A stretch of 64,000 nt of DNA, taken from contig OY725501.1 of the NCBI GenBank assembly GCA_963281255.1, forward strand, positions 1,093,674 through 1,157,673, in the 5' to 3' direction. Origin of the DNA: Aphrocallistes beatrix (lineage: Eukaryota > Porifera > Hexactinellida > Sceptrulophora > Aphrocallistidae). The position numbers were made by a program, and so were the translations under genes. Numbering within the stretch: position 1 is the first letter of the stretch; every line of letters starts with the position of its first letter. Positions 1 to 64,000 of the stretch are shown here, in pieces. The notes beneath the pieces were generated by a model. It was not told the origin of the DNA. It worked only from the letters and a program-made list of their open reading frames with translations, and searched no databases.

Positions 1-75
1 CATACATATTTATTGAGTTTCTAAACCCAATTATTGGGAATATTACAATGTATATTATAGTACTATATATATATA

Positions 76-583
76 CACTCGAACCTCTCTTATCCGGGAA
101 TTGCCGGACCGGAGGGTGCCCGGATAACAGAATTTGCCCGGATATCGAAGGTCCGGATAAGAGAGGTGCCCGTAACTCAGAAATCAACTTGAATAGCAGT
201 TTATAGTGTTAAAACTGTCAATTTGTATAATGGGTGAGTTTAAACAATATCTAGTGCCCGGAACTTAGAGGTTATCAAAATTTGAGTTCCGGATAAGAGA
301 GATAATTGTAAATAGATATTCTATAAAGGAGAAGAAACTATTCCATTGCGATTGATTAATACATTTTAAGCAGTATTTACCCCTGAATATAATAGATGTC
401 GCAATTATCTTTCAAATTCATTATCAAAGTTCATTAAATAATATTACATGATAATGATTGCTGGAATTGTGGTTAATAATTGACTTGAAAATAGGACAAT
501 GCATATTGACTAAATGTCGAAAGGGCTGCCCGGTTGAGAGAGGTGCCCGGATATCGGAGGTCTGGATAAGAGAGGTTCGAGTG
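76..583. mobile_element. Pogo/Tigger-like MITE with 22-bp terminal inverted repeats
   Basis: Both ends carry the same inverted repeat: 76-97 reads CACTCGAACCTCTCTTATCC plus GG, and 562-583 is its reverse complement with one mismatch. A TA dinucleotide flanks each side (74-75 and 584-585), the target duplication of Tc1/mariner/pogo elements. The motif GTGCCCGGATA recurs inside, near both ends and in the middle. No coding capacity is visible, so it is a non-autonomous copy. The AACCTCTCTTATCCGG style of terminus is typical of pogo/Tigger elements; that assignment rests on family knowledge. Confidence 0.8.
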
Positions 584-1281
584 TATTTTATTTCGCACTT
601 TGAAAGAAATAATGTGAATATTTTCTAAGCTATTAAATATGATATGTACATGTTTTCACACCTATTGAAAAAAATATTTTAAGCTAAAAGCACACTCTCA
701 ACGGATATTATAGAGTATTAGAATATGTGTAGATTCCAAATTTCACTTAGAATGCCTTAAAATGAGTATTTTCCGATGTATTCCGATATTTTCATTTCAT
801 TTTCCATCGAGTCACTTCCTGGAGCTGCACTATCGGTCTGTCGACCAACATTTTTGTTTAACGTTCATTAATTGAATATTGAAACTAGAATAAATATATA
901 AACCTATTTTTCTATAATTTTAATAATCAGTTCTAGGGAATGCGGATGAAGTCAGAACCCTAAATCCCCTCCTTCCACTTAACGGAGTATGCCTATGCAC
1001 TAAAACTCGATAACTGTTGATGCTAAGCGTAAGTACTTAATAACTAAATACTCCTTTTTGTCGATTTTCTATTATAGAAAATATTCCTTATAGTCGACTT
1101 TATATGTAGTGCTAACACATTTAATATGCTTAACGTGGCCTAAATTATCTAAGGCCTATTCACCAACTTCGAGAACCTTTACCATGGATAAATAGAAGGC
1201 CTCTCTATATCATTATATAGCATTAGCCATGCATATTAAACCTTAAGAATGTATTACATACTTTTTAAACAAATTTGAACC
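584..1281. other. Stretch with no recognised feature
   Basis: AT-rich sequence with stop codons in all frames. I see no exon, RNA gene or repeat boundary. It probably lies in an upstream intron of malectin. Confidence 0.5.
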
Positions 1282-1476
1282 TATTCGATAGACAATAGTC
1301 TACTCCCTATTCAGTAGTGATCAATTTGTATCTTTAAATTCGTTTGTTTTTAGTTATGGGTCAATTAATAAACATGACAAAAATGTATTAATTGACCCAT
1401 AACTCATAAAACATCAAATTTAGGGATACAAATTATATGACCACTGAATAGGGAGTAGTCTAATGTTGATCGAATA
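1282..1476. repeat. Fold-back MITE, about 195 bp
   Basis: The two halves are imperfect reverse complements: TATTCGAT...GTCTACTCCCTATTCAGT on the left, ACTGAATAGGGAGTAGTC...GATCGAATA on the right. At the centre, GTTATGGGTCAATTAAT pairs with ATTAATTGACCCATAAC. The whole unit could fold into one hairpin. No ORF; family not assigned. Confidence 0.65.
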
Positions 1477-2739
1477 AATTTTAGTTGCTGTGGATTTCGC
1501 AATATATGATAAATTAAACAAATGGTTTTCCTTATCAGCGCAGAAATGTAGCAGCATTCATTTTAAAACATTTCAATTCTTCAATTCAGCTCATCCCAGC
1601 TTGTTGACCCAAATATTATATATTAATAATGCTTTACAATATGTTCAAAACAGTGAACACTTTGTTGCGAAATATAGCTTATTGCGCAACAGGTTGATGA
1701 TTAATCATGATTTTAAACCACATACAAACCACATTCAGCAGATATCGGATCTATTTATATATTAGATATAGTGATAATTTGAGCAGATATTCCCTGTCCC
1801 TGGCACTATCACTTTATCCCAATATCTACTGTATCTATTTTTGGTTGAAATTAAAGTCGACGAAAGGTGCCATTAATTTGTCAAGTCAGAACATACTTAC
1901 TTGTGCAACCACATGTTTGAATTGTCACATCACTTTAGGAAAAGGTAAAGTGTTAATGGAAACCTTATTTTACGACCATATACTTGATTTCATCTTACAG
2001 TTTGTCACACAATTATTTGCACAATAGTGAATATTGCAAAAAGCCTTATTTCGAGTTCAGGTGTACTTTAGTGCATTAGAATTGATTGGGTTATAATTAT
2101 GACAGTAAACTAAAAAATTAATCAATATCAGGATAGTTTCCCTTCTATTGAATTTGTGGTCTGTCCTAAATTTCTCGCTGATTTTTGTTGTTTTTCTTCC
2201 ATCAAGTTAGATTTTTTATTTTGTTCTATTCCCAAGAAAACTAGTGTCAAATGTAGCGAGAGATAGAGAGGGAGTAGCATAATTTATTTCAAATGCCGAG
2301 CTTTCAATTGAAACTATAGCAAAAAGTGATGGCTCTAAGTGGACTGTCTTATACACAAGACCTAGGCTCGCTAAGGGGAAAATATGGAACATAGAAGAGG
2401 GGGGTGATCAAAAGTGTAATAGATATATTTGTCTTTATTTTTTTAAAAATAACCCCAGTCTCATTACGATCGATTGCCAATAATTTTAACAATTCTAGAA
2501 ATCTGAATGTGTCCTATAAACCATCAGGGAAATTTACGGGCCGTGCTTAAGCATATAATCCATGTTAAGCCACCAAGGAGCATTCGCGAAGTGTAAAACA
2601 TGATCCAAGAGGAGTGGGAAAACTTTTGATCCTTCTTTTCTCCGCAAATTTGGTAATAGCTTCGGGAGGGAAGAAAATTAATTATTAAATAAATTTACCT
2701 CCAATGCTACACTGAGGGTGTCAACAGTGTATCTGGTGA
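1477..2739. other. Stretch with no recognised feature
   Basis: AT-rich. The open frames at 1490-1765 and 1707-2027 have no recognisable domain or convincing splice sites. I see nothing else supportable. Confidence 0.4.
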
Positions 2740-3636
2740 CTAAGGAGGATATTGCCTCTTTCATACCCATATCTTTTTTACTTACAGCCAAGCCTTTATA
2801 CAGGCTGGCATTATCGTAAAAAATTTTATACCACTAGTGCTAGTTTTTGGACGACGCTTAAAATAAAGGTTTTCAACCTCAAGCAACATCACACCAGCGT
2901 AGAATTGTCCAGGAAGTGTCTGAACTTTGGGAACTGAGATCAGGCAACTGGACCTAACCCATCGAAAAATATAACACCTTCGAAGCACGGAAGTCGAACA
3001 CACAAACAGCTGGGGATACCTTTCACTTCTTCAGCCATACCCTGACATCTGCCTTCAATCGGTGATTTAGCTGTATCCATGGCTCATATCCTGTTACAAT
3101 ATCTAATAAACGTCTTGAGTCGCCTTGTTCAAAAAAAGAATATCTTTCACCATTTGGATTCTAGCTGCCTTTTGTGGCAAATTTAAACAGAGTGGCATTC
3201 ATTGCTCCTTGATATTCCTCAGTTCCAATTCCGTATTCAGAATCGTGTGTGCAATGTTTACATGGTTGGCTACTTCTTCTTTAGAAGAATAGAGAAAAAC
3301 TCTATCTTTACCTCAGCCGATGTATCCTGGATTGTCCCCGATTTTGTCGCCCCAGGACGAGGAGCATCTTCGAAAGAGGCTCTACCTTCTCTAAATAGTT
3401 TTACCCACCTTCTGACCGTTGAATATAACACCGCATGATCTCCAAATATCGTTTCAAACTCTTCGTGAATATACTTTAGATTGATTTCGAGTGTTGTGCG
3501 AAATTTGATACTTCCGTTTTCAAATTCGTATTGTTGGAAAGTAGAGACAGTTCTATATAATTGCACTCGTAACTCGATATTATTTTTTGGACTTTAATTG
3601 AAATATACACTGTGATTAGTATTTATTGAATCCCCC
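2740..3636 (-). pseudogene. Dead mariner transposon (transposase remnant)
   Basis: Two minus-strand pieces belong to one mariner transposase. Residues from 3566 down to about 3270 contain the N-terminal DNA-binding region, including FGDHAVLYSTVRRWVKLFRE and the EDAPRPG linker typical of mariner. Residues from about 2930 down to 2782 contain FYAGVMLLEVENLYFKRRPK, the region just before the second catalytic Asp, followed by a damaged version of the LLHDNAPAH motif in which the Asp survives but the rest has changed. The frames between do not connect, and the first and third catalytic residues are not visible. The upper end is probably GGGGGATTCAATAAATACT next to a TA at 3637. The lower end is uncertain. 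It is decayed and differs from the intact mariner at 51222-52548. Confidence 0.75.
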
Positions 3637-4752
3637 TATAGATAATTTTTAGCACTCATCTAAATTTTAGTTGGCGTGTTTACTCACTTTGCTAGTTAAT
3701 TCCCTGCCTTCATCATGCAGAATATACCCAAATGTCAAATAAATATTACGCAACTCGCCTGAAATATCTACGTTTTCGTCTTAAGTGGCCTTACAACTAC
3801 AAATTTCGAAATATAGCATTCCACAACCAGAACATGCAAATATCCGAATTCGTTAGCAGGCATGTTATTGATGAGATCGACCCCGATGTGTTGCCGAGGG
3901 CCCTAATGTGGAACTATTGATTGTAACTCGCTTTGTGGCTGTAGATGCTTTGCAGCTATCACCTATCACCCATGGCAAGATTTAAGCTATAAATATGTAT
4001 GTAGTAAATAATATAAACTTCACATTAGCTACAATTTACAAATTGACTCCATTTTATCATTTTTGACGTGGAAATTTTTCAGATAATGAACAAATGTGGT
4101 TTTTAATGAGACGATTGTATAGCAGTAATTACAAGGTAATTGCAGTTCAAACAAATTTGGATGCTGAAACGATGTGCTAGTAGAGGGAGTAAACAAAAAT
4201 TAACTCAAAAGGCCATATCCTCATACCAGAAGAATTTAAAAGCGATTGTGCAAGCATGGACTCTTACCGGGGCTGTTCAGATGTCCTTTTCCAATGCGAT
4301 TATAAATCACACTTAGAATACGTTGTATCTGTATTTATCTTTTGAAATCAAATTTTGCTGGATATTATGAAACACCCTAAAATTAGAGACTCCTTAATGG
4401 GTCAACAACGGAATACTTGAGAGGATGGCAAAAACTGATCATAGAGTGCTCGTCCTTATTTCAGATTTCTTCTAGTCGTGAGTAAGACATTCGTAGCACT
4501 CCCCAACATGCACTGCAATACGACAATATACTCAGGTCTATCTTTCTTTTAGACCCGATTCCATCTCTTCTGAACATTCTGCCTTGACGCTATCCAATTT
4601 TGCATCTCTGCGATCTATTCTTGGCTCCTCACCATCAAATTGCTTATCAATAACACCAAGACTGAGTTTCATATAGTATGGACTTCTCAACAATATCTAA
4701 AATTCAAACTGTTAGCATCTCTGTTGATGAGTCGAGAATCTCTTCCAAAAGG
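3637..4752. other. Stretch with no recognised feature
   Basis: AT-rich. The 62-codon open frame at 3732-3920 shows no known motif and no obvious splice signals. Presumed malectin intron. Confidence 0.4.
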
Positions 4753-5147
4753 TTTTTGTGTATATTTTCACAACTTGTATACATATTTTAACATCATTTG
4801 ATGAATTTTAAAAAATTCGGTAGAGACTAGCTTCCAACGGTTGACATGAGGCTTTTAGGTGTGTAGATTCTGAAAATCGTATTATCGAATCTATACGATA
4901 ATTATTTTGTTTACTTTTGTTTATAATACATACATAAAGTAAACAAATTACCAAAATAGGCTAGAGACTAGCTTCCAACTTTGACATGGGGTTTTGAGGT
5001 GTGAGATCTCGAATATCATATTTTCGAAGCTATATGAAAAATTATTTGTTAACTTTCGTTTACAATATTCATATAAAGTAAACAAATTCCCCAAAATATG
5101 CTAGATTGAGTAACTTCAGGCGCCCGTAAGCTGCGCAACCCGCTTGT
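4753..5147 (+). repeat. Repeat with internal ~120-bp subunits and a GC-rich 3' end
   Basis: Contains about 2.5 tandem copies of a unit built around GAGACTAGCTTCCAAC, TTGACATG and ATTATTTGTTAACTTT, ending in TTGAGTAACTTCAGGCGCCCG and a short CGCTTGT terminus. The same units recur at 10657-10830, 11345-11691 and 38392-38780. The GC-rich end is shared with a second repeat type (40815-41298 and others). This copy has lost most of the terminal hairpin. Confidence 0.65.
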
Positions 5148-6450
5148 TGAACATAGACTTAAAATTTTTTCAAAAGTTAAATAAGGCCAAAATTTGATAG
5201 AATTTTATTCATGCATTCTGAACTGACACTTTTTCTGCTCCTCAAAGTATATCATTTGTCATTAGGTGTATGCTAAGAAATCGTACAATAACCTACGTAG
5301 TATGCCGATAAACATTATACACCCTGTATCAAAATTTTCCCTGAAATTCAGTAACTCGCTCGTAATTTGAAATATATAGGTTAATCTATCCAAAGTAGAC
5401 TACTGCTGTATACCTCAATTTTAGTAAGTGAAAAGAGGAAAATATTTTAAATGACATCCTCAGCCTTTGATAATCTAATAATCTGTGTTGTACTTCAGAT
5501 AACTATATCAGAGATATTCTTGAAAATACTCTTTCAATAGCTTGGAGAAAGTGAAAATGATCTGTTTTATTATAATGTTATCAGAAAATATATTCAATGC
5601 TGCGGAACTTTGTACATGTGAGATATCATAAGTTCCACATTCTTGCTGATTTCTGATATATACGTATATATGTAAAGTCAACTCCGCCTAATCAGATCAC
5701 ATGTTAATCGAGTCAATCACTTAAATTGGGCAAGTCTCCAGTTATGGAATGGTTCCCTTACATAGAAGCTAAGACTAAATTTCATTGGTTAGTTGGGAAC
5801 CCCCCTTAATCGGGACCAAAGTGTCCCGATTTGCACAGTCACCTGTATAGTTGTTTGAATATTCAAATTATGGGTATTTGTTCAATACAATTATAGCACT
5901 AAATACATTTGTTTCCTAATATACAAGCGAAATCGCGTGCATACGTATTTGTTAAGTTTTAAGAGTTTTATGAAGAAGTTAGGTTGAATTCTGCCAAAGA
6001 TCACAAAATTACTTGACATATCTCCACGATAATGACGAGTGCTTTTGTGCTCTTTAAATAATTTTATCCCAATCTGCTTAGAATTGTCTATTCTTCCATA
6101 TGTAAGGACGTTAAACGAGAGCTTGCGAGATTTTGCAATTTAAAGTCAGAATATAGCTAAATTATGTCCCACATTTGCTTAAATAACCATTAGTCCAAAC
6201 TTACAAGTATTTACTATTTTTATTTATGGGGTTCATGTACTAAATAAACCTAGCCTTATATCCTTCTCAATCCGAGTATTATTTTTCACGACCGGTAACG
6301 GTATATGTAAGAAAAAGTTTTTTTGATTTGTCATTACCTCTGCCTTTAGCATATTATGTCCTCCAAAACGGTATCCAATCGTAATGCATAAAAATTATTT
6401 GATTATATTATTCATAATTATTGAAATGATATTATTTGATATGTTTAAAG
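5148..6450. other. Malectin intron, with a possible MITE relic near 5683-5845
   Basis: Mostly featureless AT-rich DNA. The stretch 5683-5845 (AAGTCAACTCCGCCTAATC ... CCCCTTAATCGGGACC) has the look of a pogo-type terminal region, but I could not pair two ends. No exon seen. Confidence 0.35.
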
Positions 6451-6630
6451 GTTTTTGATGTTCGTTTAAATGGTCAAATTACAATCATTAAAGATTTAGA
6501 TATTTATTCCAAATCGGGCAAAGCAGTTGCTTACGAAGAGTATTCCGAATTTATCTTGAAGAATGATCAAATTTATGTTGGATCTGAGAGTTTTATTCAC
6601 AATGGAGTTTTATCAGTTGAATTTGTCAAA
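6451..6630 (+). CDS. MLEC: Malectin, internal exon (second half of the lectin domain)
   Basis: Sixty codons, phase 0 at both ends, bounded by an acceptor AG at 6449-6450 and a donor GTCAGT at 6631. The encoded stretch VFDVRLNGQITIIKDLDIYS, followed by a K-A-V-A-Y-E-E-Y segment and ending LSVEFVK, is diagnostic of malectin; human malectin has the equivalent VFDV.LNG....KDLDIYA and ...EFVK. Malectin is an ER-resident type I membrane protein that binds diglucosylated high-mannose N-glycans and works with ribophorin I in retaining misfolded glycoproteins. The next exon, 18.9 kb away, continues exactly in phase. Earlier exons with the signal peptide and the first half of the fold were not found in 1-6450 and should lie to the left. 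Family identity is very secure; splice edges are read by eye. Confidence 0.93.
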
Positions 6631-7859
6631 GTCAGTTCTTTTCATATTTAGTAATTTATACATAAGATTAATAATTTAGTTGTTCAATGGAAATACTGTT
6701 TATGATTAATGTTTGAATTGCTCATGCATTATATTGAATTCAAATTTAGTTGTAGGAAGCTTATGATTTGTTTTATCTTTCGTTAAATCTTTAATATCTA
6801 ATCCTTTAGATGATAATACTACTCTATCTAAGAAAATTCTCCATTCCTTAAACGATGGATATATAGCTCGAATTCAGTGACAAGCGCACTTCAAATGTTC
6901 ATGGCATGAGACTCAACATATCGCGCTAAGCCAACCTTCGAGGGACTCTCCCTTATAAAAATGCTTATGAACATCTAGTTTTAACATCGTTTAATTAAAA
7001 GTAATTGCAATTGCAGGTCTAAATGCACTGACCTATTTTTTGTATGTAGCATGGTGAGAATGTCCAAATTAACTTCTCTGACGCAATTTGTTCTTAAAGG
7101 ATAATTATTAAATTACGGTGTAGATTCAAAATTGAAATATTACTCATAGACCCCACTTGGGACGGGTATAGAGTTGAAATTCATTGTTTTCACCAAATCC
7201 CAGGAAGCACCATTTGGAGACTTTGACACAAAATGTCCATTTGGTTCAAAAGATTTTGAATGCATATTTTGAGATAAATTCCAACTTATCCTTTGTGGCA
7301 GGATTTCTCAAAATATATTCGTTCAATCAATTAATATTGCACATAACCGATGTTTGTTTCATCAACAAGATAACTATGTTCGATTTTTGAAAAAGTGCAT
7401 TTTAAGCAATGTTAAGTAGTTATAGTTAAACTGAGTTAGACTAAAGTTTAGTGGAAACGCTATGAAGTTGAATCAATATTCTCCTACATACATAATCTCT
7501 TCGGCTGTTCTCCACCTACAATTTTGTCCCGTATTTGATTTTATCGCCATAACTTTACAGCTTCTTTTTTGTCCTTGTTGATCCCCTTATGTAACTCCTA
7601 CCTTTCTCATCAATTCATTCGAATTTTGTACACCAAGATTCTGATTTATTGAGCAACAGTTTCTCTGACTACCCTTGAAGAATATTTAATGCTCTTTACT
7701 GCTAGGATCCGATATGGTTATATTTATTCCCTCTCTATTAATTACTAACAACGAACCTTGAACATAGGAGATTATAGTTATATCTCCGATATCTTGGTAT
7801 TTCTATCACATGAATTTTCATCTTTTGTTTGAGCTTGCTCTATGTTTGAGATAACCTTG
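6631..7859. other. Malectin intron, no recognised element
   Basis: Start of the 18.9-kb intron. AT-rich; the open frame 7184-7390 has no motif. Nothing supportable seen. Confidence 0.4.
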
Positions 7860-8560
7860 AATACGTCCTTCGTTTTCCGTGACACGGGTTCCATATATAC
7901 TGGCTAACACTGATGACCCACTCCTCTCCGTTGGTGAAATAACCACATCAACTTTAACCAGTGCTTGCATTTCTTTGTTAGATCATTGTAAATGCTACTT
8001 CTTGAGCAAGAATGGCCAACTAGTACTGGTAATATGTCGATCCTCAAGCAGGAATCTCATTGTAACCTTCGTGAATTGTGGGATGGCGCGGCGCGTTCTA
8101 CTTGCCATCTCCCTCAGGATGGTAAGCACAAGACCAAATATTTATCTCTAATGAGCTTCATAGAGCTCGAACCAGTTCCACATCCATGTTTCAATCCTGA
8201 TCAGATAGGCACATGATCGGTACACCATGACGTTAACGCCACCTCTGTTGTGATGCGTTAATAACAGATTCAGAGGATTGGTCCTTCATTCCAATGATTT
8301 CGACATATTTGGAAAAGAGGTCAATTATTACTAGTTCATAACATAATCCGTCTGCGCTCCAGGTTAATATGGTTGCTATCTCCTATTTCCCCACGAGAGA
8401 ACTTAAATTGATTTACTATTGGTGATAGAGATTGCTTCCGAGGATATGCTGTTTCGTTTCACAATTGGTGCATTCTTTAACTTCTCTGTGCAGGTTTCTC
8501 CACTCTAGAGAAAACGTCCCGTATCTTCTTATGGTCTATGAATCCCTGAATATGTTGTGC
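7860..8560 (-). pseudogene. Ty3/gypsy integrase relic
   Basis: Read on the minus strand with several frameshifts and stops, this is a gypsy-type integrase. From about 8530 downward one sees an H..H/C..C finger remnant (ECTNCETKQ). Around 8340-8290 is LFSKYVEIIGMKDQSSESV, the region after the first catalytic Asp. Near 8215 is the second-Asp block (IMCLSDQD), and near 8110 a YHPEGDGK-like block where the catalytic Glu should sit. The layout matches the gypsy integrases at 44.5-44.95 kb and 56.7-57.8 kb. No LTRs were found nearby, so it is an isolated, dead fragment in the malectin intron. Confidence 0.65.
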
Positions 8561-9039
8561 AATGTATGAGCTCTGGGGTATGTTTGTTCATCTGTCACTT
8601 AATTTCTAAGAAGACTATGACAATGTGAAACATATGATGGTAATGTCATCTATCAATCACAAAATGGGATGTTTGTTTCAACCTCCCAATCCTATTATTT
8701 CTATTTGGATTACAGGGTTGTTATACTTAAAAAAGTTTTCACTTCCTTTGTCTGTGTTACGCTTCCCTTTGTCACGCTTCCATCAAGATATGTTAGTTAT
8801 GGAGAAGGGGTATCAGCGAAAAATGTGACGAACCTATGATGGAGTTCTTGAGGTTCTCTTTGACCAAAATTAAGCCCTGCTACTTTTGCATGTTTGGAGA
8901 ATTTTTTTAATGCGAGCTTAAATATTTGGGAGCGCCTGAATAATTCGGACAATTCCGCATTCTGGAAATCCTACTAAATGATCATGTTGTTTTAGTATTG
9001 ATATATGTTTTTCCAACTCATGGAATATAGGGGAACACA
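8561..9039. other. Stretch with no recognised feature
   Basis: Possibly more gypsy sequence on the minus strand, but no motif could be placed. Confidence 0.3.
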
Positions 9040-9232
9040 ACAATGGGTCATTCGATGACGTTACTAGGAGGTTTGAGATTGAATGTTGCACATTCCTGGG
9101 TCGTCAAGGAAATATTTAGCTCGAATATAGTCAGCTGACTCCAGCATGTTATGGCTGGTCCAACCGAGATTGGAAAGGATGGGCGTTTACAATATGTCCC
9201 TACATTATTGGCAATGAACTTTTAACTTCGCT
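9040..9232 (+). repeat. Dispersed repeat, inverted relative to 39597-39832
   Basis: Shares GGAGGTTTGA..TTG.ATGTTGCACA, TCGTCAAGGAAA.ATT.AGCTCGAATAT and GGTC.AACCGAGATTGG.A.GGATGGGC with the minus strand of 39832-39597. The copy here has an internal gap. It could be part of a SINE, a LINE tail or an uncharacterised MITE; I cannot tell. Confidence 0.55.
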
Positions 9233-9306
9233 TAATATTAAACATATGTTTAGTTACAGTATTATGATTTCAGATTACTTCATGAGCTTTCAACCTATAT
9301 CTTATA

Positions 9307-9617
9307 CACTACCCGGACAAAAGTATTCGACCACCATGAACACTTTCATACAAATTGTATTAAATTGGATCTACTCAAAAAAGGAACATGTACTAAACAG
9401 ATTCTTCATCTTTTACTTTAAATTCGTAATCTACACATTCTAAGTAATAATTACTCAAAATTGAGAGTCTCAACTCAATTACTTATTTTTATGTAGAAAA
9501 TTATCAACCTCTGCCACTTTGTCACTAATCGCTATCACATATAATGGCTGTGACTTGGGACAGGTAGCATCAAGTCTCTAATGTCGATATTTATTAATTT
9601 GGGAGTTAGTTTGTACA
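9307..9617 (+). mobile_element. Tc1-type MITE (family A), right end missing
   Basis: Begins with CACTACCCGGACAAAAGTAT after a TA at 9305-9306. The same terminus, inverted, closes the split copy at 24548. Internal sequence (AAGGAACATGT, AATCTACACATTCTAA, GTAGAAAATTATC.ACCTCTGC) matches 17836-17981 and 24270-24400. The right end is missing; the homology stops near 9617. Confidence 0.7.
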
Positions 9618-10173
9618 CCCTCGTTAATCTGAACACCCGCTAATCGAACACTTCATTTTTAAAATCCGATTATTCCGAGCAACCAAACAAAATATGATAT
9701 GATTCGCCCCTCTGCTTTGAATAAACGTTTATAAACTTAAATCTATCAATAAGATTGAAAAGCCTCGTTAAATAAGCAATAATAGCGAATATTCTAACAA
9801 ATTTATTTAATTAATACCCTATTGAATTAGTCATAGCCTACTATAATAAGGCCTCAGAGTAACTTGCGAATTTGGCACTAGGGATGCAGTAGAAGATGGA
9901 TGAAGAAATACATGAGCTGCCTTAAATCATTAACAAAGCACAATAGAGCTTAGGAATGTATTACCAGCATATATAAATATGGTGTCAAAGCACCCATATC
10001 CGTTGTTAAAATTTAGATTAGTCATCAAATAATTGCGCAACAGGCTATATTTGGGTAAAATTTAGTGATTTTCAGAGGTCGTTTAAGGGCACTTCTAAGT
10101 GTTTTTATTATAAAGTTTTTCGCATAGAACTGAGAAGTGAATGTGTTAATACGAAAATTTTTGAATTTTTTAA
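9618..10173. other. Stretch with a possible Tigger-like end at its left edge
   Basis: The first 90 bases (ACACCCTCGTTAATCTGAAC, then ACCCGCTAATCGAACA) resemble a pogo/Tigger terminal region, but no partner end was found. The rest is unremarkable AT-rich DNA. Confidence 0.3.
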
Positions 10174-10565
10174 TGGAATGTTCTTACATTCCAGTGTTGC
10201 TATGGAAACGTGTTTTGGTCAGTTGGGCTATATCTTGAAAACAGCGATAGCTAGACATTCAAATATAATCCCATTTTATAGCAAATAGGCTACTTCCTAT
10301 TAGCTATAATACAATTTCTATGTCTTAATTCAATAATTTACGAGTTATTAGACAATTTATCATATTAGTCACATTTTGTAATTTGTCGAATATCTCGTAA
10401 ACCATTGAATTTAGACACATAAATTGTATTATAGCTTAATAGGAAGAGCCTATTTGCTATCAAATGGGATTATATTTGAATGTCTAGCTATCGCTGTTTT
10501 CAAGATATAGCCCCAAATGACCAAAACACGTTTCCATAGCAACACTGGAATGTAAGAACATTCCA
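10174..10565. repeat. Long fold-back element, 392 bp
   Basis: The outermost bases TGGAATGTTCTTACATTCCA and TGGAATGTAAGAACATTCCA pair end to end. The arms run about 180 bp inward, covering CACGTTTTGGTCA, ATCTTGAAAACAGCGATAGC and AATAGGCTCTTCCTATTAGC-like blocks with few mismatches. The outermost 20 bases are themselves near-palindromic. The unit has no coding capacity and would form a long hairpin if transcribed. Superfamily unknown. Confidence 0.8.
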
Positions 10566-10656
10566 TCACACTATTGTATGCTGTTATTGATATTAATACT
10601 TCAAAGCATTAATTTATATAGATGTCTCAATTATATTATAGTTATAGTGATAAAAA

Positions 10657-10830
10657 AGATTTTGTATATATTTTCACACCTATATAATATACATATTTTA
10701 ACACCATTTGACGAATTTTGAAAATAATGCTAGAGACTAGCTTCCAGCGGTTGACAAAGGGTTTTCAAGGGTGTAGAATTCGAATATTATATTTTCAGAT
10801 CGATATGAGAAATTATTTGTTTACATTAGA
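10657..10830 (+). repeat. Partial copy of the ~120-bp-subunit repeat
   Basis: Matches the 5' part of 4753-5147 (TTTTCACACC, CATTTGACGAATTTTGAAAA, GAGACTAGCTTCCAGCGGTT). It breaks off inside the subunit and the same repeat resumes at 11345, so 10831-11344 may be a later insertion. Confidence 0.6.
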
Positions 10831-11344
10831 TACAGCAAGTTATACAGGTTTCGATAACAGCGCTCCTAATTTCATTCCTTAATTTGTCATATGCCTTCAA
10901 TTTATCAGTTTATTTACAAGTCAAATCTCCCAACTGATTAAGGAAAGTTATACGTATTCTAAAGTTAACTAAAAATTACCTGAGGAAACCACATTAGGAG
11001 GGATTTTAGGTTCAAAAACTCGCCCTTCCCATTATTATGAATCCTAAATAGTACAAATGTTAAAACAAATCAGGTTGTGCACATAGTCCATAGTATGTAG
11101 AGATAAATAGACGGTTGAATTTTTAAGGTTGTGAAATATCGAGTATAGATACTTATAGGTATCAGGAAGTAATTACAAGGGACGAGGACTGATACGCCAC
11201 TATACGAAGACCTTTTGGAGGAAGGTATTCAATTCGTCTTCTGAATTATCCTCTTAAAAAGGAAATTTAATCTCAAGATATCTAGTGATAGAGTCTTAGG
11301 TTTCTTGGGTTGTTTCTCCATGAATTATAAGATCATACAAATTT
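10831..11344. other. Possible insertion between two parts of one repeat
   Basis: About 510 bp of AT-rich sequence with no ORF, separating two stretches that look like one original repeat. No terminal inverted repeats recognised. Confidence 0.3.
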
Positions 11345-11691
11345 AAGTTGACATATGGTTTTAAGGGTGTAGAATTCGAATATTATATTTCAGATCAATA
11401 TGATAAATTATTTATTTACTTTTGTTTACATTAGATACATATAGCAAACAAATTATAAAAATTAGCTAGAGACTGGCTTCCTCCGGGGTGTAGATTTAGA
11501 TTATTATATTTTTTCGAAATTATTTGTTATCTTTGTTTACAATATTTATATAAAGTAAACACATTCCCAAATAGCCTAGATTGAGTAACTCCAGGCGCCC
11601 GATGGGCGACTCTGCGGACACTTTGTGTTCGCAAGCCGCGAACACAAAGCCGCGCAGCGCAAGCAAGCGAAGCGCGCTTGTATACACTATT
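11345..11691 (+). repeat. Repeat with complete GC-rich 3' hairpin terminus
   Basis: Two degenerate subunits followed by CCAGGCGCCCGATGGGCGAC, a tract with CACTTTGTGTTCGC and GCGAACACAAAG as inverted partners, and a final CAAGCG-AAGCG-CGCTTG hairpin closing with CGCGCTTGT. That terminus is the shared signature of at least seven copies in this window. Confidence 0.7.
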
Positions 11692-12317
11692 TTGAGTGAG
11701 GTTATCATACCATGCAGTTAACCAGCACCTTTTCTGGATGCAAATTCATTTGTTGTGGACATCTTTTTGAATATCCCAGTAACTGTCTAGCACAGTTTAG
11801 CAATGTATTCTTGTATACTACTGATTTTGCCTAGTTATGGTAATATCAATGTGTGTTTATATGTTTTTGTTGGGTAATTTTTGAGTAATTGTTAATGGAT
11901 TTTGCAAGATTTGAGCTAAAATATTCAAAATAAGCATATTTTTAAAGGAAAAAATGATTTTAAATCTAATATAATTGTACTTGTGTTTAATCCTAACTAG
12001 ATGTCCTAATTATTGGTTAAACAATTACTTTAAACAACGAAAGTATAAATTGTAAATTTTGAGAGCGAAATTACAATTTTTAATTCAGTAGTATGTAAGA
12101 ATACGTAGCTTTTTGCTGGAATTTTCAAAAACATTCTGCAAAAAATGAGTTCGCATTCAAAAATGGTGCTGCTTAACCGCATGATATGATAGTGTCACTC
12201 AGAATAGTGCATATATTTTATGAAAACTCATAAATGAAGTCATCCTGAACTCTAGCACTCTTCTTAAATATATGTTTACTCTTAGACGAAGTAACAGCAC
12301 TAACAATATTTGGGGAA
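11692..12317. other. Stretch with no recognised feature
   Basis: AT-rich intron DNA, no open frame or repeat boundary recognised. Confidence 0.4.
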
Positions 12318-13100
12318 ATACAGAGTGTCCCAAAAATCTTGACCGGTATATTTGGATTGGTTATTTCGATTTAATTTGGAACAATTATAGTCTTTGATTA
12401 TACTTCCTATTTCAGTTTTATCGTCTGTTTTCCATCATCTGGATTTTCCTGCTAAAATGACTGTGTCATCATGGGATTTCAGTTTACTCTCAGCCAATTG
12501 GAATTATTGAAGATAGTTTAGCACAAAAAGAAGTTGCCTTGTGGTTGGAAGTTGGTTGGAAGGCCTTCAGTTCGAAGGTGGTGGTACAACCATAGTACTG
12601 GCATTTTAATGGAACAAGCCCCGGTCTGGGCGTTCTAAAAAGTTATGCCGCGTCCCTAACCTGATTAATAACAAATAATGGGAAAACAATGGCATTCTAC
12701 AAGAAGGATCTCTAAAATACTCAAAAATGAGGGATACTATATATCAAAATTAACTATACATCGGCATTTAACTGAAAGTCTTGGTGCCCACCCTTATGAA
12801 CGCCGCAAGTCCCTTTAATCACAGATCGAATTAGATAAACCGTCTTCAATTTGCCCATGAACATAAGGTTTGGACAGTTGAGGAGTAGACAAATGATCTC
12901 TGGTCGGATGAATGCCTTTTCGTGTTGTCCTCAGCAATGTGATTACAGAATTGGAGTGTTGCCATTTTTCATTTGAAAATTGATCTTCTCCAATTAGAGT
13001 TACTGGCAGTTTTTCTCCACTCATTTTTTGGGTCTGATTTTGCATATATCTCTGCTCTCAAAATGTCGATCCAATACTGTTTCATCAATCCTTTCTTGAT
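12318..13100 (+). pseudogene. Tc1/IS630-like transposon relic
   Basis: Starts with a terminus resembling CAGAGTGTCCCAAAAATCTT, a common Tc1/mariner end. Plus-strand frames then give IIEDSLAQKEVALWLEVGW (helix-turn-helix region), PGRSKKLCRVPNLI (the basic GRPRK-type hinge) and ILKYSKMRD-like text followed by LTIHRHLTESLGAHPYERRK, the second DNA-binding helix-turn-helix of a Tc1-like transposase. Several stops and shifts separate them. The catalytic part is not recognisable, and no right end was found. Confidence 0.5.
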
Positions 13101-13744
13101 TATTTGAAAATTGCCTGCGAATTAAACTTTACATTCGTATATTTGATATAGCTAAGATTTTAATTGATCTTTATTAAATAGTTTTTATTAGCTGTATTAT
13201 TTTTCTTCATCATAATTTAAATACTTTACTTTCCATGTTATTTGACGTTTTCTGAATAATTTAGCCCTTGCTATTTTGTGAGTGAAGCCATCTACAATAT
13301 TTGCAAATGATATAAATATATATTTAGAAATCAGTTTGCTAGTTATTAATCATCACTTTTTATTTCTTTGAATGAGAAACTTTGCTGTTTTTAAAACCAA
13401 GTTAGCTTAATGTATACTTCTATACTCGTCGAATCTAACCTTTTATTATTCTCAACTTTATCATTGACAATACATTTTTAACACTGGTTGTTCCCAAATC
13501 TTCATGATCTCAAAATAGTAGAATTTTATCGTATGATTGATATTATAACCCAATTTCTATTTTGATTCATGATTAGGGATTCCAATCCAATCCACTCAAT
13601 ATGATGCTCAAATGTTGATTGCTAATTTTTCATAGATTGGATTGTCGATTGGATTGCTCTGAATTGTATTGATTGAATTGCAATCGATGGATATTCATCG
13701 ATTTTTCCAATTTTTTATAATATTGATTTGGGATAATTATGGCC
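13101..13744. other. AT-rich stretch with low-complexity ATTG-rich segment
   Basis: The segment 13575-13700 is rich in ATTGGATTG-type words. No gene seen. Confidence 0.4.
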
Positions 13745-13920
13745 TAAGTTGACTAATTCATGAATTATCAATGAATTACTCAAAATTTGAGGTAAATAAC
13801 ATGAGCAACCTTTTAACCACTTTGGGCATAGAATCTGCACTAATGTTTGAGATTTTAAATAATTCATTAATTGAATAATTCATATTTCTTCATCATCTTT
13901 CAATGAATTAGTCAACTTAG
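13745..13920. repeat. MITE with TAAGTTGACTAATTCAT ends
   Basis: The left end TAAGTTGACTAATTCATGAA and the right end TGAATTAGTCAACTTAG are inverted copies. The same termini flank 24573-24859. Short, non-coding, AT-rich; superfamily not assigned, although the TA-containing ends suggest Tc1/mariner. Confidence 0.6.
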
Positions 13921-15946
13921 GTTATGACTCAATAATATGATAAAAATTCATAAACCAAAAATTTATGGTACATAGAAAATCGGAAGTTTGAATACAAACT
14001 TAGTTTAATTTTACAAAATCAAATGGTAATATTTGAAATTATAAACGAATCAAAGGTGGCGGGAAAACTAAATAAAAAAATTACGGAGTTAAAGAATAAA
14101 ACGATCCAAAAGAATCGGAGTGCAATCCAGAAAATTCGATGAAATTCTCGATTATTGGTTTTGATTGAATTGTGAGTAAACTTATCAATTGTTAAAATAT
14201 TCATCGATTGGATTGGCATCGCTGTCATGTTTGGACGTAAATTATTGAAAGCTCAATTATCAATTACAACTCAAAATAGCATTGATACGAGAAATTTCGA
14301 ATACAAAGTCAAAATTTGTGTGAACTCATTCAAAAGCATCCATTACAACATGCCAAAGGTTCAAGAAATTCGGAGGAATATTTTGGCACCCAGTGTTCGA
14401 TAATCAGGTTCATTTAACAATTCCCCGTAGAATTATCTTTTCTTGTTGTACTTTTTTTCCATGTGGAACTTGATAAATACCTAGAAGAATATTTTTCTAA
14501 TCGCCGATCCATTAAAAATTTGGACTGCCCCTAATACATAGCCGAGACTACTAAATCAATTTTTCAAAAAAAAATTCGCCCGGTTACAAATTTATTGTTT
14601 ACAATATCCTGATGTTTAATCTTAGTATTATAATATTGTTAATACTTTAATTTACGTGTATGGCTGTAATGATTAATAAGAACAACTTTTCTTAAATTTA
14701 TTATTCAATAAAACAACCCTGATATATTAATTTTCGATTTTAAAAATCAAAGACGGGATAAATGTATGTTTTCAAACTTTTTTTAAAAATTTATTTATTT
14801 ATTTATTGTTAAATAGGAAGTCGTATTTTTGGAGTTCATTGGTTATATTGCCTTACTTCTACTATTTGTTGAATCTGTGGTATGTGGTTTTCATCCCTAG
14901 TTTTGACACGGTTTTTTATTATTTTGGCGATATTCTGTCCTGTTTTAAAGACATTTTTAAGCGTTTTAGTGCATGATCTTTAGAGGAAATCAAAATGAGA
15001 ATAGTACTCATTTTAAGTTTTTCGTCAATAATACTATATTTATTTAAGGTCGAGGAAATCTCTGCATGATTAAACAGACATATTTTAATTCCTTGTCCAC
15101 GGAACTTTTGTATAGATATTAATAAGACTACCAACACGCCACGAAACGACACCATAAATTTACCCACTACCAATATAAGGAACTTATCAGTTCAGAATAT
15201 TCCATCGAACTATATTGTTAATGAATATTATGCTGAAAGTCAATAAATTCTATACATGGTATTCTATAGTTTTATGATTATGTAGACTCTAATTTTAACT
15301 TTGCATTATTTAGAAACCACAACTTTTCACAAACTATATTTTTACCATTCTACTGTTTATGCTGCATCGTATTTCTAATTCTCCAACTGCAAATACAACT
15401 ATCTAGGTTCTCGAGTATGCTGAACACGATAAAACGTTTTTAAAGGGACTAGAAGGTCAATAAATTATTCAATTCCATGTTATTAAACTTCTTCTTATTT
15501 CCGGTTAATTCATTTTGGGCAGGGAAACCTTAGAAATGGATCCATGCTGTAAATAGAATGCAGTACATTGGCGGGTTTAATATAACTTGTATGAGGAACC
15601 ATATACATTTGAGATCATTAATACTATAGATAGAGCAACCAGCTAAATCTCTAGTAATATTTGTCACATTTTTTTACATTACTAGCATGTCGCAGTGAAT
15701 GGACAATATGATGATTTAGTGATCGCGCGAGGGAGGTTCCGCCTCGTGCAGATTTATAAAGGGATCTGTCTGGTTTGGAGCTTAAAGTTGCAAAAAGCGT
15801 CCATTTGATAGGCAAAGATACTAGTAGCGGTATTGTAAGAATTTTTGGGGTGGTTTTATATCAGTCATGGCTTACTAAATATTTAGTATGCCATGTATCA
15901 TCAGTTAATAATACATTTTAATAATCTAAAATCAACATGTTCCGAG
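13921..15946. other. Long AT-rich stretch with no recognised feature
   Basis: Open frames at 14019-14228 and 14919-15173 (both minus) have no motif. A GC-richer patch at 15720-15790 (GATCGCGCGAGGGAGGTTCC) looks like a transposon end but has no partner. Confidence 0.35.
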
Positions 15947-16019
15947 ATATTGGTGAAAACAGTTGGGACCAGCCTTCGCACTTGAAATTATTATTGGTCC
16001 CAGCTGTTTTCACCAATAT
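15947..16019. repeat. 25-bp inverted repeat (hairpin)
   Basis: 15947-15971 (ATATTGGTGAAAACAGTTGG plus GACCA) is matched by its reverse complement at 15995-16019 with one mismatch and a 23-base spacer. It may be the core of a fold-back MITE. An 83-codon open frame at 15937-16188 runs through it, but half of that frame is the hairpin itself. Confidence 0.7.
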
Positions 16020-17835
16020 GTCTGAACCAGTATATTTTAAACTATTAAGGATACCGCCCTCGAAAAAACATATGATTTGGCTTACAGCATACGATGAAAG
16101 TAGAGCTATAAGAGATGTTAAGCGTGGGGAGGTATCTCCATCAAGAAATACTGGCACATTCCAAACCGTTTTTGATTCTCATTTCTAGATTTTGAGATAC
16201 AGTGTCTCAAAGTCTGTTTTTTAAATTTTCCGCTAGCACATCTTAATGGTAGAAATTTAGGCACTCAATGAATTGTTTAGGACATACTAAGGAATCAAAC
16301 GCTTCCAAAATCGAATCATAGACAGTCTACCATATTTGCAACTTCATAGGACCAGAAGAAAGTTAAAATGACAAATATTGTAAATTTTATCGGTGTCCGA
16401 AAAAAAGGGCCAAAAATGTCTGTTTTTTTGGGGAAATCATGAATAAAATCACCGAGTTAGAATATATCCAAAAAATGGTGGTCCTACGTTCATCGCCTAA
16501 TGATATGAAACAACTCTTGAAATTTTCAAACTTCTATCTCAAACCAAATTTGAGAAATAATTCTGTAAAGACGGTCAATTTTGAAATTTTAAAGTCCCGA
16601 GATATAGAGATTTTAAGTTTGGGTGTTAAGAAGAATGTAAAATGAGTTATTAATATGCGCATAAGCATCCACAGACATTTATTCGCATCCATACTGCTGA
16701 TTTAGATATATTAAAGCCAAATATTTACCAAAAATAGCAAAAGTACCCTGAAAATCCACAAATTTCCTTGAGGCCCCTAACTCCGAATATTTTGAGATAA
16801 TTGTAGATAATATTTCATATTCCTGGCACTGCGAAGTATAATCTATCAGTTTAGAATGAATAAAAAGCTTCCAAAAAGTATATTAGGAAGTTAGAGCGAA
16901 AGTCTACGACTTTTAGTTTCGAAGTTAGGATTTTCGAAAAATGCTACATCATCATATGACAAAAATCGAAAAACTTAACATTCCATAGGGTGTAGTGCAA
17001 TTATTATCAAAGAATCATATATGTACACTCATAAAAAGTATATTAGGAAGTGAGAACTAAGAATTTGGACTTGTATTTACAGATATCTCTTTTTGGACCC
17101 TAAATGGGGGTTTTTGACCGAATTTGCGAGGTCCAAGGCCAGAACTTTCAAAATAATTATCAAAAGTTCTCCAATTTTTCTGTACATATTATTAACGGTA
17201 ATTGTATTCACTATTTAGCATAATAGCTAAATTTGTCACATATTTAATGATTAGATTCGCCATTTTCTAATAGATTCAAAGTTCTCCATAGAATTTGTAT
17301 TACAATCAAGTCAATGATAAGTCGAGAAATATTTATTTTTTGACAAAGGAATGTTCGAGGAACCTATATATTTTCGCATATATCCTTTTATTTAAGGATA
17401 TAATTAATATATTATATATCTGCAATAGTTTTTAAGATATGACATCAGCCTCTTTCGGGACCTTAGAGGGATATTATGGCCGAACTTCACCTATAATATG
17501 CGATATCTCAAGAACAAATGGTCGGATCCGAACAATTTTTTTTTCAAACTATCAGAATTTTATTTCTGACCCAGTGATCGCTAAATATCTGAGATCAAAC
17601 TTGCGATTTCCCGAGGATTATATAAATGAACTCCCTTATAGAGCTATTTTGTTTGGATTTTATTTGCCCATTCTTTTAAATCTTTGTGTTTTATAATCTC
17701 CAAAGGTGCTAAAACAATGTTAAGGTTCATATCATTAAAAAAATATCAAATAAGTTAAAAACTAATTGGTAAATGAGTTAAAATTTTTCAATTTTTATTA
17801 ACGCTAAACTTTAGGGGGTTATTTCGCAAAAAATT
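16020..17835. other. AT-rich stretch with no recognised feature
   Basis: Open frames at 16439-16645 and 17439-17696 (+) lack known motifs. The phrase AAAAAGTATATTAGGAAGT occurs twice (about 16862 and 17035), hinting at an unassigned repeat. Confidence 0.35.
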
Positions 17836-17981
17836 GGAACTATTCAAAAAGGAACATGTCCTCAAACAGTAGAAAATACTCTATTTTTTATTTCTAATTC
17901 GTAATCTACACATTCTAATTACTCGTAATTCAGAGTCTCAACTCAAATACTTAATCTTATGTAGAAAATTATCCACCTCTG
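17836..17981 (+). mobile_element. Left part of a split Tc1-type MITE (family A)
   Basis: Homologous to the inner part of 9307-9617. It stops exactly at the hAT insertion; the remainder resumes at 24270. The last 8 bases (17974-17981, CACCTCTG) are the hAT target duplication. Its own left terminus is missing. Confidence 0.7.
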
Positions 17982-18327
17982 CAGAGGCGTAGCTTACACC
18001 TATGTCGCCCGGGGCGGATGTATTTCATGCCGCCCCTCAACCAGGGGCGGGTACAGGGTTTAGACTCAGGGGGGGCCAAAAGCGAGCGAAGGTAATGGGG
18101 TTCTGGGGGTAACCCCCAGAAAAACTTTTTAACTTAAGTGGTCAAATATCAATGTACAGCAATTCTTATCAAATCTCATACGGGATTTGAATTTTCTTCC
18201 TGTAACCTGATTACCACTTTGTACTTCTCGCCATTTCATCACAAGCGTTAAACCTGATTTCAATACTCATTTTAGTAGTGAAGAAAGCACTGAAAGATCT
18301 ACAACTAGAAATATAAAAAGAACACGA

Positions 18328-18528
18328 CTAAAACAAAAATTCTAACCTTCTTGGACTACTATGGGCAAAATTTGAGATGACGTTTTCAATGTTTACACGG
18401 ATGTCCTTATTACAAAAAATGAGAGCAAGACTAGAAAGTCGTTCTTCAACCATAGTAGACCTCAAGTACGTTTTAACAAGTCTGAGTTCACTGAAGGATC
18501 GCTCTGAAGTACATGATGAAACAGCCAC
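18328..18528 (-). pseudogene. hAT transposase C-terminal dimerisation region (fragment)
   Basis: The 66-residue frame contains ERSFSELRLVKTYLRSTMVE followed by ERLSSLALI. This is the hAT-C dimerisation signature found near the end of hAT transposases and of their domesticated relatives (ZMYM1-like and THAP12-like proteins). No DNA-binding BED finger or catalytic domain is present between the hAT ends, so the copy is a non-autonomous deletion product. Confidence 0.85.
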
Positions 18529-19251
18529 ATTGGCTGCTAAAATAAGTCAGAATGGGGCCGGTCACCACTCGTCTACGTTTAGATTCCATTTTGTTACGAT
18601 CTAAGCTTCCTGTACACAGTAAGATTATCAGTATGTTATATAAAGAAAGGAATAATTTATGAAGAGGTAATAAGAAAAAATTGATAGTAAGAAAACCCCG
18701 GCATAATTAAAATGTTTTTGCGAGTATATTTAGGTTTTAGTCAACATAGTGATAATGATGCAATGTATGGCATTCTAATGAAAAATAATTCTGTACGGAT
18801 TTTAGATGCCTATGAAATAGTAGCATACTCAAGTTTTCACCTCAATCGAATCTAAATGGAAACTCGAAGCTAATGTTGGAGTATTCGTCTCAAATAAAGG
18901 AATAATTGTTACACTTATGGGTTAATGTAAATCAGATCTGATGAAATCATTAAACACGGAATAATTGAATTGAAGAAAGAAGTATCTTAGTAGATATCAT
19001 TGGAATTGAGAAAATAAACTCATATAATTGAGGGCTAAAGTTCACAAATCTGGGGGGCTAGGCCTGTTGCATGAGAAATTGACCCCCATGGGAAAATGAC
19101 TCCCCTTGTATATAGGAACCATGGATACTCAATAATTAGGGGGAGTCATTTTCACATGGGGGTCATATGCCTACGATAGGTGCGTGAGAAAATGACTCCC
19201 CTCTACTATTTAATGTATTGATCATCTTGGTGAATATTTAGTCATCTTAGT

Positions 19252-19478
19252 GAATATTTAGTATTCTATCACACTATTACAACTTCCTGTGGTGATTTCC
19301 TAATTGGAAGGGATGACAATTGCATCTAGAATATTTAGTATTCTATCACACTATTACATCTTCCAGTGGTGATTTCGTAATTGGAAGGGATGACAATTGC
19401 ATCTAGAATATTTAGTATTCTATCACACTATTACATCTTCCTGTGGTGATTTCGTATACTTGCTACGGAACATGTTCC
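19252..19478. repeat. 77-bp subterminal tandem repeats of the Ginger-type element
   Basis: The phrase GAATATTTAGTATTCTATC begins at 19252, 19329 and 19406, giving a 77-bp period and nearly three copies. Each unit holds CTTCCTGTGGTGATTTC and TTGGAAGGGATGACAATTGC. Inverted copies lie at about 23637-23775. Such subterminal arrays commonly bind the transposase; that role is inferred here. Confidence 0.85.
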
Positions 19479-19658
19479 GTAGCATACTTATCATGAGTAA
19501 TAAAATAAAGAAAATAGGAAAGTATTGGCATATGTTACACAGTGTTGTTATTGTGTAAATAAACTCATACAATCTGGTACAATATAGTAATAAGTTTATT
19601 AACATATTTTAGTTTTTGCAACAATAAATTCTACAGATAACAAACATCATTTTGTAGA

Positions 19659-22600
19659 TTAAATACATAATTCAGGGTGTAGTAAGTAAAACACTGAATT
19701 CAGTTTCCCCAAAGTTGTGTTCTTCTCCCATTCTGATATTTTAGGAGACAGCAGATCATTATACTTGTACCAAACACCATTCTGGTATATCATTAAATAG
19801 AAATGATTGCCAATAGATAAAGTATATCCTGCCAATCTGTAGCATAGGGTTCGTTCATTGTTAGCAATATAGATTGACTCATCAATATCACCCATTTTAA
19901 GTGTACAATTTGATTCAGAGATATGTCCAAGTTCTATTACGAATATTGTTGGTATATTTTGGAAGTGACCAGAGAGTAATTCAAGTTTAGATTTGTCTGA
20001 CTGGCATCTTTTGCAATTCGCAGGAATCATCTTCTTATCAATGCAATCTTGTAATGTAGAGGTAACTTTAGTAAAGCTGCCGACTTGAAGACTAGCATCA
20101 AATGTATCACAGCAGCTGTAGCATTTAAACGTCGTAGAATAAACATCGTTAGATAGCCTGAATTTTCGAAGAAGTTTTATTATTAATGCCTCAGAACCAA
20201 AGAAATTATACTTTTTAACTATTATTTCGTATGTAAGCGGAATATTGATCAAATTTGCAATGTAGTGTCGAAGTTCATCGAACTTGAGGTCATGAATTAG
20301 TGACAAAAAATGTTCTCCATCTGTATTAGGTGTGAATCCGGTGAATTTTATTGCATTCTCTATGCTAACTTTATTTAAACCAATCAGTGATATTACATTA
20401 TCTATCGAACAGGTGTTTACATGTAGGATATCGTTAAATTCCCCTTGCCAAATTGGAAACAATTTTTCAAGTTCAGACGCGACACCGTGATAATAGCACT
20501 CTTGAGCAATATCCGAGTTCGAGTTTAGTTGAATATCTTTTGTTCCCTCATCTTCAGAATCGATATAAATAAGTTTAGAATTCGAAATACTTTCCAGTAC
20601 CACAGGTTATTGAACAGCCAAGGGGTAGTCACATTTATGTCTTTCATCTATTTCTATCTGACAAGTTTCGAGATGTTCATTATACCACTTGGAAACCAGG
20701 CAAGCAACCTTTTCTTTCAGAGCATATTCAACTGAAGTCTCTGGATGGTATGAAATAAGATCATTGAATTTCAGGTATTTAGATTTTTCATCTAATTGTC
20801 GATGTAAATCAGAGATGTAGGAGTTCTCTTTCAACGCATTTATAAGTTTAGGTTTGATGCTGTTTATAATTTCCAGGTATTCATCAATAGGTAGGAAGAT
20901 TGGGATCAGATTCAAATATTTCTACCATCGAACCAATAGTGCCATCTCCACCTTAAAATAATTGACTAAGAATAAAATTTGAACGGATAGGTGTTTGAAA
21001 CCTGAACGATATTTTAATTGTGTGAATTTTTTAGCATTCTGATTTTTTAAAATTTGAATTTTTTGTGATATTTTATCTTTTAATTAATATGTACCTTGTA
21101 CATCTAATAGCTAGCTAGTATTTCGCGGAATTTTATTATTTTTGATTCCCTTTGCAAAATACTATATTACATACTTACATGTAGAGCTAGAGAAGTAGTT
21201 AGTAGTCAAGTCATCTACTTTCGAGTTGGAACATTCAAACGACATTGAGGAGGAAGTTGGCGAAGATTGCAACTACAGAATTGAGAATAATGATCTAACA
21301 TACTGAAGTATCATGCATAGGGAGATTTACGCTACCGATTATTGTACACGTATACATTCGTGCAATGTATCAAATACGTAATTTAAATATGAAATCTGAA
21401 AACATAAAAATGTTGATGATGAACCAACCAACCTTGCATTGTTTTAGCTTTTTGGATGCTTTTCGCTTTTGAGAATTCTGATTTGTCGATGTAGTCGATG
21501 TAGTAGTTTGAACGACAGTGTGATGAGTCTAAATAATTGTTATTTTACAAATCAATTGTTAGTTCTTTGATAATATACACGTAATATTATACATCTATTC
21601 GCTATCTCATAACATTTAACGGATAGCCATGACAGATACTTAAAATCGAGTAGTATTTTAATATTTGTGTAGATAGGAAAATATAGTACCTCTGAAATAC
21701 GCTGCAAATACTTTTTGGTGAGATGGAATGGCACCTTTTTCGATTTTTTCCCTTTCTCCTTATCAACAACAACATGGCCTTTTGTAACTCTTTGAACTGG
21801 ATAAGGCCCAAAATATTTAGGTTGTGATTTTGTCCCAGGCAGCTTTTTGTCTCTGTTGATATTACGGATAAGGACGTTATCTGACTTCTCGATGCTTGAT
21901 CTAAGGAAAGAGCGTTATTTTACTTAGTTTTCATTTACATAATCATTGCACAAATGTAAGTAATTAAATCTATTAGAGATATTTTAACTTATATAAAAGA
22001 AAAACAAACCTCTTACGATGAATCTTAGCATCAAATATCTGTTTCTGCCTTGCTTGATCTTGTAGGATATTTGTACGTGCATTTCCATATTCACTATTTC
22101 TGTGGGAGTCCATACTTTCTATCCACTCTAATGAATAAGAGGGCACTGTATACGAGTTTTCACTTCTTTCAGAGTCATTATTTTCAATAGCATCATCAGA
22201 ACTTGAATTTCCATCTAGTTCTAAGCCACTTGTACTAAAGAGATAAGCCGGATTGCAATCTCGACCAAACATTAATCTAAATGGGGTCATCTTAGTCGAT
22301 TTTTTGAGGTGTGTGTTTGCAGCTAAGCATGCCTCGTCAAGCCGTTGTGTCCATTCAAAGTCTACGTCGTTGCGAAACTTTTCGATTTTGCTAAATAAAT
22401 ATAAGTTATTGAATTGTTATCCAAGAAACTTCTATCTAAAAATATTCAATTACTACCATTTCAAGATCTTATTTCCTGCTTCCACTAGGCCATTACTCTG
22501 TGGGTGATACGCTGCTGTTGATCGGTTGTCTACTTTTAGAATTTCATGGAATTGTTTGAACTCCTACAAACAAATACTTTCAAATAACTTTTTTCACAAC

Positions 22601-23495
22601 TAGACTATGGTGGTAACATTATTATCCGAAAAGTGGTATTTACCAACCTTACTCTGAAATTCTGGACCTTGATCATGCTGAATGATTTCAGGGATGCCAA
22701 GTGTTAGGTATATAGAACGTAGCTTGTCAATTACTTCTTTAGTGCACTTCGATTTCAGCGGTATTGCTATTACATATTTAGATAAATAACAAACGGCAAA
22801 TAATAGATGCAAATAGCCATCCTGAGTCATTGGCAGGTTACAGATTAAGTCCATTCCGATATGTTGCCATGGCCTTTCTGGAGGTGGTATTGGTTGGAGT
22901 AGACGATTTGTATTCGTATTTGGATCCCTTTCCTTTTGGCATTTATCACAACTTTTAACCTATACGAAAAGATCACTCAATAGTACACTTTTTAAAGATA
23001 TGCATTGGAAACTTCACACAATGTATCACCTGATTTCGAAATTTTATATAGCATCTAGAATTACAGCCCTAACTAACAATTGTTTTAAAATTAACATACT
23101 ACTTACATAGCTTCTAACTTGCTCGCACATTCCAGTCCAATAGTATTCTCTGCGAATATTGTTGAGTGTAGCATTCTGGCCAGGATGATCTGAATCATGG
23201 TACAGCTGGAGTATAGTCGCTACTTCTGTTTTCAGTGGGCATTTTTAAAAATGTTCACTCCCATCTGGAAACATCACTTTCTGTACCAATAGAAAGAATA
23301 AAACCTTCCAAAAAGTAGATTAAGTAGATAATTATATTGTTTACTTACCTGATAAAGAATATTATTTTCTCCACTTATCCGAAATTTAAGTGATTTCCTT
23401 CGAAAGTTTCGCTTGAGAGCCTTGCTTTTGAAGGAATCAGGATATTTTTGGTACAATAAATAATCCTTAAGTTCTTCATACTCTGTTAACTCCAT
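19659..23495 (-). CDS. Ginger-type integrase fused to a USPL1-like cysteine protease
   Basis: Nine minus-strand exons with good GT-AG borders join in phase: 23495-23349, 23280-23107, 22959-22648, 22563-22457, 22390-22010, 21900-21690, 21528-21433, 21272-21179, 20951-19659. The start is the Met of MELTEYEELKDYL. Exon 2 has the H-H-C-C finger (LYHDSDHPGQNATL, continued in exon 3 by CDKCQKERD). Exons 3-4 carry the integrase triad: D in GMDLICNLP, D in QHDQGPEF, E in NGLVEAGN, with 35 residues between the last two. Exon 6 has a GPY-like box (YFGPYPVQRV). Exon 7 ends in a basic run (SQKRKASKKLKQCK). Exon 9 resembles the SUMO isopeptidase USPL1: candidate Cys in VNTCSIDN, CX2C pairs (CYSCC, CKRC), candidate His in SIGNHFYLMI, then WYKYNDL. 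Defects: a stop in exon 2, a frameshift near 20890, a TAA at 20607-20609. The fusion is inferred from phase. Confidence 0.8.
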
Positions 23496-23636
23496 TAGCA
23501 AAAATGTCAAATTGATCAAGGGGATTATAAAATGTGTATATATATATAGTATTAATAATTGAATCACTATCTTGCATGCAGCCACACACATGTGTGGTTT
23601 GAGTCACAGTAGAATAGTAGTAGAATAGAATTGTCA

Positions 23637-23961
23637 TCCATTCCAATTACGAAATCACCACAGGAAGATGTAATAGTGTGATAGAATACTAAATATTCTA
23701 GATGCAATTGTCATCCCTTCCAATTAGGAAATCACCACAGGAAGTTGTAATAGTGTGATAGAATACTAAATATTCACTAAGATGACTAAATATTCACCAA
23801 GATGATCAATACATTAAATAGTAGAGGGAGTCATTTTCTCACGCACCTATCGTAGGAATATGACCCCCATGTGAAAATGACTCCCCCTAATTATTGAGTA
23901 TCCATGGTTCCTATATATAAGGGGAGTCATTTCCCCATGGGGGTCAATTTCTCATGCAACA
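23637..23961. repeat. Right terminal inverted repeat of the Ginger-type element
   Basis: Mirror image of 19065-19478, with two 77-bp units followed by the same GGGAGTCATTTTCTCACGCA and ATGACCCCCATGTGAAAATG blocks. The two termini are nearly identical over the outer 180 bp, so the insertion is fairly young relative to its neighbours. Confidence 0.85.
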
Positions 23962-24269
23962 GGCCTAAATATCTCCCCCGTAGATCAATTTGTAAAATTT
24001 TCAGGGGGCCATGGCCCCCTGGACCCCCCCTATATCCACCCCTGCCCTCAACACATATTTCTATCTCAACTTGGCAAGTGTATTAACTTAATTTGTGGTG
24101 TTTTTTTTCCCATTTATATTTTTAATTGTTTCATTGTTTATTCATTAACTAATATTGTTGTAATACATAACTAGAATCAGTGTAAGTAAATATCCTTCAT
24201 ATTTTGCCGCCCCCTATTAAGCGCCGCCCGGGGCGGTTCGCCCTCCCGCCCCCCCTAGCTACGCCACTG

Positions 24270-24548
24270 AACCTCTGCCACTTTGTGTCATTAATCGGTA
24301 TCAGATATAATTGCTGTGACTGGACAAGTAGTATCAAGTATCAAATATTGATTTTATTTAACTTGGGAGAGTTAGTAATTAAGTTGAGGCTATCAATTAT
24401 GAATAATTAGAAAGTGTAGTTTACGAATTTAAAATGAAAACAGAGTATTCCTAACGGTTTGAGTATATATTTCTTTATGAATATACCCACTTTAGTACAA
24501 TTTGTATGGAGGTTTCTGTGGTGGTCGAATACTTTTGTCCGGGTACTG
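24270..24548 (+). mobile_element. Right part of the split Tc1-type MITE (family A)
   Basis: Continues the element interrupted at 17981 (ACCTCTGCCACTTTGTGTCA) and ends with GGTCGAATACTTTTGTCCGG GTACTG before a TA at 24549-24550. That end is the inverse of the start of the copy at 9307. Confidence 0.75.
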
Positions 24549-24572
24549 TATATATATGTGTGTATATATATA

Positions 24573-24859
24573 TAAGTTGACTAATTCATGAATTAATGAA
24601 TAATTCGAATAATTCATAATTCATCAAGCCTGAGAAGAATTATTCAAAATTGAAAGTTTTTTAATGGAAAATATCATGAATTAATTATATGAATGAATTT
24701 TTCGAATAATTCATAATTCACGAATTATGAATTATTCGAATTATTTATTAATTAATGAATTTGTCAACTTAGCTTATGATTGACTAATTCATGCTTGAAT
24801 GATTAATTATTCGAATAATTCATAATTCTTTCCCATTTTTTAATGAATTAGTCAACTTA
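24573..24859. repeat. Tandem pair of TAAGTTGACTAATTCAT MITEs
   Basis: Starts TAAGTTGACTAATTCATGAA, has an inner GAATTTGTCAACTTAGCTTA junction followed by a fresh GACTAATTCATG, and ends AATGAATTAGTCAACTTA. This reads as two copies of the 13745-13920 family back to back. TA-rich flanks. Confidence 0.6.
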
Positions 24860-24875
24860 TATATATACATATATA

Positions 24876-25359
24876 CAGGCATCCCTCGCCCTTCGCGGGG
24901 GGTTACGTTCCCGAGAATTGTCGCGAATGGCAAAATCGCGAACGGCAAGACGTTAGTTCAATGAGAATAGTGTGGTGGCGTTCCTAGATTATAAAAACAA
25001 TGCAAGATGCAGTTTGTTTAATACGTTTTTGATTCAATTGAGCTGTAATACTGATACAAACACTAGCACAAATGAAATGGTAATGATAAGTGAAGTAATA
25101 AATGAAAGATATAGATCCCCTAGTAGCAAACCGAAGTACCATACCTAAATAGTAAAGTCTAGCCTTTAGTACTAAACCTATAAATATGTAGATACGTATA
25201 AGGTTATGGGCTTACGGTCACCCATGACACTACTGAAGAGAGTTACGAAAACCGTGAATAGTCGAGGGAACGAGTCGCGAATAGCAAAACAAGACTCAAA
25301 ATTTTTTCCAAATAGTCGAACCCGCAATTGACAAACTCGCGAACGGCGAGGCCTGCTTG
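24876..25359. mobile_element. Tigger-like MITE, 484 bp
   Basis: Ends are CAGGCATCCCTCGCCCTTCG and the inverse (CGCGAACGGCGAGGCCTG) followed by CTTG, with TA on both sides (24874-24875, 25360-25361). The CCCTCG..TTCGCGGGGG start followed by ACGTTCC is typical of pogo/Tigger-class elements. The repeated word TCGCGAA.GGCAA occurs in both arms. Non-coding. It ends only 125 bp before a malectin exon. Confidence 0.75.
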
Positions 25360-25484
25360 TATAATACATTAAACGAATTTTAGTAGTAATCATTTTAGAG
25401 AAAACTTCAAGATCCTACTTTTAATGATGATCAATTTTATTTTAGTTAAGTTATTTATTTTCTAACATATTTTTATTTATTTAG

Positions 25485-25542
25485 GGATGGTTAGATAATC
25501 CTAAAGTAAATGCTTTGGTGTTAATCAAGGGAACTTTACAAG
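25485..25542 (+). CDS. MLEC: Malectin, 58-bp internal exon (end of the lectin domain)
   Basis: Acceptor TTATTTATTTAG ends at 25484 and donor GTATAC starts at 25543. The 58 bases read GWLDNPKVNALVLIKGTLQ plus one base, which completes an Asp codon with the next exon (TLQ-D-IPKL). Human malectin has the matching YDNPKV.AL...GT..D.PKL segment, so the phase and the residues both confirm the exon. This strand closes the malectin beta-sandwich. The exon is an island between two MITEs (24876-25359 and 25807-26239). It falls below usual ORF-length cutoffs and would be missed by ORF calling alone. Confidence 0.93.
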
Positions 25543-25806
25543 GTATACTTTTGTTAATCTTTGCTATTTTGAAATAAAATAGTTCTATAATTTTTCGCGA
25601 ACATTGTTAAAAAAAACCATTTTTCTTAAATTTTCATTATTCAGCCAGGGTCGCTTGATGTAAATATTTTCACAATAGAGATACTTTATATTAAGCGAAC
25701 TTGATTCAATACAAATCATATTTAATAATGAAATTGGGAGCAGGATGTTAGTTCCTAATAAACGAATGTTCATATTAATCCGGTTTATAATAAGCAACCT
25801 TTTATA

Positions 25807-26239
25807 CCCATAATTCCCCATACAAATAGTTATAATACTGTTTTATTTAGCGAGTCAATGTATTTAATTGGTAAGAGATACACTTAATTTGACTTCATAT
25901 TCGAATTCTCTACATTCAAATTACCCACTTTATAAGTTTTCTACTTAATTATTCTTTTTCAAGATCAAATATTTTCAGCATTTCTTTTCTATGCCACATG
26001 TCACGAGTGATCACCATTGTATATGATGGCATTGGTGGTATGAGGTGGCACAGTTTGAAAATTTTTAACCTTGTGGGAGTGTAAATAAGTTGAAAGATTA
26101 ATTAGTGAGTAATTCGAATTTGAAGTTAAATTAAGCCTATCTCTTACCAATTAAATACCTTGACTCGCTAAATAAATCAGTATTATAACTATTTGTATGG
26201 GGAATTATGGGGTGTACGAATAATTTTGTTCAGGCAGTG
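25807..26239. mobile_element. Tc1-type MITE (family B), left end truncated
   Basis: Matches the complete copy at 53700-54159. It contains GCGAGTCAATGTATTTAATT, ATGCCACATGTCACGAGTGA and the inverted partner of the first block, and ends TTTTGTTCAGGCAGTG followed by TA. About 30 bp of the left end is missing. Confidence 0.75.
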
Positions 26240-27232
26240 TATATCCTTGAAGGGTTAAAAAGTGATATTTATTTTTTCATTTCCTAATTGTGTTTTCACA
26301 ATCTTGCTGCTAAGAGTGACATTTATATAAGACATGCTCGCAAAGATTATCTGTATATACAAACAAATTCCCATATTAGTTATTTGATCAAATCTTTATT
26401 AGCCCAAACATTTGAGGCTATAGTTTATGTTTGACGGAATATCTCGCATCTCAATGGGAACTTTGAAAAGCTTCATATACTGCATTCAATGATGAAGGCT
26501 TCGAAGATTTTCATATATCGGTGTTTTGTTTTTTGCCTAGGAATGTCATTCGAGAGGATAGTAGGTGCTTGTCGCATTTCAAAGGTATGCTGTTTCTCGA
26601 ACTTGCCGATTTAGAGGTTTGTAGATCATGACCAAATCTTAGATTTAGAAGTTGTCAATCAAGAATTATGAGAGACGAACCTTTTATTTTTTGATTTCTT
26701 GTCGGTGTTCGTAAACAGAAAGTCCATACCAGTATTCAGTGTTAAAACTTCTTTCGGCTTTACAGGATATGAAATCTTTGCCATTTATGGTATACATTAA
26801 CGTTTAGTATCATATTCTTATTCAGCGTTCACTTTCGAGGTTTTTCATTATAATGACTATGTGATGAAATTCCCTAGCATTGCTCATTTAGAACTGTGCA
26901 CCTATGCTATTGGTTAAAATCATAGATCCTATATAGTAGTTTTGGAGACACAATAAAATCCCAAAGTCAAATTCAGGAGAGAAATATTTTGATCAGCTAC
27001 TGGAAGAATATTAGATTGCGTTCCTATTCCAGCTTTTGGAAAACCATATCTTGTGATGGCCAACAGTTCATAAGAAAATGACTTAAATTTTTGGAATGAA
27101 AATTGTCCTACCCTTTTGAATTCAAAATTTGTTAAATAAAATTATTTAGAGCATTTCGTTATTTTCTTCTCTTGATTATAATTCAAAAACTAATTAGCAT
27201 CTCAGTTTCATATTGATACCTAAGGTATACTA
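26240..27232. other. Malectin intron, no recognised feature
   Basis: AT-rich, no useful open frame or repeat boundary seen. Part of the 14.8-kb intron. Confidence 0.4.
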
Positions 27233-28444
27233 CAGGGTGCGATTTAAGTTCAGTCCAAATTATAATTACCGATATCATTTCGAATAATCATTTTTTATAA
27301 TTGAAAATTCTCATCTCGATTAATTAGATGTTATACTACAATACGAATTATGAATTGCAAAATATCCACCTTAGCTTTTAATTACAGCATTTATTATGCC
27401 TGGTAAAGTCCCTACGGCGGCACGGCATTTGTTTCGAGAATGGACCATATCGAATAATTCATGGGGTTTAGGTCTGGGCTCTAGGGGGAGCCATTGGTCT
27501 TCACTGATAAACCCCGGGATTGCTGCGAAGGGTAATGCGGAAATGGTTCGACTTTTCGAAAAAGGAAATAGTTCGAATTGCGGATTTAGGAAATAGTTCG
27601 ACTTTTTATCATTAGGATTAATGTTGTTTTTTTTTGCGAACCATTTCCTTTTTTGGAAAGTCGAACTATTTCGACCATACCCTGCGAAGCCATTCTTGAG
27701 TGGAATTTGCGGTATGGGAACGAGCCCCTTCTTGTTGGAAGACGAAGGAACTCCTATTGACCTTTGCCCTAGGTTCTTCACAAACGGTTCTAAAATCAAC
27801 TCACGGTAGGTAGAAGCATTGATTTTAAACCCCTAGATACAGAACCAGATGTCTCCAAACACTAGCAGATATTCCAGCTCAAACAATCACATCCATCTGA
27901 GCATTTCTTTTTTGCTACATTTCGTGGGTGATATTATGATGTCATTTTGACTATTAGAACCTCGTGGATTGTGAAGATTTTCTCATCTGAAAACAGGATA
28001 TTTTCCAGAACACAAGTAGCGTGCCTACCAAGTTCCCCCTTACACATCTCAGTAATCTCTTCTCCTTAACCTTTTCGTTAAGGAAATGAACTTTCTTTTC
28101 TCTTATAAGCTCGCATCCCTAATAGGTTTACAACTTCTCGGATTGAAAACTCGGAAATGTTGAGTTCTAGAGCCATTTTTCTTAACGAGCGCCGGGGATT
28201 TCGACGAATCCGCTTCCTCACATTTGTGGAATCCTAATTGAACGCGGACTACCACTTCTGTACGATATGCAAACTTTGTCTCGATCGAGGAAACTTCAAC
28301 AATTTCACTATTTATGCATGTGTCCGCCAGGTTTTGAATAATTCAATAATTCCACACCTCTCGGTGGTCATTACTATGGCTTAAATATGCTTGTATAAGA
28401 GTTAATACACTCTAAATTGGGGACAGAACCTAAATCGTACCATG
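27233..28444 (-). pseudogene. Dead Tc1/mariner-superfamily transposon (copy A)
   Basis: Ends are CAGGGTGCGATTTAAGTTCA at the left and the inverse ACCTAAATCGTACCATG at the right, with TA on both sides (27231-27232, 28445-28446). It is the same family as copy B (43476-44499). The transposase would read on the minus strand. The part near 27799 (ILEPFVKNLGQRSI) matches copy B's LQPVVKNLGQT, and the region near 27520-27460 keeps VPGFISxDQW-like text preceding the last catalytic residue, now in broken frames. A 151-bp MITE sits inside it (27531-27681). Without that insert it is about 1.05 kb. Confidence 0.8.
27531..27681. mobile_element. 151-bp MITE with 8-bp target duplication
   Basis: The ends GGTAATGCGGAAATGGTTCG and the inverse of GGTATGGTCGAAATAGTTCG are inverted repeats of about 36 bp with a few mismatches. 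The 8-bp CTGCGAAG occurs directly on both sides (27523-27530 and 27682-27689). The duplication length points to hAT-like or P-like transposition, but GGTA termini are not typical of hAT. No coding capacity. Confidence 0.85.
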
Positions 28445-28446
28445 TA

Positions 28447-29072
28447 TGTATGGTGTTCTATATTTCTGATAAATTTGTGACCACGACGACATGAAAACTA
28501 AGAAAAATCGATATCCACGTTTTGGGACTGGAGAGGTGCTTATTTACTTGTGTTAAGAGGATAAAACTTGAGAATGTAATGTTAACTACGGATATATGAT
28601 CAAAAATCGGCAGTTGTCATTTTATTAGCTTGAATTTATTTTAAAGGTGGTATATATGAACTTCATCTAGGTCCCATTTAACTATTGAACCTTTTCGATT
28701 TCGTATTACAGACTTATAGGCTATTAAAAAATAATGTTCGTTAATTATTTGAATGCTATTATCTTTCGAATAAGGGGAAATAGAATTTGGGCATTTGATT
28801 GTGGAAATGTTTAGTATAGATGAGTATATAATATTATTCTAATGCTATTATGATGACCTCATAATGAATCAGCAAATATCTAAAATCGGGGACAGTAACT
28901 CAATCATCATAGGTATCTCATCAAAAGAATGGAGCCAATATCCATCTAGACATTAAATTCTACTTCCTCCAATTATCTGAGCTCATTCAATATTAAGTTC
29001 GGCATTCATGCAATTAAGGGACTGTCTATGAATTGTCAGACTCTAAGGACTGGAAATGGGAGTTTAAATCCC
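28447..29072. other. Stretch with no recognised feature
   Basis: AT-rich intron DNA. No exon or repeat boundary seen. Confidence 0.4.
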
Positions 29073-29460
29073 ATTCAGATTGGGAATGGGACTTAAGTTT
29101 TGAATTATTGTGTACACACAGTTAAATTCACTTCTAAAAATATATATCAATCCAAAAGTATCAGTGGAATTGGATGGAAATAACTATCAGACACCCATTC
29201 CGATTAGGAATGGCACTTAAGTCTTGAGTTATTGTATGCCCACCATGAAATCCAACTTATATATAAAAATATTTATAATATATATCAATTTAAAAATATA
29301 AATATATATCAATTCAATAGAATCAGTGGAATTGGATGGATTTAAAGGACTTCTAGGGATTTAAGTTAATTTGGATTGGGAATGGGACTGAAATATTGAG
29401 TTTTTGTGTACCCTTCAATTTTGAAACTATATATCAATTGAATAATAGAATCAGTTGCAA
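29073..29460 (+). repeat. Degenerate tandem repeat, about three units of ~130 bp
   Basis: Three units each carry GATTGGGAATGGGACTTAAG or a variant, TTGAGTTATTGT followed by TACxC, an ATATATATCAAT tract and ATCAGTGGAATTGGATGG. Spacing is irregular because the AT tracts vary in length. Confidence 0.6.
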
Positions 29461-29628
29461 ATTCAATTTCCACTTGAAATTAAAATATCTGCTAAATTAA
29501 TGTAAATAAATACCGCGGAGAGAGATTCTGGTTCAGATTTCGACCTTTAAGGATATACCTTTTTTTCCACTACTCTTGAGACAGAGTTAACCTCAGATGA
29601 GTCGCAAGAAAATGTCCTACAACCTCAA

Positions 29629-29800
29629 TTCCAGAATATGTCCTACATATTTTTATGATGTAGGAATTTGTCCAACCCGATTCCGGAATATATTCTACAT
29701 GTTTTTATGATGTTGGAATTTGTCCAACCCGATTCCGGATTATATCTTACATATTTTATGATGTAGGAATATATCCTGCACCGATTCTGGAATATGTTTC
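29629..29800 (+). repeat. 52-bp tandem repeat, three units plus a partial
   Basis: TTCC(A/G)GAATATG-type starts fall at 29629, 29681, 29733 and 29784. Each unit contains TACATATTTTTATGATGTAG and TTTGTCCAACCCGA. Period 51-52 bp. Confidence 0.8.
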
Positions 29801-29869
29801 ATCTATGATCAGCATGATCCTCTGCGAACCAAAACCATAGTCACCCGTCCCCGTGTCCCTTAGTATACC

Positions 29870-30545
29870 AGTAGTATCAAGCAGGCCAAGAGTGCGAGAA
29901 GGAAGGCTGAACAGAAGTGGCACTAGTCTAATGACCCTGACCATTTTGGCTGAATTCAAGCATCAGAGAAATCTTATGAATGACATGATTAACAGTGAAC
30001 GTCGCAGTTTCTATTCTAATTGGATGTCAGTCCCATCATGACCAGCGCTCACTCTTCCATAAGGCTCTCTTCCGTAAAACTCACTGCTCGGCATACGCCA
30101 GCAACAGACTCTACCACCGCATGCTGATAAGGCTGCTCTTTCTCAGGAACTAGCCAACTTCTTTGTTCTTAAGGTAAACGACATCCGTTCCACCATCGAT
30201 TCGAATGCATTATCGTCTTCCGTTACCCCCTCAGATAATTCAAACATCCAATTCCAACATCCTCTCCACCAATTCAAAGAATTATCTGAGGAAGAAATCG
30301 TTTCCCTTGTTTCCTCTGCTCCTAATAAATCCTGTATCCTCGATCCTATTCCAACATCCCTGGTCAAATCATCTATACCCATCCTAGCGCCCATCCTTAA
30401 GAGAATGATAAATAGTTCCCTTCCCACTGGTCATTTTCCTTCGCCCTGGAAGCGCGCCATCATCTTGCCCAAACTTAAAAGACCAAATCTCGGTCCTATC
30501 TTCTCTAACTATCGTCCTCTTATCTTTTTTTCATCTCTAAGATAG
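29870..30545 (+). pseudogene. CR1/L2-like LINE fragment (before and into the reverse transcriptase)
   Basis: The plus-strand frames match the element at 61560-62925. From about 30180 they read QFKELSEEEIVSLVSSAPNK and CILDPIPTSLVKSS, the start of the reverse-transcriptase domain in this LINE clade, and then HFPSPWKRAIILPKLKRPN and FSNYRPL. Upstream, 29875-30080 keeps the endonuclease-RT linker pattern (QAKSARRKAEQKWH). Stops and frame changes are frequent. The fragment breaks off before the FDTVDH and YADD motifs and is dead. Confidence 0.8.
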
Positions 30546-30994
30546 CTTTGAACTCATTCATCCGTAATTTACTGCTCCCGGTTCTATCAATAACCGATAA
30601 TTATTGTAACAAAACCTTATTCATACGTATATCTCCTATTTATACACTATATCTTATCTTTACTTTACTATTTCTTCATATATATCATATTTGATGTCCC
30701 TGCTTAGTTTTAGTTACCTATATTTGCAGACATTTCGTTCTACAATTTTAAAAAAATTATTTTCTCGTATTAGTTTTGAGTTCCACCTATGTAGATATTT
30801 GGCACTTGGGTTTCTAAGTTTGTTGGGGGGTTTTAACACTTTTTTCAAGATCGAAATGTTAGAATTCCCTTTATGGTTGGAGAAAGCCATCAAACCCCAT
30901 ATTTTCATACATTTCCATGTTACCTGTGTTTATTATATACGTAATTTTCTTCTAGCATTTTAGAAAGTCTTTTTTAACTAATCTCTCAGATTTC

Positions 30995-31333
30995 ATGGCT
31001 TGTAAGATCAATCAGTTTTGTTATTGTTGCGGTAGGAATTTTCCATCCGGTTTGAGATTAATTACAAAGAGTGTTGTTAGTTCCACGAAATACCTTGGAT
31101 TGGGAGATATACTCAGTGGTGTTGGAATACCTAATAAACTGTGCTCTACTTGTTCGATCACTGTTAACAAATTAAGGAAGTCATGGTTACAAGTTAGACG
31201 GACACGCGCAACGAGGTTTAGAAATGTTGAGTGGATGAACCACAAATGTTGGATGATTCATTCAAGTACTTGTTGTACTACAGGATTTAACAGTTCAAAT
31301 GTTGGTATTGTTCTAACGCACACAAACCTTTAA
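30995..31333 (+). CDS. Unknown ORF with a four-cysteine zinc-cluster start
   Basis: Not identified. The 112-residue frame starts MACKINQFCYCCGRNF and has a second pair, LCSTCSITVNKLRKSW, about 38 residues on. That spacing suggests a C2..C2 zinc-binding fold, as seen at the N-terminus of some transposon and insect ZAD-type proteins. It lies in a cluster of transposon relics (32.2-36.6 kb) and is probably part of one. A second unidentified coding-like frame lies on the opposite strand just downstream (31890-31357). No start context or splice signal decides its limits. Confidence 0.4.
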   Translation: MACKINQFCYCCGRNFPSGLRLITKSVVSSTKYLGLGDILSGVGIPNKLCSTCSITVNKLRKSWLQVRRTRATRFRNVEWMNHKCWMIHSSTCCTTGFNSSNVGIVLTHTNL

Positions 31334-31356
31334 GCGTGGAAGAAAGATACACCAAG

Positions 31357-31890
31357 CTAAAGGAAGAGGTAAACCAAAGAATAAAACTGTGAGTTCATTG
31401 TCTTCCGTTCATAATAGAAGCAATAGCTCAATCCCATTGAATTCAATTGCAATGAAATAGTCACGGTAATCTCTATTATCATTCTTATTATCATTGCTCT
31501 TTGACTAGGGAAATTGGCAATGGTGGAAAGTTCTTGATTGAGGAAGTCAATTAAACTAATAACTTTTCGAATGCTCACTGTGGCATACAACTTTAATCGA
31601 CGTGCGAAATCTGTTCCTAATTCCAATTTTGCAGAGTGAATGGTTCTTTGAACTAGGGCAAGTTTTCTAGGTGGGTCCCGACCTCTCTTCAGATCAGTAA
31701 AACGACTTTTCTGGCGACGAAACTTAGCAGACATAATTTTCCCAGCAAGCTGTTCATCACATCCTGGGTTTTCTGACACGCAATTTTAAATAGCGATGCG
31801 TTCTTCGGGGGATAAACCTTTAACCGCTTCACTAATAGTTGCCACTTGCTGTTGTAATGAGAGGCGGTTAAGTTGGGAATTTAAGGAATG
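31357..31890 (-). pseudogene. Unknown coding-like minus-strand frame
   Basis: From 31890 downward the frame reads LSLQQQVATISEAVKGLSPE, one stop, then SENPGCDEQLAGKIMSAKFR and a basic RRQKSRFTDLKRGRDP stretch. The run of charged, amphipathic residues and the single interrupting stop suggest a decayed gene rather than chance, but I recognise no family. It sits among transposon relics. Confidence 0.35.
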
Positions 31891-32259
31891 AAGATTCTGA
31901 AGATGAACAAATTTGGGAAGATGAAATAGGTCAGAGGAAAGACAAGGGTCGTCTTGCGAGTGGTGTTTTTATGGTTGCTAAGTATCCTCGTTCTCACTGT
32001 AATGATTTCCTAGATTTGGAAGAATATACATTGCCTCTTAAACTTAGCAAAGATAGTGAACAAAAACCTCTGAAAATTCTCATCCAGTGAAGTTTTGAAC
32101 CTACTTCCCTACACAAACTTCGCGAACAAGTATACCCCCCCTTACTTTGCAGCAATAACCTCAGCTATAGAATCTCGAGACTCAATCTCTGCAATGTTAT
32201 CTAAGACATTGTCATTCCGTAAATAGTTTAAGTGCTATTATGTTTAAGATTATTATTTG

Positions 32260-33525
32260 CAATGACTGATACATATCATCAAAAGAAATTTGAAGAACTT
32301 GTTAAGACCAAAATGAAGAATTCCCAATGCTGGATCTAGACAAAATCAAACATCGAAAAGCTTATCGATGTTGGATAATGGTCCCAAAACTAAAAGATAG
32401 ATATGAGAGCTAATCCAGATGGTGAATATAATTCAGTGGTTCGCAACCTTAATCCTTAAGTGGGCCATAATTGGGGGCCGCGAGGCAGGCTCTAAATCTG
32501 TCAGTTCTTGTTACGATCACATTACCTTGGGCGTTGCAAAAACTGACATTAGAAACCTATATGGAAGCAATGTAACAACTAAAATTATACTTATAAAAGC
32601 AAAAATAAGTAAAATAAATTGAATCATCATATAATGATTATAGAAAATATATTGATATTCAGCATCAATTTCATACCCAAATTAGGCGGGCCCATTTTGT
32701 ATTACAACCACTAACGCGCGGGCCCCATAATAGAGTGTTTTTAAAGAGTCGCGGGCCATCAAATTTAGTCTCGTGGGCCCCAGGTTGCCCACCGCTGATA
32801 TAATTAGAGACTGAATTACCAAGATCCCTTTACTAAATGGTTAGTGTTATGCCCATTAAAGAGAGAATATGCTGAAGAAGTTTATAATGTTCTAACAAGT
32901 ATTTTCTATATGCTGGGTGCTCCTAATATCCTACAGAGTGACAACGGAAAATAATTTGACAATAATCTATTATTATTTACTCTAAATCAATTATGTCCAT
33001 CAACAAAGATCATTCACGGTAAGCCACGATATCCACAATCTCAAGGGTCGTGCTAACAAACTCATCGAAAATATTCTTTCTAGCTTATTTGATAAATCTC
33101 AACAATCAAATTGGGTAAGTGAACTGGAAAGGGTCGCCTACATGAAAAACATCACTATACATAGCGGTTGCAAGAAAAGTCCTTACAAAATCCTCTATAA
33201 CAGGGATCCACCTAAAGAATTACGTGATCTAAACATACCTGAGGAATTACACCATACTATCAACAGAAGTGAAAATCTTAAAGCATTTATTCCAGATTTT
33301 AACATTGAATCTGACAATCAATTTGAATTTAATTTAAAAACAGATACGATTATGAAAAATCAAGAATCAATTGAAACTGAGTTAAATTTTTCAGGAACTT
33401 CATATTTTTGTATGAAGTCGGAATGTAGAAGCAATATTCAGCAAAAACATACCCTGCTGTACCTGCTGTACAACTTGCACAGAAACTTCAAGCGGATAAA
33501 ATGCTTTCTGACGAAATCTTTGTAA
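32260..33525 (+). pseudogene. KRBA2/SCAND3-type integrase, split by a hAT MITE
   Basis: Plus-strand frames give a retroviral-type integrase of the kind found in the domesticated genes KRBA2 and SCAND3 and in Ginger-like transposons. Before the MITE is ANPDGEYN. After it come the first catalytic Asp region (YQDPFTKWLVLCPLKREYAE), the second Asp block GAPNILQSDNGK followed by a stop, IIHGKPRYPQSQGS, then a frameshift that destroys the catalytic Glu. The tail is SELERVAYMKN and HSGCKKSPYKILYNRDPP. The 364-bp MITE at 32434-32797 sits just before the first Asp. It faces opposite to the protease copy at 35.8-36.6 kb, so the two are probably separate elements. Confidence 0.8.
32434..32797. mobile_element. 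hAT MITE, 364 bp, with perfect 8-bp target duplication
   Basis: Ends are CAGTGGTTCGCAACCTT and the inverse AGGTTGCCCACCGCTG, the Charlie-like CAGxGGTTCTCAACCT class. ATATAATT occurs directly on both sides (32426-32433 and 32798-32805). The interior has GGGCC-rich words near both ends and no long coding frame. It interrupts an integrase relic. Confidence 0.9.
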
Positions 33526-34280
33526 TGTTCGTGGATATTATTGTTCTCTGGGTGTCATCTTAAATATAATGCCAACTGTAAAAACAGGTGATAAGGATAC
33601 TCTTTTAGAACCACTCAAATTAAAGTCCAAACTAATAACTTCGCCATTTCACAAAAGAACTCCCAAAAAGTCACATTTTCCCCAAAGCCATTCGATGATG
33701 GCGTAGATATAAATATCGCACAAAGAAAGAAATGCAAAGCTATACATACCTCTAAAAGTCAGTCAGGTGAACTATCTGACCTCGCTCTTTCCTTTTCACA
33801 ACTAGAACCGATTTACATACATACAAAATCAGTAAATACATGTCCAATCAGAGAATCTTTTAAGGAATTAAAAAATATTTTCCCGGAATAAAAAAATATT
33901 TTTGGAATAAAGAATTCTGTAAAAATGTCCGATACTTGTACTATAGTTAGAGTTTCCTGTCGCCTTTCCCCATTGAGTTTCCTGTTTTTCCAATATTTTC
34001 ACGAATTCTGAATTTATAAAAAATATATTTCTGAACAAAAAATTCTAGATTAATAAAAAAATGTGCTTAAAAGATAGATACCCTGTGTCCGATCAACAAT
34101 TTTTTTGTCTACTCATCAATTCAATTAGATCAGCACTAATAGATATCTGCCAACTAAGGCGAGTATTGCCTTGAGCGACTTTTTTACGAATATACAGCAA
34201 AGCAATTTCGATTCATCACGCTATTGGCTATCAAAGAAACTAGACATTCAGCAAAAAATGCACTTTTGACTTCTTTGGAT
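33526..34280. other. Stretch of uncertain, possibly coding relic sequence
   Basis: Some plus-strand frames look protein-like (around 33660-33890) and may be the C-terminal part of the integrase element or the start of the P-like element. No motif could be placed. Confidence 0.3.
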
Positions 34281-35760
34281 CCGAGTACACTATGGTGAAA
34301 CTTTTATCTAACATTGGATTAAATTGGATGAAATATGAACAAAAGATGAAGTGTTTGGGTTGCGCTCAAGAAATTTCAAAGATAGTTAACATTACAACCT
34401 TTGATAAATTCATACACAATTACCATCTACGTACACTAGATAGACACAAAAGAAGACAAGTAATATAATTGGTACCATTATATGCAATATCAAGTGCATA
34501 TTTTTATGATATAAAAATGTATAAAACATGCTCATCATGCCTGTGAGAGTTCTCTACAATTTTATTTGAATTTTGTTAGTGTATGTATTCTTTTTAATAT
34601 TCTAGACTTTTTTAATAGCTGAGGGAATTGTAAACAAATGTTCTGTCTTTAGTTGTCGTACGGACTATCGCAATGGACTAATAAGAGAAATACAGTTGGT
34701 AGTAATAATTTAGAAATCAGCAGCATTAATGATTTATTAATCTAATTTATTACCGAGAGAAAGGTGTGCCCAAATGCTCATCACATTTATTTCAGTTTGC
34801 ACTTCTATTACGTTTTACCCAACAAGATGCTAATAAAATTCTAAATGAGTATATTAATCTACCCAGCGAGCGTTTATTGCGTAATCTGAAGTAGAATTTC
34901 ATTGATAGTGCCCAGGCTCGATCCAAATTTAGAGATGAAGCTCAAATTACGAGTGATCCATCCAATTCGCCAAAGATCCACCTTTTTACAGTTCATCTTA
35001 TGCTCACGAATATCCTTACGATCTAATTAACCTTTTTCGAAGTACCCCAAATGGAAATAATTATCTTAGATACTATTCACACGATACCTGGTGGTTTGTC
35101 AATTGGTCTTATCTTCACAAATTGCACAACATAGATATTACGTTGGATTCTCATCTACGATCTACTTACATAGTCTTCACTACATCCCGGACACAAGGAA
35201 CAGTCATTGCGTATCGCTTTAGCAATTTTTAATGTAGAAACAACCACTGATATGCGCCTATATTTACATGATGTTGATTCCATTATCCCAGCTTTTCTTG
35301 AACTTATAAAGTTTTGGTGGTTTGTGGTTAATGCTAAAGAACTTTATCATCCTCTTTCATTTGGTTATGCAATTGAATCAGGTATTTACGAGAGTGTTTC
35401 TTCTTTTCTGTGGAAAATGAACAACTGGTTAGAAGAATAGAAAGGTTCCGGAAATTATGGATTATTCAGTCAGACTTTTGACGCCTTAATTGTAACTAAC
35501 AGTACAATTTCTGATTTAATTCATTATTTGATAAGTGGAGATTTAAATTCATACTACCCGGTAGATTCCAGGCTGATCCCTTAGAGATGCCTTTCTCTCA
35601 GCATATAGATGACATCAAGTTAACAGTTTCCTCTATAGAAGTTTCGCAGCAAATAAGCAGTTTCATTGAAAATTTAAATCTTGACAACATTGACTCTATC
35701 GAAATGTCGGAGATATCTAACAAGTATTACACACACTATTGCATAAATAGCCTATGTAAT
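34280..35760 (+). pseudogene. P-element-like (THAP9-type) transposase relic
   Basis: Several plus-strand frames in order resemble P-element-like transposases. Near 34780-34900 is FALLLRFTQQDANKILNEYI followed by NLPSERLLRNL, the helix-rich LPS.RTL region. Near 35040-35200 is LRYYSHDTWWFVNWSYLHKL. At 35207-35440 a 77-codon frame includes AFLELIKFWWFVVNAKELYH and ends in MNNWLEE, like the F..L...WFDV.N.. region. At 35455-35600 are GLFSQTFDALIVTNSTISDL and then, frame-shifted, IPLEMPFSQHID, matching the F..DPLE..F...R segment. Stops separate them and no terminal repeats were found. Its 3' end abuts the protease copy on the other strand. The family call is from motif resemblance only. Confidence 0.55.
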
Positions 35761-35794
35761 ATTCATCTTAAATATTATAACTCGACTTGTAATA

Positions 35795-36614
35795 TATATA
35801 TATTACAGAATTAAGCTTTCCTAAATATAGATCTTTCTCTCATTCCCTAAGTTTAGGTGATACCATATCATTATATCTATACTAAGCACCATTAATTTTG
35901 CCTGCCGATAGAGTATATCCAGCTAATTTGTAGCAAAGTAAGTGTTTGCTACTGTTGGTAATAAAAATAAATTGTTCGATATCCTCCGCTCGAATAGTAA
36001 TATTAGTAAGGTGTCCAAGCTCAATTATAAATATTGGTGGTATTGATTGAAAAAATCCTGAAATTAACTCAAATTTTGAATTACTGGAGCGAAATTCTTT
36101 ACATTTTCTTGGTGACGTCATCTTGTTGGTGACACAGGATTGCAAATTGGATTTGACGTAGTTAAAGCTCCCTAATTGGACTGTTATTGTAAATTTGCTT
36201 GTGCAGGTTGAGCATTGAAGAGTAGGAAAACATACATCATTAGAAATATCGAATTTACGGAGAAGTTTGATAATCTGTGATTCATAACCGAAAAAATCGT
36301 ACCTTTTTACTATTAGATCGTATGTTACTGTAAGATTAATATTTTGAGCAATAAAATCTCACAGCTTGTCGAAATGTAGATTTTGCAAGCGTGGGAAATA
36401 TGTGAGTTTTCAGAGTTTTCAGAACAGAACAGGTATTGAGATGTAGAATGCCATCATATTCTCCCTGCCAATTAGCATATAATCTTTCAAATTCTTCAAT
36501 CACGCTGTCGGGGTTGATTTTCTTTTGCACAATTGATATTATTTCTAAATTTTCATTTTCCGACTCTATCTCAATAACTTCTGAATTACACATGTATTCA
36601 AGAACTACTGGCAA
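35795..36614 (-). pseudogene. Second copy of the USPL1-like protease domain, decayed
   Basis: Aligns along its length with the C-terminal domain of the Ginger gene at 19659-20603. Shared blocks in order are PVVLE, NWQGEYDGILHLNTCSV (candidate catalytic Cys kept), YDFFGYESQIIKLLRKF, a CxxC pair, IPPIFIIELGHL, LLCYKLAGYTLSAG and YRYNDMVSPK. The segment equal to NHFYLMIYQNGVW is mostly deleted (SAG-KINGA), which removes the candidate catalytic His, and stops occur around 36355 and 35880. The upstream integrase is absent; the copy is cut at its N-terminal side by a hAT end at 36618. It was therefore already inactive or lost function after insertion. Confidence 0.8.
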
Positions 36615-36617
36615 GAG

Positions 36618-36760
36618 CAGTGGCGGCGCTACGGGGGGGCATGGGAAGGCGCAAGCCCCCTAAGATTTTCCCCAAAAACAACTTTATTGTCATAGTAAGA
36701 AACGCAACGACGTAGGACTCAGCAATGTCAAAATAAATTGATGGTTATCTAGTACATTGA
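36618..36760 (+). mobile_element. hAT element end (fragment)
   Basis: Begins CAGTGGCGGCGCTACGGGGG, a hAT terminus of the same style as 17982 and 24269, followed by GCGCAAGCCCCCTAAG. No right partner or 8-bp duplication was found, so the extent is a guess. Confidence 0.5.
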
Positions 36761-36835
36761 GGTTTTAGGGGTATAAATTTCGAATATATATGACAGATTA
36801 TTAAAGCTCTATTTATTTATTTATATATCATAAAA

Positions 36836-36897
36836 GCGCGCTGAGCGACAGTCAGACACTTTGTCTCTGTCAGAGCCGCGCTTTAGGTTCCGGGGCT
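36836..36897 (-). repeat. Fragment of the GC-rich 3' hairpin repeat
   Basis: Read on the minus strand it has the CTTTATGATAT-flanked GCGCGCTTTT end preceded by a GAGACAAAGTGTCTGACTGT tract, a diverged version of the shared terminus. Confidence 0.45.
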
Positions 36898-36927
36898 CAC
36901 ATTGATTAATAATAAGGAATATATATA

Positions 36928-37855
36928 CAGGGTGTTTCATCGATTACACAAAAATAAATTGCTCTTATTTTAATTCTGATGGACATAATTTTGTTATTTA
37001 TGTTGATTTCAAGAGCAATTACATTTATGAATAACAATAAAGCAAATAGTGAGCAAATTATAGAAGAATATCCTCAATGTGGGATCCTTTTTTTACTAGG
37101 AAAATTCAGGATAACTTTCTTGCAAATAAGTCGTCTTATCGTTGATTTGAAGCTCTCAATCTCATTCTTCATTAATCTACATAAGGTTTGCGGTTTATTT
37201 TTATACACATTGTCCTTACAGTAGCCCCAGGGAAAATATTCAAGAGGGTTCAGTTCAGGTGGGTTTGGCGCCCATGCGAAGCCTCCATTACTTTCCATCC
37301 CTCATTGAACTCCTGACACATATGCAGCTTCTTATGTTTATGGAGATTTGTCTTTTTCTGCCCCGTGTGAATTTTGTATGGATATAGTTTCAGATCCTCA
37401 GTCATAATTCGCCAAAGAGACGATTTACTTATTCCGAGTTCTGAGGATCGTCGTGGTAAAGATTTTCGTGGACTCTTGCTAACAGATTTCCTTACTCGCT
37501 CAATGTTAGTACCAGTGCGTAATTGAACCTCTCCAAAATTGTACTTTCGTTGATATTTGATCTCACTAGTTTTGTGGAACGATTCCACAGCATTCTTGAT
37601 ATGCCATCTTGTTGGAACTTGATAAAAACTGCACTTGAATGTCCTCCTCCACTCGCGCTGAACTCTTGAATACAATTAATTTTTATGTTAGAATTCCACA
37701 ATTTGATCTTCTTTTGATTTTCATATATAGTGCATCCATTTTGCTGTCATAGAAATATCAGAAGGTGATAAACAACACTTCAAAAGGAAAGTATGATCAG
37801 TAAAAACAACGGGTAATTTCGATTTAACTTAGTGATACAATCGCTGAAACACCGT
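36928..37855 (-). pseudogene. Tc1/mariner-superfamily transposon, internally deleted
   Basis: Left end CAGGGTGTTTCATCGATTAC after TA (36926-36927); right end GTGATACAATCGCTGAAACA plus CCGT before TA (37856-37857). Minus-strand frames give HIKNAVESFHKTSEIKYQRK, NIERVRKSVSKSPRKSLPRR and SSELGISKSSLWRIMTEDLK (helix-turn-helix region), then jump directly to PPELNPLEYFPWGYCKDNVY, the block around the last catalytic residue. The first two catalytic Asp regions are missing between HMCQEFNEGW and that block, so the copy is a deletion derivative of about 930 bp. Confidence 0.8.
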
Positions 37856-37880
37856 TATGGTGTTTCAGCGATTGTATCAC
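37832..37880. repeat. Perfect 22-bp inverted repeat: two transposon ends head to head
   Basis: GTGATACAATCGCTGAAACA CC and its exact reverse complement are separated by GTTAT. The left arm is the right end of the Tc1/mariner element at 36928-37855. The right arm looks like the outer end of another copy starting at 37858, with the shared TA in the middle. Confidence 0.85.
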
Positions 37881-37920
37881 CAAATTAATTCGTAACTGCC
37901 GTTTTTTACTCATCATATTA

Positions 37921-38202
37921 TCCTTGATGTAACTATCATGTAACTATCATGAAAAAATTAAAACCCATCACTATGTTATGATATCATTAATACTCAACCA
38001 AAATTGATGAATTGAAAATTTGGTGATTTTTCGATTGGTACCGATTATTACTGTACGTTTTTAGAGACAGACGTATTTAGAGTTGTTATATACCTTATGA
38101 TTAATCTACGTTAGTTTAGACGCCCGAAGTACGACTCTGGGGGACATAAGGTGTCATCCAGCCGCTCAGCACAAACAAATGAAGCATGCTTGTGATAGTT
38201 TA
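37921..38202 (+). repeat. Hairpin-ended repeat, TGACGTCAT-type, diverged
   Basis: Matches the later part of 40815-41298 (ACTATCATGAAAAAATTAAA, CATCACTATGTTATGATATC, GACAGACGTATTTAGAG) and ends with a degenerate GCATGCTTGT. Confidence 0.6.
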
Positions 38203-38391
38203 TCTTCGTTTACAATAGATCCCTAAGATACTACTTGTTTTGATGGGAAAATATCTATAATTTTGATCATAAATGTGGATTTCCTATTAACTAGTATCGA
38301 AATACCACATTTATGATCTAAGTTCGACATTTGTTTTCGGATTAAATTTTTTTCATTTTTACTGATCACCATTAGTATTCGATTCATAAAT

Positions 38392-38780
38392 AAACACATT
38401 CCTAAAATAGGCTAGAGACGACCTTTCAAATGTTGACATGAGCTTAGCGATGCAAAGTTCAAAAATCTTGTTTATGAATATAAATGATCAACTATTTTCT
38501 CAACTATTTTTTAATACATTAAGTGAACTAATATAATAAAAGCTAGCTTTTAAACATTGACTTGTTGTTGTTTAAAAGATTCTAAATATCATATTTTCGA
38601 ACTTATATTGATGATATTTACATCAAGTTGGAAATTTTGAATAGATTTGTGAAATAAATAATTAATATTTATTATCGGTACGTGAATACACGAATTTATT
38701 AATATTCAAAGCGCCCACAGGGCGACTCTGCCAACACAAAGTGTTCGCTAGCTTTGCCACACAAGTGCACGAAGCGCCCA
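38392..38780 (+). repeat. Hairpin-ended repeat, ~120-bp-subunit type, diverged
   Basis: Units with GGCTAGAGACGACCTTTCAA and GTTGACATGAG as at 4753-5147, ending with AAAGCGCCCACAGGGCGACT and a decayed AAGTGTTCGCTAGC hairpin. Confidence 0.6.
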
Positions 38781-39596
38781 TGTCAATTAAAAATGTATTT
38801 ATAACAATAGACTTTGGGCTCTTCTTGTCTAAGAGAAACAGTCTTCTTGTCTAAGAGAAACAGGATTAAGAATAAAAGTTCGATTGTTTGAAAGAAGACA
38901 ACGTTTAAAAAGATGGCAAATAACAAGGCAAAAATTGACTTTATTTTTCATGTTTAAACTCAATTAGTAATAAACATTATACTTTGGTTTTCACTTCAGA
39001 AGAGATAAACAGCGTATCAGGTTCAAATTCTAATAAAGCCTTACTCAGTACTTCATACTCTAATATAGCCTTACTCAGTACTTCGCCGATATTTACATAT
39101 TTCTTCTAATAATTATTTCCTCAAAACAATATTTCAATGCCAATATTACACCAGAGAGAGCGAATTAGTAACTGGCAATCCCTGTTTATAGCGGCTATCA
39201 ATTCATACCCAATTTATGTTTATGGAAGCCTAAAGCAACGGCATGCTGTCCGCCTACGCTATCAGGGCAGTAAAAATAGCGCTGGTAAAGATAGTATGGC
39301 AAAAAAACCCAATTTAACTGATTAATCTGTAATATTTATTTGGAGGTTAGAATCAGAAATTGAAGAGCTAATTCAGTGCTAAATAGTACCCGCGAATTCA
39401 AGTGGATGAACTAAAATGACTGAAGCAACTCTTAGAGCCAAATCCCGTTAATGGCCTGTTACATACTAGTTCGTCAGTTATATGTATCAATTTAAAGTCC
39501 ATTGGAAAATAACTTAATGAGAGGAACGAAATTAATGAAGTTGCGAAACTTGATTTATTGCAACGTAAATACACTTCATAAACACATATTACGCGA
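38781..39596. other. Stretch with no recognised feature
   Basis: Contains a short direct repeat (CTTCTTGTCTAAGAGAAACA twice near 38820-38860 and CCTTACTCAGTACTTC twice near 39040-39085). The frame 39137-39325 has no motif. Confidence 0.4.
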
Positions 39597-39832
39597 AATA
39601 TTACGCGAAGTTAAAACTCATTTCCAATAATTTTGAGACATACTGTAAATGCCCATCCCTGCCAATCTCGGTTAGACCAGTGATAACATACTCAATTATG
39701 TTGATATTCGTATTCAGCATTAAATTTGGAGAATTTGTGGAGTCACATGACCATATTCGAGCTGAATATTTTCCTTGACGACGCAGGTGTGTGCAACATT
39801 CCAATATCAAACCTCCAAGTGGCTCCATCGAG
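39597..39832 (-). repeat. Dispersed repeat, inverted partner of 9040-9232
   Basis: A 75-codon minus-strand frame covers it (MEPLGGLILECCTHLRRQGK start). The copy at 9040-9232 is not open in the same way, so coding is unproven. Possibly the core of a SINE or of a transposon tail. Confidence 0.5.
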
Positions 39833-40355
39833 TGACCTCTTGTTTTGCACCCCTATATTCCAAGAATTCAAATAAGCACAAATCAACACTTTACAAGATC
39901 ATTTTGTAGAATTTCCTAAACGCAGAATTGTCCGAATTTTTCAGGCGTCCCCAAAATATTCAAGCTTGCATAAAAAAATGTCATGTCCAAACATGCCCAA
40001 GTGGCATGGGCTTGAATTTTGGTCAAGGAGACCCCCAATAACTCAAAACCGTCAAAAATGTTTATACTTCCTAAATTTCTCGGTTGACCCCTAAATCCAG
40101 GATTTGATCCCAAGCTAATATACAAGTATATGTTTTCAGTTTTAATAGTGTCAATTTATCAGGTGTGAAAAATATTAGATTAGTGCGTCTGTAATCACAT
40201 TTGGATATTAAAAGTTCCATTTTATCGGAAAGTGTCAGTATTTACTTATTTTAGAATGCTGTACTAAAATTATGAATGTTAATATTTTCATTCAAATTTA
40301 ATGGTTTTTGACTATATACATAAATACAATGTAATATTAAAATTAATTTTCATAG
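39833..40355. other. Malectin intron, 3' part
   Basis: No feature apart from the T-rich run-up to the acceptor (AATTAATTTTCATAG ending at 40355). Confidence 0.5.
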
Positions 40356-40552
40356 ATATCCCTAAATTATCCTCACCCGAATCATCGAGAGTTGAAACCA
40401 GCCAAAATGTAAACAGAGAAAATTTATTTGCTCACACCTCTGGACCCAAGACAATCAATCCTTATGATTCTGAAGAATATTCGATCTTACCCATTTTTGT
40501 ATCAACTGTTTTATTTTTTACATTAATATTCTGTCTGTGTCGATTGTACTAA
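40356..40552 (+). CDS. MLEC: Malectin, last exon (linker, membrane segment, C-terminus)
   Basis: Begins after ...TTTTCATAG (40351-40355); the first two bases complete the split Asp codon. It reads IPKLSSPESS..., a polar linker, then GPKTINPYDSEEYS, then a hydrophobic stretch ILPIFVSTVLFFTLIFCL and the ending CRLY followed by TAA at 40550-40552. Human malectin ends with the same plan: D.PKL, an acidic linker, GPRTPNPYxSD, a single membrane helix, and FCLCRL. This anchors the lectin domain in the ER membrane with a very short cytosolic tail. No canonical AATAAA follows within the next 200 bases, so the 3' end of the mRNA is not fixed. Confidence 0.94.
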
Positions 40553-40775
40553 TGATAGTGAGGATGATAAAATGTTTTAAGAATTGAGATATAAAATTGT
40601 CAATATATCTGATGTTTGTGTTTGTACATCATTGTATTTAGATCAGGGGTTCTTAACCTTTTTGTCCTTACGCCCCCCTTTTATAACCATTAAATCATTA
40701 TGCCCCCTTGACTTTGAAATCTATTTGTTAAATGTACATATTTTAATTATCCTTACTATTAAAACTCAATTAATG

Positions 40776-40802
40776 TTTGTATATATATATATATATATAT
40801 AT
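40776..40802. repeat. (TA)n microsatellite
   Basis: Short uninterrupted TA run directly before a hairpin-ended repeat. Confidence 0.9.
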
Positions 40803-40814
40803 CTGTTACAAATT

Positions 40815-41298
40815 GATTGAAGAAACTGCCAGGCGCAGAAAGCTGATTTTTGGCATGTGGGGGTCTTTTGGTTATGGCTCCAGTAAGTTCTGAGCTCAGA
40901 GCAAAATGTCGACTCATCATGGAATTATGACGTCATTGTCACATTTTTAAAAGTTAAGCAACACAGTTATTCGGGCATAACTCAGCCATTATAGGAGATA
41001 GAAGGCTGAAATTTTAATAGAATATGTATACTAACATACCTCACATATGATGCAACTATCATCAAAAAATGATGACTCATCACTTTGTTATGACGTCATC
41101 ATTACTCATCAAAATTTTAAAAATTGACAAATTTGGTGACTTTTCGAGTAAAATCGATTTTAAAGCTAAGATGGACATATTTAGAGATGATATCTCCCTT
41201 ATAATTAAACAATGCTACCTCCAGGCGACCGAAGGGAGCATCCCGCGGACACGAAGTGTCCGCCAGCCGCGCACCGCAAGCAAGCGAATCGCGCTTGT
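40815..41298 (+). repeat. Hairpin-ended repeat, TGACGTCAT type, copy 1
   Basis: Starts near GATTGAAGAAACTGCCAGGC, holds TTATGACGTCATTGTCACAT and GTTATGACGTCATCATTACT, and ends in CAGGCGACCGAAGGGAGC, an inverted CGGACAC/GTGTCCG pair, AGCCGCGCACCGCAAGCAAG and CGCGCTTGT. About 85-90% similar by eye to copy 2 (41789-42265). A (TA)n run precedes both. Confidence 0.8.
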
Positions 41299-41704
41299 TT
41301 TGATTAATTGATTAATTGATTGGGTAAAGTATTATTGAATTAGTGGAGGGTTGTAAATGCCGGTTAGGGAGCTATAAATTGTCTATAAGATATATACATA
41401 CACACTGAAGTCCCATTATAACCAAGTGGATTATAACGAGGTGGTTATTTGTCCCTTTTAAAATCAGATTCTAAATTCACATTATGGATGACATTCGAGG
41501 CACCAAGCTTCAAATGTAAGTACTAGCCATGTCAAAAATTTAATGATTTATACACTTGAAAAAATCAAAATGCTAAATACGAAATCAAATGCCACGCCCC
41601 CCAGGTTAAGAACCTTCGATCATATAAGTTCGATGATCAGATAATTTATATTAGTAGTATTATAATCCTTACTATTAAAACTCGATTAATGTGTATATAT
41701 GTGT

Positions 41705-41712
<8 letters not shown>

Positions 41713-41788
<76 letters not shown>
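41713..41788. repeat. (TA)n microsatellite, about 75 bp
   Basis: Nearly pure TA run, with GTGTATGT interruptions just before it. All open frames rich in Tyr-Ile across it are artefacts. Confidence 0.95.
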
Positions 41789-41792
<4 letters not shown>

Positions 41793-42265
41793 CGAATTGA
41801 TTGAAGAAACTGCCATGCACAGAAAGCTGATTTTTGGCATGTGGGAGTATTTTGGCTATGGCTCCACTAAGTTCTGAGCTCAGACCAAAATGTCGACTCA
41901 TCATGGAATTATGACGTCATTGTCACATTTAAGTTAAGCAATACAGTTATTCGAGCATAAATCAGCCATTATATAAGATAGAAAACTGAAATTTTCATAG
42001 AATCTGTATACTAACATATCTCACATATGATGCAACTATCATCAAAAAATGATGACTCATCACTTTGTTATGACGTCATCATTACTCATCAAAAATTTGT
42101 AAATTTTGTGATTTTTCGTGCGATATAGACTATAACAGTAGGACAGACGTATTTAGAGATGTTACCTCCCTTATAATTAACCAATGTGACCCCAGGCGAC
42201 TGAAGGGAACGTCCGGATGACACTGTCCGCCAGCCGCGCAGCGCAAGCAAGCGAAGCGCGCTTGT
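41789..42265 (+). repeat. Hairpin-ended repeat, TGACGTCAT type, copy 2
   Basis: Same order of blocks as copy 1 and ends with the best-preserved hairpin: GCGCAAGCAAGCGAAGCGCG then CTTGT. Confidence 0.8.
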
Positions 42266-42344
42266 TATTGATAAATAGGGTCAATTAATATCAATATTTA
42301 TCTACAATCATCCCATTTATGTATTCAAAGTCAGAACAATTTAC

Positions 42345-42498
42345 CTTTTTATTATTTGGAGAGATTAAAATTGAATTACTATTCAATCCATCAAGCCAAC
42401 TCGGTTCTTGATCCAACCGGTTGAATATCGTTGGACAGTTGTTACACGAGTTTTGACCATCAAAATGCACACTCCACCTCATTTTTTAGTAAATACCA
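42345..42498 (-). CDS. Possible 5' exon of an unidentified minus-strand gene
   Basis: On the minus strand a pyrimidine-rich acceptor (TTTCTTTCTTAGAGCAG) precedes 42498. A Met codon at 42482 opens 46 codons ending at a GTAAAT donor after 42345. The peptide includes SVHFDGQNSCNNCPTIFNRL and PSWLDGLNSNSILISPNNKK, an unusually protein-like text with a CxxC pair, but I do not recognise the family. No partner exon was found to the left on the minus strand. It could be chance. Confidence 0.35.
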
Positions 42499-43475
42499 CT
42501 GCTCTAAGAAAGAAATGAATATAAATATGATTAAATCGAGTCAATTGACAATTTTTATCTCGAGCACAGTATCCTACTTCTGGCCAGAGGAACAATCTTA
42601 TTCCCATAAGTCTGATGCTACATTTGAATCGATGATTAATATTTTTTTATAGATTAGCATTAAAATTTTGTGCTTCTGAACAAGATTATATTTAAAATCA
42701 TGGCGCGTCCGTTTTCCTAAATAATTCCCTGATCTCGAGAAATATTTAATTTAGTAATTCATGAGTGTAAAATGTTAGACCATGGATGGTGTTGACAAGG
42801 TTGTATCACACATTTTGAGTTGGCAAACTCATTCAACTCATTTCAATTCATCCAATTCAGTTTGTTTGAAGCAACCAACTCATTCAACTCATCCAACTCA
42901 TGTCAACTCATTCAATTCAAAATTATATTAATACAATCAAAATGATTAATTGAAAAATATGTTAATGTAGTTAAATGAGTCAACTTGAGTAAGATTTAAC
43001 CCAGAGTCAGAAATGGATAGATTTAGATTACATAAATAATCAAATGTGAATAAATCTTATTTGCCAAGGCAACGAATATGGTTGATTAATAACTAAAATG
43101 AGTTAGTTTGAACCGAATCATTTCAAAATGAGTTGGTTCACAGCCTACATAACTATCACCTTTTCACGGTATTTAACCATGGATTTCATCAAGTCTTAAG
43201 TACAAAATATAAACTGTATACATATCTATATTTTGCTGAAATTTAATGGAGCGTAATGAATATTAATACAAAAGATGTGGGAATTGTTATAGCTCTCTCT
43301 CTTACTACAAACTAACATGTATACGACTAATCCTTCATATTTATCATGACCCAATCTCCCTTGGTTTTGTTGGATGTTTTCTTGCCTTTATCATACTTTT
43401 TCTAGCTTCTTAGACCCCGATTGGGTGCACTTTGGTTTTCTCGTACAATCTTACTCAATTATTGCCTCTTCTTTA
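42499..43475. other. Stretch with a CAACTCATT-rich patch
   Basis: 42820-43140 is rich in CAACTCATTCAACTCAT-type words in both orientations (degenerate satellite). No gene seen. Confidence 0.45.
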
Positions 43476-44499
43476 CAGGGTGCGATTTAAGTTCTGTCCC
43501 CAATTTAGACTACCACCAATCCAAGCATAACCAGTGTATAATTATTACACAAGCTATTTTTAAGTTATAATGACACTTTACTGAAAAAATCTAACTTAAT
43601 TACACAAAATAACCTGATTCTGAAATTTTATTCCCAATCGGGCAAGAGAGGTGTGGAATTATTGAATTATTCAATACCGGGGGGACGCATGCAGAAATAA
43701 TGAAATTGTTGAAGTTTCCTGAATCCAGGCAAAAGTTCGTCCATCGTACTATTAGGAGATACAAGGAGACTGTAGGAGCTTCGGACAGGGCAAGAAGTGG
43801 TCGTCCGCCATCAATAAGGGTTCTTCAACTCTAGAAGGCTGTGTGGGAGCGGATTCATAGAAATCCCCGGCGTTCGCTTTGAAAAATGGCTCTAGAACTA
43901 AAAGTTTTCGAGTTTTCAATCCGCAAAGTTGTGAAAATCTGTTTAGGGATGCGAGGTTACAAAAGAAAGAAGATTCATTTCCTTAGTGAGCAGGTTGTAG
44001 AGAAGAGATTACTGAGAAGTGAGGGAGAATTTGGCCGGCACGCTACTTGTGGTCTGGAGAATATCCTGCTATCAGATGAGAAATTTTTCACAATTCACGA
44101 GGTTTCTAATAGTCAAAATGACAGAAAAATATCACTCACGACATGTAGCAATAAATAAATGCTCAGATATGTCCCTAGGTTGCAAAAGCCTCCCTCAGTG
44201 ATGGCTTGACCTGGAATATCCGCTGGTGGACGGACACATCGGGCTTTTGTCCTCAATGGGGTTAAAATCAACGCTCCCACCTACCATGAGTTGATTTTAC
44301 AGCCGGTTGTGAAGAACCTAGGGCAAACTATATTAAATGGGAGGTGCAATTGAAAACAAAGTCGGATACATTAAATAGCAATTCATAATTCGTATTGTAA
44401 CATGATCTCTAATCTATACGTGAATTTTCAATGATACAAAGTGATTATTCGCAAAGTTATGGGTAATTATAAATTGGACAGAACTTAAATCGCACCCTG
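43476..44499 (+). pseudogene. Tc1/mariner-superfamily transposon (copy B), 3' deleted
   Basis: Left end CAGGGTGCGATTTAAGTTCT, right end its inverse (ACTTAAATCGCACCCTG), TA on both sides (43474-43475, 44500-44501). Plus-strand frames give a helix-turn-helix (ELFNTGGTHAEIMKLLKFPE), the hinge ARSGRPPSI, KICLGMRGYKRKKIHFLSEQ and the first catalytic Asp in ENILLSDEKFFTIHE. Then come NSQNDR and, after stops, YHELILQPVVKNLGQT. The region with the second and third catalytic residues is absent. It is the same family as 27233-28444 and lies beside a gypsy integrase fragment. Confidence 0.85.
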
Positions 44500-44502
44500 T
44501 AC

Positions 44503-44995
44503 CGTTATATTGATTGGTGATATCGGCTGACGGCCAAACGCCAACATGTGTGGATATATTTACTCGACGCGTTGTCCAGATTATTGCAGTAGAAAGTAAC
44601 CTCTTGCAACAACGACGGCCAGGAACCCTTTTCTAGGTGGCATTCGAGCATCATGCAACGTATCACTTGTTTGACGGAGTTGATATGTCTTTCGGTCGTC
44701 CCATCGGATTCTGGGTGTTTCGGTGTGGTGTGACGTTTAGTTATTCCTAAGTCGTACAGTTCGTGCACCGCTAACCCATCCACATTCTTCCCCTGATCTG
44801 AGAGCATAATATTCGGTACGCTATCTCTACGATAGATCCATCTTTCCATGAATGCGTTAACGATGGACGTGGCGGTCTGATCTTTCAACGGGATTGCTTC
44901 GACGTAATGTGAAAAGAGATCAACTATGAGTATGAAGTACCTGTAGCCGCCATTGCGTCGTGTCGTATTCAGCAGGTTAATAGTAAATTATCCTC
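44503..44995 (-). pseudogene. Ty3/gypsy integrase core fragment
   Basis: A minus-strand frame from about 44990 reads YFILIVDLFSHYVEAIPLKD (first catalytic Asp), then IMLSDQGKNVDG (second Asp), HTTPKHPESDGTTERHINSV (catalytic Glu) and LLQEVTFYCNN. All three catalytic residues are still present. One in-frame stop is seen upstream near 44990 and the C-terminus is lost at the border with copy B. It is a different, more divergent lineage than gypsy B. Confidence 0.85.
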
Positions 44996-45029
44996 TGTTA
45001 TCTATCTGGAAGAAGTGAGGTACTCGCAT

Positions 45030-45185
45030 ACCTTCAGCTGACTTCTTTAAGCGCTCTCACCATAATAAACTTGCTAAAGCAGTCCTGGTCATCTGCAGTT
45101 CTATGCCCAACAAACCCATCTCTAAACTCCTCCATATCACCAGTTCCATGCTCTCCCATAGCCTCGTCTTCCTCGACGTTCATGT
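45030..45185 (-). pseudogene. Possible coding remnant next to the gypsy integrase
   Basis: Minus-strand frame starting MNVEEDEAMGEHGTGDMEEF, unidentified; perhaps another part of the gypsy element, such as gag. Cut at 45185 by a hairpin-ended repeat. Confidence 0.3.
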
Positions 45186-45474
45186 TTAACATATCTCAAA
45201 TATGAGACAATTATCATAAAAAATAATAGTACATCACTCTGTTATGACGTCATCATTACCCGTTGAAAAATTTAAAATTGAAAGATTAGGTGAATTTCTC
45301 TAGTGATATCAGTTATAACAGTCGTCATACGTATTTAGAGATATATGTTATCTACCTTATTAATAATCAATGCGAACCTAGGCACTCAAAGGGCGCCTAG
45401 CGCCTCAAATGGCACCTCCGTCGGACACAAAGTGTCCAACAGCCGCGCAGCACATGCAAGCGAAACACGCTTGT
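45185..45474 (+). repeat. Hairpin-ended repeat, TGACGTCAT type, 5' truncated
   Basis: Starts inside the repeat (TATCTCAAATATGAGACAAT), keeps GTTATGACGTCATCATTACC and ends with CGGACACAAAGTGTCC, then CAGCCGCGCAGCACATGC and ACGCTTGT. Confidence 0.75.
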
Positions 45475-46571
45475 AGTAATATAATCTATAAATTAAATGT
45501 GACCCAAATGTTCTTCCGGTGCTTTGGAATCTAATTACAAATATCAAGATATATTTGTCTAGAGGTTTAATTTTTAAAAACTATCAATTTAGATTTTATT
45601 TGTCTTCATCTTTATTAATTCATTTGAATAGTCCTATATCAGCTTTAATGTTGTCTATCTGCGAAATTGTGTGAGAACAGTTATACTGCATTAGAATGTA
45701 CTAATGTAGGAGCACAGATTAACTTGTTAAGTCATATAGCAAACATACTTTTAGAAACCTGACATGCCCCGACAGGCTCAAAAATAACCTGAAAATCGCA
45801 CCTATACTTTTGGTAATCAGAATTTTATAGTTAATAAAATTAATAAAATCCATTTACACTTAAATCTAGTTTTATTCAAATTTAAAAGATCTACTTTGGT
45901 CATCCGGATCTATATTGAAAAGGTAGAGAAAATAAATTATTTTTGATTATCTACTTTCTACTTCATTGACTTCTTTCAGGCGATTAACTCTCGATTAGAA
46001 ATTAGGGTTGTTGTGATAGGACAATTAGGTGGAGTTTAATTCGACTTAAGTACTTCTACTACTGTAGTGGTTTATGTCAATTTACATGAAAATAGTTCAT
46101 GAGTAGATAAAACCATCAAAATTAGCAAGATGCATCCTTAGGACATCTTAAGTAATTTGAGCCTAGAGGTCCTCTTGAAAATCTTTTGCAAAATATGGTT
46201 ATCACGATTTTAAAGAAGTGACGTCATCGTCCCATTTTAACCAGAACTTTCATTCTTCTAGCTCTCATTCATTATAAGAGGCAGGAGTTTGAAATTTGAA
46301 CCACAAGTGTATGTTAATATTACCAGGATGATGTTACCAATATAAACCACTGATAATGAGTCATTAGATTAATACTTTAAGTCATATTATTCTAGGATTT
46401 TTCTTAATTATTTTGACTCATTTCCTGCATTGAATTGGATATATGCTCTAAATCATCCAATGTAATGTAAAATACTATATGATGCACAATATTGGATTGA
46501 GTGTTGCTCCCTCTCTGTCCCCTTCCATAATCCCTCTCTTTGTCAACTTATATATGTTCAGTGTAGATGTC
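45475..46571. other. Stretch with no recognised feature
   Basis: AT-rich intergenic DNA, no gene or repeat boundary recognised. Confidence 0.4.
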
Positions 46572-46726
46572 CAGGGTCGGCGCCACCGGGGGTGTCCTGG
46601 GTGTCCGGACACCCACTGCCTCCTATTTTATCTAATACAGTGTGTATCCCTTCATAAATGGGTACCCAGCTTCAGAAGAATCCCTCTTTGGACACCCACT
46701 GCCAATAAAACATGGCGCCGGCCATG
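46572..46726. mobile_element. hAT-like MITE, 155 bp
   Basis: Left end CAGGGTCGGCGCCACCGGGG, right end TGGCGCCGGCCATG as its imperfect inverse. GGACACCCACTGCC appears twice inside. The flanks share only ATGTC, so the 8-bp duplication is not clean. Confidence 0.6.
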
Positions 46727-47112
46727 ATGTCCCTACAATGTTATGCCTACGCCATCATGATGAAGCCATAATGATGTAGCAAAAATCTAAATCTCCGATT
46801 TATCGTTAAAGCGTATGTAATACTGGCGAAAAGAACCTCTTACGGAATGGTTGTGTTCCACATTCGTATATACACAACGGACGGAAGTAGAACGCCTTCC
46901 AATATATTATTAGAATGCCCTATAGAAGCTGCACTAAATGCAAAATATAAACAATACCATCAATTAGTTTCTCTGGCAATATATACATCTAGTATGCATT
47001 CAGTAGTTCTAATGTAATTTAAAGTGAATTTGATATTAAAACAGTACCAATATTTAATTACTTCCCTCAAATCGTCACTTTAATTAAAATTATCTTAGTA
47101 ATATATATTTAC
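46727..47112. other. Stretch with no recognised feature
   Basis: No feature seen. Confidence 0.4.
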
Positions 47113-47511
47113 CAGGGTTGGGTTCAAGTACAATTGTACTTAAGTACTTTCGCCATTTTTTTGTTGTACTTAAGTACTTTCCACATTTTTCTAAAGTACT
47201 TGTACTTGTACTTAAGTACTTTCTTGTTGTTTGTGTTAGTGTCCCGTACTACTTCAACATTCAATTAAATAAATGTGTGTACTATTATTTAAACCATTTT
47301 GCACTATTAGTACAAGAGATTTATCATGAGAGCTTGGAAAGTACTTGTACTTAAGTACTTTCGCCATTTTTTCGTTGTACTTGTATTTGTACTTAAGTAC
47401 TTTCCACATTTTTCTAAAGTACTTGTACTTGTACTTAAGTACTTTCGCCATTTTTTTGGTGTACTTGTACTTGTACTTAAGTACTTACAGAAGTACTTGA
47501 ACCCAACCCTG
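47113..47511. mobile_element. hAT MITE with internal GTACTT minisatellite, 399 bp
   Basis: Ends are CAGGGTTGGGTTCAAGTAC and the exact inverse GTACTTGAACCCAACCCTG. ATATTTAC flanks both sides perfectly (47105-47112 and 47512-47519). The interior is an array of units built from GTACTTGTACTTAAGTACTT and a spacer, either TCGCCATTTTTTTG or TCCACATTTTTCTAAA. Open frames crossing it are repeat artefacts. Confidence 0.93.
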
Positions 47512-47896
47512 ATATTTACAAAATTAGGAATATGGAAGATTTCATTTTCCACATTAATAATAATAGTAAAAAATAATAAATATTTAGATAAAATATAAAA
47601 GTTTTTGAAGAATGCAGTGAATAATGTAAAATGGATGATACGTAGTAATGATAAGAGTGACTAATTAAGATATTAATACTAGTATATGCGTATGGTAAAG
47701 TCTTTCCTCAAAACACAAGGATCTCCTTCTAGATTATCAATAAAAAAATAGGGCACCGGTTATTAGGGAAATCCGTTAATATATTACTGACTCTGGGGTA
47801 GTTATAAAATCATACAATTAAATTCCATTGAGAGATTAAAGTCTATAGAGTATATTAAAGATTAATCTTTAAATAGTTATGTTTTCTGAGTAAGGT

Positions 47897-48091
47897 TTAC
47901 ATTTCTACGAAACAAGTAATACCATTTGTTTTGTATCCATTTTCCAATACCTGGTTATCGTATATTAATCCAAATTTTTGAACCGGGTATTTCCTGTGTA
48001 TTTGAGAACCAAGTTTTATCTCAAGTGTATAACATCGATTTAGAAATAATTCATGGCGTCTTGGCAACATTATTAAATCCGTGTTGTTAGA
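47897..48091 (-). CDS. Possible terminal exon of an unidentified minus-strand gene
   Basis: A minus-strand acceptor (GATTAAATGCAG) precedes 48091, and 64 codons follow to a TAA at 47897. The text includes LPRRHELFLNRCYTLEIKLG and VQKFGLIYDNQVLENGYKTN, which looks protein-like rather than random, but I cannot name the family. Upstream exons would lie to the right; none was identified, and the CFAP119-like exon is on the other strand. Chance remains possible. Confidence 0.35.
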   Translation of the reverse strand, partial: SNNTDLIMLPRRHELFLNRCYTLEIKLGSQIHRKYPVQKFGLIYDNQVLENGYKTNGITCFVEM

Positions 48092-48904
48092 CTGCATTTA
48101 ATCCAGTCACGAATTGAGTACAATTATAGAATCTTACACCCACTACCTTTTTTTAAGGTACCATATCATCCATTGTGCGTTAATAGAACTCGATGAAAGA
48201 AGCAAAATGATCCCATAATAACCAAAGTCGGACCAAATTTGAACAAGTTGTAGCCTAAATTTCACTCATAAGCCAAACTCTATAGAAAATGATGTCATAC
48301 AGTAGAAGTCATCTGCACTCATAATAAAACGTACTTTACAATACTTTACGTTGATCTTGCATGAATTCTTCACATGAAATGATAAAACAGACATGTATTT
48401 AACTTTTACCTTACTGTTTTGACTCCGCCATATTCAATGCAAAAATCTTACATGCAACAAGTCGTATCATGTGATTGAAATGGTGCATACAATCTGCAGA
48501 GTTGTGATTTACCTGAACAAAGTAATATCTAAAAATGTTAGCTTGTTGTACGAGTTTTGAATTGTTAGATTACATCTGCATTGATTTCCCAAACTGCTGG
48601 ACAGCCTTCTGAACTTAAGTTTAATCATGCCATACGATCGTATATTTAATTCAGATTCAGAATGGATGTAAAGGTAAGAATAACCTCCCGCCAAGAAAAT
48701 GAGGATACCATAAATTATAGGAGATGGAGATTTTGCCAAAAGATATATTTGTAAGTTGTTGCTCTATATTGGGATTTTGGCAACCCAAAGATCCCCTTCG
48801 GCTAAGACGGCTCTTTGGAAACTTTCAAACTACTCATTTTATCGTGTACTGGGGGGTAACGCTGTTTCCTTGCTTTAAACGTGGGGGAAAACAAGGGCAC
48901 TTCT
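48092..48904. other. Stretch with no firm feature
   Basis: A plus-strand piece at 48724-48750 (MEILPKDIF then GTAAGT) looks like a tiny first exon, but its phase does not fit the CFAP119-like exon. Confidence 0.3.
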
Positions 48905-48944
48905 GTAAGAGATAACCTTAATTTAAATTAAGGTTATCTCTTAC
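48905..48944. repeat. Perfect 40-bp palindrome
   Basis: GTAAGAGATAACCTTAATTT followed directly by its exact reverse complement, no spacer. The right half is the internal part of the family-B MITE whose 3' part follows to 49036. Confidence 0.9.
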
Positions 48945-49036
48945 CAATTAAATACCTTGACTCGCTAAATAAATCAGTATTATAACTATTTGTATGGGGA
49001 ATTATGGGATGTATGAATAATTTTGTTCAGGCAGTG
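48925..49036. mobile_element. Tc1-type MITE (family B), right part only
   Basis: Matches the last 110 bp of 25807-26239 and 53700-54159 almost exactly, ending TTTTGTTCAGGCAGTG before TA. Confidence 0.75.
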
Positions 49037-49879
49037 TACATGTATTATTATTATTATAATATATGTTGAGAATATGAATTTGCTGTAGTCTTGGAAGATT
49101 GAATACCACTTAAATCAATGAATCTTCTATTTCTTGCTACATACTCCCATATTTTGCCAAAATCTTAAAAAATCAATTTTACAAAGGATGAATCTTTAGT
49201 TACAAAGGTCGTATACTAAAAACTCGACGGTTTGGGAAAGATCTCGTCACGTAGAACAAAATGATAGAGACAGATTTTCGATATTCTACTTTAGAAAAAA
49301 CGTTAAATTATTTTTCCTCACAAAAATCTGCTTTTAAAAAAGCTGGGGGGTGTAAGATTCTATAATTGTACCAAACTTTTATTCTTGACCGAATATAGTA
49401 TAGGCAGGTTCGAAGTTACACTTAATCGCTTTTAACTCGAAAAGTATTCATCCTAGATCATAAATAATCGCACCAGTGTAAAGAATAGAGTGGATTTATC
49501 TTATTATTAAATTTAAAAAATTATTCTTAAAAAATATATACTTCAAACCTCTTCTTTACACTAGTGTACTTATTTTTGAACTAGGACGTATACTTTTCGA
49601 GTTATAAGCGATTAAGTGTGACTTCGAATCCGCCGCTGAGATAACACTCGTGTTCAATAATTGGCTACTGGACACATCCTCCAGCTAGTTTCAGTACTGG
49701 ACACAATGAGTGTATAATCTTATCGTTGTTCCAAATATAATATAGGGAGTCAACTGCATTGTAAAATCAACTTACTCACTCTATTATCCATGGTTTAAGA
49801 ATGGTGTACAGTGTGTACATGCCCTTGTGTTTTCAAATGTTTCAGTAGTTATTAATGAATTTTTATTGTTTTTTCACAG
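49037..49879. other. Region upstream of the CFAP119-like exon
   Basis: Contains an imperfect inverted repeat, about 49410-49460 against 49565-49620 (TACACTTAATCGCTTTTAAC and GCGATTAAGTGTGACTTCG). It ends in a good acceptor, TTGTTTTTTCACAG, at 49879. Confidence 0.45.
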
Positions 49880-50694
49880 ATATTATTTATTTAATGTTTT
49901 CAAATTTTGCAATATTGGTATGGAAGAACCTCAGTAGAGAGGAGATAACGCAGATTTTGAAGATTGGTAGGGATATTTCATTGGGACTTTTAGATCAGAC
50001 ATATTTAAAAAGTTATATTGGTCGAGTTTTCCAGATAATTAGTAGTAAAAGCAAAAAAGATATTATTTTGCTAGATCTATATTATTATGTTATTAGATAC
50101 TCACTTGATCAAGACTATTCCCCAGAACAAATTTCTGTCCTAATGTCTATTTTCCAGCAAATTTATTATTTAACAATTTCTACTCCATTTGACAATAAAC
50201 CTGAAGTTAAAGCCTTCCTTAATCAATTATTAATGGTACATTCTATAAGCCATAAACCGTTTTCTATTGCTCTATTTTCAATTACACAAAATATTGATAT
50301 ATTTAAATATTTTTCCTTGACTTATTTTGCTCATTTTGATATGTACAAATACATATTTACTAGTAAACCAGTTTTAGAACTTGTTTTACTGAACATCACT
50401 ACTCCGCAAAATCTGGCTAACATCGAAACGAAAGATCAACCTGAAAAAATCTGCACCAATCCTCATGCTCAGCAGACCTTGTTATACGAAAGAAATCTAC
50501 CTCAAGAAATCGATATCAAAAATATGGCATTAATTGCCTCTGATGATAGTAATATAATTAAATTTTTTTCTTCTGAGATGAAGGCAAAAATGATAGATGT
50601 GAAATATAAGTTTATAGAAGAAATAGAAAATATGGACGATATAATTAACAAAAAATTGACTTCTTTGGAGACATCATTGCAATTGCCGCTTTGA
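49880..50694 (+). CDS. CFAP119: CFAP119/CCDC189-like ciliary protein, main coding exon
   Basis: About 270 codons uninterrupted to TGA at 50692-50694. Landmarks are ILVWKNLSREEITQILKIG near the start, then ILLDLYYYVIRYSLDQDYSP, EQISVLMSIFQQIYYLTIST, PFDNKPEVKAFLNQLLMVHS and HKPFSIALFSITQ. Next is YFSLTYFAHFDMYKYIFTSK, then a polar, helix-prone tail ending LTSLETSLQLPL. The order W.DL...E, ILLD.Y.Y...., E..S....I, TPF.N......F...L..H....PPFSI..F, YF.HF..YKY.F is what I know of CFAP119 (formerly CCDC189/C16orf93), a protein of motile cilia and sperm flagella. An acceptor at 49879 suggests upstream exons; alternatively translation starts at Met 49894. I could not find a matching upstream exon. 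Identity is from recalled family pattern, not a search. Confidence 0.65.
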
Positions 50695-51219
50695 AACATA
50701 GATTCTTAAAAAACGTAGTTATTAGGCTCATTTTTTTCTCATTATTTAGGTTATGATACCATAGGGTGTGATTTTAACTTTAATTAGTTAATAAGTTATC
50801 AATATTTAGATATAAATAGGAACTTGACTAACTAATAGTGCAAGTATCCATTATATGTATTCCAGCTAATTTTGTATTCCGTTAAAAAGCTAGCTTTATT
50901 AAATCTGGTTTGTTAAGATTAAGTGCCTTTTGCCCAGTCTCCATTTGATCTAAAAGTTCAATTTCAAAATGGGAGCTACCTATTTAGATGAAATGGGAAG
51001 ATTCATTACTTCAAATAATTTTGAACCAAGTTTATGTCTTGAAATTAATGATCATATAATTTATCAGCTATTTGAGGGTTCATAAGATATATAAGTTCCT
51101 AGCAACGTAATAACATTTGAATTCATTTTATTCCTTCCTCAAATTTAGGTTCCACCGTATCAAGTGAGTACTTTTTGATCCTTATCAATCTGATTATGTA
51201 TATTATATTGCACAAATAC
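50695..51219. other. Downstream of the CFAP119-like gene
   Basis: No clear AATAAA. A 39-codon frame from 50971 (MGATYLDEMGRFITSNNFEP) is unidentified. Confidence 0.4.
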
Positions 51220-51221
51220 TA

Positions 51222-52548
51222 GGGCATTCAAAAAGTCTTGCGGGTCATATCACAAAAGTAAGTGTATACACTATAGAGACTAATGTAGTAGATTTTTTAT
51301 TCAAAGTAATCCCCTCCTACTGACACACACTTTCTCAATATTTCAACCCACTGAAAAAACATTTTCTGTACTCTTCTTCGGGGATGGATTTGAAGTACTG
51401 GTATAAAGCAGTTCCGAGTGCTTGTCTCGTGTCAAATTCTTTACCCTGGAGATAGATTTTCAACTTTGGAAAGAGCCAAAAATCACAGGGAGCTAGGTCT
51501 GGTGAGTATGGAGGGTGAGGAAGTAATTCTATCCTTTCGGATTCCAAAAAATTCTTGGTAAGCTTGGCTGTGTGGGAACTGGCATTATCAATCAATAATT
51601 TAATACCTCTCATTCCAGCCTTTGGACGAGCATCATTTACATTTTTAATCAAGTTTGGTAGGATTTTCTGAGTCAAATAGGTCGCATTGATTGATTTACC
51701 ACTCTCAGAAGGTAATTGTAATACAATACCGCCACTGTTGAAGAAAATTGTATACATTACCTTCGGGTTTCTGAAATCGGGCCTGGGAACTTGTGCCGGT
51801 TTTTCATCTCCTTTCACCCACGATCGCATTTTATACTTGCTATATGGAGTGGAAAACGGTACCCAAGTCTCATCACCAGTTATAATTTCTGATAGGCGCC
51901 TAGAATCACACTTATCATATGTTTCCAAGAGCTTCTTGGCTGTATTCATTCGGGTGAGCCTTTGTTTCTCACTCAGAATATGTGGGACCCATTTGCCACA
52001 AATCGATCGGTAGCCAAGACGAATTGTCAGAATTGAATGAATTGCTCCCGATGACATCTCCATACTATGTACTATCTGATCGACGGTTAAAAACCTGTCT
52101 TCCATCACCATTCTCCCAATTATTGCTATATTGTCTGGAGTGCTGACGGATATCGGTCTCCCTGAGCGATGTAAATCTGCCACATCAGTATCTCCAGACC
52201 TAAATCGTGCAGCCCATCGCTCAATGGTGGATCTGGAAGGACAATCCATGCCTAGTATCTCTTGCAACTCATTGTGAATCAGTACGCACTGGATATTGAG
52301 TTTTGTACGAAATTCAATATACGCTCTCCATTTCAAATTGAAACTATCATCTTTAGAAGCCATTTTCTACAAGTATGCTGAAATAGGTGTGATGTGAAAA
52401 GCTAGAAAATTCTGAGTTTTTATTCAATCAGTCTATAATTTGGAACATTTAACGATAAGATTTAAGGTTAAATTATATATGAAGGTTGAGAACTTTAAAG
52501 CGAAAATAATTGAAATACAACTCAATCCGCAAGACTTATTGAATGACC
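51222..52548 (-). mobile_element. Complete mariner transposon, 1327 bp
   Basis: Left end GGGCATTCAAAAAGTCTTGC, right end the inverse of GGTCATTCAATAAGTCTTGC, with TA at 51220-51221 and 52549-52550. Termini match over about 22 bp with two mismatches. It encloses one uninterrupted transposase gene on the minus strand. Length, TA duplications and gene size are all those of an autonomous mariner. Confidence 0.95.
51335..52363 (-). CDS. Mariner transposase, apparently intact (342 aa)
   Basis: Cuts and pastes the surrounding element at TA sites. The Met at 52363 gives MASKDDSFNLKWRAYIEFRT and a full-length protein, close to the usual 340-350 residues. An N-terminal helix-turn-helix pair occupies about residues 1-110 (IERWAARFRSGDTDVADLHR, RSGRPISVS hinge). 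The catalytic triad is D in ITGDETW, D in LLIDNASSH and D in YSPDLAPCDFW, with exactly 34 residues between the last two (DD34D). The WVPHILSEKQ-type linker motif (WVPH.L) and the YSPDL(A)P box are both intact. No stop or frameshift is present, unlike every other transposase in the window. Confidence 0.96.
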   Translation of the reverse strand: MASKDDSFNLKWRAYIEFRTKLNIQCVLIHNELQEILGMDCPSRSTIERWAARFRSGDTDVADLHRSGRPISVSTPDNIAIIGRMVMEDRFLTVDQIVHSMEMSSGAIHSILTIRLGYRSICGKWVPHILSEKQRLTRMNTAKKLLETYDKCDSRRLSEIITGDETWVPFSTPYSKYKMRSWVKGDEKPAQVPRPDFRNPKVMYTIFFNSGGIVLQLPSESGKSINATYLTQKILPNLIKNVNDARPKAGMRGIKLLIDNASSHTAKLTKNFLESERIELLPHPPYSPDLAPCDFWLFPKLKIYLQGKEFDTRQALGTALYQYFKSIPEEEYRKCFFSGLKY

Positions 52549-52550
52549 TA

Positions 52551-53054
52551 GTAATTGTAAAGCTGTATGCATAGTAATCAGTGAAAGACAAGTGACCGCT
52601 ATATAGAGTGGCCGTTATATTATTTTCTACTTTAATTATTTTCATTGAACACTGGAACATTTCCAAATTAGAGAGTTACATATTCTAATTATATCTAAAG
52701 GACATATTCCATAATTTGAAATTGTTAAAGTGATGTTGAGACAAAAATTATAAAATAGTTTATACAGCCTTAGTAACTAGAGATTATATACCGGATTTGA
52801 GAATTCTTATTCAAAACAAAGTTAATCAATTTGTGACCGTTTTCATATGTGATTTAGATAATACATAGTTGGATATAATGGTATTCACAATGTAAATACT
52901 TTCAAGGAAAGATTACTTTTGCTTCAAGTATTTTTTCTAAATAAATAACTGTACTTTAATATTTATTCTATCTTTTTGTATTTATATCTCGACATTTTCT
53001 ATTTTCTCCTTAAGTCTTCAACTGAATAATCATTCAAATTCATGTCAGGCTTTT
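52551..53054. other. Stretch with no recognised feature
   Basis: AT-rich, nothing seen. Confidence 0.4.
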
Positions 53055-53143
53055 CTTTTCGAAAAGCGAGCTTCGCTTAGTTGCACTGCCCTGCTGGCGG
53101 ACACTATGTCCCCCACTGAGACGTACTTTGGACGCCTAGACTC
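53055..53143 (-). repeat. Hairpin-ended repeat, terminus only, diverged
   Basis: AAAAGCGAGCTTCGCTTAGT and GCTGGCGGACACTATGTCCC are the inverted terminus of the family. The rest of the copy is missing; it abuts gypsy A. Confidence 0.6.
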
Positions 53144-53495
53144 TTCAATGGCGTGGAAAATCCTCTGTTGAGCGATTCGTTCCATTTCCATGGGCTACTA
53201 ATAATCGGATCCGGGGATTCCATAGAAAAACTAGTATCTTCCCCCATACTATGAGACGAAATTTCAAATTCTCTAGAAGAACTATCGACTGAATTGTCCA
53301 AGGCTTCTTGTATGCTCCCTTCGTATTCTCTTTCTTCCAAAGTGTTTTCATAACTTCCCTCAGTTACCCTGAGTATGCTTCCCCTCCTAACTTCTGGTGT
53401 ACACATACTTTAATCTCGTACAGGAATTCTACCTATCACCCTTTCATTTCTCTCGAATGGTTCACTGCCCAATTTGTAATTTGAATCATCTAGCT

Positions 53496-54255
53496 CAGGG
53501 GTGCTCAAACTTTTAAATCTACGGGACACTTTAAAAATTAGGCTCCGCCTTACGGGCCACAAATCATAGATCGCCTCTGGCTTTAGTTTAATCAATTTTC
53601 AAGCTATACATTTGTAGCGTATCTAATAATTTCTATATGGTGTTTAGAAAAAACTATTATTATCTGTGACGATTGAAGCACATCAATCTACTGTTTATAC
53701 ACTGCCTGAACAAAATTATTCGTCCACCTCATAATTCCTCATACAAATAGTTAGCGAGTCAAGGTATTTAATTGGTAAGAGATATGCTTAATTTAACTTC
53801 AAATTCGAATTCTCTATATTCTAATTACTCACTCTTAATCTTTCAACTTGTTTACACTCCCACAAGGTTAAAAATTTTCAAACTGTGCTACTTCATACCA
53901 TCAATGCCATCATATACAATGGTGATCACTCGCGACATGTGGCATAGGAAAGCAAATGGTGAAAATACTTATTCTTGAGGAAGAGTAATTAATTTGAAAA
54001 CTTATAAAGTGAGTAATTTGAACGTGGAGAATTCGAATTTGAAGTCAAATTAAGTGTATCTCTCACAAATTAAATATTCTTGAAACGCTAAATAAATCAG
54101 TATTATAACTATTTGTATGGGGAATTATGGAGTGTACGAATACTTTTGTTCAGGTAGTGTATATGAATGATGAAAACAAGCGAATTATCCGCGGGCCACA
54201 GCGAATGGTCTCGCGGGCCACATGTGGCCCGCGGGCCATAGTTTGAGCACCCTTG
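53496..54255. mobile_element. hAT MITE (760 bp with nested MITE), perfect 8-bp duplication
   Basis: Ends CAGGGGTGCTCAAACTTT and the inverse AGTTTGAGCACCCTTG; ATCTAGCT on both sides (53488-53495 and 54256-54263). CGGGCCAC words mark both arms. A Tc1-type MITE is nested at 53700-54159, so the hAT copy itself is about 300 bp. Confidence 0.93.
53700..54159. mobile_element. Tc1-type MITE (family B), complete, 460 bp
   Basis: Ends CACTGCCTGAACAAAATTAT and the inverse of it (TACTTTTGTTCAGGTAGTG), with TA on both sides. The halves are extended inverted repeats (GCGAGTCAAGGTATTTAATT against the block near 54055-54090). This is the reference copy for the family; partial copies are at 25807-26239 and 48925-49036. 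Confidence 0.9.
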
Positions 54256-56055
54256 ATCTAGCTGATCATCATGTACTATAGCCCTGCCTAGTAATCCATC
54301 GAACCGCAAAATACGGTGCTGTAAGCGATTAATGTCAACTCGAGTTTAGCCATCCCTATTTTGTATTTTTGCTGATACTGGAATCTTCACCTCTTTAACT
54401 TTCCATCCACCCTCCCACTTGCTATCTAGTTTTCTAGATACCCCTCCATGAGGTATTGATAGCCAAACCGGATCTCCCCTAGTAAAAACAGTCACCTTTG
54501 ACGTGGAGTCGTAATCTTTCTTCTGGCGTTTTTGGGCTTCGATTATGTTACCTTCTACGAATCCACGAAGTTCTGACAACTTTTTACGCAGAAACAATTC
54601 ATATGAACTAGGATTATGCTCTGCAGGTTTTTCATGATGCATCACATTAAGGGGGTCTCGCCCAAACATTAGTTCAAATGGTGTTACACCAGTTGAAGAA
54701 TGTTTAGTCGTTCTGTAAGCGTAGAGCACTAATGGAAGAAATTCTTCCCACTCATGACTTTTATCCACATAGCATCTTAACATCTGGAGAACTGTACGGT
54801 TCCCGCGCTCTACTAGAGAGTTCCCTTGTGGATAATATGCGATGGGACGTGTTTTTTGGATTTCAAGTGTTTTACAAGTTTCTTTTAGCTGCGAAGATTC
54901 AAAATTTCGTCCTTGGTCAGAATGCAGAAACTCTGGCGCTCCTAATCTGGCAAAGACCTCAACCAACAAGTTAGTAATATTTTCCCTGTTTGGTCCATTC
55001 ATAGGAAAACATTATATCCACTTTGAAAATGCATTCTCTGCCACTAATAAGTACCTATTCCCTTTACTGCTGAGAGGAACTTGTACATCAACCAAAGTAC
55101 ATCAACCTGAAACAATTGCATCGTACGACCCATCGGTGTGGTTTGAAGTGGTGCCTTAGTAAGAAGAGGAAGCTTTGCCTTCTGACAAACTTCGCATGAT
55201 GCAACATAATTTACCACATCTGATGCCATATTAACCCAATAACCAACTAACTTCAATCGACTCCATGTTCTCTCCATTTTTTGGTGCCCAGCTTAATCGT
55301 GAACTTGAATTAATATCTCTCATTTCATGGTGTCTGGAATGACAGTCACAGTGCTGGTATCGGAAAATGGTTCTATCTTGTAGCTGCGAATCAAAACACC
55401 GTTCATCAACTATAATTGTTGCTGAATTTGAGTGTACCTTTTAAACTCAGGCTGGTCCCATTCTAACCCAGAAAAACTTTCAGGTAACGGAATAATTTCA
55501 ATTTCCTTCATTATTCTCAAAATGTTTTGGTCTCGTATTTGTTCTGCCTGAACTCTGGATATGCTTCCAACTATTAGTAGGAAATTTGTTTCACTTACTA
55601 TTATCTGCTTGTATAGATTCTACAGGTTCGCCATCAGTAGCAAGTATTCTTGACAGTGCGTCTGCATTATTGTTTTCCTTTCCTTGACGATATTTTACTA
55701 TAAAACCATTCGAATTACTGCCCACCTCCATAAACGACCAATACTTTTTTGGTTAGCAAGCCACTCGAGTGGCTTGTGATCTGTAAGAATCTGAAACTTC
55801 CTCCCTAGCAAGTAGCGTCGAAACCGTTTGAGTGCTTTGACAATAGCAAGACATTCAGAACGAGAATAATAAGCAACAGCATGCCCATTCTGCTCCAGTA
55901 CTGCACCTAAACCCTGAGAAAAAGCCGAATTCAAATCCAACTTAGTGAAGAGTAGCGCATATACCATTTAACTTATCTTGCACTTGATTGGGGAATGATA
56001 GCGAGAAGCATCTCTCTATATAGTAAACTTACAGTGGAACCGCTATCCATCATAG

Positions 56056-56228
56056 TGTTAGAGACGTCAGTAAAATAACTAAAATAAATATCTTGTAATT
56101 ATCTAGAGTCTAGACAGACAGTTAATTAAACTAAGTTGGTTGGTACCTACAATCTCCGAACTATAGCAATACTATACTAATCATGTGACTAGAGAACTAA
56201 TGGGTGATTACTAATTAACGACATGACA
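56056..56228 (-). repeat. Downstream LTR of gypsy element B
   Basis: Nearly identical to 60816-60983. The main difference is an extra AGAGTCT-like stretch near 56104-56112 and a handful of substitutions. Confidence 0.9.
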
Positions 56229-56250
56229 TCACTCCCCCTTTCGATATTGT

Positions 56251-57806
56251 CTAGTCCGGCCCGCAGGGTAACATATACATTATCCATTCCCCGTAACGGT
56301 CAGGGGCCTTGCGATGCCTGGTTGAACACCTCCGCTCTTGTTCTAGGGGTTGGGTTGTCTCATTCTCCCAGACGACTGTGCTTTCAAATGTCTCCTCAGT
56401 GTTCGTTGGGATTGACTGCGTTACGTCCAGGTCTGGCTGTGATTGAGGTGCCACTGTGCTATTCGTTCTCGGGCTTCCATTTTCTTCGATCGTGGGACCT
56501 GGCGCTCGTTTGCATCTGTTTAAGTGCACCCCGCGCCCGTTATTCAAACCCGGAATACTGAGCTGTACATTAGCCCCTCGTCTCTCTCCATCTTGCCATG
56601 GACCACGATATAGGGGGTAGGGAATCTGACCTTGCTTCGTCTCTTACAAACACCCAATCGCCCTCAGTTACGTCGGTCGCCCGTGTTCTGCGGTCGTACT
56701 ATATCGCCATCTTCTCTTTTGCGAGTTCCAAATTTGACGCGACCTTTTCATTGAGTTCCCTGTTCCTTACCCTACTGGTCTCATAGTAGTTTCTTGCACT
56801 AGCGTAATTATCGACACTACCTGATGGTAGAGCGGCGTCGATCTTTGTCCGTAGTGGGGTTCCGAACATCACCTCATTCGGTGCAAAACTCGAGCTCGCA
56901 TTCGACTGTGAATTATAAATGAAGCACACTTCTCGAAGTAATTTCGGCCATTCGGTACGGCCCACATTGTTCTCTGCCAGAAGACACCGCATAGTCTGCT
57001 TAAAAGACTGTATGCTTCTCTCGGCTTCCCCATCCCCTTGCGGGTGGTACGATGAAGAGTGAAGTTTCTCAATTCCTAAGCGTTGGCATAACTGTCTGAC
57101 GAGACATCCGTCTACGTTTTGGCCTTGGTCTGAAAGTACCGCTAAAGGGTACCCATATCTCAGGGACCACCCAGACTCCAAGGCTTCGGATACACTATGA
57201 ACTGTCTGGTCCTTCACCGGAATTGCCTCAACGTACTTCGAGAATAGGTCCACGACAATCAGCACATAACGAACCCCATCCCTGGACCAAGGTAGAGTAG
57301 CTATGTCGTACGCGACCATGACGCGAGGAAATTCCCACCTCAGTTTGATGGGAATAAGCGGTTGTTTGCGGGAGTTTGATCTTTTGTTCTCTAAACAAAC
57401 GACACAATTCCTGCGTGGCCTCTATGTCTGAGTACATCCCTCTCCAGTAAAACCGTTTCTTTAGTTCTTCAATCGTTCGTTGGATGCCACCATGACAAGT
57501 TCGGTGTACCAATTCTAGTGCGCACTGGCGAAGAGATGCTGAGATTATGATACGATTTCTCCGATAGAGAATCCCATCCAGGATCTTGAGTCCGTAGAAT
57601 TTCTTGAGTTGCCCGGAAACGACTACGCCATCCCTCTGGAATTGTGCTATGGCATCTGAAGTCACCCTATCGAGTCCCTGAGCTTCAACTAGCCTCGGAA
57701 ACAAGTCTGGGCAAGTGACCGGGTCACGGCTTTCTTCGCCCTCGCCTGACATGGCATAAATGTGCTCTTCGATAAACTCTGCATCGTCATTTATCGCCTG
57801 GTCCAT
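56251..57806 (-). pseudogene. Gypsy B integrase and C-terminal tail
   Basis: From 57806 downward: MDQAINDDAEFIEEHIYAMS is pol linker, then LVHRTCHGGIQRTIEELKKR with FYWRGMYSDIEATQELCRLF is the H2C2 finger. After a frame change near 57310 comes the core: MVAYDIATLPWSRDGVRYVL (first Asp region, LIVVDLFSKYVEAIPVKDQT), VLSDQGQNVDG (second Asp) and SSYHPQGDGEAERSIQSFKQ (Glu). Then SSFAPNEVMFGTPLRTKIDA follows. The end near 56251 reads RRCSTRHRKAPDRYGEWIMY, a typical gypsy pol C-terminus. The core is intact; only frame changes at about 57310 and 56700 break it. Confidence 0.88.
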
Positions 57807-59781
57807 TTATGTAGCCCACCTGCTCAAACTGTCGGCTGCGAGGTTCTTCGCTCCCCTTCTATACCGCACATGATAGTTCAAAGGTTTAAGTTCGAGGATC
57901 CATCTGGCGTATTAACCCCTCTGGTCCTTTTGATTCCTGAGCCATACCAAGGGGTTATTATGATCAGACCACACAACAACTTCAGTGGCTGCCTGTAAGT
58001 ATTTCCGCCACTTCCGGGCAGCAGCGACTATGGCCCAGGCCTTCTCTTTCACCCACACTGTACTTCTTCTGGGCGGGATTTAATGAGGAAGAAAAGAAGG
58101 CAATTGGTTTCACATGCCCCTGTTCGCATTCCTGAGCCAGCACCCACCCCTCCTACTGCATCACTGGAGGCATCGACCTCCAAATGAAAGGTTTCTTCCA
58201 GTCGGGAAAAGCGAGGACCACAGGTTTCTGCGCCAATACTTTACAAAAGGTTAGCTAACTCTCCTCGCAACCACTATCGCAGTGCCATTGTACCCCTTCT
58301 TTGTAAGTCGGTAGAGGGGTAATGCGATGGCGGACATGTTTGGTATGAAATCCCTATGGTAATTAACTAATCTAAGGAAGGATAGGAGTTCTTTCAAGTC
58401 CCGCGGTCGAGGCTGGCTCTTAATTTTCGCTACTAGGCTAGGAAGGGTTGATACCCATCTTTGGACAATAGGTGACCTAGGAACTCGGTCTCGCTGAACG
58501 CGAACTTGCACTTCTCCCGCCTGAGCTGCATAGTAGCGGACTGATAGGACTCTAAGAATAAACGGAGGTGTCGAAGGAACGTGAGTAAGTCAGCATGTCG
58601 TATATATACGGGAGGCTATTTGTAGCTCCTCTAAGGGCAGAGTCGATCGCTCGTTGTTACGTAACTTGCGCATTGCATAACCCGAACAGCATCACGTAGA
58701 ATTCAAATTGCCCTCTTGGTACAATGAAGGCTGTCTTCTCTCGGTCGGGTTCCACAATCGGGATACTCCAATAGGCACTAGCATCATCCAAAGATGAGAA
58801 GAATGTACTACCCTGTAGTTTGTCCAGGATGTCCTTGACATCTGGTAGAGGGTAAGAATCCTTTTTAGTCTGGTCATTTAAAGCCCGGTAGTCGACGGCA
58901 AATCGATAGGACATGTCCTTCTTCTGCACTAGTATCACTCTGCTTGCCCAAGGCGAGGAGGATTGTCGAATGACCCCATTCTCTAGCATCTGAGTTACCT
59001 GGGTGTTGATTTCCCTCTTGACTTGCGGGGAGACCCGAACGCTCCTGGCTTTGACAGGTTGGGAGCCTCCAGTTTCAATTAGATGTTGCGCGCGCGTAGT
59101 AATACTTGGCTTCCTGGGGTTCTCAGCGAAGACATCGTGAAATTCTTCTAGCAACGCCGCTAGTCGTCTCGACTGCTGCGAAGTTATATCCGGGCTAATA
59201 TTCCATCTGATATTTGTACTGGACCGAGCGACCTGCGTGTCGCAAACAGTAGTCGCCACTAACTCCGCTCGGGACAGAGCCTGGCCGCCACTGATGGTTG
59301 CCTCGGAATTCAACCAAAAATTCCCGAGCCTAACTCTATGATTATCCCAATTGAATTCGGTAGAGGAGTACCTCGAAAGGAAATCCCTCCCCAGTATAAT
59401 GGTGGGTTCTGAGCTGTCTAGCACCGTAAACTTGTGCTCCATTGTCTCCCCTTTTCCCACATCCACCCGCAGGATTACTTCGCCGACGGTCTTAACCGGA
59501 GTCGCGCATACTCCGTGCACCCTGCCGCGTTTGGGTGTGTACTCTGAACTAATTGCTCTAAGCGACTGGATGTCTACTACTGAGGGTTGGGCGCCTGAAT
59601 CGAGTAGGGCTTGGGTAGAGTGTCCATTCAGGGACACGCGAATGACTACCCCCGACTGGATAGCATACCCATTACGCCGGCTCTGTTGAGTCGATTCAAG
59701 GGTCATAATACGTTTAGCCGAGAAACATCGCGACGATGATGGCCTTGCTTGCCACACTGTTGACAGAACTGCCGTGGGCAC
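57807..59781 (-). pseudogene. Gypsy B protease, reverse transcriptase and RNase H
   Basis: A long open frame (59781-58657) has the protease Asp in STQALLDSGAQPSVVDIQSL and a flap-like ILGRDFLSRY. The reverse-transcriptase start follows: NGVIRQSSSPWASRVILVQK, then MSYRFAVDYRALNDQT and FFSSLDDASAYWSIPIVE, to FGLCNAQVT. Past a frameshift the YxDD catalytic box is not intact; the text near 58600 reads YIRHADLLTF. The connection region (DLKELLSFLRLVNYHRDFIP) follows in another frame, and RNase H text (WSDHNNPLVWL-like) lies near 57960. The polymerase is therefore inactive. Confidence 0.85.
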
Positions 59782-60780
59782 TTACGCTGGAAGCAGGGTT
59801 TCATCCAAGCGTAATGGGCGCGCCTTGAGGCGCGTATTTGATCCCATGGATCATAATTAGGCGTATGATTTTTGGAGGCTAGGCGCGTAGCATAAAACAT
59901 ATATAAAAATGAGTCTAGGCGCGTAGAAAAATGGTGGCATCCATTTAGGCGTATGACTTTGGAAAGCTGGAAGAAACCCTGGCTGGAGGTGCCTTGTGTC
60001 TCCACATACGTAACATGCTAGTTGCTTCCCTTGAGACTTTGTACCTCTCCCGGCGCTGTAACTAGGTCGGGATAGTCCACTTGAGTAGTTTCGGCGGCTA
60101 ATTGCGTTCACTCCCTCGCCCAGGGTATCGTCTCTATGCGCGGTGTTACCATATTCCTTTGGGTTCCTATGTTTTCCTTCTTCTTTGTGGTCATTCTCTA
60201 CGCTCCCAGGCGTGGTACGCTTTTCACACTCCCCTGAACGGAGCTCGAGTAAACGATCCAAGTCCCGGTTTCCACGATCAAGTGGAATACCCTTCTCGGT
60301 AAGTACCTTGCGTACTTTTATAATGAAGTCGCAGGCGATCGGTTTTGTAATTTCGTCCTGTGTCGCTATCCAATCTTTTAAGGGGTTCTGCACGGCAGGG
60401 GGCAACTGGCTCGTTAGGACAAGGCATGCCATTCGTAGAGGGGCCTGAGCGTCCTGTGCAGCGGAACGTAGTCCGTAAAATAATCATATACTGGGATACC
60501 TGCCTCCCACTCTTTGTGACATAGGGTAAGTAACGCTTGTTGAGGGTCGGTCGGGGGATCTAACAGTTGATCAGGGCCTCGAACGCGGCATCTAAATTCT
60601 CTACTTCGCCTACGATGTCCTTGACGGTTTCCCTCTCCGCTGGTCTTCGACAGACGTAAGCGGGTAGGAGTCCAATCGCGAGTTTCAGTCCGTCCTCCCG
60701 GGTTAATAGTGGTGCGACGGCGGATCGAAAAAACTTCTCCGCTCGCCGGGTTGTAGTGGTGGAATATTCAAACTTCCATA
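59703..60780 (-). pseudogene. Gypsy B gag with interrupted zinc knuckles
   Basis: Minus-strand frames at 60780-60430 and 60432-59857 form the capsid part (LVLTSQLPPAVQNPLKDWIA). A knuckle CYVCGDTRHLQPG follows, then a break, and CPRQFCQQCGKQGHHRRD resumes near 59780. Between them, 59800-59975 is a short insert rich in TAGGCGCGTA and TAGGCGTATGA words in opposite orientations, perhaps a small MITE. Frameshifts separate the pieces. Confidence 0.75.
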
Positions 60781-60815
60781 CGCTGTAGCCATCGCACGAT
60801 AGTTTTCTTAACTTA

Positions 60816-60983
60816 TGTTAGAGACGTCAGTAAAATAACTAGGATAAATATATTGTAATTATCTAGACAGACACAGTTAAGAAAACTAAGTTGGTTGGTA
60901 CCTATAATCTCCGAACTATAGCAATACTATACTAATCATGTGACTAGAGAACTAATGGGTGATTAGTAATTAACGACATGACA
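60816..60983 (-). repeat. Upstream LTR of gypsy element B
   Basis: Partner of 56056-56228; the minus-strand transcript would start here. No convincing tRNA primer site could be read next to it. Confidence 0.9.
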
Positions 60984-61019
60984 ATATTATAACAATCGAT
61001 TCCCCCAATTCTAGTCACA

Positions 61020-61556
61020 ATGTGGGGAATTCTTATCCTTGCATAAGGCTACATAATCGTCGGAACTTGAAGTAAATTGAATTTCAGATCGAGCCATGTT
61101 TGATATTTCTGGGACCTTATCTCGGCTCTTCCGATAAGCCCCTTCTCGTTTAAAGTCTGCCCTATTGCTGATTCAATACAATTTCGCATTATGTATGCCA
61201 AACGACCGCGATGGTAACATCGAATTTTAGGTTTTATTCTACCTTCTACTGGGACATTCTTCCGCGTAATGTCCTTCACCCTGGCATTCGTAACAAATAA
61301 ATTTTCGCTGTTTACCAATCATACGACCAACGACTTCCAAATCCTCAGCTTGTAGCACAAGTCTAATAATATCTCCCCTTAATTTTGGGTGACTTAAACT
61401 GTGCTGTGATCATGCTTACTGCCTCTTTAATAGCAACATATTTCGATATAGTGTCACAACCCTCATCACTAGCTTGAACAACCCTGTGTGCTTCTTCCTT
61501 CATCTTTACGGACGCTACCAGCTCTGATTGACTATCTGGAATTTCGTTGTGCGGGT
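61020..61556 (-). pseudogene. Gypsy A gag C-terminus with two zinc knuckles
   Basis: Minus-strand frames read ISKYVAIKEAVSMITAQFKS near 61430, then KFICYECQGEGHYAEECPSR (a C-x2-C-x4-H-x4-C knuckle) near 61290. A damaged second knuckle, RCYHRGRLAYIMRNC, follows near 61230. The protease of the same element resumes at 56052, on the far side of gypsy B. The upstream edge at about 61556 joins a LINE fragment. Confidence 0.75.
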
Positions 61557-62925
61557 TAATAAGAAGAGGAGATGACGAAAAGGTACGAGAAACATTGTAG
61601 ATAAGCCTGGCTGCACTGTTCTGGACTCGCTGGGGTCGAGCTAAGAGGGATGAGGGGCAACCATACAAGAGACTGTTACAATAATCAAGACGAGATGTGA
61701 TAAGAGAATTAACAAGTTTCACAGACTTCCCTAGAGAGATACTTTCTAATACGCCGGATGTTATAGATGTAGTAGAAGCAGGAGGAGGAAACTTTGCTGA
61801 CCTGAGTAGACATTGAGAGGGTATTGTCGAGCCAAGTTCCAAGATTCCGTACTTCTTTGGAAGAAGAGATTCTCGACTCACCAACAGAGATGCTATCAGT
61901 TTGAACCTTAGATAGTTGTTGACGAGTCCCTATTATAAGGAACTCAGTCTTGGTGTCATTGATAAGTAACTTGTTGGTGAGGAGCCAGGAATGGATCGCG
62001 GAGATGCAAGATTGGATGGCGGAGAAAGCAGATTCTTCCGAAGAGATGGAACCGGGTTTAAAAGAAAGATATACCTGAGTATCGTCGGCATAGCAGTGCA
62101 TGTCGGGGAGGTGGGACCTAATGAGGTCGAATAGAGGACTAGTATAGAGGCTAAAGAGAAGCGGACCAAGACAAGAACCCTGAGGTACTCCGTGTTGGAC
62201 CGGGATATTGGAGGAATTAGAACCCTTAATCGAGACGAATTGAGTCCTACCAGAGAGGTAAGATTCAAACCAAGACAGAGAAGAGCCGCAAATGCCGAAA
62301 TGAGACTGGAGACGGTTGAGTAAGATGGTATGGTCGACGGTGTCGAAGGCTGAGCTAAGATCAAGAAGAACCAGAAGAGATACGTGTTGGCGATTCATGC
62401 TGAGGAGGATGTCGTTTGTGACCTTCAGGAGCGCAGTCTCCGTACTGTGGTGATTACGATAGGCAGACTGCGTCCCGGGGAAGAGATGATGTAATGTAAG
62501 ATGATTCACGACCTAGATAGAAGCGGCCCTCTCAGTGATCTTAGAAATGAAAGAAAGATTGCTAAGTGGACGATAGTTAGAGAAGATGGGATCAAGATTT
62601 GGTCTTTTAAGTTTGGGCAAGATGATGGCGTGCTTCCAGGGAGAAGGAAAATGACCAGTGGAGAGGGAACCATTTACGATTTTCGTAAGGATGGGTGCTA
62701 GGATGGGTAGAGATGATTTGACCAAGGATTTTGGGATAGGATCGAGGATGCAAGATTTATTAGGAGCAGAGGAAACAAGGGAAACAATTTCTTCCTCAGA
62801 TAATTCTTTGAATTGGTGGAATGAACGCTTGGAATCACTGCCATTATGAGTAAATATAAGAGCAATTTCTGACAAAACTGATCCAAATTGTCGAATATCA
62901 TTTATGCTGTAAAGTGACAATGAAA
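61557..62925 (-). pseudogene. CR1/L2-like LINE, reverse-transcriptase part
   Basis: Minus-strand, one frame with a single TAG near 62511. From 62800: FKELSEEEIVSLVSSAPNKS, NYRPLSNLSFISKI, TQSAYRNHHSTETALLKVTN, LLDLSSAFDTVDHTILLNRL (first catalytic Asp region), VPQGSCLGPLLFSLYTSPLF and MHCYADDTQVYLSF (the YADD catalytic pair, intact). Next are LTNKLLINDTKTEFLIIGTR and, after a frameshift near 61710, SLITSRLDYCNSLLYGCPSS. The endonuclease domain is missing (5' truncation) and the 3' end joins gypsy A gag directly. The best-preserved LINE here and the same family as 29870-30545. Confidence 0.9.
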
Positions 62926-63715
62926 AATTCTTTAAACAAAAGCAGCTGTGTTTAAACTCGAGTCAATAGTTAGATACATGTTGGCAGAAACGGTATAATT
63001 AATGATTTCAGTATGGACAAAGTTAACACAATGGTCACCGGGATACCAATAGCCCAATTAATAGGTATAGAAATGAAATTTAACCTATCTTTTAGGTCCT
63101 GTATCGTTCTGACTTTAAACTTTTCTCTTTCTTCTTCCTCAGACTGTAAGCTAAGATGTAAATCCTGGCTTATGAAATCTTCCTCTTTTGCGTCGAATGA
63201 TAGACGAGTCCTCTTAGAATGAGACGAGGAATAGTAAGATAGGCAACCAGGTAGTAAGCTAGGAATGGCACCATCCCTGAGAATTGGCCTGTCCTGAGGA
63301 AATCTGTAAAAGCTTCGTCTCCGTTTAGAACTCAGTGAGTAGACAAGACATCCTACTCGTGAAAATGCTTCAAGTACACATGCACTGCATTGAGATGTCT
63401 AATGTCTTCTCAGTGGAGAGCTCGTATCCAAGCATTTCTCAACTCAGGAGGCTATTTTTTTGCATCTTGAAAGTGGGAATGTGTTCGTTTTTGCTATAAT
63501 TACTCTTGCATCCAGGTTCTGAACAACTATTAGGCTTTCTGAGATAAAGCAGTTTGTTGAGACTTCGAGTTGAATAAAATTCTTCTGTCAATAGATGATA
63601 GAGAAACGATATCTGATCCTAGTTGTTTGTTTATAGCAAAACTACAAAAATTAAAAGTTGCAGTTCATTATTAACTCCCATCTACTAGTCATCCCTGGTT
63701 CCTAATTTTAAAGTC
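62926..63715. other. Possibly coding relic, unidentified
   Basis: A minus-strand piece near 63235-63120 reads KRTRLSFDAKEEDFISQDLH and LSLQSEEEER, which is protein-like and could be upstream retroelement sequence. No family motif. The rest is featureless. Confidence 0.3.
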
Positions 63716-64000
63716 ACAAGCGCGCTTCGCTTGCTTGCGTTGCGCGGCTGGCGGACACTTTGTGTCCGCCGGAGGCTCTCTTCGGTCGCCTGGGGTCATA
63801 TTGGTTCATTTTAAGGGAGATAGCATCTCTAAATATGTCTGTCCTATCTCTAAATATGTCTGTCCTATTAATCTATTAAAATTTCAGTCTTATATCTCCC
63901 ATAATGACGGAGTTAGGCTCGAATAACTGTGTTGCTTAACTTTTGAAAATGTGACAATGACGTCATAATTCGATGATGAGTTGACATTTTGCTCTGAGCT
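63716..64000 (-). repeat. Hairpin-ended repeat, TGACGTCAT type, runs off the window
   Basis: Inverted copy of 40815-41298. It begins (minus-strand 3' end) ACAAGCGCGCTTCGCTTGCT, followed by GCGGACACTTTGTGTCCGC and, near the window edge, AATGACGTCATAATTCGATG. It contains a local duplication of TCTCTAAATATGTCTGTCCT at 63828-63865. Confidence 0.85.

Follow-up and report, generated by a model that had tools for sequence, protein, structure and literature searches.

A Ginger-superfamily transposon of a glass sponge with a Gypsy-type integrase and a predicted USP-fold cysteine isopeptidase

Introduction

Ginger1 transposons were defined by Bao, Kapitonov and Jurka in 2010 (PMC2836005). According to Table 1 of that paper, 15 of 16 Ginger1 families carry an OTU or an Ulp1 protease, never both and once together with a PHD domain, and one family has none. 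As to why such proteases sit on transposases, the paper could only speculate, and its available text suggests a role in repair signalling. A locus of the glass sponge Aphrocallistes beatrix raises the same question. Within the window (the whole stretch of 64,000 nucleotides analyzed here, C15:1093674-1157673), the initial annotation had described a gene (19659..23495) that joins a retroviral-type integrase to a USPL1-like SUMO/ubiquitin protease, and had pointed to the OTU- or ULP-type proteases of Ginger1, which the table cited above confirms. We asked what element this gene belongs to, whether its two halves form one protein, which kind of protease the C-terminal half would be, and what it would do for a transposon.

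A Complete but Decayed Transposon

The gene reads along the minus strand of a complete but decayed Ginger-type DNA transposon of 4897 bp (19065-23961, minus strand), whose span is wider than the feature first noted. The transposon starts with TGTTGCATGAG, and the same sequence, inverted, forms its other end, giving the termini TGTTG...CAACA. Its inverted repeats contain 77-bp tandem repeats (in the left arm from 19252) and are flanked by a target site duplication (table 1). A DNA similarity search with one repeat arm detected more copies, mostly at 97–99%, a second family at 75–77% similarity, and a 116-bp miniature carrying both ends.

Exact 4-bp duplications were found at 10 of 12 element end pairs and also at the element of locus L069 (see below). 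All of them are GNNC: GGCC three times, GTAC and GAAC twice each, and GACC, GGTC, GCAC, and GAGC once each. TA mostly adjoins the duplication in the ten exact pairs, one of which (C1:5115707) was paired by hand among three ends lying close together. Such a target preference, mostly TA-GNNC-TA, is not reported for Ginger in the available text of PMC2836005. The other two end pairs have either no duplication (C13:2158354) or a duplication with one mismatch (C4:2853000).

Two short elements carry both transposon ends, one of 116 bp with an exact GGTC duplication (L055, G000:C1:8456956-8457071) and one of ~570 bp with an exact GTAC duplication (L056, G000:C13:735402-735969). Both are probably non-autonomous miniatures mobilized by these transposases.

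Table 1. Features of the transposon and its gene (window positions)
Feature	Position	Strand	Basis or remark
Terminal inverted repeat, left arm	19065..19398	+	Complementarity to right arm 98-99%
Terminal inverted repeat, right arm	23629..23961	-	~333 bp
Target site duplication GGCC, left copy	19061..19064	.	Context TA-GGCC
Target site duplication GGCC, right copy	23962..23965	.	
Exon 1	23349..23495	-	Start codon at 23495; upstream of zinc finger
Exon 2	23107..23280	-	First part of H2C2 zinc finger; Integrase_H2C2 1.8e-13
Exon 3	22648..22959	-	Integrase core, first two catalytic Asp; rve 8.8e-10
Exon 4	22457..22563	-	Catalytic Glu of D,D-35-E
Exon 5	22010..22390	-	C-terminal part of integrase
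Exon 6	21690..21900	-	GPY box, KYFGPYPV
Exon 7	21433..21528	-	Basic linker
Exon 8	21179..21272	-	Linker
Exon 9	19659..20951	-	Helical region and predicted USP-fold domain
USP-fold protease-like domain (predicted)	19668..20474	-	AF2 pLDDT mostly at least 85; best fold matches USPs and USPL1
Predicted catalytic Cys (NTCSIDN)	20409..20411	-	Alignment
First CxxC pair, predicted zinc ribbon (fingers)	20112..20123	-	Alignment
Second CxxC pair, predicted zinc ribbon	20004..20015	-	Alignment
Predicted catalytic His (GNHF)	19803..19805	-	Alignment
Predicted third catalytic residue (WYKYND)	19758..19760	-	Asn in this copy; most aligned relatives have Asp

Gene Structure and Integrase

All nine minus-strand exons proposed for this gene (23495 to 19659) are bordered by GT-AG and fit together in phase, as the initial annotation had stated; its single open phase did not hold. 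Exon 2 of the window copy contains an in-frame stop (23245-23247), and exon 9 goes out of frame near 20890 and meets a further stop at 20607-20609. The window copy is thus unable to make the whole protein. The motifs described in the initial annotation are all present. Pfam matched Integrase_H2C2 and rve in the expected exons, the D,D-35-E residues and the GPY box can be read from the sequence, and so can the C-terminal NTC, the two CxxC pairs, GNHF, and WYKYND.

Eight chosen loci with copies from other families were compared at the DNA level, and similarity extends over 2319 of 2815 exon bases and 137 of 1022 intron bases. Since similarity covers exon bases far more than intron bases, it supports the exon model independently of RNA, and judging from these sequences the exon chain is more than chance. 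Among six other copies, three have the exon-2 stop and three do not, one of the latter with an indel in exon 2; exon 9 is open through to its terminal stop in one of the four other copies examined. Since the window copy and three of the others have the stop at 23245-23247 in common, copies may have spread although their transposase gene was broken; alternatively, exon 2 may be spliced in another way. In one further copy (L019/L024, G000:C18:2293296-2294760), the USP-like exon is broken by an insertion of ~545 bases.

The element is an inverted-repeat DNA transposon with a Gypsy-type integrase as its transposase, the arrangement that characterizes the Ginger superfamily. Compared with the Ginger1 descriptions in the available text of PMC2836005, it shares the integrase with H2C2, DDE, and GPY, the 4-bp duplication, introns, and a cysteine protease of tag-removing type (here predicted) at the C-terminus. 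The TGTNR ends of the superfamily are matched by TGTTG in the window family and not by TGTTT in the L069 element. Ginger1 also has a YPYY motif ahead of the finger; inspection by eye shows a Tyr-Pro pair, along with aromatic residues, in L069 and in the protein P0013. On the other hand, Ginger1 has OTU or Ulp1 where a USP fold is predicted here, CCGG or CCGT duplications in place of GNNC, inverted repeats of ~40-270 bp in place of ~333-420, and 0-4 introns in place of eight or none. Because of the GNNC duplications and the other C-terminal domain, we treat it as a Ginger1-like group within the Ginger superfamily rather than as Ginger1 itself.

Fusion of Integrase and C-Terminal Domain in Open-Frame Relatives

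A search of the genome (100.5 Mb in 28 contigs) with the C-terminal ORF revealed 127 places, which were merged to 99 loci. At one of these, L069, an uninterrupted frame of 911 codons (888 from Met) encodes H2C2 (2.2e-13), rve (1.3e-12), a GPY box (RWLGPYNV), and then the C-terminal domain, within an element that has inverted repeats of ~420 bp and GAAC flanking both sides. A second copy of this family, L070, is split across two frames. Six of nine public proteins matching the C-terminal part of L069 also have PF00665. A profile search of proteins gave 51 matches among the best 7994 candidates (those with most words in common), and the seven matches with an organism name are all from Oopsacas minuta, another glass sponge; one of them, P0037, is a fused gene model made by other annotators and contains PF00665 and PF17921. 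The fusion claimed initially is therefore real in relatives with an open frame, where integrase and C-terminal domain form one polypeptide.

The two halves could instead be genes of one or of neighboring elements, joined only by the exon model, given that no single open frame spans both in the window copy, where splicing is a model. This is very improbable: the L069 frame and the fused public proteins contradict it, and among the best 150 of 681 integrase places, 26 pairs have both parts in the same order and on the same strand while none has the domain on the opposite strand. As to whether both always co-occur, a scored integrase place lies upstream of only 26 of the 99 domain loci. Because these places are the best 150 of 681 and one query misses some lineages, this number does not distinguish decay from other lineages or from stand-alone copies; the L069-type integrase itself was met by the rve search (best 150 of 641 candidates) and is not among the 150 places of the exon-3 query.

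Nature of the C-Terminal Domain

Two structure models predict a palm, thumb, and fingers fold for the C-terminal domain. Its aligned sequences have Cys, His, and Asp/Asn in the order of USPs, the first two separated by a CxxC-CxxC zinc ribbon. Foldseek TM-scores are only ~0.3-0.5, with ~8-18% identity in the fold alignments. The Cys and the zinc-ribbon Cys residues are invariant in 12 aligned sequences, as is the His save in one, and the region is under constraint between families. By sequence profile the domain went unrecognized. At the Pfam cut-off it has no match in any of eight proteins, and neither PF15499 (USPL1) nor PF00443 (UCH), the matches expected from the initial annotation, was found in the proteins scanned; PF15499 is also absent from the genome at E 1. 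No OTU or Ulp1 match was detected by Pfam in this domain of the proteins scanned. At E 10, Pfam proposed zinc ribbons and a YbjQ-like domain, all sub-threshold, and sequence searches against solved structures, whether started from the window ORF or from profile A1, gave chance-like matches alone. All 61 UCH places of the genome are farther than 2 kb from any of the domain's 127 places. Fifteen host-type UCH matches occur on one strand within 37 kb elsewhere (G000:C17:3630818-3668145), apparently a tandem expansion of host USP genes.

USPL1, as described in the available text of PMC8983731, lacks the blocking loops and is SUMO-specific, unlike ubiquitin USPs, and its orthologs conserve a Phe after the catalytic His where ubiquitin USPs have Tyr. 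The transposon domain shares with these proteins the predicted fold and the order of Cys, CxxC pairs, His, and Asp/Asn, and with USPL1 the Phe; it differs in having no Pfam match, no Tyr451, and low identity, and in being part of a transposase. If it were a true USPL1-like (C98) protease, it would de-sumoylate the transposase or silencing factors. This is consistent with Phe, and never Tyr, following the predicted catalytic His in all 27 rows with a residue there, with a Tyr-to-His spacing (counted on the letters of the sequences) of 12, compared with 13 for USPL1 and 16 for host USPs, with a Cys-x-x-Asp that USPL1 also has, and with a trimmed profile-profile score of 28.1 against USPL1, where the best of 100 shuffles reached 22.8. 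Yet the position of USPL1 Tyr451, placed by spacing, is Tyr in 0 of 27 rows (S 7, L 6, H 6, C 3, F 3, N 2), and the six His, all in L069-type rows, are as in ubiquitin USPs. The missing PF15499 match and the OTU domains of sister elements also argue against it, the OTU family being best known for ubiquitin. The profile comparison is contradictory: with tool settings, host USPs score 37.1 (probability 25%, not shuffled) and USPL1 20.0, whereas the trimmed score against host USPs is 19.7, above the 95th of 100 shuffles (18.9) and below their maximum (23.4). Fold scores fail to separate the domain from ubiquitin USPs, and at the site of the blocking-loop question the structure model has one unbroken strand (252-265). 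The Phe and the short spacing agree with USPL1, the Tyr451 position and the Pfam result do not, and a true SUMO protease of this type appears rather unlikely.

It is also conceivable that the domain is a pseudo-enzyme, a binding module that reads ubiquitin and steers insertion with catalysis irrelevant. Inactive USP-fold proteins are known elsewhere, and in a larger alignment another residue stands at the His column in 3 of 27 rows and at the Cys column in 1 of 33; full-length P0004 lacks the His. The near-invariance of these residues in the 12 sequences and the constraint on the region make such a module improbable. We file the domain as a separate USP-fold clade of candidate isopeptidases whose tag would be ubiquitin or a ubiquitin-like one such as SUMO. 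It adds to the USP fold a clade that Pfam fails to recognize.

OTU and USP-Like Domains on Integrases of One Genome

In this genome, 149 of the best 150 of 263 candidates match OTU, and there are nine Ulp1 (C48) matches. Among the best 150 of 681 integrase places (exon-3 query), 48 are followed downstream within 6 kb, on the same strand, by OTU and 26 by the USP-like domain, and 76 have neither; none of the 150 has both, and none has either domain within 6 kb on the opposite strand. Identity to exon 3 of the window copy is up to 63-64% for integrases followed by OTU and 50-54% for several other USP-type families. Frames of ~1000 codons contain several of the OTU matches (for example C4:961412, C6:4042450, and C7:763718) with no scored integrase place (best 150 of 681) near, so in this genome OTU may be part of another mobile element as well.

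A tree was built from 17 fragments and 104 columns, including eight genome fragments (5 OTU-type, 3 USP-type) of the 17 first chosen, out of 74 paired places. USP-type rows fall on two lineages, one of them common to OTU, with a split bootstrap of 91-92% (not starred). The best tree needs four label changes, which shuffled labels equal in 217 of 500 trials, and a single USP clade is not rejected (p-AU 0.067; 0.131 in the window's lineage, which has five rows). The label is thus no more clustered than in shuffles, and the tree does not settle whether USP-type integrases form one clade. Given these results and the long branch of the window row, repeated swapping is only a suggestion. A tentative reading would be that tag-removal modules, either OTU or a USP-fold isopeptidase of the new clade, are interchangeable on Ginger-type integrases of one animal genome, with in-cis removal of ubiquitin or SUMO as a step needed to move. 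The USP module would then sit on two deep integrase lineages, either gained repeatedly by swapping or displaced by OTU.

Proposed Function and Relation to Known Systems

The best explanation of the locus is a Ginger-superfamily transposon of cut-and-paste type, here in a decayed copy, whose Gypsy/retrovirus-type integrase would carry a C-terminal USP-fold cysteine isopeptidase. For this architecture and enzyme class, which rest partly on structure models, we estimate a probability of about 0.85. The integrase half would bind the TGT ends and join them, at a 4-bp stagger, to a GNNC target. Brought to the same place, the protease half would strip ubiquitin or a ubiquitin-like tag such as SUMO in cis. 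Its most likely substrate may be the transposase or insertion complex itself, which would be spared degradation or silencing until insertion is done. Such self-protection has slightly less than an even chance, and we prefer it to repair signalling because the enzyme would act in cis. Repair and chromatin substrates, taken jointly, are a weaker possibility, and a purely non-enzymatic role of the protease half is doubtful.

Ginger-type integrases now appear with three tag-removing families (OTU, Ulp1, and the predicted USP fold), which suggests that tag removal as such may be under selection. A third protease family at the same place, with OTU beside it at none of the 150 best-scoring of 681 integrase places, likewise argues that tag removal itself would be needed. 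Naturally fused open-frame proteins, such as those of L069 type, make a role of the protease testable.

While OTU and Ulp1 are known from Ginger1, a USP-fold domain at the same place was not found in the literature searched, in line with the initial suggestion of an undescribed arrangement. That search included the available text of PMC2836005, PMC9741609, PMC8983731, PMC4281951, and PMC12062965, with subscription journals and Repbase entries outside its scope. The words OTU, Ulp, ubiquitin, protease, and USP do not occur in the available text of a 2026 paper on a Ginger1-derived gene (PMC12863088), and no paper titled on such elements was met in the glass-sponge genome literature searched. 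A related case is a Trichomonas vaginalis protein (XP_001314237.1) in which, according to one sentence of PMC2836005, Transposase_11 is joined to a USP-type Peptidase C19; it belongs to another transposase family and has no Ginger integrase. Helitrons also carry deubiquitinase domains (VTD and OTU), whose classes occur side by side or in each other's stead, and in the available text of PMC9741609 the VTD domains are proposed to protect from the proteasome. Unlike the present element, Helitrons are rolling-circle transposons without an integrase and with another protease family, and VTD activity was tested in that study.

Other Mobile Elements in the Window

A second, strongly decayed USP-like copy lies in the window at 35789-36391 and 36411-36611, both on the minus strand, with 52% and 42% identity; the first piece contains three stops. 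A 343-codon open frame (51335-52366, minus strand) resembles a mariner-type transposase by eye. Further fragments (54346-62512, minus strand) look by eye like pieces of a Gypsy-type retrotransposon and a LINE-type reverse transcriptase.
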